From NCBI GenBank assembly GCA_964034945.1, contig OZ035963.1:38632361-38696360 (forward strand): 64,000 nt of DNA, read 5' to 3'. Position 1 is the stretch's first letter, and each line of letters begins with the position of its first letter. This DNA is from Chrysopilus asiliformis (taxonomy: Eukaryota; Arthropoda; Insecta; Diptera; Rhagionidae). Positions 1 to 64,000 of the stretch are shown here, piece after piece. Below the pieces are notes generated by a model that saw nothing but the letters and a program-made list of their open reading frames with translations, was not told the DNA's origin and ran no database searches. The position numbers and the translations under genes are program-made.

Positions 1-60
1 TATGAATAATTAGAGCAATAAAAATCAATATCTTAGATATACATATGTACATATGTATAT

Positions 61-534
61 ATGTTAAAACAGAATATTAAGAAATTTACATTAATTCGAC
101 GATTGAAAGTTATATTATCTGTACTTTCAAGCAAGCAGGCAATAAATCCAGATAAATTCAAATCATATGCCAAGTCCACAGCTGATTTGTATAATAGACA
201 TTACAGTTGGAGAAATATGTCTGCAACAATGCATGAAGTGCTTTTCCATGGCAAGCTGATAATTGAAAAAAGCATTTTACCACTTGGGTAGCTTTCAGAA
301 GAAGCTCAGGAATCGAAAAATAAAGACTACAGACATTTTAGACTAACCAACACTAGAAAAAACGATAGAATCAACCAAAATGAAGATTTTATGAACATAT
401 TACTTCTATCGTCAGATCCATTTTTGGCTTCTTTGCGTTCTAAATGGACAAATGCAATGAATTGGATGACGAGGAAGATCAAGAAATCCTACAATTGTTA
501 AAATTCGACGAAGATCAAGACATAATTCGAATAT
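61..534 (+). pseudogene. Transib (RAG1-like) transposase, C-terminal remnant
   Basis: The reading frame matches the C-terminal end of Transib transposases and of RAG1: W-x2-M then MHEVLFHGKLIIEKSILPLG, followed after a stop by LSEEAQESKNKDYRHFR and LLLSSDPFLASL. In RAG1 the equivalent block is the one with the third catalytic acidic residue, so the SEEAQE glutamates at about 295-310 are the likely remains of that site (family knowledge). The frame is broken by an in-frame TAG at about 289-291 and by a frameshift near 460, after which an acidic tail (LDDEEDQEILQLL) ends at a TAA near 534. The N-terminal and central catalytic regions are missing and no Transib terminal repeat is visible, so this is a dead fragment cut by the window edge or older events. 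Confidence 0.75.
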
Positions 535-1640
535 AATTTTTCCTCAACTTAATGTAATTTTAGCCATGTGTATTTGTATCAAATTGTATTAAAATAATCG
601 TATTAAAAAAAAGTTGTATTTAAAAATGCTATATTTTTTATAACATTAAAAAACAACTTTAAAACAAAACCAAAAAAAATATTACAACAACAAATACTAT
701 AGTTTTGATTATTTCATCATATAGGGTATTAAAGTTGCTCCTATTCGATTTTCATGTACTGACGATATATGTAAAATGGCATTCTAAATATTTTCGTCAT
801 TAATGATTTTTTCTGTACGACCAACCGTTCTCGAGATTTTGGTAATTTTTGATTTCAAATGCAGATGGGTGGGGGAGGAGAGAGGAGGGGGTGATCAGAT
901 TGTTAGGAACTAAAGCTTGGATATTTATCTAGCCAACAAAAAAAAACCCATTCAAAAATATTGATCCGTTCAAAAGTTATATATTTTTGGCCGCCGAATG
1001 GCACTTTGGCCCCATAGTGCGGCGTGAGGGGATGTTTGAGCTGGAAGGTTCGCGGAGCTCAAAATGTTTAATGTGAAACATCCACAAAAAAAACTTGCTG
1101 TAGGTTAAGGGGAAAAAATTATTTGGAGCAAGCGAAGTTAGCCTGCAATTGTAGAACACGTTTGCCTGAGGCAGGGATTAGACGATATTAGAGATTGTAA
1201 ATTTTAGCATGCTTATATCAGGTGTACAATTTTCACAAGACAAGTAAACATTACAATTGCACTAGGTAAACTAAAAAAATGAACCTGCCACAAGTAATCA
1301 AAAAATGTGTTTACCTGTAGCACAAGTATGTGTAAAGTATCGTCAGTTGAACTGGAAAGATAAGGAGCATTATTTGTACTTTATGCCTGGAGCAAATGTA
1401 CAGTTAATTTGTGGGAGTGGAAATTTCAATAAAAAAAAGTTGATTTCACTCATGATTCGCACATGTTTTGTGAACTCGGTGTATATAAGCCAAGTTCAAG
1501 TCGAGTTCCGCATTCACTGATCGGGTTCAAATGTTCATTTTTCTAGTTATTGAAATTTTTCGTAGGAAAGAATTTTGATAAACCTCCATCAGCGAATTAG
1601 AATTCTTGAAAGATAGTACTTAAAATTTAAGTATGTGATA
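535..1640. other. AT-rich stretch, nothing recognised
   Basis: No credible coding frame or terminal repeat was found. It contains a purine-rich run near 865-895 and scattered poly-A tracts. Short open frames here have no recognisable family features. Confidence 0.5.
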
Positions 1641-2038
1641 GTTTAACCATAGAAAAATATACTTAAATAGAACTTTTGCTCAGAACTAAATTTTTGAAAT
1701 ATTTCCCCTAAAATGAGGGGAAAGTCGCGCTATCTCTTCTTTGCAGCGCGAGCAACGGCCTCTCGCTTCGCATTTGAGAGGGAATGAGAAAATATATGTC
1801 ATGTTTATAAATGTTGAGAACCAATATTGCCAGATATACATATATTAATGTTTAGTACAAGGAAAAAAATATTTTTGCAATCCGTAAATGAAGTAAATGT
1901 TTTCAGACTTTTTATTTATAAATAGTGTTAACATAACGAAATTTAGTAAAACTCTTCAATACACTTTTGTTTGTAACTATTTTTTCCATCCAAACCCCTG
2001 TACAAATAGTTTAAAAAACGCTGGTTTTCAGTTAAAAT

Positions 2039-2082
2039 AAAGAGCATTATAGAGAATTTTCAACTTCTCTATAATGCTCTTT
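2039..2082. repeat. Perfect 18-bp-stem hairpin
   Basis: AAAGAGCATTATAGAGAA is followed after an 8-nt spacer by its exact reverse complement. It has no T-run or coding context that would make it a terminator. It may be a tiny foldback or a hairpin of the surrounding element. Confidence 0.6.
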
Positions 2083-2621
2083 GCAAGAGTGGAAAAGAAA
2101 TATTAACGTTTGGTTATTTTTTGTCCATGATTTGTGTTTTGTTAAGTTGAATAAGAGCGAAAAAAAAAAATGTTTTCTGCTCAAGTCATACTTTATTTAA
2201 TATTATCCTAACAATGAAATTAGTTTGCAGAAGGGTAATAGGAGTTTAGTTTCAGTTATTTTTTTAGATACGCCATTTTGAAGGTATAAAAGGAGTATAA
2301 CAAATGTTAGGTTGTATTTTAGAATAGGGTATACAAAAACATCCATAAATTTTAAATTTGGCGCTATTTTAGTTTAAGTACAAATAAAAGTTATATGGCA
2401 ATACCATCTATTTGACAGTTCTCGTGTTTATAATTGAAGCCAGTTTTCACGTTTCGGTTTTCATCGAATTTTGTTTAATTTACTGACTTAATTCGCGCTA
2501 ACTAAATTAATTTCGATGCAAAACTCCCCGCTTATTAATGATAAAAACATAAAATAACGTGACATGCTGTAGAAATGTGGAAAAAATGTGACTTTTCGAA
2601 CGGTAAAATCTCTTTGGGGGA

Positions 2622-2702
2622 TAAATCAGAAATCTCTTTGGGCTATTCAGAAAAAATGCTTCACTGTAGATGTGCAGACGGACACTGTAGATGTGCAGAT
2701 TC
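2622..2702. repeat. Short tandem duplications
   Basis: Two adjacent pairs: AATCTCTTTGGG occurs twice about 24 bp apart, and ACTGTAGATGTGCAGA twice in direct succession. They look like local slippage duplications inside the 1641-3236 segment. Confidence 0.55.
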
Positions 2703-3231
2703 TGTCTTCCTGTTATTCTTATTCGTAGGATAAGATACTGAAACATCACAAATAATTCAAAACAAAAAATCCGCTTGCCTCTCACCTCAACTTGCCTTAT
2801 ATGTTCTGGAACCAAAGACGAAGGGGGTCGGGTGTAAGAGAAAATGTCAAATAAAAATTTCAGGGATTTTCATTTTAGTACAACAAAACACTTTAAGTGC
2901 AGTTTTTCCATTGTAATTCAATTTTTTCCGCATTAAGAATCTTTAGTAAAATTCCTTTCACTATAAACATGACTAAAAAAACATTTAAACAGTTAAAACC
3001 ATACTAAAAAATTCTGTTTTGCTCCATACTTTAGAGAAATTTTTAACGTTTAGAATATAGCTGTCTAACCCTCATTGCTTGCTTTTAGCACAATTTTTAA
3101 TGTTTCCTATCTGATGAATGTGGTAAAGAGAAAAAGTATATAAAATTTCTAAGTTCATCCCGCTTCCTCTTACACTGGTATATGGAAAACCCCTGAAGCG
3201 ACAGTTCTATTTAAGTATATTTTTCTATGGT

Positions 3232-3498
3232 TTAACACTCATACTGTCCTCGGGTCATATCTGACCCAAATTCGATTTTAATTAAAAGTATCTTCTCAAC
3301 TACATGAACAATGTTTGTATGGTGTAGGCTCTGTGAACAAATTTCTTTTGAATACCGAAAACAATAATCTATTTGTTCATATTTTAATCCATTGAAGAGC
3401 ACTGTAGTTTTCATGGGTCATAAATGGGTCATAATGGGTCATTTTTCACCCACGAAGACATCATACGTTATTTTTCTTAAGGACAGTATGAGGGTTAA
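3232..3498. mobile_element. TTAA-flanked MITE (piggyBac-type target), 259 bp
   Basis: TTAA at 3232-3235 and 3495-3498 flanks inverted ends: CACTCATACTGTCCT on the left and the complement of CCCTCATACTGTCCT on the right. The TTAA duplication is the signature of piggyBac-like elements (established). Inside, three near-identical ATGGGTCATA units lie at about 3414-3442. No coding capacity; presumably mobilised in trans. Confidence 0.75.
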
Positions 3499-3585
3499 GA
3501 AACTGAAATAAAGACATTTATTTAGTAATTTTCTCGTGTTATATTCTGCAGATACCCATACAAGCCCAACCGATCCCGTTATATT

Positions 3586-3603
3586 TGGTGTTAGAAGTGG
3601 GAT
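3586..3603 (+). other. Primer binding site matching tRNA-Leu, Ty3/gypsy element
   Basis: TGGTGTTAGAAGTGGGAT is the complement of the 3' end of insect tRNA-Leu except for one or so differences. This marks the junction between a 5' LTR (ending about 3583-3585) and the internal region. The LTR itself is decayed and its left end is not clear; the MITE at 3236-3494 probably lies in or near it. Confidence 0.7.
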
Positions 3604-3671
3604 ATTTTTAAAATAATAAAAATTAGTGAGTGAGCTAAAAAAGTGAATTAGTGAAGCTCTCGTCAAAGAAT

Positions 3672-4560
3672 TCGGGAAATAAGGCTGAACTCATTCACAG
3701 ACTCAGAGGAGTACTTCAAACCAACGGCGTAGATCCGGAATCCGCTGTTTTCCAGATGCTGTGAATCAAATGTTGAAAAGCGCGCTGCTGCAGCGGCTGC
3801 TCTGCCCGCTGCAGCTACTCCACTCGTTTCTACTACTTGCGCAGATACAATAGATTTTAATGCCATAATAGCCGCAATGCAGCGGTTTAGCAATACTAGA
3901 AAAATATAGTAAACTCGATTCAGCAAAATCAGGCCGCGTTAAAGAGCGATCTAGAAACTTCTATACAAGCAAATCACCGGGGATCTAATGCAATGGCAGA
4001 CCATTCTGAAGGGATCTGGAATCATCGTGTGATAAACGTAAGCTATATTGAAAAAAGAATTGGAAGTATCACTAAAGCAGACGAAAATGGAGCTTGAAAA
4101 ATCTGCGCTACAAAAATCACAAGTGAAATTAGAAACAAAGTTGAAAGAACAGCTCAAGAAAGAATTGAGAATTCGCATCGAGGCGATCGACGAACGAATT
4201 AATCTGATAGGCAAGAGAATTTATGATCGAATACAGAAAGAAACTAAAGACCGGATCGGACGAATGGACAAAGTATAGAAAGAATTGCGCGTATTCTGAT
4301 TATTCTGATAGAATACCACAGACAAGATAAGCTAGATCCTTGGTGAACTTGGCGGATAAAAAATCTGTGCCGATATGTGTCATGAACGCGTCAAAACAAG
4401 CAGCCGAACTGAAGAAGAACTTAGTTCACCGGTCAAGGCACCGGTCAAGGCACAACACTGATCCATCAATTGCACCAGAAAGGAAAACTAGATTGACATG
4501 GCAAAATGGAGATCAAAGTAGCCCGAGACTTATTGAATACAAGTTTGCGGAACAGTGATG
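3672..4560 (+). pseudogene. Gag remnant of a Ty3/gypsy element
   Basis: Just after the PBS, a broken frame reads NKAELIHRLRGVLQTNGVDP, like the SAP-type motif with which gag of many insect gypsy elements starts. Further on, 4048-4278 encodes a highly charged, probably coiled-coil segment (KKELEVSLKQTKMELEKSAL..) and 4340-4558 a basic, Arg/His-rich stretch. There are several stops and frame changes. It is called gag from its position between PBS and RT; the central capsid and zinc knuckle are not recognisable. Confidence 0.5.
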
Positions 4561-4692
4561 AACGAGAAGACTATCGCCAACTGAACAACATGACAAAGAG
4601 GATAGTCGTCCATTGCCAAGAATAGAGGACACTTTGGCTAATTTAGTACACTCGTCCCCAAGAGTGGAGACCTCAAGAATACCTTACAGAAT

Positions 4693-4962
4693 TTCATAAT
4701 GGCGACGGCCTACTCTGCAGGCAACGGTTTGTGGCAATTCAGATTCATGCCTTTCAGTCTCTGCAACGCGCCAGCTACATTCGAGAAGTTGATGGAAGGG
4801 GTTGCATTGGGAACTTTGCCTCGTATATTTCGACAACACAATCATCTTCGGACGGATTTTCGGCGAACATCTAAAAAATCTAGAACAAGTGCTCCGGCAA
4901 TTAAGAGACACTAATTTGAAATTGAGTCCAAAAAAAAATTTTAAAAAAATTAAAAGATGTGC
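4693..4962 (+). pseudogene. Ty3/gypsy reverse transcriptase fragment (palm, YxDD region)
   Basis: GLWQFRFMPFSLCNAPATFEKLM is the classic gypsy RT block before the active site (given here in part: FMPFSLCNAPATFEKLM). After a frame change the sequence reads YFDNTIIFGRIFGEHLKNLE and LRDTNLKLSPKKNF. The active-site box is YFDN where YLDD/YIDD is expected, so a catalytic Asp has been lost. The piece is about 90 codons long against roughly 400 for a whole RT-RNase H. Confidence 0.8.
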
Positions 4963-4989
4963 TAAAAGGAAAAAATAATTTTTTATTAC

Positions 4990-5100
4990 AAGGGTAGCAC
5001 AATCCTGGTACAACATCGTATAGACACGGGCAATTCCCGGCCAATTCGACAAGCCCTAGACGACTGCCTTTGGCGAAACAAAATGAAATTCACTACCTGA
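4990..5100 (+). pseudogene. Displaced N-terminal piece of the gypsy RT
   Basis: QHRIDTGNSRPIRQ, then with a frameshift PRRLPLAKQNEI, matches the block that lies just upstream of the RT domain in gypsy elements (HRIDTGxxxPIRQxPRRLP). Here it lies downstream of the active-site fragment at 4693-4962, so the order is inverted relative to any functional pol gene. This needs a rearrangement, tandem copies followed by deletion, or a second degraded copy. Confidence 0.7.
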
Positions 5101-5893
5101 TCATTAATTTAAGAAAAAGGTTTTATTTAAAAAAAATGGGCTAAAAAGGAAAAAAAACTAATTTTTTGGTCGCTGTGTATCAGAAATAAAAGCGAGATAA
5201 ATATATTTATATTTTATGCGAAAATGTAAATAAAAATACACGACATTGACTTTTGATATAAAAAATGTTTTTATTTGAAAAAGAATTCTCCATCATTTCG
5301 CATTTAACCCTAATCAGCTCAGGCTAATTTTGTCCTTAATCCACACAGGCGGTGACTCACAGTCACCATGCCGAAAAAAAAGAATAATTCAATAAAAAAA
5401 AAATTTTTGTAATTTTGCATTTTTTAATTCAGTTAATAATATTTATTTATATATAATAGATTTTTAAGAATCTTCGCTACAAACATTTTTTTTGCATTTG
5501 CACATATCGCACATGGTCCCGTAGACTGTAGTATCTCAAAATCGGCCATTTCAAGAAAAACGCATTCAAAGTTTTCATTTTAAAATAATTGTTTATAAAT
5601 AATTGTTTTTTTCTGTTGTCTGTACAGTAATATTTCAATTTATTTGATAATAATTTACAGATCATTTGCTTCAATTTTGAAGTGATAACTTCTTTAGGCG
5701 CGTTGGGCGATTTTTGGATGGGTAAAAACTTATGGTTTGGCGTCAGCATTTTCTTTCCACAAAACGTGACGCTTTCCACATTGGAAAACCTTTCAACTTC
5801 CAAAGCTTTAAGCTTCAACTTCCACATTGGAAAACTTTTAAAAAAAGCACCTCAACTTCCAAAGCTTTCTGTTATGGTTTTTTCGATAATGAT

Positions 5894-6666
5894 CATGGCC
5901 CAATTATACAAGGTCTGCTGGTTATTTTTTGAGAGCCACCATTTTGCTACGTCACACAGTGTGTCGCGTAGAACAACCTAGCTGGACAAAATTATTTTTT
6001 GGCAGTGTTGCATTCGTATCAATTAGTATGTTAGTATTAAAATAATATAAATCATTTTTCTAATGTTTTCTTTATTATTTTTTAAGGAAATTAGTTACAG
6101 GATTATGAAGTTATAAAAATTCAAAAAAAATACTAAAATAACCTAAAAATCCATAATACAAGAAATGCAAGAATCGTAGTATCTTAAAATACATTTTTTT
6201 ACATTGAATACAATATTCATATTAATAAAATAATTTTATGAGTAACGTTCCCCATCGGAATCCGAGGTATCAGTTATCAGTAAAGGTTTTCTTAAAAAAA
6301 ACTGGCGTATAATTACTTAACAATTGACTCAACTTTAAATCCTTATCTTTAATTGCCGTTAGATGTTAGACATAAACAATAGTCGGTTTTGGAAGTTTGA
6401 AGGTGTTGTTTACATCAATTTTTAGCTCATTGGTGGGAATCTGGTAATGACTTTTGTCCACCTAGATTGGTCAGATGACACACTGTGCGTCATCGGCAAG
6501 AAATTCTTTGTAATGTTGATTGTGCGTACGGAGTTGTTTAACTAGATGTTAGCTAGATTTGAGAATTAGGGAAAATTCCCATTGAGTCTTATAAGAATTT
6601 CTTGCCGATGACGTCAGAGCCAGAAGCAACTGAGCTGTCAAACAGACCTTGTATAATTCGGCCATG
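5894..6666. mobile_element. 773-bp MITE with 9-bp target duplication
   Basis: Ends CATGGCCCAATTATACAAGG and its complement (one mismatch in 24 bp) are bordered by GATAATGAT at 5885-5893 and 6667-6675. A 9-bp duplication fits Mutator-like or Merlin-type elements; 8 bp (hAT or P) cannot be excluded. A secondary inverted pair (GTCATCGGCAAGAAATTC at about 6491 and its complement near 6595-6612) lies inside the right end. No coding region seen. Confidence 0.75.
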
Positions 6667-6680
6667 GATAATGATAATGA

Positions 6681-7773
6681 AGACCTCGGTGCAAAAAGCG
6701 GTCATTTCCACTTTTTCAAATTTTTCAGGAGAGACAAAAAACATATTGGCGTGAAATTTTTGCTCTGGGACAAAGTTAACAATTTACAGTTTAAATCAAG
6801 CATGTATTCTTACATCATTTTAATTTGAGATAAATCCATATTTTTTTTTGAAAAAGTTATGGACATTTTAAAGTTTTAGACATAGCTGTTTCTTGCACCC
6901 AAGAGTAAAAAAGCGGTTTTTATACCCGTATGGTGAAACCAAAGGGTATATTAACTTTGCCTTACCGTTTGTAACGCCAAGATCTCGTCATCGCACACAA
7001 AAATGAATTACACCAGTGTGTTTAGAATGATGAAAAAAGTTGAATTTAGCATGTCCGTCCGTCTGTCTGTCCGTCTGTCTGTCTGTCCGTCTGTCTGTCT
7101 GTGGCGCGGATTGCGGGCGCACGGATTGAGCAGATTCGTTTTTCGTAAAATGTGAGGCTAAGTTCGTTAATGGGCAAAAATGGACCATTAGGGGGGGTAC
7201 CCCCCATACGAACGAAAACGTTTTATGCGAATATCTCAAAAACGGTGCATCTTATCAAAAAAGTGCAAGAACAAAAGTTATTTAGGATATGATTCTACAT
7301 AAAACTCCCATACATCAAAATCTGATTGGAATAAATTTTAAAAAATCTTATTAGAAAGTTTGACTTCAAAGTGGAATTTTGGTACAACTGTTCGAATTTT
7401 GATACGAATATCACCATACGGGTCTCCAATGATTACCAGATTGGCAATTATAGCTTTTGTTATGTTTAAAATTTATTTATGACTACAAAATACAGTCCAG
7501 ACTTGTTAACTAGCCTTTATTTAGTACAAAACAAATAAAAAAAAATTCAATTTAACAAAACAAAACTCCCAGAATAAAAAAAAAATTTTTTGGAAAAAAA
7601 TTCCGCGTCAAATTATATGAAACAATGCATCTTTTCTTTAATAACTTTTTACACAGGCCTCTAAAAAGTATGCTCTTTGCAGCCAAATGTGCGCATTCGT
7701 TTATTCTTGCATTTGGCATCAATAACTCATTTTCGCAGAAAAGTGGACATGACCGCTTTTTGCACCGAGGTCT
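6681..7773 (-). mobile_element. Mariner-type deletion derivative with 35-bp inverted ends
   Basis: Inverted ends beginning AGACCTCGGTGCAAAAAGCG lie at 6681-6716 and 7735-7773. The sequence near the right end (about 7600-7720) matches the C-terminal transposase remnant at 10140-10262 (shared CACAGGCCTC and TTTGCAGCCAAAT), so this is an internally deleted relative of that element. TGA on both sides may be the target duplication, which is odd for the TA-specific IS630/Tc1/mariner group. A mini-me-like repeat (6921-7467) is inserted inside. Confidence 0.6.
6921..7467 (-). repeat. Mini-me-like (GTCY)n repeat, copy 1
   Basis: This family recurs through the window. In standard orientation it starts CATAACAAAAGCTATAATTG with a small hairpin (ATTGCCAatcTGGCAAT), has CCCGTATGGTGA near the start, a non-coding body, a (GACGGACA)n microsatellite and ends CCATACGGGTATA. 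Here it is reversed, with a GTCCGTCTGTCT array at about 7052-7100. The (GTCY)n tract and TATACCC...GGGTATA end recall the dipteran mini-me elements. No ORF. Confidence 0.6.
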
Positions 7774-7824
7774 TGAATTTTCATTTTAGAAAAACTTTAC
7801 AATAGAAAAAGTTTACTTCCACAA

Positions 7825-8340
7825 TTGCACGAAAGAAAAACTGCGCTCAAAAAAAAACTCGAGATATTAAAAAAGTCTGTTGGATTTACCAATTGCGCGT
7901 TTCAACTGCAGTTTTTTAATAAAGCTTCTTCTCTAAAAAAGATTTCTCACAGCTTGAACTGGTTGATAACAGCTGCTTTTTTTAATGATCCGGATAACAG
8001 ATCCATATGGAACATTAAAAAAAATAGCTAATGTATATAATATATGTAATTGTTGCTCGGAGTGGCGATAGATGTGAAAACCAGACTAATGTTAATGATT
8101 TTAATTTACAAATTATGAAATATTAATTTTTGATACTATAAATAATTTCAAAATTCAAAAAAATTCTGTTATTTCATAGTTATCACTTCTGTCGGCAGTC
8201 CCAATGACTGCTTTGTTTTTTTTTTTTTTTTGCAATAATAAAAGATAGAGTTAGGTTTGTTTTCGACAAAATCAATTTAAATTTAAAAAAATGGGAATTT
8301 AAAAAACCAAAAATAAATAAATTTTAGGACTACGTTTACA
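7825..8340. other. Interior of the TTAA element, no recognised gene
   Basis: An open frame at 7825-8031 starts at an internal ATG-like codon and is Lys/Phe-rich without family features. Long A and T runs (for example 8217-8232) dominate the rest. Confidence 0.4.
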
Positions 8341-8825
8341 TTTAAATTTGTTTTTCATTTGATTCAGTCAATTTTCCTTTACATAATGGAATAATTACTC
8401 AAAAACACATTTTTTTGAGATACTACAGTCTACGGGACCATGTGCGATATTCGCTTCAAAGCGCGACCTTAGCAATTGGGACACAGGAAGCAACGTTTTT
8501 TTTTTGGGAAGTGCCACAGTGATTATCCCCTACTACGCTCCGATATTTTGCGAAACAGAAGCAAAGTGATACCAAAATAACCTTTCTTTGCTGGTAAAAC
8601 CGTTACGGTGTCTTTGAGACACCGCCTGCGTGGATTAAGGGTAAATTTCATAAAAGCGAAATATTATTGTTGTAGTAAAAAAAATTAATTTTTTTTTTCG
8701 TTTTTAAATAGTATTGGCTTAAAAAAACAAAGTCAAGGAGCATGAATGCAATAACTTTTCTAACGTAACAATCACTCTCAAAACTGAAACGGTGACTCAA
8801 AGTCACCGGGTGTGCGGATTTTGGT

Positions 8826-9115
8826 TAAAGATTATTACGGGCATATGTCCTGAAATTATTTTTAACATAACCATTTAACTAAAAATGAGCTTCATCACTG
8901 AACAAAAATGAATCATTTTGCAATTGTCTTCAACCCATTCAACAAAAGAACGACGCAAACCAAGATCTTGTGACTTCAGATTTTGAAACGATCTGAAACC
9001 ACTAATAAAAATTTGATTTGCACGTTTTATACATTTACCGTATGTGCATATTTCAATCCGTGTCGATTAACCACATTAAAAAATCCTCTTTTGATAATTT
9101 TTTGCCAAAATTCTT
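8826..9115 (-). pseudogene. IS630/Tc1/mariner transposase, central catalytic fragment
   Basis: Reading the minus strand with frame corrections gives RRSFVEWVEDNCK, then F-S-DEAHF, a stop, and LNGYVKNNFRTYARNN. SDEAHF followed by LNGYVNKQN-type sequence is the first catalytic Asp block of a common insect mariner-like family. It is a fragment of the same family as 10140-10525 but separated from it by 1 kb containing a hAT MITE, and in the wrong order for a single intact gene. Dead. Confidence 0.7.
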
Positions 9116-9206
9116 ACCTACCTTCGCGAAAATAATGTTCTAATTTATGTGTCTAGATTTTTTATTTTTATTGAAAAAGTTATAGGCATTTTAAGTCTCT
9201 TGCACC

Positions 9207-9974
9207 TAGGGATGCCAACGATACCTCGATGTTTGCAAAACATCGAGGTATCGTTGAAAAATATCGAGTTTTAACCTCGATGTTGAACAGGCTGATATAT
9301 CGAGGTATCGATGTTGCTATCCACGATGTTAGAACATTACTCTTCATAAAATTAGTAGAGAAACTAATTTTAGCTGATTTAATATAGCCACTCTACTTAA
9401 AGATTTGTTTCAAATTTTCTTTGATATCAATTTTCGGTTTCATCTTTCTACGAGATTTTGCAAAAAATACCAGAGCTAGCTATGAAATTTTACAGAGAAG
9501 TTTGGTCCTGATGTGGAAATCCGTTAACCGGAAGTAATAAAAACTATGCGGTTTTTTGCGATTTATTCCGAAACTAACCATTTTCCAGTAGTCTTATGTA
9601 TTACAAAACTTGCAGACAATAAAATTTGCTACATTTATGTCTTTTACTAGAACTCCGTATCTCAAGCCGTTATGAAGATATGCCGGTATTTCAAAAAAAT
9701 TATTTTTTTTGCGAATAACGCGAAAACTAACGAGTTTTTGGTGGTTCAACGTATTAAGAGAATTAAAACCGTGTTAATTCTACCTGGGTGCACTCCACAC
9801 AGTAGAGCATCCGCCAGGTGGCTAAATTATTTATTAAATTTAACTTTTTCAAAACATCGGAAAAACATCGAGGTATCGATGTTTTCAGGACGATGTTTTT
9901 TGACATCGATGTCGCCTTAAAAAAAACATCGATTTTCGATATATGTAGATTTTATGGACGATGTTGCATCCCTA
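9207..9974. mobile_element. hAT-type MITE, 768 bp, family 1
   Basis: Ends TAGGGATGC..GCATCCCTA are flanked by 8-bp repeats CTTGCACC (9199-9206) and CCTGCACC (9975-9982), one mismatch apart: the hAT pattern. The interior is rich in CATCGATGT/ATATCGAGG motifs near both ends. The flanks are continuous with the mariner-derived repeat also seen at 6860-6900, so the insertion site is known. The open frame at 9672-9920 is not recognisable. A second, left-truncated copy lies at 52952-53972. Confidence 0.8.
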
Positions 9975-10139
9975 CCTGCACCCAAGATCACATCAGCAGT
10001 TTTCAAAATTCATTAATGATTACAAAATACAATCCAAAATATGTTTAATAGCCTTTAAAAATAAACAAATAAAAATATATTCAATTTAGCAAAAAATAAC
10101 TTCCAGAAAAAAAAATTTAAAATAACAAAAAAAAATTCT

Positions 10140-10525
10140 GCGTCAAACTATGTGAAACAATGCTTTCAGTCGTCTCATTTTCTTTAATATTTTTTTACAC
10201 AGGCCTCCAACAAGTCCGGGGTTTGCAGCCAAATATGAGGCGCACGATTACGAAGAAATGTCCCTGGGCTCTAGGCCACATTATCGCGCACTCCAGCAAT
10301 GTTTTCGGCTGAACGACGTACACGAGCTCGCAATGATGTTTTCACATCTGCCACCGACCCAGTTTGTTTAAATTTTTCAACAATTTTTCCAATTCCACTC
10401 TCGGTTGGTCGATTATGCTGATCAAAAAAATCACGAAATGCGCGAAATTCATTTTTGTTTGAACGCCCATTTTCGTAATAGGCTTCAATAACTTTAACAC
10501 ATTGTTTTATTGTTTATCTTTCCAT
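10140..10525 (-). pseudogene. Mariner-type transposase: N-terminus fused to C-terminus
   Basis: From the ATG at 10525 leftwards: a stop at codon 4, QCVKVIEAYYENGRSNKNEF, RAFRDFFDQHNRPTESGIGK, IVEKFKQTGSVADVKTSLR, RSAENIAGVRDNVA. This is the helix-turn-helix DNA-binding N-terminus typical of insect mariner-like transposases (FRDFFxQHNRPTEST..., SVADVKTPxR). It then jumps to APHIWLQTPDLLEACVKK, C-terminal sequence. The catalytic domain between is deleted and there are stops, so this is an internal-deletion derivative. Confidence 0.75.
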
Positions 10526-10529
10526 GATT

Positions 10530-12310
10530 GAAATCGCCAAAGACTGAACTTGTCACCACCCTAGTTTTTAGGTGTGGTGGTTCATTTTGTTTGGTTACCA
10601 CCAAAAATTTTGGAATGATGGCTCCTTGCTTTAAGTCGCCACCATTTGAAGTCAACTTTGCGCGACTGAAATCTATAGGGACTTTTCTCGTAAAACTTCT
10701 GTTCACATTTTTTGTTTCGAAGTTTGTCAATTCACACTGCCTATTCTCCGTGGTCAATGTTTTCGCTACTATTTTCGTCCCTGGTTGTTATTACCGAGTT
10801 CCAGCGCTTAGTGACAGCTCCAGATGTGACTAAGTGCTGGGCTGAGTTTGTAGCATGGACAGAGTACGATCTACCGAGCTTCTCGGTAAGAAGATCATCG
10901 CCTCATCTAATTCATCATCCAGCAGTATTATTTGATCCTCTGCTATCACTTAGCACAACTCAATTTACTCACTTAGCTGAAACATGATTTTTCACTGGAG
11001 CACTTCACAAAGAAGATCCGAGATAAAAAAATGCACAATTTGGGGAAAGAGAAAATCGTCGAAAGTGTAAGTTAGTTAATCGAGAATTAACGAGCGAAGA
11101 CATTGATTGTAAGAAAATTATATTGCAACAAAAAGATTAATCGCGGTATAAAAACGTAACCTTTTAAAAGGCATGGCATTAACAGACCCAAGAAAATTCA
11201 TAGTCAAGAAAATTAAAAGCAAAAGGCGTTATCCGCCAATCTATCGCCACACTTGCGAAATTGCTGTCATCATTGAAGATTCACTGGCTCTATTGTTAAA
11301 GAGTTAGGTTAGGTTAAGAAGACCGAGCGAGTTACGTTTGTTATTTGGGTTGTTAACAAAAAAACAACTAATTAAAACACCGGATGATTTAAAAAAGAAC
11401 TTTATTGTTTGACTGCCAACTTACAACTAAATATGCAAAATGAATTTATTTGTCTTAAGTGTTAATTTAATGTTGATGAGAAAAATCTTCTAGACAGTTT
11501 TCCTGAAACTGCTGATATTTGATTCTAATGTTGTCAATTGTTGTCGTGAGAGATGTTGTACGAAGTTTTTGGTTTGATGCAACTATGTTGCTAGTTGTTA
11601 GAGTGGGAAAGACTGTTTGTATGTCTATCGGGTAACGGAACCGTAACTCGCGCGCCCAGGCGTGAGCACAGCGCTACACTCGGAGACCTACAGGCCCATT
11701 GTGAAAAGGCCCATTGTGTTAAAGAGTTGGATCCTCGCACGCTAGATTATGGGTGCTATTCCTAGTATTTTTTTTTTTTGGTTTTTTTTCATTATAGAGT
11801 AGTTTTTAATCATGTTTCTCATTAAATGTATTTCGAATAAAAATGGGGAAACTTAAAAAGTCATAAATCACCATTCGTGTAAATGATTGAATTTAATTTA
11901 ATGATCTTACTTGATCTAAGTAAAAAGAATAAAAAAAGAAACCAAATTCCCCCCTCTTGGGGCTCGATATCGGCTTTCCTTGGCCTCAGGTCTCTTTCTT
12001 TGCCGCCATGGCTACCGATGCATGTGGAGAAGTTTGCTTTGGAATAACAATAATATTATATATTATAGAATTTAGAAAAAATTCATATGCCAAAGTTATT
12101 AAATTCAATGATACCAAAGGCTATAAAATTCAAGACGTTTTCATTACTTATGAGAAATTTTTATAAGAATGATGAGAATGATGTGAATACATAACAGCAT
12201 CATAAAATCATTGTTATGTAACAAAAATTTCTCAATGTCCGATTCTAGTGTTAATTCCTTTTTTTACAAAATATAAATCTCCTTACTCACATTTGTTTCT
12301 ACTTTTTATT
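10530..12310. other. Intergenic/intronic stretch without a recognised gene
   Basis: 10560-10690 is rich in GGTGGT/ACCACC and may be the 5' end of the mariner element. Open frames at 10494-10757 (minus), 10528-10833 and 10712-10987 show no family features. 11705-11725 holds a tandem AGGCCCATTGTG pair. No terminal repeats found. Confidence 0.4.
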
Positions 12311-12314
12311 TTAG

Positions 12315-12390
12315 AGCGACAATGTCTTTTAATTGATCGTTTGGCTCATGTCCATGCATCGCTTGGGAAAGCAATGGGATATATTTCAGA
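12315..12390 (+). CDS. Candidate coding exon of an unidentified host gene
   Basis: A pyrimidine-rich acceptor (TTTCTACTTTTTATTTTAG, ending 12314) precedes a 76-nt open segment, and a strong donor GTGAGTATT follows at 12391. With the exon in phase 2 it encodes RQCLLIDRLAHVHASLGK then AMGYISE, an even, protein-like composition unlike the AT-rich noise around it. I cannot name the protein. Neighbouring exons are not visible, which fits a gene with large transposon-filled introns. The CACTA-like element at 12410 begins only 20 bp past the donor. It could instead be a chance splice-flanked ORF. Confidence 0.45.
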
Positions 12391-12406
12391 GTGAGTATTG
12401 GAAAAA

Positions 12407-13790
12407 TAACACTAGTCTACAGCCAATATGCAACTGAGTGGCTATTGGTGTTTTTATATTAATGGATGTGTACTAAATATCAATTCATAGCTAAAAATTC
12501 CCTACCACGTAAGATTTTTGAGATTTTCTTACTTAATTTTTTTACGAAGTACCGAGTAATTTTGTTGTTCTATTTGCAACGAATTGATATTTCATTTAAA
12601 TTATTTGTTAGTCGGGGGTATTTATAACAAATTTCACTTGTCTAGTCAATATTCTTTGTTGTTTATCAATTCAAGACTTGAAGGTAGTTGTAAATTTATT
12701 GTGATAGCTACAGAAAGTGAGATTTTTTGATAAAAATGTCTAAAATAAAAACACGTGGTTGTAATACACCAATGGACTCATTTTGTTATGTTTGTGGCTC
12801 GTATACACCTAAATCACAAGCCAGAACAATAACTAAAGTGACTGAATTAGCATATCTCAAATATTTTGGTTTTCCTATAGTGAAACAAGATCGGGATTGG
12901 GCTCCCCATATTTGTTGCCAGACTTGTATGTCAAACTTAAGCCACTGGCTTTATGGAAATTGATCTTCAATGCCCTTTGCTATTCCGATGATCTGGTGTG
13001 AGCCGACCAATCACACCACCGATTGCTACTTTTGTATGACAAAAGTATTTGGATTTTCAAAAAAAATAAGCACAAGATTCAATATCCCGACATATCTTCA
13101 GCTAAACGACCTGTCCCTCATGACGAAAATTTACCAATTCAGGCTCCAATTTCAATTTCAATTTCAAGCCTGGAGATCATTTAAAAGCATTGCCACAGAA
13201 TTCTTGGGAAACAAAAAGTCTGACACGTATGAGGAACTGATTGAAAACTTGCTGAAAAACCACCAAAAAATAGGTTGCAGAATGTCACTAAAAATTCATT
13301 TTTTACATTCGCATTTGAGTTTTTTCCCAGAAAATTTAGGTTCCGTTAGTGATGAGCAGGGAGAGAGGTTCCACCAAGATATTTTAACCATGGAACACAG
13401 ATATCAAGGCCGCTGGGACCCTGCAATGATGGGGGATTATTGTTGGTTCCTAATAAGAGAAAGTAGTACACAACACAAAAAAAAATCGCCATTTGCAAAA
13501 AAGAAATCTACCAACCAGTTACAATAGTTGCATGTACATATCATTACCTCAAAAATAAACATCTTATATAAAATAAAACCGTCTTTTATTTTTAAACTAT
13601 ATCGTTACATTAGCCAATAGGGCATTTTTCATTCATTTTTCGAAAAAACTTTATTTTGATGTAACTCGAAATCTATACGTGATGGATTTTTTTAACTGTC
13701 TAATTCAAACTTAGGAACCTTCAAAGATAACGATGCACCAATAGCCATGTCAGTTGCATTTTTTTACTTTTTACTTGTAGATTAGTGTAA
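12407..13790 (+). mobile_element. CACTA-ended element carrying the KIHFLHSHL protein family
   Basis: Ends CACTAGTCTACAG (12410) and the complement of CACTAATCTACAAG (ending 13787) are flanked by TAA on both sides (12407-12409, 13788-13790). Behind them the arms stay alignable for about 125 bp at reduced identity: ATGCAACTGA, GGCTATTGGTG, then a block CACGTA-x-GATTT. CACTA plus a 3-bp duplication is the hallmark of the CACTA/EnSpm (CMC) superfamily. The cargo is a degraded gene of a widespread arthropod protein family (12727-13524). Length 1378 bp, internally deleted. Confidence 0.65.
12727..13524 (+). pseudogene. KIHFLHSHL-family protein (putative CMC-type transposase), internally deleted
   Basis: From memory of the family, full-length members are long uncharacterised arthropod/cnidarian proteins. 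Here the N-terminus keeps Cys pairs (FCYVCG, ICCQTC, DCYFC) and MPFAIPMIW-x-EPTNHTTDC; an in-frame stop lies at 12961-12963, a frameshift near 13070 hides RPVPHDENLP, and the frame returns near 13160. The C-terminus is well kept: AWRSFKSIATEFLGNKKSD, MSLKIHFLHSHL, FFPENLGSVSDEQGERFHQD and MEHRYQGRWDPAMMGDYCW. The whole middle, where D residues such as 'FIDASK' and 'ADLKV' sit in relatives, is missing. The transposase role is inference from the flanking TIRs. Confidence 0.65.
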
Positions 13791-13791
13791 T

Positions 13792-15311
13792 CGGCCCACT
13801 TACGTGTGCACTTTTTTTTGGTTTTCATCCTAATTTTAACTTATAAATTATTTTCTTACACACTCCTTGAACTGTTACATGGATAGGACCAAAAATATTT
13901 TAACCGTTCGCTAAAAAGAAAAGAAAATAAGACCAGCAAACCTACACTAAAATCCGGGAAGACATTTTTGACGTGGATACCCAAATAGCATCGAAAAGTA
14001 CGGGAACATGAGATTTGTTCTTTGCGGCTTTAAAATGCAGCAATTTACGCAATCGGGGCTAAAAATTTACACCTATAATTCACATCCGCGTAAAAGAAGC
14101 GAAAGAAGTGACGAGCGCGTCGCACCGATTAATAATGCGTCTGCAAAGCCACAATTGCTTTAGTGGGGAAATTGGTGACCCACGGTTCATCTTTGGGGCA
14201 ACATTCGCTTCATGAAAATTCCTGCAGCGATAGAGCAGCATTTGATGGTTTTCGGGTCGAAATAGTCTGCCACTAAAGTTTCATTAAAGCTCCCCGTCTG
14301 AGAAACACCAAAAAAAATTGATGCCTTCAGCCGCCATATTTCTCACTGACATTTGATGGAAACGATTTCGTTTCGAGAATTAAATTTCTTATTTCAGGCG
14401 AATGACTGAAGGATATTGCATAAAAAGTGGATAGCATACATTTTTGAAACAGCATAATTTTATTGGCATCAAAATTTCATTGCAAAAGAAAAAAAAATTT
14501 ACCGATAAAATAAAATTAACACGTTGACGGACAGTAGAAACAAGTGAAATTCGAACAAGTGAAATTCGACAGTAGAAACAAGTGAAATTCGAAAATTGAC
14601 ACTAGGCTTCTACTTGTACGCTGGTAAATGCACATTTGTGCTGCTACAGCCGCAGTGTCTAAAAACGACCGTTTCGTATTGGACGGCTATTGCCGTCATG
14701 TCACATAGTGAACTTGAACTTGACGGCTATAGCCGCAACTGTCCGTCAACGTGTTAAAGAAATTTTTGATTAAAAACAAAATAATTCGATGGCCCATTAA
14801 AATCTGTTTAAATTTCAGATCCAATATTGTCGAAAAATTTTAATGGCAATTAAAATCACGACATGCAACCGGAAGAAAAGTCCATTATAAAATAACACTC
14901 CACAAAAGTTTCCATTAATTTGTCGCCATTAGATTTTTCTCGTTCGTCTTCTGCTTACGTTTTTATTTGTTCATCTCTGTTTACTAGCAAGCATTCGAGG
15001 GAGAAAGAAAACCCGCTCGATGATTTGTGTAATTGTGTGATATAATGCCGTCAGATGACGCTCGCGCATGAGGCAACTAATTACGTCCCTGTCGTTATAA
15101 TTGCGGCGCCGCAAACCGCTGAAAAGTGTTCCCCACTATGGGTCTCGTTGCGCGTCTCGTTGGCACAACTAACTACGTATTTGCGACATAAATTGCTTAT
15201 CGCCGCGATTTGCATGGTGACGAAATATGGGGATAAACACCATAATTGCTGCTTAAAATGCTATTTGGGTATGTCTTAGATTTTGGTTATAGGTCACATG
15301 TAAGTGGGCCG
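13792..15311. mobile_element. 1.5 kb long-TIR element, copy 1
   Basis: Ends CGGCCCACTTACGTGTG and, on the right, the complement of CGGCCCACTTACATGTG; further in, ATACCCAAATAGCAT recurs inverted near 13979 and 15267. It abuts the TAA of the CACTA element, so it inserted beside or into it. A partial second copy lies at 17859-18640, sharing CCTGCAGCG-x-TAGAGCAGC, GTCAGATCCAATATTGTCG and CGAAATATGGGGATAAA. The open frame 15055-15279 has no recognised features. Superfamily unknown; a 2-bp AT may be the duplication. Confidence 0.6.
14516..14757. mobile_element. 234-bp TTAA MITE with empty-site proof
   Basis: TTAA (14516-14519 and 14754-14757) flanks CACGTTGACGGACAG and its exact complement. The related sequence at 18340-18355 reads straight through AAAATTAAAGAAATTTTT with a single TTAA, an uninterrupted target site. 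Inside are a tandem duplication of AACAAGTGAAATTCGA (14541-14600) and inverted GACGGCTAT motifs. piggyBac-type non-autonomous element. Confidence 0.9.
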
Positions 15312-15751
15312 ATCCAAATTAGAAAATCTGCCTTGCTGCCATGATAAAAAAATTTGCAATCGATGATACTCGATAATTTGTTCTGACATCAACACAGAAA
15401 CTGTGTTATAAAATACGACCTACATTAAAGCATTGTTTGGGGTATTTGGTTACGTTAAACTATGTTCAATTATTTTTTTAAAATCAAACTCTAAATTTTC
15501 ACTGCCGCTTGTATTCTGTGTTTGCTGCTTGTAGTACAGATTTCACATTTATACATACTAGAATTTCGTTCTCGTTCTTTGAGGAATTTACTGAAATGTT
15601 GAATATCTTTTTTCCATTGATTTCAATTCCTCCTTAGAACGAAAGACTAGAAATGGGAGCGTTTTGAACACTGTATGTATGACCTTTATTTCATACTTCT
15701 ATTATCATAAACCAATTATAAATAAAATTATTTAAAAAAAAAATTGTTTCT
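15312..15751. other. AT-rich spacer, nothing recognised
   Basis: No coding frame, terminal repeat or RNA gene was recognised between the 13792-15311 element and the TTAA MITE at 15752. Confidence 0.4.
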
Positions 15752-15859
15752 TTAACCCATTCGGTATTTTGATGCCATATGGCAACTGAGTTAAAAATTT
15801 GAGTTGACTTATTATTTATTTATTTTCAACACTCTATTCTCATTCAGTGCACCTTCAAG

Positions 15860-17103
15860 TAGTGCTGCTGTGACATCGAAAGAAAACATCGATGCCACAA
15901 AAACATCGAACCAAAAACATCGATGTTTTTCCAATAAACAAAGAACTTTTAAAAGTGGATTAATAAAAGTCATTTTAAAGAAAATCTTGACTCTGTATTA
16001 AATGTATTTAATAGTAGTAACACTTTTGTAAAATAAAACTACCGCAACCTAGTCCAAACCCCAATATTTATTATGCACACTGTGGAAAACAGAAGTTTGT
16101 CAATGTGGTCCCCTGACAGGCAATTTCGTTTACTGCTCACAATGTTTCTTGTCGCGGAAAATAGCCTTTCAGATGGCACGGAAGTAGATAATTAAAAAAA
16201 ATCACAATAAACTTCTAACTAAAAAGTTATTACAAAAATTTTGTCACACACAAGACAACAATATCACTTATTTGAAACAAGTGCGACGTGCGTGACAGGC
16301 TACAAACTGAAACAGAGTCTATCTACTAATCCACACCTGCCATGAATGCCGTCAGTGTCGCTGTCACATCTGATGTTATGTCTAGTGAAGATTGAAATGT
16401 CAGCTGTTACGACATAAAAGTCTAACATTTTTTGTTGACATCTTTGCTAACAGAAATCGTAACAGAAATGGAATTTAAGATGGCGGATTCTAATTTTTCA
16501 CGTGCAGAGTGGCTCCGTGTTATAAACGAATACTGTTTAAAAGTAATTTTTACAAAGAAATGATTTGAAAAATGCATCGTGGGGGCAGCAGGAGGCCGAA
16601 TTTCATTTTAGTGCGGAGATTTTAAAGAAAAAAGTGAAATCACAGATCGTCATATTTACTACTCTGAGTTGTTTATTGCTCAACGCATTTCTGGAACTGA
16701 AATGTCATGCCAGAATCAGCAGCCCACCTACGTCACAACAGACTTTTCTAATGACATTTCTGCTAACATTTATGTCAGAGTTTCCGGCAGGTCTGGATGG
16801 CGTGTATATCTGACCTAACAACAACAACATAAGGTGACATTTAACCATTTCAATTTAGCATACAATGCGGACCGCAGGTTTTTACGTCGAGCCTGGGCAT
16901 ACAACTGTGCGATATCGCCCAAGCAATGATTTTTTAACACACACGGAATATTCCTGGCTTAAGATGTGGATGGGTACTAAACATCGGACACGAAACATCG
17001 ATGTTATAAAAACATCGGAAAGAAAACATCGATGGTAAAAACATCGATGTTTTGGAGAAAACATCGATGTTTTCAAAACATCGATGTCGATGTCACAGCA
17101 CTA
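15860..17103 (-). mobile_element. hAT element, 1244 bp, family 2
   Basis: Ends TAGTGCTGCTGTGACATCGA and the complement of TAGTGCTGTGACATCGA are flanked by CCTTCAAG at 15852-15859 and 17104-17111 (8 bp, perfect). The sister MITE copy at about 37550-37570 reads through this site. CATCGATGTTTT motifs cluster at both ends (15880-15930, 16980-17095). It still carries a C-terminal transposase fragment on the minus strand. 16360-16860 holds a divergent block that may be another insertion. Confidence 0.9.
16055..16188 (-). pseudogene. hAT transposase dimerisation domain fragment
   Basis: The minus strand reads SVPSERLFSATRNIVSSKRN followed by CLSGDHIDKLLFSTV. S-x-ERLFS-x(n)-S-x-KR...L is the conserved hAT C-terminal dimerisation motif (established). 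The catalytic core and BED finger upstream are missing, so the element is non-autonomous. Confidence 0.85.
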
Positions 17104-17301
17104 CCTTCAAGTGCATTTGTGACCCAATTTTGATTTTTTGAGTAAAAAGCTGGACTACAGTGAACGTATTTGTAAAAAATAAAATTTTTTATTTATTTTT
17201 TTTTGTTTTAAATGAATATTAATAGCTTAAACATCATTAATTTGTATAGAGAGAATCTTTAACCCCCATAGAAAAAAACATGTACCGAACGGGTTAATTT
17301 C

Positions 17302-17375
17302 CATTTCTTACTTAAATATCTATTGGCGATCGTTGTAGGCGGATCCACGTCTCCTGGCCGTCTATACGAGACAGA
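17302..17375 (-). repeat. Dispersed repeat also flanking the inverted-LTR element
   Basis: The reverse complement (GACGTGGATCCGCCTACAAC, then GATCGCCAATAGATATTTAA) matches 38596-38623 joined to 43533-43560. The copy here is uninterrupted and therefore serves as the empty site for the retroelement at 38624-43530. The repeat's own nature is unknown; it lies next to the TTAA MITE in both places. Confidence 0.75.
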
Positions 17376-17778
17376 CACCTCTTTTTCCTATATTTTCAAA
17401 CTTTTAACATTTTCAATTAAAATGAATTTCATTTTATTCAATTGTGGCCATAAGACATCTGGTAATTGAATGGAAATGGTTTCGAGATAAACAAAAATAA
17501 AGTAAATATTCTATTCAAAGAAAAATATTAAAATTCTAAGAGGTCGAGATAATCAAAAATAATTAGAATCAGGATCAGCACCATGCAGAAAATTGAAGAG
17601 GGGATAAAAGCGATGTTAACAGGACCTTTCGTTTCCCAAGTGGTTATCTTTTTGTTCTTCCAGTCACAGTAAAAGTTTATATTTCAAAATACATTTTCTT
17701 AAATAAGTTAAGCATATTGCTGCTAAAATTTTAAAACGATCCAGATTCATCTTTAATTTGAAATCAACCTAAAATAAG

Positions 17779-17837
17779 AAACATAACAAAAGCTATAATT
17801 GCCAATCTGGCAATTATTGAAAACCCGTATAGTGATA
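17779..17837 (+). repeat. Mini-me-like repeat, 5' fragment
   Basis: Only the head of the family is present: ACATAACAAAAGCTATAATT, the ATTGCCA/TGGCAAT hairpin and CCCGTATAGTGA. It passes directly into the partial long-TIR element copy at 17859. Confidence 0.65.
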
Positions 17838-17858
17838 TGGCATTAAGTGATTAAAATC

Positions 17859-18640
17859 CTGCAGCGGTAGAGCAGCATTTGACGGTTTTCGGGTCGAAAC
17901 AGTGATTAGCTGTGGAATCTGAATGTCAGTTTCACTTTGAAGAAGCGTATAATGGGAAGAGGGTCGACAAGGTTGCCCTTACCGAGATGTCACACTGGCC
18001 AATTAGCTCCTGCAGCTGACTGATTCCGACATCAGGTCGCGCAGTTGCAGGAACTGATTCGATCAAACGTCAAACGTCGGACACGGAGGAAGAACTTCTC
18101 CTTATTTCTCTCCTAAAAAAATGGAATCTGTGCAATCGTACAAGTATCTACCTTTTCCTACAGCTGGTACGATTGCTGTGTTTAATTTCTTCTCTTCGAT
18201 GGACATCGTATTTATTTTGGGCTAATAACTAATGAAAATTGCATGAAAATAGACAGGAGACATTTTTGAAACAGCACGTTTTTATTAGCATCAAAATTTC
18301 ATTGCAAAAGCAAAAAAAAAATTTGACCGGTAAAATAAAATTAAAGAAATTTTTCGTTAAAAACAAAATAATTTGATGGCTCATTAAAATCTGTTTAAAT
18401 GTCAGATCCAATATTGTCGAAAATTTTTAATTGCAACTAAAATCACGACATGCAATCGGAGGAAAAGTCCATTATAAAATGATACTCCACAAAAAGTTTC
18501 CATTAATTTATCGAAAAGGATGTCGTTGCGCATCTCAGTCGCACAAATACGACGTGGCCGCGACAAAAATTGCTTATTACCGCGATTTGCATGGCGACGA
18601 AATATGGGGATAAAGACAGCTGCTTAAAATGCTATTTGGG
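17859..18640 (+). mobile_element. Long-TIR element, partial copy 2
   Basis: Shares several blocks with 14220-15290: CAGCGGTAGAGCAGCATTTG, AAAATTTCATTGCAAAAG, AAAATCTGTTTAAATGTCAG, TTGCATGGCGACGAAATATG. It lacks the 14516-14757 TTAA MITE and carries a different segment at about 17930-18240. Terminal ends are not visible. The ORF at 18431-18613 is not recognised. Confidence 0.6.
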
Positions 18641-18734
18641 ATGTTTTTTCTTGAATCTTAATATTGCAAAATCACCTAAACTGTTGTATAATTGAAATTA
18701 TTTCTGTTCAATATACAATACTATTTAACAGAAA

Positions 18735-19388
18735 TAATATATGATGGAATGTATGATGGAATGTATGAATGGAATGTGTAATGGAATATATGATGGAATG
18801 TATGATGGAATGTATGGATGGAATGAATGATGGAAAGATGAAATGTATGAATGGAATAATTATGGAATGTATGAATGTGTGAATGGAATGTATAATGGAA
18901 TGTATAATGGAATATATGATGGAATGGTGGAATGTATGATGTAATATATCATACTGATGGAATATATGATGGAATGTATGATGGAATGTATAATGGAATG
19001 TATGGATGGAATGAAAGATGAAATGTATGAATGGAATGTATGGATGGAATGTATGATGGAATGATGTAATGTATGATGGAACGATGGAATGTATAATGGA
19101 ATGTATGAATGGAATGTATGATGGAATGATGGAATGTACGAATGGAATAATTATGGAATGTATGAATGGAATGATGGAATGTGTGAATGGAATGTATGAT
19201 GGAAAGATGAAACGTATGAATGGAATGAATGATGGAATGTGTGATGGAATGTATGAATGGAATGTATGATGGAATGTATGATAAAATGTGTGATGGAATG
19301 TATGGTTGGAATGTATGATGGAATGTATGGATGGAATGTATGAATGAAATGTATGAATCGAATGTATGAATAGAATGTATGATGGAAT
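18735..19388. repeat. Minisatellite, GGAATGTATGAT-type units
   Basis: About 650 bp of imperfect 8- to 12-bp units built on ATGGAATGT and ATGATGGAATGT. Because the unit is a multiple of 4 and lacks stops, it generates long artificial open frames on both strands (Ile-Pro-Ser-His-Thr-Phe-rich on the minus strand), which should not be annotated as genes. It sits exactly where the mini-me-like repeat starting at 19389 should have its own microsatellite. Confidence 0.9.
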
Positions 19389-19806
19389 ATATTCGTTAAT
19401 GAGCAAAAATGGACCATACGAACGAAAACGTTTTTGCGAATATCTCAAAAACGGTGCATCTTATCAAAAAAGTCCAAGAACAAAAATTATTTAGGATATA
19501 ATTTTACATAAAACTCCCATATATCAAAGTCCGATTGGAATAAATTTTAAAAACAATTATTGAAAAGTTTGACTTCAAAGTGGAATTTTGATACAACTGT
19601 TCGCCGTTCACTTAAACTTCGAACAACGCCATATCACAATACGGGTTTTCAATAATTACCAGATTGGTAATTATAGCTTTTGTTTTTTTTTACCATTCTG
19701 AACATACTGGTGTAATTCATTTTTCTGTGTGATGACGGGATCTTGGCGTTACAAACGGTAAGGCAAATTTAATATACCCTTTGGTTTCACCATACGGGTA
19801 TAAAAA
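19389..19806 (+). repeat. Mini-me-like repeat, rearranged copy
   Basis: Begins at TTCGTTAATGAGCAAAAATG, runs reversed to the AGATTGGTAATTATAGC head, then continues into a second tail in the opposite sense (TACTGGTGTAATTCATTTTT to CACCATACGGGTATA). So it is two pieces in inverted arrangement, with the (GTCY)n block replaced by the minisatellite. Confidence 0.65.
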
Positions 19807-19999
19807 TACACATTACGCTTTTTAGTAACAGTTCACATTTTTCTCTTACTCAAATTTAACATCACTTGATATCCCAAATTAAAAATATCAAATATTTTTT
19901 TCAAAATTTTTCGCGTAATTGTGATAATTACACATTATGTTTGATTTTTACATATTCATGGGGAATTTTTCCATCACTACCAAAGTTGCATTGCATTAT

Positions 20000-20420
20000 T
20001 ATTTTTTATGTGCAGAAGATGAAAAAAAACAATATTACAATGCTTATCAATGTAAATTTTGATCAATGTAAAGTCGAAGCATTAATGAACAAAAAAAATT
20101 TTAAGGACGTATGGTCTGGCAGCGCTGTTAATCTTGGGTTCATGTCTTTTACACTTGGTGGCTACATCATATTTTTTATTTCTTCAACTTTTTGGTGAAA
20201 AGGACACTATGTTTTCCTGGCTTCAACTTCTTTGGGTTTTATTTCATTTCCTTAGGCTTCTTTTAATTGTGGAACCATGCCACATCACTTCACAAGAGGT
20301 AAGTATTTCCAATTATTTTAGATGTAAGTAATTTAACCATTTTATTTCAGGCTAGAAGGACGGTTTTAATACTTTGCGATTTTGAGAGAAACTGCTACAA
20401 TAATTCAATGGGTTTTTCAG
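20000..20420 (+). pseudogene. Gustatory-receptor-like fragment with an intron
   Basis: After a frameshift near 20090 the frame reads ILRTYGLAALLILGSCLLHL, VATSYFLFLQLFGEKD, then a second hydrophobic stretch WLQLLWVLFHFLRLLLIV and EPCHITSQE. A GTAAGT donor follows at 20296 and a TTTATTTCAG acceptor at 20350; the next piece reads EARRTVLILCDFERNC. Two membrane segments, then Cys/His and an E-A-x-x-T motif at an exon junction, resemble the C-terminal half of insect gustatory receptors. The conserved TYhhhhhQF end is not seen. Upstream is cut by the repeat at 19806. Family assignment is by overall pattern only. Confidence 0.4.
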
Positions 20421-20789
20421 TAAGAAAATTTTGTGTTTTACTATTTAGGTTAAAACAAATCTTAGGTCCGAATTCCGCTGAGGCAACATGTGGTATGCTT
20501 CAACAACGCATGCGATACGGAGTTTTTAAATTGAAGCGAAATGGAACATACGGTGCGTGCGACAACTTGCGACAAAATTTATGCTGTCGAACGCTGTCGC
20601 CCACGATCCGGAAATTAATGGATGGCGTGCTACAAAATTTGTGCGACACGAGGGAGTGGAACATGGAAAAAACAGCTTTATTTATTGAATAATGCTACTG
20701 AATTATGGAATAATAGTTGTTCGAAAAACCAAAAAAATTAACCTTAATCTGATAAATTGGCGAAACAGACTCGGCAATTTGAAGATATT
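20421..20789. other. No recognised gene
   Basis: An open frame continues from the receptor-like fragment to about 20692 (basic, Cys-containing) but is not recognisable; it may be read-through of decayed sequence. Confidence 0.35.
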
Positions 20790-21482
20790 CACCCTTGTTC
20801 TGAGATACGGCGCGCGTTAGGCAGCTAAACGTAACGCATTCGATTCGATTCGCTACGCGATCGGTGTTCTGAAAAATGGCGTTTGCTGTTTGAAAATACG
20901 GCAAACATCGTATGCAAACGCAGTGTCAAAAATCAGCTGGTTGTATTTATTTCTTGGTTATGCAAGTGAAAACGTTTGATTGAAGTTTGAAAATGGATTT
21001 AACACTCCCATTATATTTGTTAATGAGGCAGAACGAGGTAAATTCACTGAGAAACCAAAGAAGGTTATTGAGAGATTCTTCGAACGAAATGAAGTTAAGT
21101 GAAGACTCGTAACTATACTTTCATTTTGTCGATTAATAGGTTGAATTGTGAAGTATTTGTTGAACTTTGAGTTCCACTCCTTTTTGAATAAAACACTTTA
21201 TTAATCATGATTCATAAAATTGAAAAAAATATTTGCCAAACTTGCATTTTGTTAATCACAGCCAACACCAAACGCGAGAAAACTCAAGTGAGCAATTTAA
21301 CCTCAAATATCAGCTCCCGGCGAATCTCAGAACAACGATAATCGAATCGAATCGAATGCGTTGCTCCGCGTTCAACTCAAGTTGGTCACTGCGTATTCAA
21401 GAACAACGAAAATCGGATATCGAGTACTGATCGAGTACATATCGAACAAACTAACGTAACGCCGTATCTCAGAACAAGGGTG
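20790..21482 (+). mobile_element. PIF/Harbinger-like foldback element, about 690 bp
   Basis: Ends CACCCTTGTTCTGAGATACG and its complement at 21463-21482. A second inverted pair (ATTCGATTCGATTCG-type at 20838-20855 and 21340-21362) lies inside. It contains a 39-codon transposase N-terminal remnant (20993-21111). No clear 3-bp TWA duplication was found at these borders. Confidence 0.6.
20993..21111 (+). pseudogene. PIF/Harbinger transposase N-terminal fragment
   Basis: From ATG: MDLTLPLYLLMRQNEV, NSLRNQRRLLRDSSNEMKLS, then TAA. R-R-x-L-R-D-x-S-N-x(3)-L resembles the N-terminus of insect Harbinger nucleases, just before the conserved FRLSK-type motif. Only this leader is kept. Confidence 0.5.
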
Positions 21483-21651
21483 TTTGGTCCCCAAAATTAA
21501 TTCTTCATTTATATTTTTCGTTAAATGCCATTTTTTTTCGAAAATTTCCCAATTTTTTCGTGTTTATGTAACTTTGAATTCGCTAAATTCTTACCTAGAT
21601 ACAAAATAAGTCTGTGTCATTACCGGTATTCTAGTTAAACGCCATTTACAA

Positions 21652-22268
21652 TGATTAAAAATACTCTATTTAGTCAGTTTCAACTAAAATTTATGTATGA
21701 AACTCATTTTTTTTCGTTTAAATTATGGTAGTACATAAAAACTATATTAGATTTGCGAAGTATAAGATTTTAAACCTAATACTATCAGATTTTAAACCAA
21801 GAGTAAACTCTGATTCATATCTGGAGTTTGTGACATCTCAGCTACCACATCTTTTGGATGATGTTATTTTATCAACATGGGTACCCATGGCCGGCCCGTA
21901 ACAATCTGGTTGAATGATAACTACCAATATCACTGGATTGGAAGGAACGGTCCAATACACTGTCCTGCAAGATCACTAGATTTGACAGTCTTAGTTGTTT
22001 ATATATGGGGAACGATTAAGGAACTGGTGTATTTAACAGAAATCTCTAATATGAATCAATTTAAGGAATACATAAAAGAAGCAGCTGAAAAAAATAAGGG
22101 CAGCGTTACAAAATACTAACGTAAATACAGCTATTCAAAAGCGGGCATGAGAGGCAGGGGGAGGGCGCTTCGAAAATCTAATATAGTTTTTATATACTCC
22201 CATAATTTAAACTGAAAAAAATGTGAATACATAAATTTTAATTGAAACTGACTAAATTGAGTATTTAT
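21652..22268 (+). mobile_element. Tc1/mariner-like element with ~100-bp inverted repeats
   Basis: Arms at 21659-21760 and 22170-22268 are inverted copies (shared blocks AATCTAATATAGTTTTTAT, CCATAATTTAAAC, GAAACTGACTAAAT). Between them lies an internal-deletion transposase. The right arm runs into the (ATTT)n tail of the I-type retroelement, so the retroelement inserted at or replaced its right end. Confidence 0.7.
21790..22119 (+). pseudogene. Mariner-like transposase C-terminal catalytic fragment
   Basis: DSYLEFVTSQLPHLLDDVIL, a gap, THGRPVTIWLNDNYQYHWIG, RNGPIHCPARSLDLTVL, IWGTIKELVY. This is the block holding the third catalytic residue in a common insect mariner-like family (WIGRxGPIxWPxRSPDLTPLDFxLWGxxKxxVY). 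The key position after PDLT is changed (here V instead of D), and the HDGA block with the second Asp is deleted. Confidence 0.8.
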
Positions 22269-22397
22269 TTATTTATTTATTGAACACCGTGGTGATTAAG
22301 ACACCAAGGCGTGGGCCCATATGGCGTTAAACGTTATAAAATGTGCTTAATACTAGTTTAATTTTATTTTATTTACATATTTAAAGAATATTTTATA

Positions 22398-23731
22398 TTT
22401 CGGAAAGGCGGTTGGATTCCAAAAGATATGTATAGAGAGGATTGAGGAATGTTTGCGATGGATCTAGAAGTTTTTGAATTCTAGGGATGTTATGAGGGAA
22501 GTAGCGGTAAAGTAGGTTGCACTCTTGTAATAAATGGTTTATAGTTAGTTCGGTGTTACATTGTAAGCAAGTGGGAATCGGATTGTGTGGTGGTAGGAGG
22601 TGACCTTTTGTAAATTTGCAGTGGCCAGTTCTTAGTCATAGTAGTTTTCTTGCCCAAAATTTAGGAAGGTTGGGGTTATATAGCGGCTTGTTAATGGTGG
22701 GCCCGTGCGAAGCTAGAAAGGTGCCGTTGTTTTTCCACGATGTGTCGAGTTTTTCCTTCATAAAATGCTTATTCCATTTAACCAGTAAGTCTGGAAGCGG
22801 AGGAATATCTGCAATTATTGGTTGAGAAAGGGCTCGTTTGGCATAGTGATCAGCTGCTTCATTTCCTGGTATACCAACATGTGCAGGAAGCCAGCATATA
22901 TGTAGTAGTTCATTTGCCTTGAGTAGGAAGCGTATTTGATTAGTGGCTGGATCTGTTTTTTCTCCTATAATGCGATTAATGGCTGATAGACTGTCAGTCC
23001 AAATAATTGACCTTATAGTCGTGTTTTTAATTAGTTCACAAGCCTTAAGGATAGCCCAGAGCTCTATGTAAAAGGAGGCGGAAGTGTATGGGACTAAGCC
23101 TTGGAAGATCAATTTGTGTGAATTCTCCGTTTGCTCCACGACTGCGTAACCGCTAAAATCTTCTGAAGTAGATCCATCTGTGAAAAAGTTTTTGTGCGGT
23201 GGGAGTTGTTTGTCTAGAGAGAGGAAATTAGCTTTGTGCACCTGTGGCAATACGTCAGTTTTCTTGGTATCAGCTAGTTGCTTGGATACGTTGAGATGTT
23301 TGTTGGTCCATGGTGATTCGGAGGGTAAAGAAGTTAAAGGTAGGAGGGACTTGAGGGGTGGGAAATCTGTAAATCTGTAGGATGTGGGCTGAAATAATTG
23401 AAGAGCGTGCTTTTGGTGTGGGGATAGAGTTAGCAATTGATAATATAATTCTATGAAGGGGTCTGGAAGGGATACATAAATCTTGACAATATAGTTTTAT
23501 AGTAGCAAGCTTGAATCGTTCTACAAGAGGTGTGTGTCCAGTTTCAATATGAAGTGCAGGTATGGGTGTAGTGCGGAAGCACTCTTAAGGATTGCTTCAG
23601 GAAATCCTTAAGAGTTTGTTTTGGGCAACTTGGATTCCGTTAAGTTGTTTTTTAGATGCCCTACCGTATAGGGGCAAGCAGTAGTTCGTTATTCCCTCGC
23701 TTAAGGACCGGATGACGTTAATTGTACTTTG
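22398..23731 (-). pseudogene. ORF2 C-terminal part: RNase H and terminal Cys/His motif
   Basis: RNase H signature residues in order: FFTDGSTSED (Asp), FYIELWAILKA (Glu), IIWTDSLSAI (Asp), WLPAHVGIPGNEAADHYAKR (His region, Glu-Ala-Ala-Asp). Downstream: RLRTGHCKF, then CLQCNTELTINHLLQEC, the C-x2-C..H..C end typical of I-type ORF2. Terminates at about 22398. At the upper end it joins the RT-RNase H connector (HPQSTINVIRSLSEGITNYC), with breaks near 23590, where the RTE tail is inserted. Confidence 0.85.
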
Positions 23732-23742
23732 GGGGTGTATGT

Positions 23743-24259
23743 CTTCTTCTTCTTCTCCGGCGCTACAACCATTTGTAGGTCTTGGCCTGTTCAAGGACAG
23801 CATTCCAACGGTCCCTATCGAGAGCTTGCTGTTGCCAGTTTGTAATCCGCAGCGTACGCAGGTCTGATTGTACGCCATCAATCCATCGCGCTTTTGGACG
23901 ACCAACGCCTCGTTGCCCAACTGGATTGTTACGGAATAAGGTTAATGGGGCTCGGCCTTCAGCCATTCTCACCACGTGCCCTGCCCACCTTAACCGTTGG
24001 ACCTTCACGACTGCAACAATGCTCGGTTCACCAAAATCTCTTTCTAACTCAAAGTTGTATCTTCTCCTCCATTGATCACCTTCCCGCATCGCCCCGAATA
24101 TGGTACGCAGCACTTTGCGTTCCAAGATGATAAGTAGCTGTTCATCACTCTTCTTCAATGTCCATGACTCGCCGCCATAAGTCAGGACTGGGCGAATGAG
24201 CGTCTTGTATATTTGGCTTTTTGTTTTCTTAGATAACAACTTTGATCTCAGATGTCTAA
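23743..24259 (-). mobile_element. 5'-truncated RTE-type non-LTR insertion, 517 bp
   Basis: Flanked by GGGGTGTATGT at 23732-23742 and 24260-24270 (11-bp target duplication). The minus strand encodes the RTE/BovB-type RT C-terminus: IYKTLIRPVLTYGGESWTL, LRWAGHVVRMAEGRAPL, GRPKARWIDGVQSDLRTL, NWQQQALDRDRWNAVL, EQAKTY, then a (GAA)n tail (CTTCTTCTTCTTC on the plus strand). The ORF (about 158 aa) is open, so the insertion is fairly recent. It interrupts the I-type ORF2 between RT and RNase H. Confidence 0.9.
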
Positions 24260-24270
24260 GGGGTGTATGT

Positions 24271-25972
24271 ATGTTCCTCGTTTTGCAAGAATTTTAGCCA
24301 TTCCTTCGATTTTACGTAACTTTGATACCAGATTCTGTGTGTGGGGTTTCCAAGATAACCTCCGCGTGAACGTAACTCCCAGAATTTTCAGTTCTTCGGT
24401 TTGGTTGATAGAATGTCCATTCACCGAAATTGTTGAAGATCGGCATTTTCTTTTGTTGCAGATATGTAGACAGTCCGTTTTTTCAATAGGTATATTAGCT
24501 CCATTGTTTTTGCACCAGGTAGATATTTTGTTCATTGTTTCCGCGACATCGTTTTGAATTTTTTCGGGGGTTCCGAGAAAATGGATTAGTATATTGTCAG
24601 CATAAATGTAATGGCATGCAGCATTGGTTTGGGCTATTTCTGAATTTAGTGAGTTGATGAAAATGTTAAATAAGGATGTGGAAAGGATGTGGAGAAATAT
24701 CCGTTGACTTTAATTGAGCAGCTACTCGAGGTCATAAAATCGGCAATCAGTTTAACAAAATTTCTGTCTACAATCCAGGCTCTCAGTTGTTGAGAAATTT
24801 TATGCCATGGAACCCTGTCATAAGCCTTTTCTAGGTCGAGAGAAAGAAGGATGCCGTGTTGTTTTTCGGCAATGCCTATGGCCAATTTATGCTCTAGGCT
24901 CATAAGGAGGGATTGTGTACCTCGTGATGGCCGGAAAGCATGTTGTTGGTTGTTAAGCACTTTTTCTAGAAGGGGGCTGAGACGTTTGGCTATGATTTTT
25001 TCCAGTGTTTTAGATAGGCAAGATAGAAGAGATATCGGTCGGAAGTTAGATGCCGTGGGAATATGTATATATTTTTTTTTTGGAATATGCGTTAGCTCAG
25101 CCATTTTCCAGACCCGTAGAAAATTGGCGAGTTCAAAAATTTTATTGTAAAGGGCTGTAATTCTTATCTTTAGTTCTTCTGGAGATTCTCTAATCATTTT
25201 ATGTGTGATTTTGTCTCTTCCTGGGCTAGATCCACTGAAAGAGTTCAGTGCGGAGAGAAATTCGTCGAGACTTATGGCATTGGATAGGTTTACAGCTGAG
25301 GCTAGGGAAATGAGGGATTGCTCGATATTGTAGTTTGACTTTTCGTTCAAGCAATCTGGATAAAGAAAAGCGTCAGAAGAGACAGAGGTCCAAACGGACG
25401 CCAATTCTTCCGCGATTTCGTTCAGGTCAGTCAGGACGCCATTCAATGATGACATACTGTTTAGTGGGGTGGTGCTGTTTCTTCCCATAATTGCGTTAAG
25501 TTTTCGCCATGCTGATTTTGGGTCACATCTAGTATCAATTGATGTTGTAAAGTTCTGCCAGCTTTGTTTTTTGGCAATTTTAATTGTGCGCTTGGCGATT
25601 GCATTGCAACATTTGTATTCTATAAAGTTTTCGGTAGTGGGGTGACGATAGAACTGTTTCCAGGCCACGTTTTTAGTTTTTATTAATTGAAGGATAGCTC
25701 CAGTCATCCAAGCAGGTTGGAATTGGGATCTTCCTTTGCTTATGGGCATAGAGAATGATACTGCCTGGCGCATAATTTTCGTGATATTTGCAGCCTCGTG
25801 ATTCACATCAGATGACTGTGGCTTGTTGTTCATTGCTGTTAAGATGGATGCTTTAAATTTTTCCCAGTTAGCTTTGGCTTGGACAAAGCGGGGAATGTGT
25901 TTCGGTGGGATTTCGTTGACATTTTTCCTTATTATTATAGGAACATGATCACTTCCTTCTGGGGTTGCATGG
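24271..25972 (-). pseudogene. ORF2 reverse transcriptase domain, I-type element copy 1
   Basis: From the endonuclease end (TPEGSDHVPIIIRKN near 25960) through WMTGAILQLIKTKNVAWK, FSGSSPGRDKITHKMIRESP, FRPISLLSCLSKTLEKIIAK, QHAFRPSRGTQSLLMSLEH, LLSLDLEKAYDRVPWH (first catalytic Asp), to KILGVTFTRRLSWKPH near 24380. Between about 24640 and 24720 the frame is disturbed: the GLPQGSP block is gone, and the YADD area is encoded only out of frame (HYIYADNILIHF-like). So RT is probably dead despite the long 395-codon open part (24646-25833). Confidence 0.85.
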
Positions 25973-26158
25973 TATAATTATCTATAAGGTAATATATTGC
26001 GCATATAGCTTGGTTTCTCTTTCACTCATTGTGACGTCATCTGCATGGTGAAATTTTGTTTTGACATTAGAAAGTGCGCGAGTGGAAATTGTGAAACAAA
26101 TCCTAGTTTAGTGGTTTATTTGATTTAAATATAATAATTATAGCGAAATAATAAAAAA

Positions 26159-26518
26159 ATGGTTATCTGTGCTCTTTTTAATTGCACTAGCAATAATGAT
26201 AAGAGACTGAAAAGAAATATTAGTGATTCAACTCGGGAAGTAGTGCAATTCTTTAGATTCCCGAAAGATGAAAACGTACCCAAAATATGGGTTCAGAAAA
26301 AGGGCAGAAGTGATAAATTTAATATGAAAACATCATATATTTTTTCAAAACATTTTTTAGTTGAACATTACGTTCGGAATTTGAAACACGAGCTTTTAAA
26401 TTATTCTCCCAAAAATTCAAAAAAGTTGAAAACAGATGCAGTTCCGACCGAAAATTTGCCAACCTCAAAACAAATCAAAGAAGATTTTAGAAAACGAGTC
26501 GACAGACACCAAAAATGA
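26159..26518 (+). pseudogene. THAP domain protein (P-type transposase N-terminus)
   Basis: 119 codons from ATG. THAP features: C-x4-C at residues 4-9 (CALFNC), FFRFPKDENVPKIWVQK with the conserved Pro and Trp, and IFSKHFLVEHY where C-x2-H (ICSKHF) is expected. So the third zinc ligand Cys is replaced by Phe, which should destroy DNA binding. DAVPTENLP matches the AVPT box that closes THAP domains. The frame stops at TGA 26516-26518, and a probable intron follows (donor GTAAGT near 26548, acceptor near 26621). Confidence 0.8.
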
Positions 26519-26621
26519 AATCTTAAGCGGGATGCAGTAAATATTTGGTAAGTCGCCTTTTTCCAGACATAAATCTTCATTTTAATCAAATATAATATAA
26601 CTAAACGTGCAAACATTCTAG

Positions 26622-27110
26622 GCAAACTGTGGTGAATACTTCAGCTGATAAAAACTTTGACGTTGCCCCTGAAGCAGATTGTAGAAAAATGCCCAGTTCA
26701 AGCTGTGTGAGGATTTCTCTCAATGACAAAGCAACAAGTACAGATGACCTAAAAAGCGAATGGTATAAGCATAGATAATTATTTTAGATTTATTTTCCTA
26801 ATTTTTAGCAGCAATACTGAAATAAATGTACTCAGGAAAAAAAATAAAAAGTTAATGCTTGGGTGTCACCTGTAAAAACAGGAAAATGACTGCATCAATA
26901 AAATTTTTACAACCGGACAACGAAAGGAATTACAGAGGCAAAAAAGGATAAAATAGGATGTTCAAGATATAGCTCAAGGCATTGCTATTTTCGCTAGTGG
27001 GCCAAAAGCTTACCGGCTTTTGCTAAAAAAGAAATATCCTCTGCCTGCTGTTTCTACATTGAAAACTTGGGCTGCAAAAATTGACATAAATCCTGGATAT
27101 TTAAACGTAG
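26622..27110 (+). pseudogene. P-type transposase fragment after THAP
   Basis: After a stretch with a second small GT..AG interval (about 26761-26808), the frame reads VQDIAQGIAIFASGPKAYRL, LLKKKYPLPAVSTLKTWAAK, IDINPGYL. 'GpKaYrlLlkk.yPLPs.sTL..Wa.kidi.pG' is the conserved block after the coiled coil in P-element/THAP9 transposases. The RNase H-like catalytic part is missing. The following 27139-27324 frame (FMEHLKYLDGIFESHNGEKL) is probably C-terminal transposase but is not diagnostic. Confidence 0.7.
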
Positions 27111-27288
27111 CTCTTCTTCTTGGACTCGGACGGATCAGTTGTCAGAAGGGGGTCTGCGGAAACCGAATGCTATATTCATGGAACATTTGAAATATCTGGA
27201 CGGGATTTTCGAAAGTCATAACGGTGAAAAATTAAAGTGTAGGTCCATGTATACCCAAAACTTAATTTCCATGGCTGAAAATGTAAAT

Positions 27289-27562
27289 TTGGAATATCGT
27301 CGGCTAAAAGTGAAATTGTGCTAAGTCCATTTGGTATAATTTTCCAGAAGAGCATTGAAAACCTTGTTAAATCGTTTTAATTCTCTTTCAATAACACTGA
27401 GTTTTCTTTAAATGAGAAAAATTGGGCTCAGTTTTCTTTAAATGAGACTCTGTTTTCTTTAAATGAAAATTAAAATGATTTAACAATGTTTCTTATTGCT
27501 CTTCTGTCAAATTTGGTATAATGGACTTAGCACAATTTCACTTTTAGCCGACGATATGATAT
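27289..27562. repeat. Inverted duplication with tandem core in the P-like element
   Basis: About 27295-27375 (ATATCGTCGGCTAAAAGTG..AAGTCCATTTGGTATAA) is repeated inverted at 27468-27558. The loop holds three direct copies of TTTTCTTTAAATGAGA-like units (27400-27470). The left arm includes the last codons of the transposase-like frame, so the duplication is younger than the coding sequence. Confidence 0.8.
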
Positions 27563-27960
27563 TAAAAAACTATTTTTTCGGTGCAAAATGTTTTTTAAAA
27601 TAAGAATTTTAAATGCGGAACTACGCGAAAATCTAAATACCAAACAAAACAGGAAAATGCATAAAACACTAAACTAAAGTTTTAATAAATACGAATTCAA
27701 AACTTAAAACATTTTTTATTTATATTTTTAATATTTGGTATTTGGACTTATCGGTCCAAGTGTATTTATATTTTATATTTTTGTATTTCAATATTTAGAA
27801 TATATTGGTTGTAGAAAATAGCAAAAAATCGAAGAGTTGTGTGGTTAATTCTCTGAAATCCATATAAATGCCATACAAAATAAATTCCACCATACAGATG
27901 ACGTACATTCGCAGAACGACACGAAAAGGGAACGCGGAAGATATTACCTTATAGATTATA

Positions 27961-28290
27961 GGGTGCAGGTCCGTTAATTCTTATTGCCGCAGCGAGCATT
28001 GGAGTATTCAGTTGTACCGGTGAAAATGGTATCTCGGGGGAAACGAGGAACCCAATTCCACCTTTTCGCTCGATTCGTCCACAAAAGGGAGTATGTTTTG
28101 AATTTGACGGTACTATTTTCGTGTCAGACTAGTTTGGTTTCTTGTAATGCGATGATTTTAGGTTGGTATATGGCAACTAGATTTTCTAGTCCAAGGTGAT
28201 TATTCCAAAAACCATTTATGTTGCATTGGAGAATGAAACAATTTGAAAGATTAATATTGGTCATCATAAGGCTGTAAAAAAGAGAGAAAA
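27961..28290 (-). pseudogene. ORF2 start: AP endonuclease N-terminal half, I-type copy 1
   Basis: Minus strand: FILQCNINGFWNNHLGLENL, VAIYQPKIIALQETKL (catalytic Asn and Glu blocks), then with a small frame change GGIGFLVSPEIPFSPV and MLAAAIRINGPAP up to the P-like insertion. The GDFNAH, SDH blocks are lost except for the SDH remnant beyond the insertion at about 25960. Confidence 0.8.
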
Positions 28291-28378
28291 AAAGTTGAGG
28301 GTGTGAGCCGCTTGCCATCACAGCGGTGCCGCTCCATCCCTGCAAAGGAAGCAGGTCTCATATCTTCTGGGTTAAGCA

Positions 28379-28858
28379 GGGTTTATACACAGCAAGTAAC
28401 TTGCGGCAAGTAAAGAGAGGCAAGTAGTTTGCTTAGTTTACACGTTTCAAGTAAATCATTTCAAGTAGAATGACAGCCGAAGGAAAACATAACCTAAAAT
28501 TTTCTGAGAAAAAATATCACGACTCTTTTTTGTGGAAAAATTTGCGAATTTCGACCTGAAACTGTTTGTTGCCGACGAGTTTTTTATATCCGTGTCGTTT
28601 TTTCCTTAAAATGTTACGACGTTTTCTGGCAAAGCAGCAAATATAAAATGAACCGAAACACACACACATAAAACCACCTCTTGTGTACACGGTTCCATGT
28701 TCTTGTATTGGTTTTTACTTGCCACAAAAATAGAATGGCTTTCTATTATTTTCGAGAGAGCGGCAAGTATTCTCACACATATGCGAGCGTCGCACACTAG
28801 GTAAAATCGCGTGTATTTACGTCTACTTGCCGCAAGTTACTTGTCTCGTCTAAACCGA
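28379..28858. mobile_element. MITE with 33-bp inverted ends (GGTTTAxAC..)
   Basis: GGTTTATACACAGCAAGTAA on the left and the complement of GGTTTAGACGAGACAAGTAA on the right, both followed by CTTGCGGCAAGTA. The similarity may extend 8 bp further out (TTAAGC/TAAAGC), so the exact borders and the duplication are unresolved. It sits between ORF1 and ORF2 of the I-type element. The minus ORF 28606-28797 is not recognised. Confidence 0.75.
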
Positions 28859-28955
28859 GCTTTACCAAAAGGAGATGAAGACCGGCTTGCCCTCAGAAAT
28901 GGAGCCGCACGACTATCATAATAAGCGGCTCACGTAGATTCAGTATTTAGTAGAT

Positions 28956-30202
28956 TTATTGGTCATCGGTAAGATCCATTATCTCTGAAAGATTGGGAGA
29001 TGTGCTCCCGATGTGTTCAGGTGACAAATTTTTATGGGTTTGATTAGATAGTGGTTGGATATCGTTTTGGGGGCTTTGTTCGTGTGGAGTGAGTTGGGGT
29101 GGGTGAGAAGTGCCGCGTGGAGGCGTTATTGTATTTTGTGATGTAGAGGGGGTATTTTGAACAAGAGGGGTGTTTTTGTTGGTGGCTTGTTGTGAGATTT
29201 GGGAAGGGTTAGTCGCATTTCTGCGATTTATCTGGGCGTTTTCTGTTTGACTGTTTCCTGTTTGATTAGTAATGTCTGAAAATGAGATGTTGGATTGAAC
29301 ACGGTTAGAAATGTTGTTTAATAGGATGTATTTTTTCTTTGCTTCGAAGAGAGAACATTTTTCAATTGTCATTATTTTAATTATTTCTTTCTTTTCCAAG
29401 TAAGATGGGCAATTTCTGTCTGAGGATGAGTTGGTGTTTACATTACAATTAATGCAGAAGGTGCCTTTGCATGGCCCATCATGCATATCATTAGCACATT
29501 GCTTTGAGGTTGCTGAGGACGTGCAATGGTTTTGAGTGTGACCTAAACGGTTACATTTTTTGCATTTCATGGGATTCGGAAAATAAGGTCGTACGGTAAA
29601 TTTCTCCATCAAAATGTCGATGGACGTGGGGAGGTCGAATCTCTCGAAGCTGAGAATGACAACTCCTGTAAACTCAGAGTGATTTTCTTTAGTCCTCAGG
29701 ATTTTTTTGGCGTCGGTACACCCATAATGAGCAAGACCTTCGCGTATGTCTTTTTCAGAAGAAAAGCCAAGCCGATTGCAGTAAATGGTACCTTTGACGG
29801 TGTTGAGAGTTGGGTGATATGACGTTTTGATGGTCGTATCACCGAATTTAATGTTTTCGTTGATAAATTTTTCAGCTGCAGACTTGGATTTCGTGACTAG
29901 GAGTAAACGACCATCTCTTAAGATATTAATTTTGATGATTTGTGTTGAAATTGATTTGATGGCTGCTTAGATAAGGAAAGGGCATATCTTGGAAATAGGC
30001 GTGTCTACATTTTGGGATTCTAATATTATGAATTTCGGGGTTTCGGTTGGTCTTTGTTGAAATCCTGGGAATAAATCCAGCCCGAAGGTGGTGGTTAGCT
30101 CCTCTGGCATCCCAGCTCTCCTTTTTTTCTTTTTACCACTAACACTAGCACTTTCATTAGTTGCTAAAGTTTGATAATAGTTGAAACCAGGCGACGGCGC
30201 CA
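28956..30202 (-). pseudogene. ORF1 (Gag-like, CCHC zinc knuckles) of I-type copy 1
   Basis: From ATG at about 30202 (MAPSPGFNYYQTL): basic KKKKRRAG, then a single in-frame TAA at about 29967-29969, after which the frame is open to 28956. Features: an RRM/esterase-like middle unrecognised, then FPNPMKCKKCNRLGHTQNHC (CCHC), a second Cys cluster CKGTFCINCN, and a Ser/Asn/Gln/Pro-rich tail ending DLTDDQ. It binds element RNA in the family. One point mutation is the only visible lesion, so this ORF is close to intact. Confidence 0.8.
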
Positions 30203-30550
30203 TGGCTCGAAAGCGAGCAAACGGCTTAAACGGGAAGGTTAAACGGATTTCTTGCTGACAATACACAAAAGGTTTTTGTTGAAACTAGATCTAAGAAACG
30301 GTTTTAGTTCGGCGTTGTTAAACGAAACAAAAGAACAAACGCTCCACTCCGGTACAAAGAGGCAGTAAATGCGACCAAACTCGAGAAGTATTCGAAAATA
30401 CATTAAACGAAAAATAAAATAAAAGATTAACTTTGGGGACCAATATCTTCGGACTGGCGAGTCTGTCTATAAGATGGCAAAGAATAAAATAAGGGTCATA
30501 CAATAACCTTTCAAAAAATTATAACTTGAAGAAAATCGGTTTATTAGTTT
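30203..30550 (-). other. 5' UTR/promoter area of I-type copy 1
   Basis: Follows ORF1 upstream. No coding. Real I-type promoters are internal; the exact 5' end could not be fixed because no matching target duplication to the 22262 end was found. The Harbinger element starts at 30553. Confidence 0.4.
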
Positions 30551-31749
30551 AATGCCCGAAGTCTTCAGTCCCAGATATACTGCGGATAACACCAATTGGG
30601 AGATATACTAAGTATATCTAAAAAAATGGAAGTCTTCGTAGCAAAAAACATCGAGATAAGGATATCTCTCGGGTAAAGTTATCTCTTTGTCTGAGGTCGA
30701 GATATCTGTATATTTTTACCCCAGCGCCACCACTCACTTTTTAAAGCAGTTGTGGACAGTTGCAGAATAAAATTAAAATATTGAAATCGGAAAATTAAAA
30801 CGTATAAAAAAACCTATGGATTCGTTAATGGAAGTGTATATTTTTTCTGACTCTGACAGTGATGAACCAGCAATCATTTCAAGACCCTACGTACTGCAAA
30901 TAAGGGTGAATCATTTTGATACTTGGAGTGAAAGTGAATTTGTCATGAGATTTCGCTTAACAAAAGCAACATTTCAACCACTTTTGCCTAGAAGTGAAGC
31001 TGAAATCTGTATTAATCATAATAGGTAAAAACGAAATTTGTTATTTATTGTTATTAAATATTTTCAGAAGCAGAGCAATGCCACCCAGAGATCAACCATT
31101 GTTGGCTTTACGGTTTTATGCGACAGGTTGTTTTTTAAGGGCGTGTGCTGATTTCTCAAAAGTTTCGGCTAGTCTCACTGGTCGTGTGGTAGCTAAGGTG
31201 TCAAAAGTTATTGCGGCGCTGGATCATGATATGATAAAAATCCCAAACACCATACAAGAAATCCGAAAATCGTTTCCATTTGACAGAAGTGCTATCAGCG
31301 CCACGACCGGATAATAAAACATTCAAAACAATAGCCTTCGTGATTAGAAACAAGCCGTGATGCTGCTTTTGATTATAAATTTAAGGTCACTATTTCGACC
31401 ACGATTTCATTGATTTCTTCGGTTCTTTGCTTCGCGAAACAAGATATAAAGGTGGTGAATTACTCGAAAGCTATAACGGATAATTTGCATCGTACCTTTC
31501 ACTTCGAAAATCCTTTAATAAGAACATACAATTATAGAAAATACCTCTTTATGTGACGTCACGATAGTTTGTATCAAGGTGGTGTTTTATTGTATCCAGT
31601 GTGCAGGAGTTGTGGAACCTTATTTCGAGAGTTGCTATACCGAGTTGGAATTTTCATGAAGATGCCCAAGTTAAAGATATGTTCGATATATCTTTATCTG
31701 CGGTATAGCTATCTGACAGAAAAACTAAATATGAAGACCTCGGGCATAA
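30550..31749 (+). mobile_element. PIF/Harbinger element, 1194 bp
   Basis: Ends TGCCCGAAGTCTTCA and the complement of TGCCCGAGGTCTTCA, flanked by TAA at 30550-30552 and 31747-31749. A TWA 3-bp duplication is diagnostic of PIF/Harbinger. Secondary AGATATAC/GTATATCT motifs lie near both ends. It holds the 5' half of a transposase gene with an intact mini-intron; the catalytic DDE core is deleted. Confidence 0.9.
30816..31313 (+). pseudogene. Harbinger transposase (HARBI1-like), 5' half with 43-nt intron
   Basis: Exon 1 (30816-31024) encodes MDSLMEVYIFSDSDSDEPA with an acidic start and MRFRLTKATFQPLLPR. The intron 31025-31067 (GTAAAA..TTTTCAG) is 43 nt, and splicing restores INHNRSRAMPPRDQPLLA. 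Exon 2 continues ALRFYATGCFLRACADFS, TGRVVAKVSKVIAAL, then stops at 31311-31313. This is the DNA-binding/N-terminal portion of Harbinger nucleases (R-x2-ATF..L, PP-x-xQLLLALRFYATG). Downstream sequence to 31700 keeps only scrambled traces. Confidence 0.85.
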
Positions 31750-32130
31750 GTGTTTCGATTTAATATGTAAATGCCAATTTCTTTGGCACCTTATATTTCA
31801 AACACTCTGTATTTCGAAAATCACGCTAATTGGAATAATCCTTTTTTTATATTTGAGAAAAGTTCGAATTACAGAGACCAATATATCGACCACAATATAA
31901 CATATATATATATAATTTTTTTTTTTTGCAGACCAAAAAATTTTGGCGGCAACTGATGTCCGATCAGCCACACTTTTCTTCTTGTGGACTGTGTAACATT
32001 GATCGTCAAATTTTAACATCGGTAATGTTCCATTTTTTTTTTGTTTCACATGTTAGTTTACAGAATGGTCCGATTGAATTTTCATCTATTAATGACTCAT
32101 GTTATATTATTGTATAAGACTTTTATCTAT
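31750..32130. other. AT-rich spacer, nothing recognised
   Basis: No coding frame or repeat ends. Short open frames on both strands overlap and have no family features. Confidence 0.4.
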
Positions 32131-33183
32131 GGGTATTTTCGTTTTTGACGCGGTGCTAGCACCTGGCGCCTAGAGTCAAGAAAACTTTTCTAGTTTGCCA
32201 CTTTGGCCTCAGCAGACTCTCACGCCTGCTGTTCGAATATAGCTCTTTTGACTCTTGGTGATACCACCGCTGCTCCCAGTCTTGGTGCGGGAGCAAATGA
32301 CATCAAGAAACGGTCGATCGTTATTTTGTATCTCAACGAAGGTTAAGAGTTTTGTGCGGAAAAAATAATATTAGAACGAAGGCGATATATAAGTAAATGC
32401 TGAACATTTTGATAAATCGTAAGATATAATATTTTCCTGCAAATTGTTATTTTTTCATTCTGAATTACCCCTCAAGTTTTAGAAATTCGATTATTTTTGT
32501 AATGATTCATTTTCAACCCTATGTGAGAGAAGAAAGTGAAACAATTTCTTAACTCTTCTTAGGTTCCGCTCTTTATTCCCTAAATAGCAAAGCTCCAATA
32601 ATTAAAATAATTTCCATATCCTCAGCTTCCAACCCTGCAGCATCATACTCATCGGATTATTTCAAAAAAATGTACAATTAGAGCATAATTTAGTCCAAAA
32701 GTATATCGCTAGTCAACCAGTCACCACACCCAGAGAAAAATATACTAAAATCAAAAAGAAATGCTCTAGATTTTAGTAATTTGTTGTTTGCGTACGAGCT
32801 AAACAAGTTCATACTAAAAATAAAAACCACATTCTTTTTAATTCTAGTGATAGCCCTTTTAAAATCTAGTGTTTATTTCTTTAAATTTAAAAGACGAGAT
32901 TTTTAATTCTAAAAGATTTACACTAATTTTAAAAGAAAACCCTTTTGAATTTAAAAAGCTTCACTGAGGGAAAAAATCACATTTATAGCGGGGCGCTACA
33001 ACATTTATGGTAATCTGCCATTATCTTTTTTTTAAAAAAATATAATCTTCATTTTTCATGGTTTTACGATAGTAATAGTAGATTTTTACCAATTTCCCAG
33101 TAGCATTTTTTACTCTTTACAGTATTTATAAATTATAAATATTTTCTTACGTATTAAATTAAATGTTGAAAAACTCCTGCTCA

Positions 33184-33240
33184 TACCGCGATTCGAACTC
33201 GAGATCCCTAGGTTACTCGCAAACGCATACGGCCACCGAA
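33184..33240 (-). other. tRNA-like segment inside the MITE
   Basis: The minus strand reads GGTGGCCGTATGCG, then AGTAACC and GAGTTCGAATCGCGG, resembling a D arm and T arm with a B-box-like GTTCGAATC. Acceptor ends do not pair well, and the same sequence occurs in copy B at 37990-38047, so it is part of the MITE rather than a tRNA gene. Confidence 0.4.
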
Positions 33241-33329
33241 GTAAATTAACGAAGCGAGTCTAAACATGAATAGTTTCTATCTCGCTTGAAAGAATGATTT
33301 TAAATTTTGAAAGACCCTTGTTTAAATTT

Positions 33330-33925
33330 AAACATAATAAAAGCTATAATTGCCAATCTGGCAATCATTGGAGACCCGTATGGTGATATTCGTATCAAAA
33401 TTCGAACAGTTTTACCAAAATTCCACTTTGAAGTCAAACTTTCCAATAAGATTTTTTAAAATTTATTCCAATCGGATTTCGATGTATGGCAGTTTTATGT
33501 AGAATAATATCCTAAACAACTTTTGTTCTTGGACTTTTTAGATAAGATGCACCGTTTTTGAGATATTCACAAAAAACGATTTCGTTCGTATGGGGGGTAC
33601 TCCCCCTAATGGTCCATTTTTGCCCATTAACGAACTTAGCTTCGCATTTTACAAAAAACGGATCTGTGCAAACTTTCAAGTCTCTAGCTCAATCCGTGCG
33701 CCCGCAATCCGCGCCACAGACGGACAGACGGACAGACGGACAGACGGACAGACGGACAGACAGACAGACAGACGGACAGACAGACGGACGGACATGCAGA
33801 AATTAATTATTTTTATCATTCTAAACACACTGGTGTAATTCATTTTTATGTGTGATGACGGGATCTTGGCGTTACAAACGGTAAGGCAAAGTTAATATAC
33901 CCTTTGGTTTCACCATACGGGTATA
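33330..33925 (+). repeat. Mini-me-like repeat, copy with (GACGGACA)n
   Basis: Complete family member, from AACATAATAAAAGCTATAAT to CACCATACGGGTATA, with a GACGGACA array at 33719-33793. MITE copy B reads through the insertion site (..GTTTAAATTTAAAAAGGTC), so the ends are known and the duplication is at most a few A residues. Confidence 0.75.
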
Positions 33926-34010
33926 AAAAGGTCATTTTTGAATCAAAAAGAAAGATTTTAAATTTAAACATTTTGGTTTTTTAATTCTAGTAGGGGCAAT
34001 TTTAAATTTA

Positions 34011-34395
34011 AACATAACAAAAGCTATAATTGCCAATCTGGCAATTATTGAAAACCCGTATGGTGATTTAATTGAACGGCGTATCAAAATTTCATTTGAA
34101 TTCAAATTTTCCAATAAGGTTTTTTTAAAACTTGTTCCAATCGGATTTTGATGTATGGGAGTTTTATGTAGAATCATATTCTAAATAACTTTTGTTCTTA
34201 GACTTTTTTGATAACATGTACCGTTTTTGAGATATTCACAAAAAACGATTTCGTTCGTATGGGGGGTACCCCCCCTAATGGTCCATTTTTGCCCATTAAC
34301 GAACTTAGCCTCGCATTTTACGAAAAACGGATCTGCTCAAAATTTCAAGTCTCTAGCTCAATCCGTGCGCCCGCAATCCGCGCCACAGACGGACG

Positions 34396-34430
<35 letters not shown>

Positions 34431-34582
34431 GGACAGACAGACGGACGGACATGCAAAAATTAAATATTTTTATCATTCTAAACACACTGGTGTAATTCAT
34501 TTTTTTGTGCGATGACGGGATCTTGGCGTTACAAACGGTAAGGCAAATCTAATATACCCTTTGGTTTCACCATACGGGTATA
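34011..34582 (+). repeat. Mini-me-like repeat, second copy in the same MITE
   Basis: Same orientation as 33330-33925 and 85 bp downstream; array at 34387-34447. Relative to MITE copy B about 20 bp of target (ACATTTTGGGGTTTTTAAAT) are missing at this site, so insertion was accompanied by a small target loss. Confidence 0.75.
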
Positions 34583-34861
34583 AAAACAAGCTTTTTAATT
34601 TAAAATCATGAGTTACTAAATAATAAAATTTTCTGCTGATTCTAGGAGATTTCTTTTTAAATCAAACAAGTAACTAGATTTTTAGATCTAGGGTGGAAAT
34701 TGTTTAATTTTAAAATGTTCATTTCCCTCAGTGCAAGTTTTGACAGTTCTTGACTTCGACAACCCTGAACGCGGGTCATGAGTCTTGGTAGCAGACTTGA
34801 TTTTTGACAATTAGAAAAGTGCTCCAGTGTCATGACCTGGTCGCCAAAAACGAAAACACCC

Positions 34862-35820
34862 TATATAACATTTTCCATACAAGAACGAATCGTTTTCAAT
34901 AAAATCGCATTTGTTCTGGGGAGAGGGAAAGTAGTGGTTGCAGTGGCGTAACTAGGGGGAGCATACGCCCGCAATGCTGGGGAGCCGACGGTAAGGTATA
35001 GTATTGTAAAAAATATATTTTTTTTCAAATATATCGAAAACAGTTAAAGATACGTAAAAACCGTTATAGGTAAAATGCATGAAATTTTATTTTCTTGAAA
35101 TTTGGGCACACGGGGCAAATTGATAAATAGTTTTTTTTAAATGTGAATAATCACTTTCAAAATCATCGATGAATGCGTCTAAAGATTCTTATCTAATATT
35201 GATTTCAATAAATTTCAGTTTGGTGGAGCAATTGCAACATATTTGGTTATATTAATACAATTCCAAAAAACCGATGGCTAATCGAAAGTAACTTACTAGG
35301 AAGCAACTCGGAAATGTGTTGAAAGCGATTTATGTAATTAATGCAATGTTGTGTGAATTTTAAATTTATGGCAAATATAAAAAATAATGAAAGTTTCGAA
35401 CATGTTTTAAGAGATTCTTTAGAAGTTCTTAGATTTTACAGCATTTTTCCGTAATTTTCTGCATCTAACCGTACCTTACCCTACATAATTTTTATCTTAT
35501 ATATAAAATGGTAAAGTGCTCCTCCTCTTATGAAATTGAAAATAACATTACAAACAAAAGTCGTAGCGCTAAGCGGTTTTCGAATACATGGGTGATTCTA
35601 TATCAAACGGACCAAATTTCGGGATCGCCCATTCTCAACTCCTTCCAAATTATTGAATTTTTGCTTTTGTGTTCCCTATAAATAAAATCCTGTATTGATA
35701 ACGGAGTTCGTGAATAGAAACCGGTAAGTGGGGCAAAAAATTACCAAATTAACAGTTTTGCCAAGCCACAACTGAACATAATTCGCTAGAGTCCTGAACG
35801 ATTACGTACCATGTAAACTC
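34862..35820. other. No recognised gene
   Basis: CAGTGGCGTAACTAGGGGGA at about 34937 looks like the start of a known type of insect DNA-transposon end, but no inverted partner was found. 35030-35090 shares a block with 52110-52170 in inverted orientation (TTTTTACGTATCTTTAA). Otherwise featureless. Confidence 0.4.
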
Positions 35821-35822
35821 TA

Positions 35823-37369
35823 CTTTACTAAGAAACCCATGTAGAACCCGTGCAACTCATAACTCGGCTCGCTTTGCGTGAATACCCATCGAGGTATCGA
35901 AAACAAATGAAGACAAGTTAATTTGATAATAAACTGAGTGGAAAGTTCGTCGTCATAACTCAATTTCAAGAGCAACAATTTTTCAAGAATTTTTCTGTGA
36001 CTATAGCGGGCGTCAACCATCCCAGAGGATCGAATAATCGGGACGCATCGGATAATACTGTTCGCTTGGTCACAGTGCCGCTCACTTGCGGTAGCCTAAC
36101 TTTGAATCCAAGGGAGTCGGTGCGAAGGCACCATAAGAGACCGAGGATGTGATGCTCACTTTCAGCTTCATTAGACCCCGTTCACATTGGTTGAAATAGT
36201 CCGCCTAATTCTGACAGAAACTGGCAACATTAGGGCAAGGTGAGGAAGTGGGGCTCAGTCCCACTTCCTCACCTTGCCCTAATGTTGCCAGTTTCTGTCA
36301 GAATTAGGCGGACTATTTCAACCAATGTGAACGGGGTCTTAGTGAGCATGGAGCGAGATTATTGGTTCAAATCTGCTTGTTGAAGTAATTCCGATTTATT
36401 ACTGCTCCATTTCTGAAGAATGAAACCACCAGACTTTAGAATATTGACTCGCTGTGACTGGGCCTCAATAGCGGAAGAGACGTTCTCAGCGCTCGCGATA
36501 AAATCAAATAAACTGAAAAGATAATTTCAAATGAACTGAGCACCGCTGACCTTCAACTTCTGTCAATTGAATCAACGATCGGATGGTCAAAGAAGCAGCA
36601 GGTTTAGTGCCATACATGACAGTTTGAAGTCAATAATCCTAGATCGGTTGACTTTCAATGTCCACTGTTACGTGGCGGTACATTTTCACAATGTCCGCAC
36701 AGAAGGCAACGGGGATTTTTCGGCAGTTTTAACATTAGTTGTAACTTAGGTCCGTTGCAGAGATGATCGTTAAGCGAATAACCATTCGTTGTCTTAAGAG
36801 ATACGTTGAATACAACGTGCAACTTTGTTGTCAAGTTGTTCTCTTTCACAACATCGTGGTGAGGTAAATAAGGCACGTTGTCTTCCTTAAGATGCTCGTC
36901 TGGGATCAGCTGAATGTGCCCTAAGTCCCGATATTGCTGCATAAATTCCTTATAACGCATACTGAAAGTATGGTCAGCCTCAAAGCGACGTTCCATCTGA
37001 AGGAGGCGACGTATCGCTCAAGATCTTGAGTCTCCAAGCTGTAAAGATTTTTTGAACTTTTGAACTCAAAGTGGAAGTTTAACTACATACCTGCCTTCAC
37101 CGTCTCGCTAGTGAGTATAACGTCGAAAACTTCGGAACACCGGGATATAAGAACTCGGATTTTGTAGAAGGTGGTTCTTCTATTTCCCAGAATTTTCGGA
37201 GTTGAGCTCCTAAGTAATGCAAGTGTTCCTCATTGTAAATTTTAGGAATTATCATATTGCACATAATTGAGAAATCAACAGTTGGACAACACACCAACCA
37301 ACCTAGAGCACTATTTTGAACCAAAAATCATGTTTAACGTGATCGATTTTCTCTAACAACTCAAATTTG
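35823..37369 (-). pseudogene. BEL/Pao pol remnant (protease to RT/RNase H linker)
   Basis: Minus-strand order: QNSALGWLVCCPTVDFSIMC with LRKFWEIEEPPSTKSEFL (end of protease and spacer), MERRFEADHTFSMRYKEFM, LPHHDVVKENNLTTKLHVVF, SLKTTNGYSLNDHLCNGP (RT fingers), YGTKPAASLTIRSLIQL, GGFILQKWSSNKSELLQQAD, VLSDASRLFDPLGWLTPAIV, SIPRWVFTQSEPSYELHGF. All are BEL/Pao landmarks. The active-site YVDD block is lost, several frame changes and stops occur, and a hairpin MITE (36174-36338) lies inside. The upstream end is cut at TTAA 37370 by another MITE. No LTR seen. Confidence 0.85.
36171..36341. mobile_element. 165-bp near-perfect hairpin MITE (Harbinger-type TTA duplication)
   Basis: GACCCCGTTCACATTGGTTG starts a 79-bp arm that is followed after a 7-nt loop (GCTCAGT) by its exact complement. 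TTA flanks both sides (36171-36173, 36339-36341). It splits the BEL/Pao RT cleanly. The transcript would form a long perfect stem. Confidence 0.9.
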
Positions 37370-38531
37370 TTAACCCGTTCGGTACATGTTTTTTCTATGA
37401 GGGTTAAAGATTCTCTCTATACAAATTAATGATGTTTAAGCTATTAATATTCATTTAAAACAAAAACAAAAAAAAATTAAAATTTTTTATTTTTTACAAA
37501 TACGTTCACTGTAGTCCAGCTTTTTACTCAAAAAATCAAAATTGGGTCACAAATGCACTTAAAGGTGCACTGAATGAGAATAGAGTGTTGAAAATAAATA
37601 AATCATAAGTCAATTCAAATTTTTAACTGCGTTGCCACACTGAGAGAAATGAACATTTTAAAATTAAACAATTTCCACCCTAGATCTAAAAATCTAGTTA
37701 CTTGTTTGATTTAAAAAGAAATATCCTAGAATCAGCAGAAAATTTTATTATTTAGTAACTCATGATTTTAAATTAAAAAGCTTGTTTTTAGATTTAAAAA
37801 CCCCAAAATGTTTAAATTTAAAATTGCCCCTACTAGAATTAAAAAACCAATATGTTTAAATTTAAAATCTTTCTTTTTGATTCAAAAATGACCTTTTTAA
37901 ATTTAAACAAGTTACTTTCAAAATTTAAAATCATTCTTTCAAGCGAGATAGAAACCATTCATGTTTAGACTCGCTTCGTTAATTTACTTCGGTGGCCGTA
38001 TGCGTTTGCGAGTAACCTAGGGATCTCGAGTTCGAATCGCGGTATGAGCAGGAGTTTTTCAACATTTAATTTAATACGTAAGAAAATATTTATAATTTAT
38101 AAATACTGTAAAGAGTAAAAAATGCTACTGGAAAATTGGTAAAAATCTACTATTACTATCGTAAAACCATGAAAAATGAAGATTATATTTTTTTAAAAAA
38201 AAGATAATGGCAGATTACCATAAATGTTGTAGCGCCCCGCTATAAATGTGATTTTTTCCCTCAGTGAAGCTTTTTAAATTCAAAAAGGTTTTCTTTTAAA
38301 ATTAGTGTAAATCTTTTAGAATTAAAAATCTCGTCTTTTAAATTTAAAGAAATAAACACTAGATTTTAAAAGGGCTATCACTAGAATTAAAAAGAATGTG
38401 GTTTTTATTTTTAGTATGAACTTGTTTAGCTCGTACGCAAACAACAAATTACTAAAATCTAGAGCATTTCTTTTTGATTTTAGTATATTTTACTCTGGGT
38501 GCATATGGCATCATTTAACCGAATGGGTTAA
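37370..38531. mobile_element. TTAA MITE (CCCATTCGGTA family), second copy
   Basis: Opposite orientation to 15752-17297; TTAA at 37370-37373 and 38528-38531. Reads through the hAT site of the first copy and is itself interrupted by MITE copy B (37638-38501). It inserted into BEL/Pao pol on its left. Confidence 0.85.
37636..38503. mobile_element. CACTG/CACCC-ended MITE, copy B
   Basis: 864 bp, CACTGAGAGAAATGAAC to ..TACTCTGGGTG, flanked by CA (37636-37637, 38502-38503). The first TTAA-MITE copy at 15772-15784 gives the empty site GATGCCATATGGCAAC. No coding frame is supported. Confidence 0.85.
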
Positions 38532-38535
38532 AGAA

Positions 38536-38623
38536 ATCCAAAATAATACCCCATCGCTACGTCAAAAAAAGCAAGGTGTCTGTCTCGTAGAGACGGTCAG
38601 AAGACGTGGATCCGCCTACAACG
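38536..38623 (+). repeat. Dispersed repeat, left part
   Basis: CAAAATAATACCCCATCG at 38541 recurs at 43666, and the 38596-38623 part matches 17375-17330 on the minus strand. It continues beyond the retroelement at 43531, so the retroelement inserted into this repeat. Confidence 0.7.
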
Positions 38624-38879
38624 TGTAGCGTCCTGGAGGGGATCTAGGCGCGATGTTGATTGGAATGAAGAATTTCGCACGGGGTGATATCGACACGCTA
38701 GTTACGGCTTCGCTCGTCGGATGGTCGTAGGTTGATTCCCCGTATTTCTCTCCTCCAGAAAACCACATAATAAATTTTCGTGTCGTATGTACTTATTTGT
38801 CATTTAAGAAATAGGGAAAAGGATAAGGGATAGGAGAGATAAGGAAGGGTCGAAACATTTTTCAATATTCTACTAGACA
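38624..38879 (-). repeat. LTR, minus orientation (left end)
   Basis: 256 bp, TGTCTAGTAG..GGACGCTACA when read on the minus strand. By eye it differs from the right LTR at one position (T versus G near 38827/43328). The outermost end is U5. Confidence 0.9.
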
Positions 38880-40853
38880 GTTGCCATGAGGGCAAAAATC
38901 CTGTTTACCGCTCATCATCGCACCACCAACTAAAACACTTGATTTAGAACATTATAAATGTATGATAAATTATCATTACAAAAATTTATTACCAAACATA
39001 AATGATGTAAACATTATGAGACGAAATCTTAATACCTAAATTAAACTTCTGATACTAATAATAAAATGGTGTAAATATCTACCACCGGTATATTCAGAAA
39101 TATTACAAATGTTAATATTAAATTTATACAACAAAAAAAACTTATCAAACTAACACCACTTATACCGCGAAATAATTCGTTTCGCATTCGATATGTATGA
39201 ATATGATTAACGGATTGTTTATTGTTCAAATTTCCTAATCCTGATATGGGCCCATATGGATTTAAATAAATATATATAATGGAACTCTTAATAATGCCGA
39301 AAGTGGGGTAAATTGTACACTAAGGAAATCAAATTACTGATAGCACAAAATTTTACTTTAAGAAACCTCACAGGATAGGTAAAAACAAACTTCTAATTCT
39401 TAGTTACTAAAAATAAAGGCTATTTAACTTAATATCCTACAATATTTCTTTGATTACACGCAGTATCGATAACAGGACCCGAAAGTTCTGTGAAATGCGT
39501 AATCGGCTCGCATTTATATAGCCTTTTGATGATCTTTGACGATTTCTCCAAAAGATCTTGGTCCCGGAAAATGGTAATTATAAATGACTTACAGTTTATC
39601 CTGAGGGTTTACCGAATTTCCTGCCCGCTTTAGATGTGAATTATGATCTTCGATTTCTGGTTGTATTTGTCTCCTGTCCGGAACCTATTTACTCGAGTCT
39701 TTACGGTGGATGGAGCTTTTAGTTGATGGAGTCTTAAATGTTCTCCGGTCCGGAACGTGTTTGTCCGAGACTTGAAGATCGCAGGAGCCTTAAACAGTCG
39801 ATGGAGTCTTAAATAGTTGATGGAGTCTTAAATGTCCTCAGGTCCGGAACGTGTTTGTCCGAGACTTGAAGGTCGAAGGAGCCTTAAACAGTCGATGGAG
39901 TCTTCGGTCCGACACCATAAAAGTTCTCCAGTAAATGAGTTTAAGTTCGGTTGTTCGGATTTATAAAACTCTCCTCCCCTAAAATTCACCTCCCGTGCCT
40001 TTGCGCTGGTGTAATTCTTGAAATATCTCTTGTGTAACTCTCGATTTATTATGAAAATCTTGGTTGATTATAAGGTCTGCTAATCCACAATATTTTTATC
40101 AACGTGGTTTCTTTTACGAACTAAGAAAAACCTCATTTAGCCTCAATATCCTTTCTTTGTTAAAAAAAATACTTACAGCACGAAAAAATGTAAATTTTTA
40201 TGAATAGTACTGAATATTTTAGTAACTTTCTCCAAAAAAAATTACTAAATCAAATATCTAGGGGAGGAGAAATCCCCAACACGTCCAGCGCCACCAGTAG
40301 AAAAAAAGTAGAGACCAATAAACCACACCACTCATAAAGCTTAGCCGGAAAAGGAGCCATTTTAGGATCTACATCTATTTATTTCTAAGACTACGTTTAT
40401 TCGACGCTGATGTGAAATTATAGAGAACCCGGAAATCTACTTCAATTGAAGTACCATTTGGAAATTGTAGGGCGCCATGCAAGGTCAAAATGAACTACTA
40501 ACTGGATGTACTCTAGTTCATAGGTGACTGCTACAACACCAATCATTTTGACGAGCTTGTGTAGTCAAAAAGTTTGGAAAAACAGCACCGAATCTCATAA
40601 TTTCCGAAGGAAATTGATGTTTCCAATAATTTTTTTTTGGATTGTTTCGATATTCTGCTAGTAGTAAGTTATCGTGGTGAAGAACCCACCAGTCGAAAGC
40701 CGGGCTATACTTACTAGAATATTTACCTGACAACTTAACCTCTACCTAGGTATGGTATATCATAGTCATTTGGTTATTTGTAGTGAACTAGGTTATTTTT
40801 AGTTTTCGTACTCCAGGATAGGTTATTTTGAAAATTCCCTTGTTTGTCTAAAT
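38880..40853 (-). other. 3' untranslated part of the retroelement, no env recognised
   Basis: On the minus strand this 2 kb lies between integrase and LTR. It includes the 33 nt before the LTR that are shared with the right half (GCGGTAAACAGGATTTTTG). A purine-rich GGGGAGGAGAG at about 39970 (minus strand) could be a polypurine tract of a nested LTR. The open frame 40518-40733 (minus) is not recognised, and no envelope or membrane protein is seen. Confidence 0.5.
39706..39910. repeat. ~100-bp tandem duplication in the retroelement 3' region
   Basis: The block GGTCCGGAACGTGTTTGTCC-GAGACTTGAAG..GAGCCTTAAACAGTC occurs twice, with extra TGATGGAGTCTTAAAT repeats around it. No coding. It lies between the integrase and the LTR in the reversed half. 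Confidence 0.7.
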
Positions 40854-41914
40854 TTAAGATTTTATGTCTTTGACGTGAAAAGTACCTATTTTTTTTGTAT
40901 CTAAATCTTCGAGCTCATACATATTTTTCCCAATAGATCTTATAATGCGGGCTTTTTTGAATTTGTTACATAATTTCGCGTTGATATCTTTTTGCTTATC
41001 ACTTAAAATGAAATTTCTCCTAAAAATAGTTTGCCCCGGTTGAAACACTACTTTCCTTGATCGGAGATTGTAACCATGACTGGCTTTTAAATATGCTTGG
41101 TGCAAATTTTCCTGAATTTTAGCCCGTATTACTTCCAATCTGTTTGATTTTGGTAACATTTGTATTTCATTATCTTGTAGCAGTTTTAGGTTTCTTAATA
41201 GTGAGTAACTACTACCGTGATTCACCATGTTAGTCCCAAATAATGCATAATAGGGAGACATTCCAATGGCTGAATGTTTCGCTGTTCTCAGAGCGCATTC
41301 AATTTCGCTAAGATGTTCGTCCCAGGACTTCTGAGAACCTTTAAGATACGCCCGGATGGCAGATAAAACGGATTGATTCACCCTTTCCGCTGAATTGGAT
41401 TGAGGGGAATAATAAGCTGTCCGAATGTGTTTCACACCGTGTTTAGTTAAAAATGCTTGAAATTCGTTAGATAGAAATTGCTTTCCGTTATCAGAGTGAA
41501 GGTATTGAGGTACTCCGAACTTATGAAAAATATCGGCTTCTAAGAATTGAATAGTATTTTTACTATTTGCCTGTCGTAATGCTTTCATAAATACGTATTT
41601 CGTGAGGTGGTCTAGTACTATTAGAATGTAGCAATTACCAGTTTTAGAGCGAGGATAAGGACCTAAATAATCGATATAAATCTTTTGAAACGGACGATCT
41701 ATTAAAGTTTCTGTACTGATTTCTGGGCGCAAAGTTTTATTGGATGGTTTGATTTGTTTACAGATGTCACAATTTTTCACGTACTCTTTTACCTGAGTCG
41801 CCATATTTGGCCAAAAATAATGTACTCGTAGGCGAGAGAGTGTCTTCGCTAGGCCCCCATGGGCCGCTTGAGGGGGTTCATGAGCTTGGATGATTAAACC
41901 CTGTGACAAATTCT
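40854..41914 (-). CDS. Ty3/gypsy integrase (open, 5' truncated)
   Basis: About 350 codons without a stop. H2C2 finger: HEPPQAAHGG..CDICKQ. Catalytic triad: IDYLGPYPRSKTGN (Asp), LHSDNGKQF (Asp), SPQSNSAERVNQSVLSAIR (Glu). C-terminal chromatin/DNA-binding part ends ..GTFHVKDIKS. The apparent ATG at 41930 lies in LTR-derived sequence (codons MLIGMKN), so the native pol reading frame is cut at about 41908-41914. The integrase would insert retroviral-type cDNA; here it has no RT upstream. Confidence 0.85.
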
Positions 41915-41959
41915 TCATTCCAATCAACATCGCGCCTAGATCCCCTCCAGGACGCTACA
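41908..41959 (+). repeat. 52-bp U5-end LTR fragment at the internal junction
   Basis: Identical to the last 52 bp of the LTR (..TCCAGGACGCTACA) and directly joined to the PBS. It contains TCATTC (41915-41920), a match to the arthropod initiator, so the fragment may begin almost exactly at the RNA 5' end. The join with integrase sequence shows a few bases of microhomology (AAATTCTT). Confidence 0.85.
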
Positions 41960-41963
41960 TAAT

Positions 41964-41980
41964 TGGCGCCCAACGTTTGG
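41964..41980 (+). other. Primer binding site, tRNA-Lys
   Basis: TGGCGCCCAACGTTTGG follows 4 nt after the LTR fragment and matches the complement of the insect tRNA-Lys 3' end (TGGCGCCCAACGTGGGG) except near its end. It fixes LTR orientation. Confidence 0.85.
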
Positions 41981-42786
41981 TTAGAGTCCCTTAACGGACA
42001 AATCAAACAAATTAGTCCTTTTAATTTCCTGTATATCCCTATTTAAATTCTTATAGTAATCTTATGCTGATTTTTGCGATACCTAATCAGAAATCAAGTT
42101 TTAAGAACTATTATAAAAAGAGCAAATTTTTTCCCACAACTAATTTCTATTCCTTATTTCAATTAGATAAATTCTCAATATCAGATAATTTAGCTAGTAA
42201 TTCTTATAAAGTATTTTGAGTCCCGAGGCATGAAGTTAGTTTTACAAGATGTACCTGCGTTGCCGGAATATTTTTTGTAGGAAGAACTAGATAAATACTT
42301 GCAATTTGGGGTACAATCAAGGTGTATTGCTCCAGCTTTAAATTGTTGAAGCCGCGTAGCAGTCGCAACTAAGATTGATACAACAAAATGATTTCTATTT
42401 AGACAACATTATATTAAACGTGAGGAAGATTTCGCTGTGATTTGTGTCCTGAGTTATAAAGCCAATAGGCATAATAATTTGAGTTGCCAAATCATAGTAG
42501 AACTTCGTTTGAAATCAAAGCAAGAAAAGTACTCTTTGTAAGTCCTGTGATTCAGTAAAGGGACACAGTTGCTACACTGATTGCTTTAGTAATATTAAAG
42601 TAGATTTTTTTTCCATATACTAAATTTCCCTATCCTTGTAACCTAAAGGCGAAACATTTTTGAACAAAAAAGTATTAATTTAACCGCTCATCTCGTATTC
42701 ACCAACTATTTAATGAATGAGTATTGTTATTATTATCAATTGTTGTGTTATAAGATTATTACACCGTTACGGAAGATTAGGGTGAT

Positions 42787-43281
42787 ATGAGTTATACATA
42801 TAAGACTAAAAGGGAGCGAAAATCTAAGTCTATACGTGTGCCAGAATATCGTAGAATTACCAGGGGTTATATTAAGGATTTGAAATTTTCCGAAATGTTT
42901 CATTCACCACCAAAACCCACCAGTGCTATAGCATCGGACTCATCTAATCTTGTTAGTTCAAACCAATTACCCAATATTCAAGAATTAAATAAGGATCCGA
43001 GTCTTAATAAAACAGATACTAGACCTCATTCGGTATTACACTCGCCGGTTGAAGGTGCCGCTTCGCTGGAAGCTCAAAACCTATCCACTGAAAGAATATT
43101 ATCCGCACCTGCACATTCCAGGCCTTTAGCTACTGGAACGATTAGAAAAGAAAGTAGACGAACCACTCCTATCTCTGCAAATGAAAACACTGCAGCTTTT
43201 GATATGTCAGAGTTAAAGAAATATTTAGAGGAAACAGTTAGAGCGGTAAACAGGATTTTTGCCCTCATGGCAACTGTCTAG
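42787..43281 (+). CDS. Gag-like ORF of the retroelement, truncated at the 3' end
   Basis: 164 codons starting MSYTYKTKRERKSKSIRVP, basic at the N-terminus, then Ser/Pro/Asn-rich. The frame runs past the deletion junction (about 43241) into the shared pre-LTR sequence and stops in the LTR. No capsid or zinc knuckle is visible. It is called gag only from its place after PBS and leader. 41981-42786 is leader with no clear ORF. Confidence 0.5.
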   Translation: MSYTYKTKRERKSKSIRVPEYRRITRGYIKDLKFSEMFHSPPKPTSAIASDSSNLVSSNQLPNIQELNKDPSLNKTDTRPHSVLHSPVEGAASLEAQNLSTERILSAPAHSRPLATGTIRKESRRTTPISANENTAAFDMSELKKYLEETVRAVNRIFALMATV

Positions 43282-43530
43282 TAGAATATTGAAAAATGTT
43301 TCGACCCTTCCTTATCTCTCCTATCCCTGATCCTTTTCCCTATTTCTTAAATGACAAATAAGTACATACGACACGAAAATTTATTATGTGGTTTTCTGGA
43401 GGAGAGAAATACGGGGAATCAACCTACGACCATCCGACGAGCGAAGCCGTAACTAGCGTGTCGATATCACCCCGTGCGAAATTCTTCATTCCAATCAACA
43501 TCGCGCCTAGATCCCCTCCAGGACGCTACA
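43275..43530 (+). repeat. LTR, plus orientation (right end)
   Basis: TGTCTAGTAG..GGACGCTACA, 256 bp, about 99.6% identical to the reverse complement of 38624-38879 by eye. It contains a tRNA-like stretch near 43415-43470 (the complement reads ..GGTCGTAGGTTGATTCCCCG). Confidence 0.9.
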
Positions 43531-43534
43531 AACG

Positions 43535-44385
43535 ATCGCCAATAGATATTTAAGTAAGAAATTTTAGTGAAAAGGAAACTAAAGAAATAATTTGATTGAC
43601 CGTAATCATAGACAAATTATATAAAGACTGTTTTTTTCTAACAACTCAACTTAGTGCAAAACCGAAATTCAAAATAATACCCCATCGTGACGTAGCAGCT
43701 GCCGACTAGCCACAAGCAGCCACAAGCAGCCGTGGTGATCGCCTATACATGCCGCTGCTTTCATTCGCCCTTTGTTAAAACCAGTTTTCGTTTCTAGTTC
43801 GTTTTATTCTCGTTGAATTCTTATGCTAGTGAGACGAAGCGGGGGCAAGTGTGTTTGGTGTTTTTTTTGTGTGTTTGTATTGTGTGTGCGTGTTTTTTTG
43901 TTTGTGCGTATTTTTTCCTTCCGCAGGTTTTCGATTTGAATATTTTGATTTCTAACAATAAATATGTGACATGAGAAAATTTTTAGTTTGTGTGTTAATT
44001 CAAAATTTATTTTGAACTTTAAACGTTAAAATAATCAGCAAACTAAAAATTTTATCTTGTTATATTTTGTTCATATTTTTAAATTGCTTTGAGAATGTAA
44101 GTTTCAAGTTTTATCAAATTTCCACAGAATTGTAGTTTGATAAAGCAAGTAAATGTATTTTATTTAAACAATTTAAAGTATGATTTAAACAATTCAAAAA
44201 AAAAGATGTGAGCATTACATGACTTTCTTCTGCAATATTTAAAGTTTCCGAAAAAATATGTGAAAAATAATGTTTTTCAAGTTATCTCATGAACCGTTAG
44301 AGATATGTAAAAACTTCATACTTGACTTGAATGGAGCTTGAAAGTCACCACTATTTTTTTTAACTTTTTTCATTTAAATGTAGTT
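43535..44385. other. No recognised gene
   Basis: Starts with the continuation of the dispersed repeat (to about 43560), then CAAAATAATACCCCATCG (43666) and a small AGCCACAAGC tandem pair (43708-43727). The rest is AT-rich and featureless. Confidence 0.4.
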
Positions 44386-45183
44386 AGGGACCTAAAAAAA
44401 AGATACCCGTATTTTTTTGTTTCGTGGAATAAATTCCAGTAGGCGGAGAGGAGGGGGTCAAAGTCGGCGAAAATTCGAAATCACAAAAACTTTAAAAATT
44501 TGTAACGGCTTAACCGATTGAGATGATATTGAACATTTTCGAAAGGTAATTCCTTGTGACAAAAAAATATTTTTTGACTTCCTCTCCCTCCCCCTCACCG
44601 TCATATTGTAAAATTCAATTTAGTGACGAAATTTAAAATATCTCAAGAAAAACAGCAACAACTTCAAAGAAGGTTTGAAAGTGTCAAAATACTTCCAGAA
44701 ACTCAAAATTTTCACAGATTTATTCCAGACGGAAACTTTCTCAAAGAAAAAAAAAACTTTTTCTTTTAAATGAATTTCTAATTAATTTTAAACTCCTAAA
44801 ACTTTTGAGTTAATATTACGTACAGAAATCGTAAAAACCAATCTAAAATCAGTAAAATATATACAATTTTCTTGTATTCGATTTTTTTTGATTTTTTTTT
44901 TTAAATAACGCATTTGCCCCCGAATTTTATTTATATTGTCACTAAATTGAATTTTACAATATGACGGTGAGGGGGAGGGAGAGGAAGTCAAAAAATATTT
45001 TTTTGTGACAAGGAATTACCTTTCGAAAATGTTCAATATCATCTAATTCGGTTAAGCCGTTACAAATTTTTAAAGTTTTTGTGATTTCGAATTTTCGCCG
45101 ACTTTGACCCCTCCCCTCCTCCGACCGGACGGTATTCTACCAAACAAAAAAAATACGGGTAATTTTTTTTAGATCCCTAACAA
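44386..45183. mobile_element. Non-autonomous element with ~245-bp inverted arms
   Basis: Arms 44386-44627 and 44937-45183 are close inverted copies (for example GTCAAAGTCGGCGAAAATTC, GGTAATTCCTTGTGACAAAA, CTCCCTCCCCCTCACCGTCA). The spacer of about 310 bp has no coding. Outer ends GTTAGGGAYCTAAAAAAAA. No clear target duplication. Confidence 0.8.
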
Positions 45184-45610
45184 TATCCAATCGAGCAAAG
45201 TTAAGAAATCGAACTTAACTGTAAACGAGAGTATGAGTTGAGGTGGAGTTCACCTAAAATTAAAAATGTAGGCAATATTATTTCCTTTGATTTTGATTAT
45301 ATGCATTTTTTTTCACAAGCGCAGTGTTCGAGAAATTTGTATTTAAGAAAAATTGTATGGGAGGTAACCGTTGTAGCTAGCGGTACTTTCCCAAAAGTTA
45401 ATAGAAAACTACGATTTCGGTAAAACTTCGTGTTGATCAGAGAGTTTGAAAATGAATTGAATGTTTTTCTTCGGCCAAGCGACATGCTCCGCTGCTCGTG
45501 TGCGCTGCCAACCGCATGCATATCTGCTGCTTTGGGGGATTATTTTTCAAAGTAGAGTTGTTAGAGAAAAACAGTCTTTATATAATTTGTTTATGCCGTA
45601 ATGTTACGTT
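45184..45610. other. No recognised gene
   Basis: Two short overlapping frames (45238-45423, 45498-45704) lack any family feature. Confidence 0.35.
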
Positions 45611-45617
45611 TAGACCT

Positions 45618-45832
45618 GCCTTACAGGTCCAATATTTTTGCTTCAATATATTGAAGGGTATTCAAAATCGTATGGATCGCTTTAATATTTTTCCTTCAAT
45701 ATAGTCCTTACACGTTCAATATATTGAACACAACCAAAATATTGTTCAATATATTGAACACAACCAAAATATTGTTCAATATATTGAACACAACCAAAAT
45801 ATTGTTCAATATATTGAACGTATAAGGTGCCC
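45618..45832. repeat. Palindromic 30-bp tandem repeat (CAATATATTG)
   Basis: TTCAATATATTGAAC plus ACAACCAAAATATTG, a 30-bp unit, occurs three times in a row followed by a fourth palindrome. Related single palindromes occur at 45638-45660 and 45690-45725. Each unit is itself a perfect palindrome, so the array can extrude as cruciforms. Confidence 0.85.
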
Positions 45833-45839
45833 ATTACCG

Positions 45840-46547
45840 TTTGGTGAATTTCGGCATCTTGTACCTAAAAATCAAATTTCACATAGGGCATTTTCATAAA
45901 TGTACTCGGAAGTTGCGCAAATTGCATAAAACATTTTCTTCCATCTCCCCGTAATACTTAGTTGTTCAGTAATTTTCGAGAGTTAACTAACTAAACGAAT
46001 AACATATAACTGGGTTTATTATTATCAAAATCTTTTGTGTTATTTGCAGAACTTGCATTCATGAAAACCCCCATAGATGAAAAAGAAATAAAAATCAAAA
46101 TAAAATAAAATTACACGATAAAAACAACAAAGCAATTTCAATTTATAGCAACTAAAATCTTAAACACAATCCGCCGGCTCACACAACTCGTATACAAGAA
46201 TTAAAGGAAACACTGGGCAATCAAGAGAAACAATCCAGAGAAACAATCAAGTAAAATGAATTTTCAGAACCAGAACAACCCATTTAGAGAAGAAAAACAA
46301 TCAAGAGTAAAAGCTTTCACTCAACCTCATCATACTTCGTCGTGTTCTCTTTCCTGTGCCTCTCCCAAATATTCAATACCACAAAGAAAACATAAAAAGA
46401 GTGTAAATGTGAAATCTGTACACCGATTCTGAGCATAATCGATACTTATCGCCAGTGGAATGTCGAAAAGAGGGAATTTTTTTAAAGTTAGGAAATTTTC
46501 TTGAAGATCCGCAGCGATGAAGAATTTTTTACCTGCCCGATGTGAAT
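45840..46547. other. No recognised gene
   Basis: AT-rich; GAGAAACAATC and similar short repeats at 46225-46310. Nothing else supported. Confidence 0.35.
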
Positions 46548-46728
46548 TTTATAAGTTGCAATGCTAATGGTATGTGTGTAAATACATTCTCATTATATTA
46601 AATTTGTCATATAGAATTTCTTGACTGAATTTTACCACTTTATCATTGGTATTAAGTTTGTACTGAATTTATACTTAATACTATAGCATCAATAAATAAT
46701 TGAATTGAATTGAATTTATAAGTTGCAA
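46548..46728 (+). mobile_element. 153-bp non-LTR retrotransposon tail with 14-bp duplication
   Basis: TTTATAAGTTGCAA at 46548-46561 and 46715-46728 flanks a segment that ends AATAATTGAATTGAATTGAA, a short 3' repeat tail. This is a severely 5'-truncated target-primed insertion. The family cannot be named from 153 bp. Confidence 0.85.
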
Positions 46729-47056
46729 GTGTAAGAAGCAACCCAAAAATTCTCAATTTGACAGCCGCAAATGTGAGTGAAGTGCACAACGAAAAGTACC
46801 GCGAAAAACTTTAGATAATGTCATAGTTTAGAGATATATAGTTAGGAAACGCGAGAGAAATTTTTTCTTGAAGAAGAGTACGTTGTCGTCTGTTTCATTT
46901 GCTAATTGCTTTTGTGTGAGAAATGCAAAACTCTCGGGATATTTCGTATTGTCGGCAGAACATTCCGTAAAATGTTCCTTGCCAGGCATTTTTTCTGTTT
47001 AAGCAACGTAACAAGTGAAATAAAAGTGTTTTTTTTTGCTAAAAAATCCTATCGCC

Positions 47057-48267
47057 ATTGCCAGCAGGGTTCCCACCCCAAAAGAGAAAAGCGGAGTGTT
47101 ACTGATCGAAAAATAGTAGTGTCAGAGGGATTTCAGTAGTGTCAACTTTTTTAACAGTCATTTAGAGTTTTATTGAGACAACACATTTTGAATGTTACCG
47201 TCTAATGTTTTATTGCATATCATATCAGTAAATTTTTATATTAGTACAAAAATCGATTTTTTTTTAATTAAAATTAAAGGAAGGAATTAAGGGGCCTATT
47301 GCGGTTGTCGATATCTATTCGATCGACCATCATTGGCCGGAACGATCGAAAAACAATTTGGTATTGCGTAAGGTTCATCGTTCAAGCAATCGCTTTTGTG
47401 AATTTTTTAGTGTTTGGCGTTTGGGAATTCACATTGTTGAAGTTATTTTTATGTTTAAAAATGACTTCAACGCAGAAAATACAATATTGAGCTCTCTTAA
47501 AACATAGAGGAGGTGGATGACAATGGCGATATGAGCGAAATTACACCAGAAGACGGTTTTACAAACCAACGTCAAGGCGAAAATATTAAACACCGAATGT
47601 TGAGTTCTTTGAATTGACCAATATTTCAAATCTATGTGAATAAAACAGTTTTTAAGTTCATTTTTTATTTAAATTATTTTTATACCACTTTCGTCTTATT
47701 TATCTTCATTTTTTCAACCAATTTTTATAATGGATTTTTGATCGAGGTTTTGATCAAGATATTCCTCATTAATAATCTCCTAATGTATACAAATACTTCC
47801 ATTTTATTATTAGCCTCTAATTTTGATAAAAAAAAAAGTAATTGCAATACTTCACCGATTGGTAACTTGACATAAACTTCACCGAACGATCAAACAAATG
47901 TCATCGTTCCCAACTGAACGATTTTATCATTCACGAACGCTCACTATAGGTGCCTAAGTATTATATGTCCCTTTTGTGCACGAATTGAGTGCGGTTAGTC
48001 AGTCACTTTTTCATAGGCAATGCCTAAAGTACTTAAATATTTTAGATAAAGAGTCTGAATGATTACATATTACATATTTTTTAATTTTCCCCAGATAAAT
48101 GAACTTTTCAAATCTAGAAATTAACTTTCTTTGTAGCACGTTTTTTTATAGGGCGAAAAAGGTAGTGTTTTGAGTTTTTCAGTAGTGTAAGTAGTGTTAG
48201 GTCAAATTATGTCGAAATAGTAGTGTAAAACTACGATAGTAGTGTAAACGGGATCCCTGATTGCCAG
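47057..48267. mobile_element. hAT element, 1195 bp, family 3
   Basis: CAGGGTTCCC (47065) and the complement of CAGGGATCCC (ending 48259) are flanked by ATTGCCAG (47057-47064, 48260-48267). AGTAGTGT motifs occur near both ends (47125-47145, 48155-48235). It hosts a Harbinger element (47291-47954). No hAT transposase fragment recognised. Confidence 0.85.
47288..47957 (+). mobile_element. PIF/Harbinger-type element, 664 bp, nested in hAT
   Basis: GGGGCCTATTGCGG and the complement of GGCACCTATAGTGAG, flanked by TAA (47288-47290, 47955-47957). CGATCG/GTTCATCGTTC motifs lie near the ends. A short frame around 47500-47615 (EEVDDNGDMSEITPEDGFTN) could be an acidic transposase C-terminus, but this is weak. 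Confidence 0.7.
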
Positions 48268-48640
48268 TTGAAGAAATTGTGAAAGGCCGCTGTCGGCCCT
48301 TGTGTATGTGTTGGTCCAATATTTTGGTTTGTTCTGTGCGAGTATTACAAAATTATTTTTTTCAACAAGTCTATTTGAGCTAAATGATAAAAAGAGAGAA
48401 ATGATGCTGTCGACTACGGAATGATGCTGTCGACTACTTCTTTCTACAGGCGGCAAACGGAAAACCACGTTTGTGTCTTATCTTTAGTAAGTCTCTAATC
48501 TTTGATAATGTTTTTAATAATTTATCAAATACAGTGAATTCCGCAGTACCCGTTTATTATTACCTTAGGAGGAATCAAATGCGAATAATGAGGCGAAATC
48601 TACGGGACGTGTCAGATCCTTTTGCGATATTTATGTTTTT
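48268..48640. other. No recognised gene
   Basis: GATGCTGTCGACTACGGAAT is partly duplicated in tandem at 48402-48440. Nothing else supported. Confidence 0.35.
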
Positions 48641-48727
48641 GTGAGGTTTATAGAAATAAATGGGCTTCCACAGGCACTAGCAGTGGAAATCATTGAAATG
48701 TTGACTCCGCACATGCCTAATCAAATT

Positions 48728-48822
48728 TTAATATCGCCTGCTCCACGTCAACAGTATGTGTCAACAGTACGTCAACAGTACTGTTGTCAACCACGTCAAC
48801 AGTATCCACGTCAACAGTATGT
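48728..48822. repeat. Minisatellite, ACGTCAACAGTA units
   Basis: At least five copies of CGTCAACAGTA with variable spacers. It lies inside an open frame (48641-48925) that encodes repeated PRQQY, which I regard as a by-product of the repeat. Confidence 0.75.
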
Positions 48823-48885
48823 GTGCGGTCCACTGCTCGGTCCACTGGTCGGTCCATTATCCACTGCTTCTGCTTCTATAAGGCC

Positions 48886-48946
48886 GCCCTCCATTACCAT
48901 GACTTCGCCAACTGTAAAAAAATAGAGACACATTTATGTGAAGATA
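48886..48946. repeat. Dispersed palindromic motif (CCTCCATTACCATGACTTC)
   Basis: CCATTACCATGACTTCG..AACTG-TAAAAAAATAGAGACACATTTATG recurs inverted at 49842-49906 and partly at 49312-49347. The 49832-49890 copy is itself palindromic (CTCCATTACC..GGTAATGGAG). They may be a small foldback family. Confidence 0.55.
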
Positions 48947-49603
48947 CGTTGACGAGAAAGGGAGATAAGAATCAACTGCAAAAATTTGTCGGCAGCTGCA
49001 AGAATAATTTCCCCTGTTTTTTATGGCGATTTTATGGCGATTTCTACTACAATCACACATTGTCCCTGTAAGTGAATAGTAAGCACGGACACATTCAAAC
49101 TGTTATTATAGCGTGATGTCATTTTTCTCCTTCGCATGCATAGTCAAAAGCTTTGTTACCATGCCAATTTGAACATTATATTCATAGCATAAGGTTTGAT
49201 ATGATTGCTATAAAATTGTGAAACTGGAAGGGATAGCGTTTAACTTGTATTCAGTCATTCCTTTTTAGATCTACATAAGTCTATCTTGCTCTAGTTTTCT
49301 GCATTTTTTTGCAGTTACAGAAGTCATAGTAATGGAGGAAAGCCTATATATGTCACTGCTATTGTTCGCCTTTTGTGAATTCTTGTACAAGAGACACAAC
49401 CCTAGCAACTTTGGCTCATCAGTACTCTACACTGTCAAAGGAAAAACGCACACAATAACATGGTTTTTCAGTTGTGTTTAGCGAAAATGAGTTGGTGTGG
49501 GTATATACAGAATAATTTGTTAAAAAAAACTTTAAAGTAAATGCTTTTAACCGCTTTGAATTTGGCTTCTGATGACCATATGATGAGCCTTCGATGACTG
49601 ATC

Positions 49604-51364
49604 ATGTAATGCAGTGATGCTATGTACCTTTAGTGAAATTCCCCTTTCCAAATGACTAAATTCCCCTTTTTCCCCTTTTTCAATGACGAAATTCCCCTCG
49701 TTTTTCCCCTATAAAAACAACGAATTTTAAATAAAGAATTCTTTTATTAAAACCAAAAATTATTGTCAACTGGACTCATGTTAAAGTCTTTTAAGAGAAA
49801 AAAGCACAAATTAGGAAATAAAGGCTTTCCTCCATTACCACATAAATGTGTCTCTATTTTTTTGCAGTTGCCGAAGTCATGGTAATGGAGAAGAGCCTTT
49901 ATTTTATATTTTGTAAAGGTTTAACAAAATACTCGTTAATTGTATTCTCGATAACAACGTCACGGGTCTCCAACCAAACGTCAAATAAGATATGAAAAGA
50001 AGCTGGGATTTACAATTGGATAATAATCAAAGCAAATCAAGGTACACGGAAAAAATCCGGATAGTAATCGTTTCTATAAAATATGGGAAAGCGATTACAG
50101 GAGTCATTGCACCATTTTGTAGCAAAGGCTTCCATAAATATTGGAACTAGTCCTAGTTTTCGTGGAATCATTACTATGTGAATCGGGCTGAGAGAAAAAT
50201 GGACACATTCCAACAAAAGTAGCACCGGAATAGATTTCATTCCTTTCATGTTAGGTTTGAGTCCTGTACTAAAGGGAATGTCGCCCTACTTTTTGTCATA
50301 GCCAGTCTAACATATACAATAATCTCTCCCATGTAACACGTTGGAGTCTTTGCCATAATTTTAGGAATGGTTGCACCAAAAAAAAGAATACGACCACTTT
50401 TTTGTTGAATTCGTCCTAAAAATTTGGGAGCTGTTACAACTTTTTTATAGGAATGACTCCTATATTTACGGCCACTATGCCATTCTTTCCCATATATGGG
50501 GGACTGGAGCATGCGATTTTGGTGAAACGGTTCCTATATGTTTTTTCCGTGTAGTTCCTTTGCTTTTGAGCTTAAAATGATTCTGTCCTCCTTAAATTCG
50601 GTAAAAATTATTTCCAAATTTTGAATTAAAAAAATATAAAAATATCAAAAAATGGAAAAAACGAAATCAAGTCGCGACTGGAACTCGATTTTTGTATTCC
50701 GGGCACTTTGCCACTGGTCTCTTCTGGCGAATATTGGTCGACATTAGTACATTAAGCCAAATTTTAAAGATGACCAAGAAATTGATTTTTACATAATTTA
50801 AACAAAACACTTCTGCTGATTTGCAATTTAAAATATTTCTATTGAAAATATATTTAAGAAATCCGAAAAACGAACAAAAAATGTGTGCAATGAACTTTCA
50901 CGGAAACTACTTTCCATCAAAGTCTTTTAAAGTAGTTTAAAGTAATTAATTTGAATAAGATGAGAAATGGTACTTTTTAATGTGCTTTTTTCAAAGCGGT
51001 TAAAAAGTACACTGAAAAATCGGTTAAACGTACGTTCCAAAGCCATTTTAAAGTGCTTTTGTTTAAAAGATTGGTGTGTACTTTACAATTGCAATAAGAT
51101 CATTATAAAGTGGCAAATGCATAAATAAGGGCATTTCCTTCACTCTTTACCTTTGCCTAAGCTTGGAATTGGATTGTAATTGTTTTTAATTATTTGTACT
51201 TCTACTTTTCCGTAATTTTTTAAAAGTATTTCGAATTTAGTTGAAAGGGGAAGATTTTCCCCTCGTTTTGAAGCGTTTTCCCCTTTTCCCCTATTAACAA
51301 TTTTTATAGACAAATTCCCCGCAAAAAGGGGAATTCCCCTCGATATAGCATCACTGATGTAATG
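49604..51364. mobile_element. hAT element, 1745 bp, family 4
   Basis: CAGTGATGCTATGTACC (49612) and the complement of CAGTGATGCTATATCG (ending 51356), flanked by ATGTAATG (49604-49611, 51357-51364). AATTCCCCT/AGGGGAATT motifs are repeated near both ends. It contains the palindromic motif at 49832-49906 and a MITE at about 50043-50557. No transposase recognised. Confidence 0.85.
50043..50557. mobile_element. MITE with TACACGGAAAAAA ends
   Basis: TACACGGAAAAAATCCGG at 50043 and the complement of CTACACGGAAAAAACATA near 50555. About 515 bp, with many GGAATC/GATTCC-like inverted motifs inside. Borders are approximate; the open frames on the minus strand (50037-50512) are not recognised. Confidence 0.6.
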
Positions 51365-51499
51365 TCGACGAGGCGATGCGTTCGGCATCGATTCGTAACC
51401 CACTTCATGTGTTTCCGAAGTTCGTTCGGTTGTACCGTTCACTCTGGAACTGAAATGCTTGAAAAGGATTTATTTTCAGTCGCAGATAAAGTGCAATTG

Positions 51500-51890
51500 G
51501 AGAAAGATGTTCATCAAGTTTAATATGCTTCAGTTCTTCAATTTTAGGTTTCATGAGCTCATCAATTCTGGTCATACTGAATTCATCAACACGCTTACTG
51601 ATGAGGTAGGCAATTCGGCTCACAATGAGTTTACCAATGAGCAGTCATCAATACATCATCAGTACGGCGCATGAATCATTGGTACAAATGAGTATATAAT
51701 GAGCAGTCATCAATACATCATCAGTACGACGCGCCATTATACTCATCGAGAGGCTCATGCGTAGGTCATCGAAGGAATCATGAGTAAAAATGAGTATATA
51801 ATGACGAGTCATGATGACAATATTTCCCAGGTCTAGAACAAAAATTATCATGACTTTAACCTGTTCGTGATTATGAGCTCATCGATGAGC
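51500..51890. repeat. ATGA/TCAT-dense region with 60-bp tandem duplication
   Basis: GAGCAGTCATCAATACATCA-TCAGTACG occurs at 51638 and 51699 in direct repeat, with GAGTATATAATGA before or after. ATGAGCTCAT palindromes at 51550-51560 and 51870-51893. The minus-strand frame 51405-51623 is open but unrecognised. Confidence 0.6.
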
Positions 51891-51896
51891 TCATGA

Positions 51897-52023
51897 TGAC
51901 GGATTTTAATGTATGGAAGTTTTATGTAGAATCATATCCTAAATAACTTTTGTTCTTGCACTTTTTTGATAAGATGCACTGTTTTTGAGATATTCGCAAA
52001 AAACGTTTTCGTTCGTATGGTTC
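51897..52023 (-). repeat. Mini-me-like repeat fragment
   Basis: Central part only (GTATGGAAGTTTTATGTAGA to GTTTTCGTTCGTATGG), matching 33480-33595. No head, tail or microsatellite. Confidence 0.65.
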
Positions 52024-52500
52024 AGGAAAAAATTAATTTTGTCGATTTTGTCGGTCTGTCCGTTGTACGTGTCTTAAATAACTCGAGAATGCGTTGACCT
52101 AGTGACTCGAAATTTCCTGCATTTTCCCCTTAACAGTTTTTACGTATCTTTAAGATATTTGAAAAAATATGTAAAAAAATGAAAACGAACTCAACTTAAA
52201 AAAAAAGAGAATGAAAACGAATTCAACTTAATCCCCACTTTTGCTTGACGTTTTTCGGGAAAATTGGCAATGTCGAACAGACCCTATTACAATGCGACCT
52301 AGATTTCAAACCGGAATGCCACGAATTTCAATTTAACTCTCTAGGAATTAGAATAGATATCATGTTTTGCTATCTCAAATAGGCCACTGAAATGTCAAAA
52401 TATTATTATGGGGAAAAGAGATAAATATATCATGCTTCGGTTTGGAATATAGAATGTTTGTAGTTCACTTAAAAGCTAAAATTCATTTTTAATTTGAAAC

Positions 52501-52951
52501 TTGATAAAAGCAAAGTTGGCAATTCTGGATTCATTTCACTATGGTATGCAAATAAATTTTAGGCTTATGAAAATAGAGAAAGCATTAGTGTTTTTGGCCC
52601 ATTTCTTTATACGGGCTTTTCAAGTAAGGCGCATTCTATGGGATATATTTCTATATATTACTCCCCTAATAATACGTTTTCCGATTCGGCAACCGCATAG
52701 AGTAGGTCGAATTTTTACTTTTACATGCGGCAACGCACAGAAATGTCATTTCCCAAAAAAGTTTGTTTACGATTTAAGCAATTTAAGTATGGAACAAATT
52801 GAAAGTAATTGTTTCGACGATAAACTAATAGAAAAAGTGCAAAACAATGAATTAACTCCAGATTCGTTGCCGTACCCAACTGTCACCGCATCGAACTGTC
52901 AACCGGACGCACGCATGACGGACGCATCGACGTACGATTCAGGTTCTAGCT
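52501..52951 (+). CDS. Unrecognised open frame
   Basis: Open for about 170 codons (52501-53013), of which the last 20 lie in hAT-derived sequence. The part 52690-52950 has a balanced composition (NAQKCHFPKKFVYDLSNLSM, DDKLIEKVQNNELTPDSLPY) unlike the surrounding AT-rich sequence and could be an exon or an old transposon ORF. The start codon is not ATG. I do not recognise it; no splice context was convincing. Confidence 0.3.
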
Positions 52952-53972
52952 TTAACCTCGATGTTGAACAGGCCGATATATCGAGGTATCGATGTTGTTA
53001 TCCACGATGTTAGAACATTACTCTTCATAAAATAACCCGGCCTTTACTCGCGACTATAAAGTCTGTCAGTAGCACAGACTCCAAATGTCAAATTACTGAC
53101 AACGAATTAGAAGACATTTAGCGAACTGGTAGTCAGTTCATTTTCAAAATGACTTCGCTTGCAACACAGCTACAGTCCCTTGTATTTCACAGCCATGAAT
53201 TTTGCTCGTATGCTTCATTATTTTAATTATCTTGTTCCTAGTTAGTCTTCTTTCCCCAGTCTGAGAGTTCTAAAAGCTAAAAAATGAATTAAAACCAGTG
53301 AATTCATATTAATTTAATAGATTTACCTCAAATTCTTCATTTTCCGCCATCTTAGAAGTCTGAAATGTCAAATTACTGGTATGTCTGTACTGACTACAAA
53401 AATTTCCCGTCAGTACAGACTAGTCAGTGCCAGTAAGCATTTACACGAGGCTGTGACAGCGGCTGTGTCAATTCTACAGACGCGTGTAAAGGCTGTGTGT
53501 TATGTATAACAACACTTGGAGACAATAAAATTTGCTACATTTATGTCTTTTACTGCGGCTGTGTCAGGTCTACAGACGCGTGTAAAGGCTGTGTTATGTA
53601 TAACAACACTTGGAGACAATAAAATTTGCTACATTTATGTCTTTTACTAAAACTCCGTATCTTAAGCCGTTATAAAGATATGTCGGTATTTAAAAAAAAA
53701 AAATTTTGCGAATACCTCGAAAACTAACAGGTTTTTAGTGGTTCAACGTATAAAAAGAATTAAAACCGTGTTAATTCTACCTGGGTGCACTTCACCCACA
53801 GTAGAGCATCCGCCAGGTGGCTAAATTATTTATTAAATTTAACTTTTTCAAAACATCGGGAAAACATCAAGGTATCGATGTTTTCAGGACGATGTTTTTT
53901 GACATCAATGTCGCCTTAAAAAAAACTTCGATTTTCGATATATCGAGGTTTTATGAACGATGTTGCATCCCT
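52952..53972. mobile_element. hAT-type MITE family 1, left-truncated copy with insertions
   Basis: Matches 9270-9974 (TTTAACCTCGATGTTGAACA at the left, GATGTTGCATCCCTA at the right end 53972). The first 60 bp and left terminal are missing. About 480 bp of unrelated sequence (53028-53515) interrupts it, and the segment next to it is tandemly duplicated (53457-53648). Confidence 0.75.
53457..53648. repeat. ~96-bp tandem duplication
   Basis: GCGGCTGTGTCA-x(5)-CTACAGACGCG..GACAATAAAATTTGCTACAT..TTTACT occurs twice in a row. The second half is MITE sequence (compare 9612-9650), so the duplication arose after the insertion and spans its border. Confidence 0.85.
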
Positions 53973-53974
53973 AA

Positions 53975-54213
53975 CAGTGCCAAATCCCGACCGAAGTTGA
54001 TAAAAAATTAAGGTCTTTATCTTCCAACTTCCAACTTCCCACTCTGACTTTACTGTGATTGCCTTTAATCGTCGCATTTTTTTGGACGAACAAAATTTTC
54101 AATAATATTCTAAGTTCTTCGCTGTTCAATCAATTGTCTTTACACCAATGTTCTCGTCCTAACAGGCGTCGCATAATTTTCGATCCTCCAAGAGCATTTT
54201 GCAACGTTGTTTT
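53975..54213. other. Short spacer
   Basis: TTCCAACTTCCAACTTCCCA tandem at about 54018; nothing else. Confidence 0.35.
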
Positions 54214-54214
54214 T

Positions 54215-54844
54215 TATACCCGTATGGTGAAACCAAAGGGTATATTAACTATGCCTTACCGTTTGTAACGCCAAGATCCCGTCATCACACAAAAAAATGA
54301 ATTACATCAGTGTGTTTAGAATGATAAACATAACAAAAGCTGTAATTGCCAATCTGGCAATTATTGAAAACCCGTATGGTGATATTCGTATCAAAATGCG
54401 AACAGTTATAACAAAACTCCACTTTGAAGTCAAACTTTCCAATAAGATTTTTTTAAAACTTATTCCAATCGGATTTTGATGTATGGGAGTTTTATGTAGA
54501 ATCATATCCTAAATAACTTGATAAGATGCACCGTTTTTGAGATATTCGCAAAAATAGTTTTTCGTTTCGTTCTAATGGTCCATTTTTGCCCATGAACGAA
54601 CTTAGCCTCGCATTTTACGAAAAACGGATCTGCGCAAAATTTCAAGTCTGTAGCTTAATCCGTGCGCCCGCAATCCGCGCCACAGACGGACGGACAGACG
54701 GACAGACGGACATGCTAAATTCAACTTTTTTTTATCATTCTAAACACACTGGTGGAGTTCATTTTTTAGTGTGATGACGGGATCTTGGCGTTACATACGG
54801 TAAGGCAAATCTAATATACCCTTTGGCTTCACCATACGGGTATA
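54215..54844 (+). repeat. Mini-me-like repeat, composite with inverted tail
   Basis: Starts with a reversed tail (TATACCCGTATGGTGAAACC, 54215-54325) fused to a complete forward copy (54326-54844). The same kind of head-to-head fusion occurs at 19389-19806. Short (GACGGACA) array at 54684-54713. The right end touches the jockey-type RT. Confidence 0.7.
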
Positions 54845-54849
54845 ATTAT

Positions 54850-55305
54850 TTTAAATATTTTTAAGTCGTCCGCATATCCTAGAATTTGAGTATCTTTGAG
54901 AGTCGAGAAGATGTCATTTATGTATAAGGAAGTTACGTCAAATTGTTTAGACAAAACAGTTAAAAATTTAACTTTGAAAGAGCGACCATGCAGGTATGAA
55001 GAAATCCACTTAAGGAAGGAGTCACAAAATCCGATTCTGCTCAATTTGAAAATCAATATGTTATGTGGAAGTTTATCAAACGCTTTGCTAAAATCAGTGT
55101 AAATACAGTGAATTTGATTTCCTTTTTCAATTTCTTTAATACAAATGTTTGTAAATTCAACTAAGTTGGTGGAAGTGGACTTTCCTTTAATAAAACCGTG
55201 CTGGTTTAGCGATAATAAAGATTTACATCTAAAAGACACAGAATCACTTACTAGTGATTCGAAAATTTTGGCTATTGGGGAGAGCTTTGCAATAGGTCTG
55301 TAATT
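54850..55305 (-). pseudogene. Jockey-type RT, 3' part
   Basis: AKLSPIAKIFESLVSDSV, LNQHGFIKGKSTSTNLVEFT, IYTDFSKAFDKLPHNIL (catalytic Asp), LKWISSYLHGRSF, then a deletion across the S/G-V-P-Q-G-S block to LYINDIFSTL and ILGYADDLKIF (YADD intact). It continues the frame of 58520-59492 once the Penelope insertion is removed, ending in YRPI|AKLSP. Cut at 54844 by the mini-me-like repeat. Confidence 0.85.
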
Positions 55306-55436
55306 CCATAATTAAGGACTTTCGGTTTAACCGCGTGAATTTTAAAAAAGAAGTAAAACTTACTTTTTATTTGCCGAGACGTTTCGGTTAGAGCATGTGC
55401 TAACCATGGTCGCTCGAGGACTGGTTCAAGCTTTGC

Positions 55437-57512
55437 TTAAAACATTGGACGGCTTCTCAAATTATAACGGTGCCTGTTGACCGTTTGTTGGCAAACTGTA
55501 CTGATTGTGTCGTCCGGTTTATCGATGGACTTTAACGGTCGCAGCAATTTCAACACAGGATTCCAAGTTTCGGATAATTTTAGGCTGTCATCTCTATTAA
55601 ACGTAGGCCTGCGTTTAATTTCGATTGCTTCTCGAACTAAACGTGGATAATATCGTTTTTCTGTGGCCACGATACGTGCTTGGTCAAAACGTATCCAGTG
55701 ATTTTGACTATTATCCATGGTATGTTCAGCAATAGCCGATGTCTCCTTCTTGTTGTTTTTTATGGCTGAGAGGTGTTCCTGCAACCGCACCGAAATATTC
55801 CGTTTAGTTTGTCCTATGTAGAAGCTGCCACAACTGCAAGGTACCTCATAGACACCGCAATTTTCTAAGGGTATACGATCTTTAGGAGATCTAAGGTACC
55901 CTTTAATTTTTGTAGGTGGTATTTGGATTGTTTTGATGTCTTGTGCTTTGAGTACCTTGCTGATCCTGTCTGACACCCCACGTAAGTATGGAAGAAAAGC
56001 CACTTTTTCGGGATTTCCGCTCTCTGGCTGTAGTGGTTTCTTAGGCGCTTGTTTCCGTTGTTTCTTGTTGTAGCCATTATTCTTCAACACCTCATCTACA
56101 TGTTTCAGTTCGGCATCCAGGTGGTCGGGATCACATATTCGATGCGCCCTGTGAATTAGAGATGAAACCACTGATCTTAAATTCGCAGGACAATGGTGCG
56201 AACTGGCATGTAGGTATTTGTCCGTGTGGGTGTTTTTCCTATAAACCGTGTGTGCGAGTTTACCGTCACTTCTCCTAATGATCCGCACATCCAAAAATGC
56301 TAAAGAACCTTCGGACTCCGATTCCATAGTGAATTTTGTCTTTGGGTGAATCGAATTCAAAAGTGTTAAAAATGGGTCTAGGTATTCTCTTTTTATGATG
56401 CAAAACGTATCATCGACATACCTAAGAAACACTTTTGGTTTTGAGGTGGCTTTCGAAAGTGCTTTCTGCTCAATGTTTTGCATCCACAGATCCGCTACGA
56501 TCGGCGCAATGGGCGAGCCCATGGTCACACCGTTTTTCTGTAGGTAGAATTCGCCATTGAACAAAAAATATCCCGTTGTTAGACAAAATTCTAAGAGTTC
56601 CAGGTAGTTTTCATCTATATCTAAGTCCTGGATCATATCTCTTATTACCGCAATGGAATCGGCTATGGGGACATTAGTGAAAAGAGAAACAACATCGAAA
56701 CTCACCATGATTTCATCCTCTCCAATAGTCAGATCCTTTATCAACTCGACAAAATGACCTGAGTCTCGCACATAAGTTGTGGAAATGCCTATCAGTGGAT
56801 TAAATACCTGGATTAAGGATTTTGCCAAATTATAGGTGGGCGAATTTATTTGGCTTACTATCGGCCGTAACGGTACGTTTTCCTTATGTATTTTAGGCAA
56901 TCCATATAGTTTTGGAGGGATGCAGCAAGCAGGAGTTTTTTCTTTTTTGTTAAGCATTTTTAACGTCCCAATATGCTTCTGTATCAGCTGATTTGTTTTG
57001 CGTACAATTTTCTTGGTAGGATCTGTTTTCACTTTTTCGTAAACATCTCTGTCTGATAACAATTCATTCAGTTTGTTTACATATTCGGCAGTTTCGATCA
57101 CTACTGTTGCATTGCCTTTGTCTGCTGGTAATACAATAAGGCGTTGGTTTTGACGCAGCCGACGTAGAGCTGCCATTCCCCTCCTTGTTGTGTTCCCCAG
57201 TGGGATCTTCGCTTTGCGAATGATAACAGCTGTGTCTTGTCTGATGATGTCCGCTACGTCAGCTGATAATGCATTTCTACGAATACACTCCTCGATACCG
57301 CTGATTAATTTCTCAATCGGAACCTGCGTTGGTGTTGGAGCGAAGTTCAGTCCTTTCGATAGGATGTCAACGGTATCCTCATCTAGTGTCGTCGAAGTTA
57401 AGTTGATGACGGTATTTTGATTCGAGTTATTATCAACTGCTGGTGGTGATGGATGTTGTCTCTTTATTAGTTGTTCGAGTTTTTGTTTTTGGTTTTTAAG
57501 GTTCTTTAGCAT
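55437..57512 (-). CDS. Penelope-like RT with GIY-YIG endonuclease
   Basis: 691 open codons. RT: CCIPPKLYGLPKIHKENVPL, LRPIVSQINSPTYNLAKSL, MVSFDVVSLFTNVPIADS (Asp), NGVTMGSPIAPIVADLWM, FLRYVDDTFCIIK (YVDD), LAFLDVRIIRR. C-terminal GIY-YIG nuclease: NCGVYEVPCSCGSFYIGQTK, RLQEHLSAIKNN with Cys residues, ending NLRSRPMF. All catalytic motifs are intact. The ATG at 57510-57512 comes from the inverted junction (in the other copy these bases encode SLAFLD), so the native 5' end is lost. Target-primed retrotransposition enzyme of the Penelope class. Confidence 0.95.
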   Translation of the reverse strand: MLKNLKNQKQKLEQLIKRQHPSPPAVDNNSNQNTVINLTSTTLDEDTVDILSKGLNFAPTPTQVPIEKLISGIEECIRRNALSADVADIIRQDTAVIIRKAKIPLGNTTRRGMAALRRLRQNQRLIVLPADKGNATVVIETAEYVNKLNELLSDRDVYEKVKTDPTKKIVRKTNQLIQKHIGTLKMLNKKEKTPACCIPPKLYGLPKIHKENVPLRPIVSQINSPTYNLAKSLIQVFNPLIGISTTYVRDSGHFVELIKDLTIGEDEIMVSFDVVSLFTNVPIADSIAVIRDMIQDLDIDENYLELLEFCLTTGYFLFNGEFYLQKNGVTMGSPIAPIVADLWMQNIEQKALSKATSKPKVFLRYVDDTFCIIKREYLDPFLTLLNSIHPKTKFTMESESEGSLAFLDVRIIRRSDGKLAHTVYRKNTHTDKYLHASSHHCPANLRSVVSSLIHRAHRICDPDHLDAELKHVDEVLKNNGYNKKQRKQAPKKPLQPESGNPEKVAFLPYLRGVSDRISKVLKAQDIKTIQIPPTKIKGYLRSPKDRIPLENCGVYEVPCSCGSFYIGQTKRNISVRLQEHLSAIKNNKKETSAIAEHTMDNSQNHWIRFDQARIVATEKRYYPRLVREAIEIKRRPTFNRDDSLKLSETWNPVLKLLRPLKSIDKPDDTISTVCQQTVNRHRYNLRSRPMF

Positions 57513-58342
57513 TTTTGGATGTGCGGATCATTAGGAGAAGTGACGGTAAACTCGCACACACGGTTTATAGGAAAAACACCCACACGGACAAATACCTACA
57601 TGCCAGTTCGCACCATTGTCCTGCGAATTTAAGATCAGTGGTTTCATCTCTAATTCACAGGGCGCATCGAATATGTGATCCCGACCACCTGGATGCCGAA
57701 CTGAAACATGTAGATGAGGTGTTGAAGAATAATGGCTACAACAAGAAACAACGGAAACAAGCGCCTAAGAAACCACTACAGCCAGAGAGCGGAAATCCCG
57801 AAAAAGTGGCTTTTCTTCCATACTTACGTGGGGTGTCAGACAGGATCAGCAAGGTACTCAAAGCACAAGACATCAAAACAATCCAAATACCACCTACAAA
57901 AATTAAAGGGTACCTTAGATCTCCTAAAGATCGTATACCCTTAGAAAATTGCGGTGTCTATGAGGTACCTTGCAGTTGTGGCAGCTTCTACATAGGACAA
58001 ACTAAACGGAATATTTCGGTGCGGTTGCAGGAACACCTCTCAGCCATAAAAAACAACAAGAAGGAGACATCGGCTATTGCTGAACATACCATGGATCAAG
58101 CACGTATCGTGGCCACAGAAAAACGATATTATCCACGTTTAGTTCGAGAAGCAATCGAAATTAAACGCAGGCCTACGTTTAATAGAGATGACAGCCTAAA
58201 ATTATCCGAAACTTGGAATCCTGTGTTGAAATTGCTGCGACCGTTAAAGTCCATCGATAAACCGGACGACACAATCAGTACAGTTTGCCAACAAACGGTC
58301 AACAGGCACCGTTATAATTTGAGAAGCCGTCCAATGTTTTAA
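57502..58342 (+). pseudogene. Penelope-like 3' copy (GIY-YIG part), 5' truncated
   Basis: Starts at GGTTCTTTAGCATTTTTGGA (SLAFLDVRIIRRSDG) and is open to the same end NLRSRPMF at 58342. The protein is identical by eye to the minus-strand copy except for a 10-residue in-frame loss (NSQNHWIRFD) after AEHTMD, at a short GGATCAA/ATGGAT similarity. No RT core and no start codon. Confidence 0.9.
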
Positions 58343-58349
58343 GCAAAGC

Positions 58350-58475
58350 TTGAACCAGTCCTCGAGCGACCATGGTTAGCACATGCTCTAACCGAAACGT
58401 CTCGGCAAATAAAAAGTAAGTTTTACTTCTTTTTTAAAATTCACGCGGTTAAACCGAAAGTCCTTAATTATGGCA
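58350..58475 (+). other. Penelope 3' terminal region with hammerhead-like GAAAC motif
   Basis: Both copies end in TGGTTAGCACATGCTCTAAC-CGAAACGTCTCGG, where GGTTAG pairs with CTAACC, followed by GAAAC. Many Penelope elements carry hammerhead ribozymes of the form CTGATGA-stem-GAAAC. The stem and GAAA are present, but the CTGATGA part is not evident, so this is a degenerate or alternative motif. Confidence 0.35.
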
Positions 58476-58519
58476 TTAAGCAACCGCGAAAGCCTTAAAT
58501 CAATTATAGGTCTGTAATT

Positions 58520-59756
58520 GTCAATACACTCTTTATGGTCAATTTTTATATACAGGTAACATAAAGTACGATTTCCACATGTTCGGAAAAATCCCAGACG
58601 TTAGCGATAAATTAAATAAATAATGAAACGGGACGCTAAGGGACGAAGCACACATTGAAAGCAGACCCGCGGGTAAATTGTCACGTACTATTGAAAAGTC
58701 ATTGTCCAGTTTAGATAATCGATCAGTAATATCAAAAAGGTTAAATTGTATACATGTTATAGGTATACTTAGTGAATTAGTAGGCAAGTCGTTAAAATAA
58801 TTGTAGTCAATGTTACAGTCATTTGAATTAAAATTATTACTAAAGAAGTCACCAAATAAGTTTGTTATAATAGATGGATTATCACTGGACAGTTCTTTAA
58901 AAAGGAAAGTCGAGGGATATTGGCTAGATTTCCTTTTGGATTTAACTAGATTCCAAAAAATTTTTGGGTTTTGTTTAATGTCAGAGATACTCTTGTATAG
59001 ATAACTCGAGTAAGTATTAAAAAGTTTACGAATATTCGAGTATACTTCATAGCCTAATGGGTTCTTGCTTGTATTATATTTGCGCCAAGCTGAGTTGCGG
59101 CGATTACGTAAAGCGCGAATCTCATTGCTGTACCAAAACGGGGAAACACCATTATGATTGTTTCTAATCAATGGGACGAAACTGTGGATTCCTTCAAAAA
59201 TTTTCAAATAAACTTTGTTTAGTGCGCTATTAATATCTAGATCGTTATGAACCAATGCTTCCCAGTCAGTACTACTAAAAAAATTATTTAATTTATCATA
59301 GTTAGTTTTTTTTAAATTATAAGAGAAATTGCTATTCAGATGGGTAGTTTGACATTGATTTTCGATTTGGAAATGAAGTGCTGGATGATGAGGAACTTCC
59401 TCTAATAAAGGAGTATCAGCTCGATGTACCAGAAGGTTGTCAGTATCGGAGAAGAAAATTGGGTCCAACGTCCTGTCAAGGGAATTCGTCACGTGATTGA
59501 CTTATTTTAAGTTCATTGAGAAGAAATTGTCGCAGATCATTATTTCATTGGATGACCTAGCATTACAAATAAGCGATGAACCGTCGTCTGCAGGAACCCA
59601 TTTTAAATTTGGTAGATTGAAATCACCGACGACTAGAACATCATCGTTAGGCGGTTGATTTGAACTAATATCCTCAATCGTAGAAACCATGGATTCGTAT
59701 GTAGTAACTGGACTACCCGGTACGATGTAGACAACAAACAGTATGGCTGCGTTCAT
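58520..59756 (-). pseudogene. Jockey-type ORF2, endonuclease end and RT start
   Basis: VLVVGDFNLPNLKWVPAD (endonuclease Asp/Asn block, 59502-59756, frame break near 59500), then 58539-59492: WYSNEIRALRNRRNSAWRKY, NPKIFWNLVKSKRKS, SGIFPNMWKSYFMLPVYKN, followed out of frame by CIDNYRPI at the Penelope insertion. These are standard landmarks between endonuclease and RT in jockey-like elements. Frameshifts at about 59497 and 58540. The 5' end is cut at 59757 by a hairpin insertion. Confidence 0.85.
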
Positions 59757-59861
59757 AATTGCAGAAATCTATCGCAGTACTGCGCAAAAGTCAGCTGCGC
59801 GCAGACAGTCTGCGCTGCGGCAGACTTTTGGACTGCTTTAGCTGCTGCAGTGCGTTCATAA
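59747..59861. mobile_element. 92-bp hairpin insertion with 11-bp direct repeats
   Basis: GCGTTCATAA at 59748-59757 and 59850-59861 (TGCGTTCATAA) flanks a G/C-rich imperfect hairpin (GCAGACAGTCTGC core, AAAAGTC/GACTTTT arms). It has no coding. Looks like a very short foldback MITE with a 10- to 11-bp duplication, unusual in size. Confidence 0.6.
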
Positions 59862-60019
59862 CCTGGTTGGCTGAGTAAAGAAACAAATAGAGAATCCTTA
59901 TGCAATATCATTTAAACAAAACATTTCTGAATTGTAAAGTCATAAAATTTAAACAAAAATAATTTTTATTCGATTAGAAAATTAAAATCACAATTCATTT
60001 TGTACTTCAATGGTGTTGT
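59862..60019. other. Short AT-rich spacer
   Basis: Nothing recognised between the hairpin and the I-type 3' tail. Confidence 0.35.
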
Positions 60020-60228
60020 ATTCACAAATTAAGTTTATTTATTATTTATTTATTTATTTATTTAACTAATATTCCGCCAAGGGAGCAAACCCATATGGCG
60101 TTACAATTTTGTTATAGTAATTAATTTATGAAACTGTAAGAGTTATTTCATTTTATCTTATTTTTACTTATTCATTTAATCTTATTTTATCATTTAATCT
60201 TTTTTTTTCATTTATTTTTAATAAGAAA

Positions 60229-60732
60229 TTATAAGATATTATACAAATTGTGGCGAGAGAAGTGTTGAAAGAGAGGGCTAGGATGAGGTTGGTCCGGGTC
60301 GAGAAGGATATTTAGTCTGGGAATTCCGTTAGGGAAGGATGACAGGAGTAGTCGACAATCGCGAAGAATATGTAACACAGTTAACGTGGTATTGCAGACC
60401 GAGCATAAAGGTCTGTCAGTCCCTGTTATGTAGTGGCTGTGAGTTGCTCTTGTGTGTCCCAATCTGAGTCTTAGGAGTTTGGTCGACCAATTCCTTGGTA
60501 GATTTCTGTTATATTGTATTTTGGAAGATCGGTTTCTGTGCGTAGCCAGAAAGGTTCCACTTGATGAGATGTTTTCCCAAAAATTGTCCTCTAGTTGCAT
60601 ACGGCTCCATTTAATTAATAGTTCTGGGATATGTGGAACTACATATGGTGAAGGACTCCTAAGGGATAGTTTTGCATAATAGTCTGCTTTTTCGTTCCCT
60701 TCCCAATAATGCCGACATGACTCGGAATCCAT
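60229..60732 (-). pseudogene. ORF2 C-terminus of I-type copy 2
   Basis: After a frameshift near 60710, the frame continues GNEKADYYAKLSLRSP (end of RNase H), RLRLGHTRATHSHYITG, and CSVCNTTLTVLHILRDC (C-x2-C..H..C), ending at 60229. Matches the end of copy 1 in layout. Confidence 0.85.
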
Positions 60733-61960
60733 TCGATATAGATTTGGGGATTATTATGCAACATCGTTCGAATGTGTGAGAGGACCGGAATTGTTGATTT
60801 ACTATTGATGGATTGAATTGCAGCTAGGCAGTCGGTCCAGATTATAGATTTAGTTGCATTCAAGGCGCTGGTTTCCACAGCTTTGAAGATGGCCCATAGT
60901 TCCGCAAAGAATGGAGGGCTAGAAAACGGGAATGTCCCAATGTGAAGTAGCGAGTAAGTAGTACCTTCATTCAGAACGACCGCGAAGCCTGTACCAGTTT
61001 CATCTGTAGATGCATCCGTAAAAAAATTGATGTCGGCTGCAATTTGGTTTTTTAACTCAGAAAACAAAGCTATCCATTCTGCTGAAGATGTGCAATTTTT
61101 CTTTTTATGGTTTAATTTGGAGGAGACTTGGCCAGGGAAGTTAAGGAGGGAAGGAGGAGGGGGATCAAGGGTATTAAGGTTGGGTAAAATGGAAAGGGAA
61201 AATTTAGCTGCTTGCGATAGGGCGCTATTGGGTCGGGTAGCATTGTTGTGGATGATGTTTCGGACAGTGTTATGAAGGGGGCGTTGAGGATAACAAAGAT
61301 CTTTACAAATCATTTTAGTTTGACTTAGCTTAAGGTAGTAATGGGGAGGTCTCATGTTTCTTTCGGCTAAAAGAGGCGCAATTGGTGATGTTCGGAATGC
61401 TCCTGAAGAAATGCGTAGAGTTTCGTTAATAGCAGTTTGGACTTTTCTCAATTGTGATTTATTGGCGCGCGAAAATAGAGGTAAGCAGTAAAAAAGCTTC
61501 CCAATTATAAGAGCTCGAGTTACTGATAATGTTTCGTTAAGCGGGATTCCATTTCTCCTCGTTGAAATGAGTTTTATGAGGTTGTGCAGTCCTTTTAGTC
61601 CTCGAGTAATGTTGTCAAAATGTTGTTTCCATTTTAAATTCCTTGAGAAGGTTACACCCAATATCTTCATTTCAGAAAGAAGCGAGAGGGTGAGTTGCCC
61701 AATCTGTATAGTTTCTGCTGAGCAGTTGCGAATTCTACAGAGGTGAAGGCATTCGGATTTGTTCTCTGATATTTTTGCCCCGTACTGGAGGCACCATTCG
61801 TTGATAGTGTCATTGGTTCTTTGTAGGATGTTAGTTGTATGTGCTATGGAACCGTTTAGAATCAATAAGATATTGTCAGCGTAGAGATAGTGCTTAACCG
61901 AAAGTTGTGCTAGAGAAGTGGACAAGGAATGTGAATAGGAAATAAATAGGGAGGTGGAAA
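60639..61960 (-). pseudogene. ORF2 RT C-terminal half and RNase H, I-type copy 2
   Basis: RT box reads HYLYADNILLIL, so YADD has become YADN. KILGVTFSRNLKWKQHF and FYCLPLFSRANKSQLRK follow. RNase H: FFTDASTDETGTGFAVV, FFAELWAIFKAVETS, IIWTDCLAAIQSI, WIPSHVGI, then the frameshift near 60710. Just upstream, at about 61968-61975, GLPQGSP is interrupted by TAA (GLP-stop-GSPLS). Dead by several independent lesions. Confidence 0.85.
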
Positions 61961-61975
61961 GAGGTGATCCTTAAG

Positions 61976-63865
61976 GGAGACCATTATCAAGATAATGTAA
62001 GTTGGAGAGGAATCCATTAACGCTAACTCTGAATTTACGGCCATTCAAGAAATTGAGAATAGTTTTAATGAAATTCGAGTCAATACCCCACCGGAGGAGT
62101 TGTTTTGCAACAGCAAATGCAGGAACACGATCGTATGCCTTAAGCATGTCCAGAGAGACGAGAACACCGTGGTGGCCTTTAGAGTAATGAGTACATGCTT
62201 CGTGTTCAAGGCTGAGTAATAACGATTGTGTACCTCTAAAGGGTCTAAAAGCATGTTGAGGATTGGTTTTAGACGGTTAGCCAAGATTTTTTCTAATGTT
62301 TTTGATAGACAGGAAATAAGAGAAATGGGGCGAAAATCTGTCGGTGTTGGGAAAGAGTTAAAATTTTTTGGGATGGGGATTAGACAAGGGGTTTTCCAAT
62401 GATTAGGGGATTTGGAAGATTGGAGGATATTATTGTAAAGATTAAGGATACGGTGAAGAACTGAAGCGGGGGATTCTTTTAGCAATTTGTATGTTATTTT
62501 GTCTGGTCCAGGGGAAGAGCCCTTGAATGAATGAAGAGTTTCCAACAATTCAAACATAGTGATGTTCTGGGACAGGAAATATTTGGTAGGGGTAGGAACA
62601 AATGAGTCTATATCAAAGTTGTTTTTTTCTTGCAAGCAGGTCGGGGAAAGATTTAGGTTTGAAGAAAAAGAGGACCAAGAAGATGCCAGATGATTGGCGA
62701 TATCGGTTGGATCATGAATTGTTTGATCTTGGGAGCGCATAGTGTGGATGTTAGTTTTGCGACCTTTGCCCATTATTGCGTTTAATTTTCTCCATGCGAC
62801 ACGAGAGTCGGTAGAGGTGTTGATGGATGACGTGAATTCGGACCAAGATTTCCGCTTGGCTAGTTTGATTTCTCGTTTGGCTAATGCCTGTTTTTTCTTA
62901 AAGTCGATGAGATTTGACTCAGTGGGATGCCTGAAGAAATGTTTCCATGCGCGATTTTTGTTCTTGATTAGGTTTTTAATATTGGGCGACATCCATGTGG
63001 GTTGCGAAATGTTAAAAGGTTTGGATGTAGGCATAGAGTTCCTGGCTGCTTCTTGGAGAATTTCGGTAATAAGATGAGCTTCGTTGTCAATTTCAGTGGT
63101 TGGCGGGGAGGTGTTTGAGAGCACAAGGCTGTGTCTGCGAAAAGCGTCCCAATCAGCCTTCTTTTCCAGAAAGCGCGGGATGTGTTTGTGGATTGATTTT
63201 TTGAACGAAGAAGAAATTATAACAGGAAAGTGATCACTACCTTCCAAGTTGTTGTGTATTGACCAGTTGAAAAATCGGTGAAGATTCGACGTACAGAAAG
63301 TAAGATCAATGTGTGTAAACGTCGAGTGAGTAGAAAAGTAGGTCGCTGTACCGTTGTTTAAGCATATGAAGCCGGAATTATTCAGCCAGTCTTCGATTAT
63401 TGTGCCCTTAGAGCAGGTGTTAGGGGAACCCCAGACGGGGCTGTGTGCGTTAAAGTCGCCTAAGATAATCGAATTGTGGGGTATTTGGGAGATTAGAGAC
63501 GACCAGGTTGTAGAATCAAATTGCGCTGAATGTTCTATGTAGACATTTAGAATGGTAATGGAGGGGTTTAAGTGAATGGTGATAGCAGATGCTAATAAAG
63601 GTGAAATTATGGGATGATTAGAAAAAGCGACAGATGGATGAATTAAAAAGCCTAGTCCACTGCGGTTGGTATCGCGGTGATTAAACCAAAGCGTTTTAAA
63701 ATTTTTGTAGGTGGGTAGGGGGTTGGAAACAGAGGGAATGTGGGTTTCTTGTAAAGCGATGACGGACGGTTGATATTGTGTGATGAGAGATTCAAGACCA
63801 ATGTAATTGTTCCAGAATCCATTGAGATTCCATTGAACGATGTTAATATTAGAACAATTTGGCAT
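61976..63865 (-). pseudogene. ORF2 AP endonuclease and RT N-terminal half, I-type copy 2
   Basis: From ATG at 63865: INIVQWNLNGFWNNYIGLES (Asn), VIALQETHIPS (Glu), SIILGDFNAHSPVWGS (Asp/Asn), THIDLTFC, NLEGSDHFPVII (Asp-His): a complete AP endonuclease, about 230 residues. Then PTWMSPNIKNLIKNKNRAWK, FKGSSPGPDKITYKLLKESP, DFRPISLISCLSKTLEKILA. A frameshift at about 62265 precedes HAFRPFRGTQSLLLSLEHEA and VLVSLDMLKAYDRVPAF. The endonuclease looks functional; the RT does not. Confidence 0.9.
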
Positions 63866-64000
63866 GATATAAAAAGGAAAAGGGTTGCTTTACAAGAGAT
63901 GAATAAAATTGTTGTTTATTAGGGGGGGTACTCTTCTCTCTCCGCAAGCGGTCCTACCTGCGACCGGAACAACGATCCCGCAACCTAGAAAGGTTAGAAG

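Follow-up and report, generated by a model that had tools for sequence, protein, structure and literature searches.

The window, a stretch of 64,000 nucleotides from Chrysopilus asiliformis, contains at 38620–43534 (target-site duplications included) a rearranged copy of a gypsy-type LTR retrotransposon in which the U5 end of the LTR faces outward on both sides. Where an intact Ty3/gypsy element has a direct-orientation LTR pair, this copy has one complete LTR and an inverted LTR tail opposite, and its parts and target site are as follows.

17302–17386, minus strand: copy of the target repeat without the insertion, AACG present once at the insertion point
38620–38623: left target-site duplication, AACG, a perfect 4-bp match to the right copy
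38624–40535, minus strand: complete LTR of 1912 bp whose U5 end, at 38624, faces outward and whose start, TGTAGCAGTCACCTA, lies at 40535
38624–38913, minus strand: left inverted arm, formed by the 290 nt at the U5 end of the LTR
40536–40853, minus strand: 3′ noncoding stretch of 318 nt from integrase stop to LTR (269 nt in the intact relative L030)
40854–41909, minus strand: integrase, with H2C2 zinc-binding, DDE core and C-terminal parts; the open frame continues without interruption from its codon 16 to its stop codon
41908–41909: junction J1, integrase and LTR tail head to head, 2-nt overlap
41908–41959, plus strand: internal LTR tail, the last 52 nt (U5 end), matching the outer arms at every position
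41910–41954, minus strand: 15 codons of antisense U5 in frame with integrase, including ATG at residues 9 and 13
41964–41980, plus strand: primer binding site TGGCGCCCAACGTTTGG, separated from the LTR end by 4 nt, a spacing that relatives share together with the core
41981–42786, plus strand: untranslated leader, sharing short conserved blocks with relatives
42787–43244, plus strand: N-terminal portion of gag, truncated at J2, in which FDMSELKKYLEETVRA aligns with FDMSELKKFLEETLRA of relatives
43241–43244: junction J2, gag and LTR tail, overlap of about 4 nt (GAGC)
43241–43530, plus strand: right inverted arm, again the 290 nt at the U5 end of the LTR, with that end outermost
43531–43534: right target-site duplication, the same 4 bp as the left

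The LTR was placed at 38624–40535 by comparison with gypsy relatives from this genome that have the normal structure, among them the intact element L030, whose LTR pair is 2456 bp long and 99.96% identical and whose LTR start, TGTCGCAGCCACCTA, matches that of the inverted element, and with the relics L026 and L027, which stop at or close to the same boundary. With an LTR of 1912 bp, the left end is therefore a complete LTR, the right arm is a 290-nt tail and 41908–41959 is a 52-nt tail. The two arms differ at a single position (38825 vs 43329). The inversion at both ends that the original prediction described is present, but its identification of the arms as 256-bp LTRs is rejected, given the LTRs of L030 and of a further relative, L031 (about 3.1 kb).

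As predicted, the minus strand of the left half encodes a gypsy integrase: its 366-aa frame has Pfam matches to H2C2 (5.6e-17) and rve (1e-16), and it is 62–68% identical over 350–351 aa to its counterparts in all 16 relatives tested. Of the hits obtained in the genome, those closest to it are gypsy pol genes with reverse transcriptase (RT) and RNase H, and RT, RNase H and integrase are all present in the pol of one relative. In the inverted element, pol upstream of integrase codon 16 is absent at J1, and Pfam found neither RT nor RNase H among the 13 open frames scanned of the 19 listed, nor an OTU or Ulp1 domain (a Ginger1 feature) in the integrase frame.

The primer binding site and gag-like reading frame predicted on the plus strand of the right half are likewise present, and both can be aligned to relatives. 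The LTR tail is followed by TAAT and TGGCGCCCAACG, as in these relatives. An exact 21-nt tRNA-Lys 3′ end has no match in the assembly; allowing 2 mismatches gave 58 matches, with an ARAGORN tRNA in none of four loci examined, and for a 73-nt tRNA-Lys sequence there were 40 matches (81–94%), with an ARAGORN tRNA in none of three. No other copy of the leader was found in the assembly, and a comparison of 42680–42708 with antisense LTR near the arm boundary (local score 31) was not significant against 60 shuffles (mean 26.9, maximum 34).

The assembly was searched with four parts of the element (LTR end, each of the two halves, gag piece), in one case with the best 40 of 139 candidates scored, and neither the inverted form nor the stretches that carry the junctions turned up a second time; assembly searches found no close parental copy either. 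For the check proposed earlier, on multiple copies with different flanks, these searches thus gave one copy; nothing indicates mobility of the inverted form, and the idea of an active inverted family was set aside, none having appeared in these searches. The copy at 38620–43534 itself shows no sign of its own movement. Across three relative families, all 33 distinct neighbouring LTR pairs are on the same strand and none is inverted, in a count for which two of the searches scored the best 40 of 49 and the best 40 of 72 candidates. Both relatives with two readable outer flanks have 4-bp duplications (CATG and CAAT), a count that excludes L032 and L033, where the pairs are limited by the ends of the stretches.

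The outline of the element is also that expected of a Ginger-type DNA transposon with terminal inverted repeats (TIRs) and a gypsy-like transposase, since it shares TGTNR termini, inverted terminal repeats, a 4-bp duplication and a gypsy-like H2C2/DDE protein with the Ginger elements described in PMC2836005, and its integrase-like open frame contains in-frame ATG codons. The 290-nt arms are near the published TIR lengths, falling within that of TDD-5 (260–297 for TDD-4/5) and above the ranges stated there for Ginger1 (40–270 bp) and Ginger2 (50–180 bp) (PMC2836005). However, the target AACG differs from the CCGG/CCGT of Ginger1 and the RTATAY of Ginger2, each arm corresponds to the terminal portion of an LTR of 1912 bp, the integrase is closest, of the genome hits, to genes of gypsy pol type, and the element contains a primer binding site, leader and gag, the first and last of which are absent from the Ginger description in the same text (PMC2836005). 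In addition, Ginger families are described there as mobile, whereas a single copy was found here rather than several with duplications of their own (PMC2836005). A Ginger-type identity is thus highly improbable, and the mimicry noted in the original prediction holds for the outline (TIRs, TGT ends, 4-bp duplication and integrase) but is superficial, with primer binding site, leader and gag inside.

Both AACG copies predicted to flank the element were confirmed, as was the uninterrupted target copy in the window, and another empty copy, again with a single AACG, lies at C4:37.155 Mb (L027). The target repeat is abundant, with 2502 first-look candidates in the genome; all of the best 40, which were scored, match; one of them is the copy within the window, and each of the remaining 39 continues across the insertion point. 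Each outer end of the element stops exactly at the LTR terminus and adjoins the AACG that is single in the empty site, and these termini and the 4-bp duplication fit its retrotransposon family. Two insertions of one family falsely collapsed by the assembler into a head-to-head unit would be a conceivable source of the structure, which was read from the assembly and has the near-identical arms that are a classic trigger of misassembly. Such an artefact is very unlikely, as AACG stands at both sides, the empty site matches both flanks, and the assembly searches revealed no further close copy as a partner for such a collapse.

At J1, LTR identity begins at 41908 and integrase homology begins at codon 16 (41909) in 16 of 16 relatives tested, and at J2 the relatives' gag reads AGAGC and the LTR reads TGAGCGG, with the join coinciding with the end of gag homology to L029 and L030. 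At the second junction, most of the LTR has been removed together with pol and the remainder of gag; for the sequence lost at both junctions no parental copy was found in the assembly, so the overlaps are estimates from relatives. A splice junction at J2 is unlikely, as relatives have no GT at the corresponding gag position. Neither J1 nor J2 contains an LTR terminus, and one cDNA has a single U5 end. This bears on the proposal that an autointegration product was inserted later: PMC2644782 describes autointegration as a source of inverted retroelement cDNA, but its products there are deletion or inversion circles whose joints arise from attack of an LTR end on internal DNA. Therefore, J1 and J2 are not autointegration joints, and this exceedingly improbable route was set aside.

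The best reading is that the inverted element is an aberrant product of reverse transcription and integration, specifically a single insertion of a rearranged Ty3/gypsy-type cDNA with two U5 termini, carrying a join at J1 and a deletion at J2 and inserted by concerted integration (probability roughly 0.78). One piece would have been the 3′ part of a genome, from integrase through the complete 3′ LTR, and the other a genome with its 5′ LTR shortened to 52 nt (U5-PBS-leader-gag) and an internal deletion that at J2 connects gag to the LTR's final 290 nt. Joined head to head at J1, they would therefore form linear DNA with a U5 terminus at each end, and integrase would process both U5 ends and insert them together to give the 4-bp duplication. 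The internal 52-nt LTR tail, followed by the primer binding site at the spacing seen in relatives, favours this origin, which rests on one case. The joining probably took place before or during integration; we lean towards strand switching during reverse transcription as its cause, with end joining of two cDNAs a somewhat less likely source. The proposal that two partial genomes joined head to head were inserted by their U5 ends stands as the best explanation of this unit with its one common 4-bp duplication, amended in that the arms are not whole LTRs and a second junction, J2, exists.

That one inversion in a normal provirus cannot place both U5 ends outermost is also supported. Against the two-U5 reading, the start and end of the LTR have 6 nt in common (TGTAGC/GCTACA), through which a templated rearrangement could have occurred once the element had integrated. 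An ordinary minus-orientation provirus could have lost its right half and had the left 290 nt copied in by microhomology-driven repair; its normal right terminus would end in GCTACA, as the U5 end does, so a switch there would preserve AACG, and arms differing at 1 of 290 sites are consistent with such copying. We regard this history as unlikely, since it requires J1, J2 and a third join exactly at the element terminus, and the neighbouring LTR pairs of relatives include no inverted pair. For the insertion of a two-U5 cDNA, the right arm is a candidate for minus-strand strong-stop DNA, a reading that is suggestive at most: a TATA-like site 333 nt from the LTR end, one of several, would place the start near 300–308 nt, not 290.

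DIRS-type retrotransposons also have inverted terminal repeats, but they use a tyrosine recombinase and are not known to produce a target duplication, whereas this element has a DDE integrase and a 4-bp duplication. In the complex LTR insertions attributed to template switching, three LTRs and two complete cores form large complexes of direct repeats (Sabot and Schulman, 2007; PMC1950507). Like these, the inverted element points to an abnormal two-genome cDNA, is flanked by a single target duplication and has outer repeats that are nearly identical as well as a piece of LTR in its interior; unlike them, its halves face each other, and in place of three same-orientation LTRs and two complete cores it has one complete LTR, partial cores and U5 at both ends (PMC1950507). 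The open-licence PMC papers searched yielded no description of a U5-outermost arrangement, and HIV-1 integrase complexes are able to bind two U5 duplexes, according to PMC3623958.

The original prediction also suggested that the locus may illustrate the origin of TIR transposons from LTR elements, a claim left unsupported by the lack of a second inverted copy and by the same-strand LTR pairs of relatives. It is at best a very doubtful speculation that reverse transcription errors, by yielding an integration-competent two-U5 cDNA, could produce a ready-made TIR element (inverted U5 ends, an uninterrupted integrase frame and ATGs from antisense U5) as an LTR retrotransposon's first step to a Ginger-like DNA transposon. 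If insertion of a two-U5 cDNA is the correct reading, the locus is a natural, cleanly duplicated integration via two U5 ends, a pair of one U3 and one U5 end is not required by integrase in vivo, and insertion of a faulty cDNA can be just as clean as that of a normal one. J1 and J2 offer concrete joins for screening other genomes, which would give the frequency with which TIR-like structures arise from LTR elements.

The scrambled gypsy-type insertion at 38624-43530 of the window (C4:38632361-38696360, in a 429-Mb genome of 42 contigs) is a real and unusual feature. It is bounded by 290-nt inverted arms (38624-38913 and 43241-43530) whose sole mismatch is 38825 versus 43329 (1/290; 95% interval 0.009-1.9%), and AACG adjoins it on the left and on the right, as the original prediction held. 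The uninterrupted target copy that it proposed was also found, at 17302-17386, and a second empty copy at C4:37.155 Mb contains AACG once.

The short repeat at 17302-17386, which occurs in both insertion flanks, is very abundant: the best 40 of 2502 first-look candidates were scored, giving at least 40 matches (40/40), and all 39 of those other than the window's own copy span the insertion point.

The interior of the unit consists of the following features:

40854-41954, minus strand: integrase frame, 366 aa, uninterrupted, with H2C2 and rve domains
41908-41959, plus strand: internal LTR tail, identical in sequence to the arms
41908-41909: J1, integrase codon 16 joined to the LTR tail, 2-nt overlap
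43241-43244: J2, gag joined to the LTR at 290 nt from the LTR end, overlap of about 4 nt (GAGC)

The predicted minus-strand gypsy integrase and plus-strand primer binding site (PBS) with a gag-like ORF are both present. Integrase homology begins at residue 16 in 16/16 relatives aligned (drawn from genome matches to the left half), and residues 1-15 of the frame come from antisense U5 and include ATG codons at positions 9 and 13. On the plus strand, the PBS lies four bases past the internal LTR tail, followed by the leader and a gag N-terminus that is alignable to two gypsy relatives in this genome, L029 and L030, as far as EET-(L/V)RA. The overlap lengths at J1 and J2 were estimated from relatives, because no parental copy supplying the sequence lost at either join was found in the assembly.

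Both U5 termini are exact, one 4-bp duplication is common to the two sides, and the empty site matches; together these favour one concerted integration of linear DNA bearing U5 at each end. The element may instead have been rearranged once in place, since the two ends of the LTR have six terminal bases in common, but that requires a third join, placed exactly at the terminus. Autointegration is unsupported, since neither J1 nor J2 contains an LTR end. Such a molecule could have arisen by strand switching, in which the growing strand would move twice (at gag and at U5/integrase) to other templates of the same family, or by end joining between two defective cDNAs; the overlaps at J1 and J2 are short, which fits both. 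Integration through two U5 ends is plausible, given that complexes of HIV-1 integrase can bind a pair of U5 duplexes (PMC3623958).

As a control, three families of relatives were each searched by U5 end, and neighbouring copies 1-20 kb apart were counted. The families gave 11, 13 and 12 rows, among the matches listed for two of the three, and at least 33 distinct pairs after three repeats were removed. All were same-strand, with no opposite-strand pair (0/33) among the matches listed for the three families.

Relatives of the unit in this genome are ordinary elements. For example, L030 has a 2456-bp LTR pair (99.96% identity) with a CATG duplication, a gag with a Retrotrans_gag domain, and protease-like, RT, RNase H and integrase domains in pol, while the paired LTRs of L031 are about 3.1 kb long and its duplication is CAAT. 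The L030 LTR starts with TGTCGCAGCCACCTA, 269 nt past the integrase stop; in the window, TGTAGCAGTCACCTA begins 318 nt past the integrase stop (antisense, 40535), so that by sequence comparison the window LTR is 38624-40535, or 1912 bp. This start, which matches the L030 layout, rules out 256 bp as the LTR length: the 256-bp LTRs originally proposed at both ends are, judged against the relatives' LTR structure, the tail of a far longer LTR whose boundaries had been misread. Two diverged relics on the same contig, L026 and L027 (79-93% identity in pieces), stop at or near the same point. Similarity in L026 runs about ten bases beyond it, so L026 is probably not a solo LTR.

A genome search with the LTR end matched at four places, of which three lie within the unit (both arms and the internal tail) and one is an 85-bp relic. 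The right half matched only itself (1 candidate), as did the gag piece (22 candidates), and the integrase part of the left half had no genome match above about 71% DNA identity (best 40 of 139 candidates scored). Thus, no evidence from searches with the LTR end, both halves and the gag piece supports the idea that the inverted form is mobile. For leader, gag and integrase (41960-43240 and 40857-41897), these searches found no close assembly copy despite the near-identical arms; the scrambled unit is the only young copy found of its lineage, and no parent was found.

The unit is best classified as an aberrant insertion of gypsy cDNA. Sabot and Schulman described complex insertions formed by template switching, recognised by a common duplication and by outer LTRs that resemble each other; these contain three LTRs in direct repeat, whereas the arms here are inverted (PMC1950507). 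The suggested mimicry of Ginger holds for termini, TIRs and 4-bp duplications, but the unit lacks several other Ginger features, and Ginger is a mobile DNA transposon with different targets (PMC2836005). No published description of the U5-out arrangement was found in the open-licence literature searched.

When the integrase part (351 aa) was compared with proteins, 136 of 1060 candidates matched at E <= 1e-20, with identity of at most 58% in the best 120 of the 136. All 13 organism-named proteins among the matches listed come from Drosophila, Ceratitis, Rhagoletis and Episyrphus, which are flies, so the host is probably a fly as well.

Other observations concern the LTRs and their surroundings. 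The bases before the 3' LTR (40536-40575 in the window) read TGGTGT in the window, L031 and L032 and CGGTGC in L030, and no obvious polypurine tract precedes the 3' LTR in the window (40536-40575) or in L030-L033. Within the LTR, 39720-39904 contains two 91-nt direct repeats (96%). In L027 (C4:37153500-37163000), a P-element transposase HTH fragment (3497-3793; Pfam Tnp_P_element, 2.3e-16) lies near the LTR relic of the unit's lineage and an empty target copy. In addition, the multi-copy relative L031 (C1:23133000-23142999, reverse strand) has two LTR-end plus PBS modules (..CTACATAATTGGCGCCCAACG) at 450-475 and 540-565, spaced by about 90 bp, an arrangement suggesting that strand switching occurred earlier in its family and became fixed there.
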